A stretch of 5,043 nucleotides of DNA, taken from Oscillospiraceae bacterium. Its GTDB lineage: Bacteria > Bacillota_A > Clostridia > Oscillospirales > CAG-272. The notes beneath the pieces are model-generated. The model had not been told where the DNA came from and ran no database searches. It saw only the letters and a program-made list of their open reading frames with translations. This document shows, piece after piece, positions 1-5,043 of this stretch. The stretch spans positions 1 through 5,043 of the forward strand of contig SVRU01000110.1 in NCBI GenBank assembly GCA_015064665.1, written 5' to 3'. The translations under genes and the position numbers were made by a program. The first letter of the stretch is position 1. Each line of letters opens with the position of its first letter.

Positions 1-5
1 CTCCG
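1..5 (-). promoter_or_regulatory. Ribosome binding site reading across the window junction
   Basis: On the minus strand these bases read CGGAG. If the window is circular they lie four bases before the ATG at 5039-5037 of the membrane protein gene, which has no other ribosome binding site in the linear window. The spacing is shorter than at the neighbouring genes (7-9 nt) but usable. Confidence 0.6.
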
Positions 6-11
6 AGGGAC

Positions 12-1541
12 TTAACTTTTATTTTTATCGAGTAGAGATGTAAGCTGACGCGCTTTTTTCTTTTGGATTGCTTTATAAGGTGAAACGTCAAGCTTGAGGA
101 AGGATTCTTTCAAACCGGTATGTATATCGTTATCATTGTAATTAGTGACGAAGTCCCAGAGGTCTTCTCCAAAGGTAGATTCTCTTGTATCGTTACGTGA
201 GAGTATTCCGACCTGTGCTAAATTACGCATAAACATTCGCTCGGAACGTTTTTCATCTACACCTCTAGAATAGGAGTACCAAACGTCTAGTACTGCCTTA
301 TCCGGTTGGTCATCTATACGAACACGGCGAAGACGCTTCCACCAATCCATAGGGGGAGAATCCAGGTCTAATCTATCCTCTGTGAATTCAATGACCTCGG
401 TCATTAGTTTGGTAATAAATTCACGTCGGAGGTCTAAGATCTTATAGAGCCTATGTAATGCCGGAGAGCATTCGTGCTTATAATCATAACAGCTAATGAA
501 GTGATCGCACTTATGATAAAATTTTCGTTTCGTTTCAAACTCTACGTTGAGAATTACGGTCGGCTCCGGGAGAATTCCTTTTATCTGCTTTTCCATATAC
601 GGATTATTTTCACTATTAATATTGCAGCTCTTAAGCAGCTCCTCAAGTTTTTCCTTTAATTCATGATTTTTTCCGTTTTCAAGATACCATTTTATACGAC
701 CGACAAGACAACCGGTTTTGAAAGATTTCATTTCATACGCTGTCTGATAGACGTACAAATCATACCGGGATATAAGTCCCCTGGTTCTCCAGAACTCAAA
801 GAAGAACGCTTTATAATTCATTTGAACAACTTCTTTTGCCTTTGCGTAGGTTCTAAAAAAGACGTTATTGGAACGTCGAGACCCCAGCGCAAAATAGTCA
901 AGATCAAATAACTCGCTATGCTGCGTCGTAATCCACATGTGTTTATATACGTCTCGGAGAGAACAAACAAGGTGCTTTGAAAGTGATTCGTCGCAAAACA
1001 TTGTAATAGGCTTTTGAATGAGATTCGTATGGAAAGCGTAATCAATACGGTTTTCTGTAACCTCTAAAATACTAATATCATAAGCTCTAAGCATAAGATC
1101 AAGCGCGTCAAAACTTTTATTGATAGCACCGTAAAGACCGTCAAGAATGAGCGAATATGTACGAAGCTGTACCTGTATCCTGGGCGTTTTCTCGTTTGGA
1201 AGATAATCCGATATAAATATATCGAATCTCTCCTCGCAGGTAAGACGATATCCATAGAGGCCGCCGCCGACAGCCGCACCGAAGGAGCTTACCGACAAGT
1301 TATGAAAAACAACCTCTTCAGAGGGATTAGCCTTCTTCTGAGTTTTGAATACATTGAGATCATAAAGGAGATCAATAATACCGTCGTGCTCTACGTTAGG
1401 CTTATCATCTTTCAGATAAACGCTGTAATATAGAGTATCTATATGATGCGATACGGCTTTTTCTTTTATTCCGAAGTGATATTCCTGCTCTTCGGAGGTA
1501 AACTCTTCGAATATCTTAGCTCGCTTGACAGAATTAAGCAT
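12..1541 (-). CDS. rep: Rolling-circle replication initiator (Rep_trans-like), 509 aa
   Basis: Probable replication initiation protein, acting as a nicking and joining enzyme at a double-strand origin. The order of motifs resembles the replication initiation factor family found in pT181-type plasmids and some filamentous phages: a strand IQVQL at 122-126, RIDYAFHTN at 165-173 (the family's R-x-D signature), then YFALGSRRS at 216-224 running into FFRTYAKAKE at 228-237, which matches the family's G-S-x-x-S ... R-x-Y-x-K block, and an RYDLYVY strand near 259-265. Tyr232 is the best candidate nucleophile by position. A tail of about 230 residues, including DWWKRLRRVRID at 399-410, makes it longer than plasmid Reps of about 300 aa. 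I chose the ATG at 1541 because AAAGGAG lies six to seven bases upstream; an in-frame ATG at 1676 would add 45 residues but has no such site and would read through the palindrome at 1558-1580. Family by eye, not searched. Confidence 0.72.
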   Translation of the reverse strand: MLNSVKRAKIFEEFTSEEQEYHFGIKEKAVSHHIDTLYYSVYLKDDKPNVEHDGIIDLLYDLNVFKTQKKANPSEEVVFHNLSVSSFGAAVGGGLYGYRLTCEERFDIFISDYLPNEKTPRIQVQLRTYSLILDGLYGAINKSFDALDLMLRAYDISILEVTENRIDYAFHTNLIQKPITMFCDESLSKHLVCSLRDVYKHMWITTQHSELFDLDYFALGSRRSNNVFFRTYAKAKEVVQMNYKAFFFEFWRTRGLISRYDLYVYQTAYEMKSFKTGCLVGRIKWYLENGKNHELKEKLEELLKSCNINSENNPYMEKQIKGILPEPTVILNVEFETKRKFYHKCDHFISCYDYKHECSPALHRLYKILDLRREFITKLMTEVIEFTEDRLDLDSPPMDWWKRLRRVRIDDQPDKAVLDVWYSYSRGVDEKRSERMFMRNLAQVGILSRNDTRESTFGEDLWDFVTNYNDNDIHTGLKESFLKLDVSPYKAIQKKKARQLTSLLDKNKS

Positions 1542-1546
1542 TTTTC

Positions 1547-1553
1547 TCTCCTT
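1547..1553 (-). promoter_or_regulatory. Ribosome binding site that fixes the Rep start
   Basis: The minus strand reads AAGGAGA here, five to six bases before the ATG at 1541. It is the strongest Shine-Dalgarno in the region and is why the longer reading frame starting at 1676 was not used. Confidence 0.8.
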
Positions 1554-1557
1554 TTTC

Positions 1558-1590
1558 GTTCTCAAAACGATTTTGAGAACTCTTTTTTTA
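1558..1590 (+). terminator. Ten-base-pair hairpin beside the Rep ribosome binding site, terminator-like on the plus strand
   Basis: Arms GTTCTCAAAA (1558-1567) and TTTTGAGAAC (1571-1580) pair perfectly around a three-base loop. On the plus strand TCTTTTTTT follows, which is the shape of an intrinsic terminator, although no plus-strand gene precedes it. On the minus strand the same hairpin would form in the Rep leader, four bases before the Shine-Dalgarno, and has no U-tract. It could end an antisense RNA to rep, be a repressor operator, or tune Rep translation; the sequence does not decide. Confidence 0.5.
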
Positions 1591-1678
1591 ACGATTTTCT
1601 CAGTATTTTCAAGGGTTTTCGGGGTTTTATGTGTGAAGCGTATTACAACCACGCCACCCGTGCGGAGAAAATTCAAAA

Positions 1679-1737
1679 ATTACGGCTAAAAACGCTTCCC
1701 GCTCCGCTACCGAAGCGTTTTTAGCTTAACCCGTAAT
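1679..1737. terminator. Large inverted repeat between the 68-aa gene and rep, bidirectional terminator-like
   Basis: Arms GCTAAAAACGCTTC (1685-1698) and GAAGCGTTTTTAGC (1712-1725) are fully complementary around a 13-base GC-rich loop. Outside them ATTACG (1679-1684) pairs with CGTAAT (1732-1737) across a six-base bulge. On either strand the inner stem ACGCTTC/GAAGCGT is followed by T runs, so it can act as an intrinsic terminator both ways. It would separate the upstream regulator transcript from rep, which would then need its own promoter. The size also suits a replication-origin hairpin. Confidence 0.65.
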
Positions 1738-1739
1738 CT

Positions 1740-1946
1740 TTATTTAGAATTTCTCAAAAAATTCTCAGCTTCTTCCTTGCCGTAAGACCGTTCGAGAGCT
1801 CTGGCGAAGGCTTCATTAACATCGAAGCTAACGAATTTAGGCTTTTGCGCAGTCTTTTTGCACCGGCTCTTATTCTGATAGTATGCCCGGATCTTCCCGG
1901 CACGGTAGGCGGCTTTTTCGGCAGCCGTGAATTTGTGATATTTCAT
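1740..1946 (-). CDS. Small basic protein of unknown function, 68 aa
   Basis: I do not recognise a named family. The protein begins MKYHKFTAAEKAAYRAGKIR and is strongly basic in its first half (a cluster of Lys and Arg around residues 17-35), then turns acidic and helical, with an AFARALERSYGKEEAENF-type helix near the end. The AEKAAYRAGK segment is like the Y-x-x-G motifs in the 72- and 84-residue proteins of this element, so the three may be distant relatives or share a nucleic-acid-binding role (inference). The start at 1946 is set by AAGGAG six bases upstream; an open frame continues to 2057 but crosses the structured non-coding region and has no ribosome binding site. It sits between that region and the large hairpin before rep, and could be a replication accessory factor. 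Confidence 0.7.
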   Translation of the reverse strand: MKYHKFTAAEKAAYRAGKIRAYYQNKSRCKKTAQKPKFVSFDVNEAFARALERSYGKEEAENFLRNSK

Positions 1947-2241
1947 AACTATCTCCTTGGAGAAGGAATTTCGCCTTCTGCGGAAGGCGAGCGACAGACG
2001 TCGCAACAAGCACGCCCGAGGGCGCGCAAAGCGTCTTTCGACGCATTGAGAACACAACCCTTAAGGTTGAAGAAGGAGGGGACGGGAAGGGTGCGAACAG
2101 TGCGAGCTCGGCAAGCCGAGACGTGCATCAGAGCGAACCGAGCTATCCTAAAGTGACAAATGTAATACATTGCACCTCGAGCTTAACCGTAATACATTTC
2201 CGACGTCGAAAATGTATTACTTTTTCTGCGCGTGAAATGTA
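1947..2241. other. GC-rich, hairpin-dense non-coding region; candidate origin or control region
   Basis: No convincing gene lies here. By hand count 1981-2160 is about 58% G+C, well above most of the window. Short inverted repeats follow one another: TCGCCTTC/GAAGGCGA (1971-1978, 1983-1990), GCGAC/GTCGC (1991-1995, 2000-2004), GCGTC/GACGC (about 2031-2044), CAACC/GGTTG flanking CTTAA (about 2055-2069), and CTCGGC/GCCGAG (about 2107-2120). At its end stand the AATGTATTAC repeats and their palindrome. Such density of foldable elements next to repeats and near a Rep gene suits a replication origin (double- or single-strand) or a structured leader RNA. Which one is inference, and I find no nick-site consensus that I can assign. 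Confidence 0.5.
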
Positions 2242-2245
2242 TTAC
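2159..2245. repeat. Cluster of four AATGTATTAC repeats
   Basis: Four copies of the ten-base motif AATGTATTAC lie here: two on the minus strand (2162-2171 and 2189-2198) and two on the plus strand (2211-2220 and 2236-2245). The last overlaps the stop codon of the regulator gene. Flanks are partly conserved (TGA before and TTGCACC after copies at 2162 and 2236), suggesting a unit of about 20 bp. The core GTATTAC is itself a palindrome with one central base, as expected of a site for a dimeric protein. A fifth copy is in the nuclease promoter. They could be operators, replication iterons, or both. Confidence 0.85.
2189..2220. repeat. 32-bp near-perfect palindrome built from two repeat copies
   Basis: Two AATGTATTAC copies face each other around the self-complementary centre CGACGTCG (2201-2208). 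All 32 positions pair except one, C2200 against A2209. It could extrude as a cruciform, fold as a hairpin in single-stranded DNA, or bind a cooperative pair of dimers. There is no U-tract of terminator type directly after it on the minus strand. Confidence 0.8.
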
Positions 2246-2472
2246 TTTGCACCTTCAGCGTGAGCTTCAGCTTTGGCTACGTACTCCTTCATAGCAACTT
2301 CGAGAAGATCGGCGACGGTGAATTTATCATAAGCGTAGCCGCTACCGTCTCGATAAGTATAGTAATTCCGTCCTCCTCGCCCGGTGAAGCTCTCCGTCCT
2401 GGAAGAGATAACGTCGTTAACCTTCCCGAGAAGCTCCGAGTTAACTCTGAGGCTTATAACCTTATCTCGCAT
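2242..2472 (-). CDS. Ribbon-helix-helix DNA-binding regulator, 76 aa
   Basis: Probable dimeric DNA-binding protein of the Arc/MetJ/CopG fold. Residues 4-10 (KVISLRV) form the N-terminal beta strand that would pair with a second subunit and enter the major groove; NSELLGKVNDVISSRT (11-26) is the first helix; FTVADLLEVAMKEYVAK (51-67) is the second helix. Between the helices is an unusually long insert (about 27-50) rich in Gly, Tyr and Arg, where typical members have a tight turn. The start is fixed by AAGGAG at 2482-2487. It is divergent from the nuclease gene 73 bp away, and AATGTATTAC sits inside the nuclease promoter as well as four times after this gene, so repression of the nuclease and perhaps copy-number or operon control is the natural inference. 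I see no clear promoter for the gene itself. A short antitoxin-like role is possible. Confidence 0.78.
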   Translation of the reverse strand: MRDKVISLRVNSELLGKVNDVISSRTESFTGRGGRNYYTYRDGSGYAYDKFTVADLLEVAMKEYVAKAEAHAEGAK

Positions 2473-2490
2473 TTTTTAAATCTCCTTATC

Positions 2491-2520
2491 TTGACAAATG
2501 TATTACTTTTGCGATATAAT
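2491..2520 (+). promoter_or_regulatory. Consensus sigma-A promoter of the nuclease gene
   Basis: TTGACA (2491-2496) and TATAAT (2515-2520) both match the consensus perfectly, 18 bases apart. Transcription would begin near 2527, leaving a leader of about 19 nt before the ATG at 2546. A promoter this strong on a cargo gene with an operator in its spacer implies it is meant to be held shut. Confidence 0.88.
2497..2506 (+). promoter_or_regulatory. Operator-like AATGTATTAC between the -35 and -10 boxes
   Basis: This is the fifth copy of the repeat, isolated from the other four by 250 bp and placed directly after the -35 box. Bound protein here would block RNA polymerase. With its flanks (TGACA before, TTTTGC after) it resembles the copy at 2153-2173. 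The probable ligand is the ribbon-helix-helix protein encoded next door (inference). Confidence 0.7.
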
Positions 2521-2545
2521 AAAGAAAAAACTTTTGAGGTGTACT

Positions 2546-3496
2546 ATGGATAATAAACTTGTTTGTCCCATTTGCGGTGAGCCGACTCGCATCTGGATGG
2601 GTAACGCACGTAAAGACCGTCTTTGCGGAAAACACGCTGATATGCTCAAAGCAGGCGAGCTTATCCTCGATGATAAAGGACATTACGTTAAGGTCAATAC
2701 AGCGCCTAAAGCGACTATGGAAGAACCGGCGCCGGCGAAGGAAGAAGCAAAATCTGATTTAACGTGCATAATTTGCGGTGAGCCTTCAAACGGGAAGCCC
2801 CAATGCAAAAATTGTTATTATGAAACAAAAGATTTTATGGAAGTTTTAGATAAAAACAGTTCCACAAGAAAAATACGCGACTATTATTACAACCTAAAAG
2901 AAAGAATTTTAATAATAAAAAGCGTAGAAGAAACTCGCAAACAATGCAACAAACTAATTGCAATAGCAATGGTTGCTGAAACATATAATGATGATACCTC
3001 TTTAATTGATAGAGTATATAAAGATGTCGAAGCACTGATGAAAGGCAAACAAGCACCTAAACATAACGACAAATATGAAGAAGAGCGAAAAGAAAAAGAC
3101 GAAAAGAAAAGCAAAGTAAATACAGCTCTCGACGGTCACAATGTAGATTCTGATATGGAAGTAAGAATTGATGATGTACTATTCAACGCCTGTATTCTTC
3201 ACTCTTATGGAGCTAGTATAGAAGAAATAATAGAAAAACGAAAAAAATGCGATTGGTATATTCCTATCACAAACGACAGAGGAATTTATATAGAATATTG
3301 GGGTATGAAAACGCCAAAATACCTTGAAGAACGTAAAGAAAAAGAAGAACTATACAAAAAATACGATATACCATACATCGGTATAGAAGCAGACGATCCT
3401 AAGCAAGATATGCAAACGTTCAAATCAAATCTAATACGAGATATAACAAAACTCGCAATAAAAAGATACGGTTTTATGCCTAGATGGAAAATTTGA
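2546..3496 (+). CDS. Double zinc-ribbon protein with PD-(D/E)XK-like nuclease domain, 316 aa
   Basis: Probable metal-dependent DNA endonuclease, of unknown target. First comes a zinc site C7-x2-C10 with C27-x2-H30, a charged Ala/Glu/Pro linker (about 52-70), and a second site C74-x2-C77 with C87-x2-C90. A helical middle (about 92-165) and a Lys/Glu-rich, probably coiled-coil stretch (174-190) follow. The C-terminal domain (about 200-305) reads like the restriction-endonuclease fold: Glu205 in SDMEVRIDDVLF, Asp236 in CDWYIPI, Glu250 in IYIEYWG, then Lys264/Lys266 in the next helix and a PYIGIE strand. The lysine is moved off the strand, as in related helicase-linked nucleases. I use the ATG at 2546, preceded by GAGG at 2536-2539; an upstream in-frame ATG at 2498 lies inside the promoter. 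G+C falls from about 47% before 2820 to about 31% after, so the gene may be a fusion of two sources. It is the only long plus-strand gene and looks like cargo: defence, inter-element competition or toxin. Confidence 0.75.
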   Translation: MDNKLVCPICGEPTRIWMGNARKDRLCGKHADMLKAGELILDDKGHYVKVNTAPKATMEEPAPAKEEAKSDLTCIICGEPSNGKPQCKNCYYETKDFMEVLDKNSSTRKIRDYYYNLKERILIIKSVEETRKQCNKLIAIAMVAETYNDDTSLIDRVYKDVEALMKGKQAPKHNDKYEEERKEKDEKKSKVNTALDGHNVDSDMEVRIDDVLFNACILHSYGASIEEIIEKRKKCDWYIPITNDRGIYIEYWGMKTPKYLEERKEKEELYKKYDIPYIGIEADDPKQDMQTFKSNLIRDITKLAIKRYGFMPRWKI

Positions 3497-3500
3497 TGTT

Positions 3501-3540
3501 ACAGAACACGCTTTTAAGGCGTGTTCTGTATTCACTTTTA
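3501..3540. terminator. Terminator between the convergent nuclease and 84-aa genes
   Basis: Arms ACAGAACACGC (3501-3511) and GCGTGTTCTGT (3519-3529) pair perfectly around a seven-base loop, four bases after the nuclease stop. T-rich sequence follows on the plus strand. The minus side has a weaker T-run, so it serves mainly the nuclease and perhaps also the operon arriving from the other side. Confidence 0.8.
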
Positions 3541-3792
3541 TCTCTTTTTCAAATTGTGCTTATATGCTTTAGCGTTATCTTTTCGAGCATCAAGATAACC
3601 AGAACGATAAGCTCTACCCGCATCAGTCAAACCAATATCGCCAAACTCATTTTGTTTATAAGCGCCGTCGTTCGTATAACGAATACCCGTACTGAGTTCA
3701 GCGGCATATTTGCTTGCCTTTTCGGCTGGATTAAGAAGAGTAACAGTTTTTCCCTTCTTAGTTTTAACTTTTTTTCCTCCAAAACCAAACAT
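3538..3792 (-). CDS. Small basic mobile-element protein, 84 aa
   Basis: Function unknown. The layout is one I associate with small proteins of Firmicutes phages and plasmids: a basic, Gly-rich start (MFGFGGKKVKTKKGK), a TVTLLNPAEKASKYAAEL segment (17-34), a TGIRYTND strand (36-43), and a closing LTDAGRAYRSGYLDARKD helix (56-73) followed by AKAYKHNLKKR. The A-Y-R-S-G-Y-L-D-A-R-K-D motif recurs in altered form in the 72-residue protein. No signal peptide or membrane segment. It is the last gene of the minus-strand operon, 79 nt after the 69-residue gene. Its ribosome binding site is poor: GGAG lies about 13 bases upstream of the ATG, so translation may be weak or start in an unusual way. A DNA- or RNA-binding role is suggested only by charge. 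Confidence 0.72.
   Translation of the reverse strand: MFGFGGKKVKTKKGKTVTLLNPAEKASKYAAELSTGIRYTNDGAYKQNEFGDIGLTDAGRAYRSGYLDARKDNAKAYKHNLKKR
3652..3680 (+). promoter_or_regulatory. Possible plus-strand promoter inside the 84-aa gene
   Basis: TTGTTT (3652-3657) and TATAAC (3675-3680) are 17 bases apart; the -10 matches five of six positions, the -35 only three. It points at the plus-strand terminator at 3845-3878, so an antisense RNA of about 190 nt is possible. The bases are also under coding constraint on the other strand, so chance is a real alternative. Confidence 0.25.
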
Positions 3793-3844
3793 ATTAAATT
3801 TCTTTCTCCCCTTAAGGCTGGGGGCTACCTATTTGTTTTTACTT

Positions 3845-3878
3845 AGACCACTCCTTCGGGGGTGGTTTTCTTTATTTT
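3845..3878 (+). terminator. Intrinsic terminator with TTCG loop, plus-strand orientation
   Basis: AGACCACTCC (3845-3854, with G3846 as a wobble) pairs with GGGGTGGTTT (3859-3868) around a TTCG tetraloop, and T-rich TTTTCTTTATTTT follows. It begins just past the stop of the minus-strand 69-aa gene, but the T-tract is on the plus strand, so it would stop plus-strand transcription: read-through from the nuclease or an antisense RNA. On the minus strand it is a hairpin without a U-tract, possibly an mRNA-stabilising or attenuating element before the 84-aa gene. Confidence 0.65.
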
Positions 3879-4081
3879 ATCGGTGTATCCGAAAGAATAG
3901 AATATACGTTAACCAGGAAGCCATAGCGCTTTTGATATGCTGCTTCGTTTAAACCTTTTTCTGCCATAACTTTTTTCTTGTCTTTATTGGAAAACATTCC
4001 GACGCACTCCCGGAGCTCGTCCCTATTAACTCCGCTACGTAGTTTTTTATTTATCCAGGCACGTTCTTTCTTGTATTTCAT
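3872..4081 (-). CDS. Small basic protein overlapping its upstream neighbour, 69 aa
   Basis: Unrecognised. The first half is very basic and helical (MKYKKERAWINKKLRSGVNR, then NKDKKKVMAEKG at 32-43), the second half has AAYQKRYGFLVNVYSIL (47-63), which is amphipathic rather than membrane-spanning. The reading frame starts 35 bases before the end of the 96-residue gene, in another frame, with GAGG six bases upstream of the ATG inside that gene. Overlap of this kind usually means translational coupling, so the two products may be made together. The hairpin at 3845-3868 follows immediately. Charge suggests binding to nucleic acid; nothing more can be claimed. Confidence 0.72.
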   Translation of the reverse strand: MKYKKERAWINKKLRSGVNRDELRECVGMFSNKDKKKVMAEKGLNEAAYQKRYGFLVNVYSILSDTPIK

Positions 4082-4337
4082 AACAACCTCGCTCCCCGGA
4101 CGCTTCGATCATCTTGTCGAGAATCTCTTCGTAACTCTCGGCGCAGGGGAGGAAGATCGTGCCCGACGGAAGCTCGGCGTCGTCGTTATACTCAAACGTA
4201 CCACCGATGCAGAGTGACGTGCGATGCTTTCCGTAATCTCCCGGGCATTCTTCGATAAAGCATATATCAAAAACGGAGACAAGACGTCTGAGATTATCTA
4301 CCGGGTCTGTGACCTCTATATAGTGTTCAATTTTCAT
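4047..4337 (-). CDS. Acidic protein of unknown function with a FlbD-like pattern, 96 aa
   Basis: In contrast to its basic neighbours this protein is acidic. Its pattern is a chain of beta strands: HYIEVTD (5-11), LRRLVSVFDICFIEEC (16-31), TSLCIGG (40-46), GTIFLPC (59-65), then a helix AESYEEILDKMIEA (66-79). The order I-x-V-T-D, I-x-x-I-E-E, T-x-L-x-x-G, ESYEEI resembles small FlbD-like proteins common in phages and plasmids, but the match is loose and by eye. It has five cysteines (26, 31, 43, 65, 84, with another at 93), enough for metal or disulphide bonding, though no CxxC pair is seen. AAAGGA lies seven bases before the ATG, and the gap from the 72-residue gene is 15 nt, so it is firmly in the operon. 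Confidence 0.75.
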   Translation of the reverse strand: MKIEHYIEVTDPVDNLRRLVSVFDICFIEECPGDYGKHRTSLCIGGTFEYNDDAELPSGTIFLPCAESYEEILDKMIEASGERGCYEIQERTCLDK

Positions 4338-4352
4338 ATTTAATTCCTTTCT

Positions 4353-4571
4353 TTATCTGTTATTGTATTTGGTACGTTTATTTACCTTCCGGACGGTTTC
4401 TGCATCCTTCAGGCCCTTGTAATAGCCGCAGGAGGCCGAAGCATACGCTCCGAAGGATTTTTTGTAATTCACAGAATCCTTAACGCCCTGACGGTAGCCT
4501 TCTATGTAGCTGCGCTCGACGTTAGAAGGACTTCGCGTGCGCGACTTTGATTTTCTTACAGCAGTTGCCAT
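4353..4571 (-). CDS. Small basic protein with repeated Y-x-x-G motifs, 72 aa
   Basis: Unknown function. After a Lys/Arg/Ser-rich start (MATAVRKSKSRTRS) come two similar pieces: SYIEGYRQGVKDS (21-33) and GYYKGLKDAE (49-58), separated by a KKSFGAYASASC stretch; the tail is again basic. The first piece aligns with AYRSGYLDARKDN of the 84-residue protein, and with AAYRAGKIRAYY of the 68-residue one more weakly. No membrane segment or signal. AAAGGA at 4581-4586 is nine bases before the ATG; the gap from the preceding stop is 15 nt and to the next gene 15 nt. Regular spacing suggests one polycistronic message. Basic charge fits a nucleic-acid-binding or packaging-like role, which is inference. Confidence 0.72.
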   Translation of the reverse strand: MATAVRKSKSRTRSPSNVERSYIEGYRQGVKDSVNYKKSFGAYASASCGYYKGLKDAETVRKVNKRTKYNNR

Positions 4572-4586
4572 ATTTTTTTATCCTTT

Positions 4587-5039
4587 CTATTGACTTTTTA
4601 TGAAATATGTGATAGAATACCTACGGAAACGGTCGTCCTGTCCCAAATGGGAATGTGTTGACAATGTGCGTATGCGCGCCGTTTCTTTTTTATTTTTTGT
4701 ATTTCTTAATTTTCTCCCGATCATCTCGGTGTATTCGAAGCCGTTTTTCCGCCTCATCAAACGCATTGTAACGATCCACAGAAAATTTTTTCTTACACCT
4801 GAATTGGAATCGGAATCGGAGTGCTTGTCCGAAACACCACCTTTAATATTATCAATCCAATTCTGAGCAGATATTGAAAAAGAAAGAAGCGTTATCAAAA
4901 GAGCTATTACAAGTACTACTATTTCTATAGAATCGCAACCAATAAGACCGTAAAACTCGTCTAAAAGATCCCCCCCGGAAAGATTGAGTATTTTAATTTC
5001 GCCTCTAACCGGGATAAACAAGAATTTATTATCAGCCAT
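4587..5039 (-). CDS. Single-pass membrane protein with basic C-terminal tail, 150 aa
   Basis: Unrecognised. The first 36 residues are soluble-looking (MADNKFLFIPVRGEIKILNL, then GGDLLDEFYGLIG). Residues 38-57 (IEIVVLVIALLITLLSFSIS) form one clear transmembrane helix. An Asp/Ser run (DSDSDSNS near 73-80, from repeated GGAATC on the plus strand) precedes a tail rich in Arg and Lys (83-150). The positive-inside rule would place the tail in the cytoplasm. The head faintly recalls the start of DUF3846 proteins, but that fold does not continue past the membrane helix. It is preceded by rep across the circular junction with a 15-nt gap, and followed by the 72-residue gene. The last third overlaps a plus-strand RNA candidate, so its extent there is less certain; a frameshifted C-terminus is possible. 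Confidence 0.65.
   Translation of the reverse strand: MADNKFLFIPVRGEIKILNLSGGDLLDEFYGLIGCDSIEIVVLVIALLITLLSFSISAQNWIDNIKGGVSDKHSDSDSNSGVRKNFLWIVTMRLMRRKNGFEYTEMIGRKLRNTKNKKETARIRTLSTHSHLGQDDRFRRYSITYFIKSQ
4590..4618 (+). promoter_or_regulatory. Sigma-A-type promoter for a small plus-strand RNA
   Basis: TTGACT (4590-4595) and TAGAAT (4613-4618), each five of six to consensus, are separated by the ideal 17 bases. Transcription would start near 4625, exactly where the stem of the RNA candidate begins. No plus-strand gene with a ribosome binding site follows. Confidence 0.6.
4625..4698 (+). ncRNA. Candidate small structured RNA, about 65-75 nt
   Basis: The expected 5' end, GAAACGG (4626-4632), pairs perfectly with CCGTTTC (4679-4685), and T6-A-T6 (4686-4698) follows, so the RNA's own ends make the terminator stem. 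Inside are two small hairpins: TCCC/GGGA (4641-4644, 4649-4652) with loop AAAT, and GCG/CGC (4668-4670, 4675-4677) with loop TATG. It is antisense to the end of the membrane-protein gene, which it could regulate, or it could act elsewhere on replication or on the host. Promoter, start, folding and U-tract agree, but all were found by eye; the interior hairpins are short. Confidence 0.5.
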
Positions 5040-5043
5040 TTTT

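Follow-up and report, generated by a model that had tools for sequence, protein, structure and literature searches.

CopG of rolling-circle plasmids of the pMV158 type is a small ribbon-helix-helix (RHH) protein, which acts at its own copG-repB promoter and represses by covering the promoter hexamers. The repeats of Omega (ParB of pSM19035) are contiguous, non-palindromic 7-bp units, WATCACW, arranged in runs of 7-10. Omega-type proteins are described as controlling partition and copy-number genes via parS sites lying over promoters (PMC9499535), and the element families outlined for C. difficile in PMC6807378 include one that has Zot and an RHH protein of the Arc type. No published description of the regulator-plus-repeat module presented here was found in the open-licence literature.

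The stretch of DNA analyzed, called the window below, is 5,043 bases long and represents a small, plasmid-like element from gut Clostridia. Its sole plus-strand gene encodes a nuclease; on the minus strand lie the genes of a 76-aa regulator and a 509-aa Rep-like protein, one small ORF between them and five further small ORFs. None of the nine window proteins gave a convincing match in Pfam or PHROG, and the window DNA had no match in plasmids and phages or in Rfam. The 509-aa replication-initiator-like protein (12-1541, minus strand), which belongs to no Pfam family, has relatives in two C. difficile plasmids (6.8 and 6.5 kb, 31-32%), in a Clostridia contig (L031/L095, 42%) and, by an alignment search, in 31 IMG/VR loci; a single-sequence scan with Rep yielded none, and none was found in phages. 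The small ORF located between the repeat array described below and rep (1740-1946, minus strand) has no relative in the loci compared. Connecting the two ends of the window gives the ORF that starts at 5039 a ribosome-site-like GGAG, and for this reason the window may be a complete circle.

Two small C. difficile "plasmids" annotated as hypothetical proteins (L043 and L044) resemble filamentous phages: a Zot-domain gene was found in L044 (PF05707, E 4.8e-17), and L043 has a coat-like 95-aa ORF, recognized by eye.

The promoter of the nuclease gene, TTGACA-18-TATAAT (2491-2520, plus strand), agrees with the consensus at 12 of 12 bases, with the hexamers at 2491-2496 and 2515-2520 and an 18-nt spacer in which the ten-base motif AATGTATTAC is located at 2497-2506 (plus strand). 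This confirms the arrangement described in a first-pass annotation of the window, whose range of 2497-2545 included the site and left the -35 hexamer outside. At a looser threshold of 9/12, 11 promoter-like sites were listed in the window (10.7 expected), the nuclease promoter being the only one with 12/12. The operator-like palindrome in the spacer, site E (AAATGTATTACTTTT; 2496-2510, plus strand), has its core GTATTAC at 2500-2506 and its centre at 2503, compared with a spacer midpoint of 2505.5, and is the same as site C of the array (2210-2224) at 15 of 15 bases.

Five copies of AATGTATTAC were found in the window (0.01 expected; five copies reached in 0 of 200 shuffles), at 2162-2171 and 2189-2198 on the minus strand and at 2211-2220, 2236-2245 and 2497-2506 on the plus strand. 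The four additional copies that had been reported for the end of the divergent gene are thus present: they are located where the 76-aa ORF of the minus strand ends, one overlapping its stop codon and three lying beyond it. The true unit is the palindrome AAwGTAWTACwTT around GTAWTAC, centred at 2165, 2192, 2217, 2242 and 2503, which explains the occurrence of the motif on both strands. The clearest unit is site A (2159-2171), a perfect 13-bp palindrome, AATGTAATACATT, located 27 bp from site B (2189-2198, minus strand); site B is 25 bp from site C (2211-2220, plus strand), and the latter 25 bp from site D (2236-2245, plus strand), which covers the regulator's stop codon, an overlap also found in locus L086. 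In total, six GTAWTAC cores occur in the window against 0.54 expected, the sixth (1640-1646) within a hairpin that precedes rep. Across the array, the minus strand has no entry in the list of sigma-70-like sites scoring 9/12 or more, its best sequence there reaching 7/12; the lack of a canonical promoter favours an origin- or partition-type role there over that of a plain operator.

The regulator gene (2242-2472, minus strand) encodes a protein for which the earlier label of ribbon-helix-helix is plausible but weakly supported: no Pfam family matched the window protein, and weak matches were obtained for some relatives, RHH_1 in 7 of 45 (best 0.046) and CopG_antitoxin in 5 of 45 (best E 0.0028). 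A profile search identified 43 related proteins, many of which end in K before the stop, as AAG-TAA-TAC would encode, the DNA being readable for a minority. In the structural model two helices, 12-25 and 53-74, flank a hairpin, and residues 1-11 are not assigned as strand in the monomer. Comparison of the model with the PDB gave no informative match and RHH chains did not stand out; the protein may nevertheless have that fold.

Relatives of the regulator were sought in overlapping samples of 295, 6, 394, 391, 247 and 246 genomes, which gave four good loci: L086 (genome G192), L084 and L085 (both G934) and L087 (G1186). In all four the regulator gene has GTAWTAC sites at its 3' end, which begin at or shortly before the stop codon. 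Relative to the last stop base, the first site is centred at 0 in the window and L086, at -19 in L084 and L085 and at -7 in L087, and 8 of the 10 intervals between neighbouring sites, window included, measure 25-27 bp, the remaining two being 40 and 50. The number of GTAWTAC per 200 bp around the stop codon, for the window and the four loci, is 4, 4, 2, 2 and 3; these counts were matched in 0, 0, 1, 0 and 0 of 1000 shuffles of each stretch. L084 and L085 have 271 bp in common at 97%, just the regulator gene and its sites, in different surroundings, and were therefore counted once, giving three independent loci. Eight weak partial matches (L048, L082 and L088-L093), which have no array and a single site in one case, were left out of the count. 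A viral contig with a 36% match to the regulator (L028) was rejected: the alignment looked low in complexity and the GTAWTAC cores were 5 kb off.

A scoring matrix built from the nine sites of the regulator relatives only was applied to the window. Sites C, E, A and D ranked first to fourth (15.53 to 14.16), site E being second with 15.45; the next-best score was 9.56, and site B was the weakest of the array (6.08). Among 60 mono-nucleotide shuffled windows the best score had a mean of 10.1 and a maximum of 16.1, and one shuffle reached the score of site E. The three-site pattern was found in 1 of 146 genomes of the family of G192, namely the genome with the regulator, at the regulator gene. 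It was found in 0 of 197 genomes of the family to which G934 and G1186 belong, a result of little weight since the pattern misses the accepted relatives there (two sites in G934, a wider gap in G1186).

The Rep proteins that accompany the array come from different families, Viral_Rep in L084, REP_ORF2-G2P in L094 (a longer stretch around L087) and none named by Pfam in the window; no Rep was seen in L085 and L086. No regulator was detected in viral contigs by two alignment searches, and neither regulator nor nuclease in plasmids or phages. An exact scan of viral contigs for the motif in its promoter returned 27 stretches, probably chance given the size of the collection. These findings identify the motif as belonging with the small regulator, not with the nuclease, gene and sites being inherited together, in agreement with the link between repeats and divergent small gene drawn in the first-pass annotation. 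Of the trio of motif, regulator and nuclease, for whose joint occurrence a search had been proposed there, motif and regulator recur, whereas the complete set was seen in the window only.

L084 contains an integrated element (9788-13224) with a Viral_Rep-type initiator (E 4.3e-13) and a Zot-domain protein at the Pfam cut-off. In this element a PemK/MazF-family gene (E 3.2e-32) overlaps the regulator relative.

The start codons of the nuclease and the regulator are 73 bp apart, and site E would probably, on this ground, also repress the regulator. There is a substantial chance, somewhat short of even, that this is its primary function, site E being the regulator's own operator in a divergent negative autoregulation and any effect on the nuclease a by-product of the shared 73-bp region. 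The regulator's best candidate promoter, TACACC-16-TATTAT, with its -10 ending at 2516, would start transcription beside site E, but it is weak (8/12). The relatives also argue against this role: in L084 and L087 the regulator overlaps the preceding gene and no GTAWTAC lies upstream near the start; for L085, the part of the upstream region that was available is likewise free of it.

The sixth core belongs to a conserved hairpin with TTGTAATACG (1626-1661, minus strand), a candidate rolling-circle origin upstream of rep. Of 33 elements, 12 carry TGTARTACG in the 450 nt that precede rep (0.96 expected for an even spread of the 18 matches), two partial Rep matches (L126 and L127) having been dropped before the count. 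The hairpin with TTGTAATACG is located near 5193 in L043, near 5054 in L044 and near 3955 in L095, and occurs in L097-L104; upstream of rep it is usually short, for example GGGACAGTCTTGTAATACGTCCCA, as judged from five folded stretches, L084 included. It is a candidate for a rolling-circle origin common to C. difficile plasmids and inovirus-like contigs.

The core of the array, TGTAATAC, is also the core of this hairpin, and the same match between array and candidate origin was found in two other elements. In L084, whose initiator is of the Viral_Rep type, GTAATAC also occurs in a strong hairpin close to the initiator gene, about 1.9 kb from the array. In the inovirus-like L098 another small gene ends in ATG-TAA-TAC, with sites at 4790 and 4822, GTAGTAC at 4866, the hairpin core at 4910 and then rep (spacings 45, 32, 44 and 44). 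The small protein of L098 is RHH-like by eye only: Pfam gave no RHH match, and profile comparison with the 76-aa protein gave a probability of 1.6. Elements that keep the repeats and have lost the regulator, named in the first-pass annotation as evidence against its reading, were therefore seen in part: in L098, the small gene with TGTAATAC repeats at its end encodes a protein of no detectable kinship to the 76-aa protein. On the viral side, a raw count of 31 stretches fits the three-site pattern, and 0 of 31 encode a regulator relative.

The most unusual finding of this analysis is the occurrence of one core in both array and candidate origin of several elements. Either the regulator binds the origin, and the identity of the cores suggests that it may act there, or Rep binds the array. 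The second possibility, in which the repeats reproduce the nick-site core of the origin as binding sites of the replication initiator, with site E as an accidental or captured Rep site, is unlikely. It would account for the shared TGTAATAC, for the repeats of L098 that end in the hairpin, beside a small protein not detectably related to the regulator, and for the GTAATAC in the origin-like hairpin of L084. However, the array accompanies the regulator gene across elements whose Rep families differ (window, L084, L094), it lies about 1.9 kb from the hairpin in L084, and two or more GTAWTAC within 60 bp occur in only 4 of the 35 elements of this Rep type (31 IMG/VR loci, the window, L043, L044 and L095).

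The 316-aa protein (2546-3496, plus strand) consists of a Cys-rich N-terminal part, a helical middle and a C-terminal Vsr/EDxHD-like nuclease fold. This catalytic-domain fold, shared with the Vsr/EDxHD (PD-(D/E)xK-like) group, backs its earlier designation as a nuclease; a search with Foldseek alone found nothing at E <=0.001. As possible catalytic residues, E205, D209, D210, H219, D236 and E250 are invariant in 22 sequences.

Relatives of the nuclease were found at 14 genome loci. The ten-base motif was absent from all 11 of these that were searched. A near-consensus promoter (10-12 of 12) precedes 6 of 10 nuclease relatives, and GTANTAC was found within 200 bp upstream of none of the 10, a set that excludes L032, which repeats the sequence of L031, and the fragments L040-L042; in L033 the start codon was taken about 100 bp too far downstream, so that the promoter shows at -162. 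No regulator relative is present in the 14 nuclease loci, no nuclease relative was seen in the four regulator loci, which are partial contigs or stretches, and no nuclease was found in viral contigs. By these three counts (6/10 promoters, 0/10 sites, 0/14 regulator relatives), a strong promoter is usual in the nuclease family, and the operator has been added in the window element. The absence of the site from the 10 relatives would also be expected if site E were a chance or neutral relic, a duplicated fragment of the array with no effect on expression; its complete identity with site C and its position, centred in the spacer of the sole 12/12 promoter, make this very unlikely.

The idea that silencing the nuclease is the purpose of the system found no support: none of 10 nuclease relatives has the motif, and no nuclease relative was seen in the partial stretches of the four regulator loci. 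The further suggestion of a weapon in plasmid addiction or superinfection found no support, as nothing obtained here bears on either. PMC6813254 reports toxin-antitoxin genes and superinfection exclusion for inoviruses in general, and these reports do not concern the window's nuclease.

The pairing of regulator and nuclease was seen only in the window. Both still circulate in one element pool, as indicated by a 746-aa ORF beside the regulator in L086, relatives of which occur in 8 of the 14 nuclease loci (L029, L030, L033-L037 and L042). No longest-contig size of the four closest regulator clusters is found among the 120 listed of 581 nuclease clusters; there is weak evidence that the two usually travel apart.

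The 746-aa ORF (L086:509-2749) is multi-membrane, with an ATPase-like APPRTGKD stretch recognized by eye, and its first 414 residues had no Pfam match. By its recurrence it marks an undescribed class of Clostridia mobile elements. The 84-aa convergent neighbour of the nuclease (3538-3792, minus strand) has a relative in 5 of 14 nuclease loci, close to and convergent with the nuclease in L033, L034, L036 and L037 and about 2.6 kb off in L030; it may have a partner or immunity role. On contig L095, Rep and an integrase-like ORF are accompanied by two tandem nuclease-family ORFs (8613-10375), one of 240 aa and a second copy with an interrupted frame.

The small protein could also be antitoxin-like, with the nuclease here and the MazF-like protein in L084 as its toxin partners and the sites as its operators. 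The weak CopG_antitoxin matches of 5 of 45 relatives and the gene overlap in L084 point in this direction. A type II toxin-antitoxin system, however, is a conserved pair in one operon, an organization approached by the overlap in L084 alone: regulator and nuclease are divergent in the window, no toxin is visible beside the regulator relative in L086 and L087, and all 14 nuclease loci are without a regulator relative. We regard this explanation as highly improbable.

Starting from what was observed directly, that is, the site, the promoter and the co-inheritance of regulator and motif, we infer with good but not full confidence that the 76-aa protein binds the palindromes, that the array serves the replicon and that a captured site E keeps the nuclease low. 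The regulator would recognize AAwGTAWTACwTT, its main sites being the array at its own 3' end, on the rep side, which would serve copy control, partition or the next genes; the main job of the array is thus probably on the replicon. Since an extra copy of the site sits inside the nuclease promoter, the nuclease is probably held off by the regulator: protein bound at site E, between -35 and -10, would exclude RNA polymerase, and probably repress the regulator's own promoter as well. A fall in free regulator would then raise nuclease output. This reading is weakened by the loosely assigned fold of the regulator, by the one shuffled window that reaches the score of site E, by the failure to find a second element with both regulator and nuclease, and by the viral stretches and the eight weak matches, in which pattern and protein occur apart.

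A wider reading is put forward tentatively and is rather doubtful as a whole. The 76-aa protein and its repeats may form a mobile module of small rolling-circle elements, in which the protein would cover the nick site TGTAATAC and so set copy number, the array would provide sink or handcuffing sites, and the captured site would couple the nuclease to replicon copy number, with release when the protein/DNA ratio falls; the match of array and origin would have been reached in different elements. If so, one very small protein would tie the firing of the origin, the copy number of the plasmid and a nuclease carried as cargo together via one 7-bp core, the rule "GTAWTAC from the regulator's stop codon" would find such modules annotation-free, and a conserved candidate origin would be marked for a Rep type unnamed by Pfam.

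Compared with the Vsr/EDxHD nucleases (Vsr, I-Bth0305I), the window protein has a different N-terminal part, with Cys pairs, no intron and no known target. With the inovirus-like and plasmid elements of C. difficile and IMG/VR the window shares the Rep family and the origin-like hairpin. Unlike inoviruses, characterized by a Zot/pI-type ATPase and a small coat protein, it has no recognizable Zot or coat gene by Pfam and PHROG among its nine proteins, although Rep relatives do occur in inovirus-like elements and one C. difficile Rep relative has a Zot-domain gene. The locus resembles Omega in combining a small protein, here a candidate RHH protein, with several short repeats that overlap promoters. 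It differs in having palindromic sites, 2-4 in each array and mostly spaced by 25-27 bp, and in that no ParA-like ATPase, a component of Omega/ParB-type partition, was matched near the regulator by Pfam or PHROG among the nine window proteins. With CopG it has in common a small protein, here again a candidate RHH protein, on a replicon of rolling-circle type, the main array of the window being located downstream of the regulator gene.
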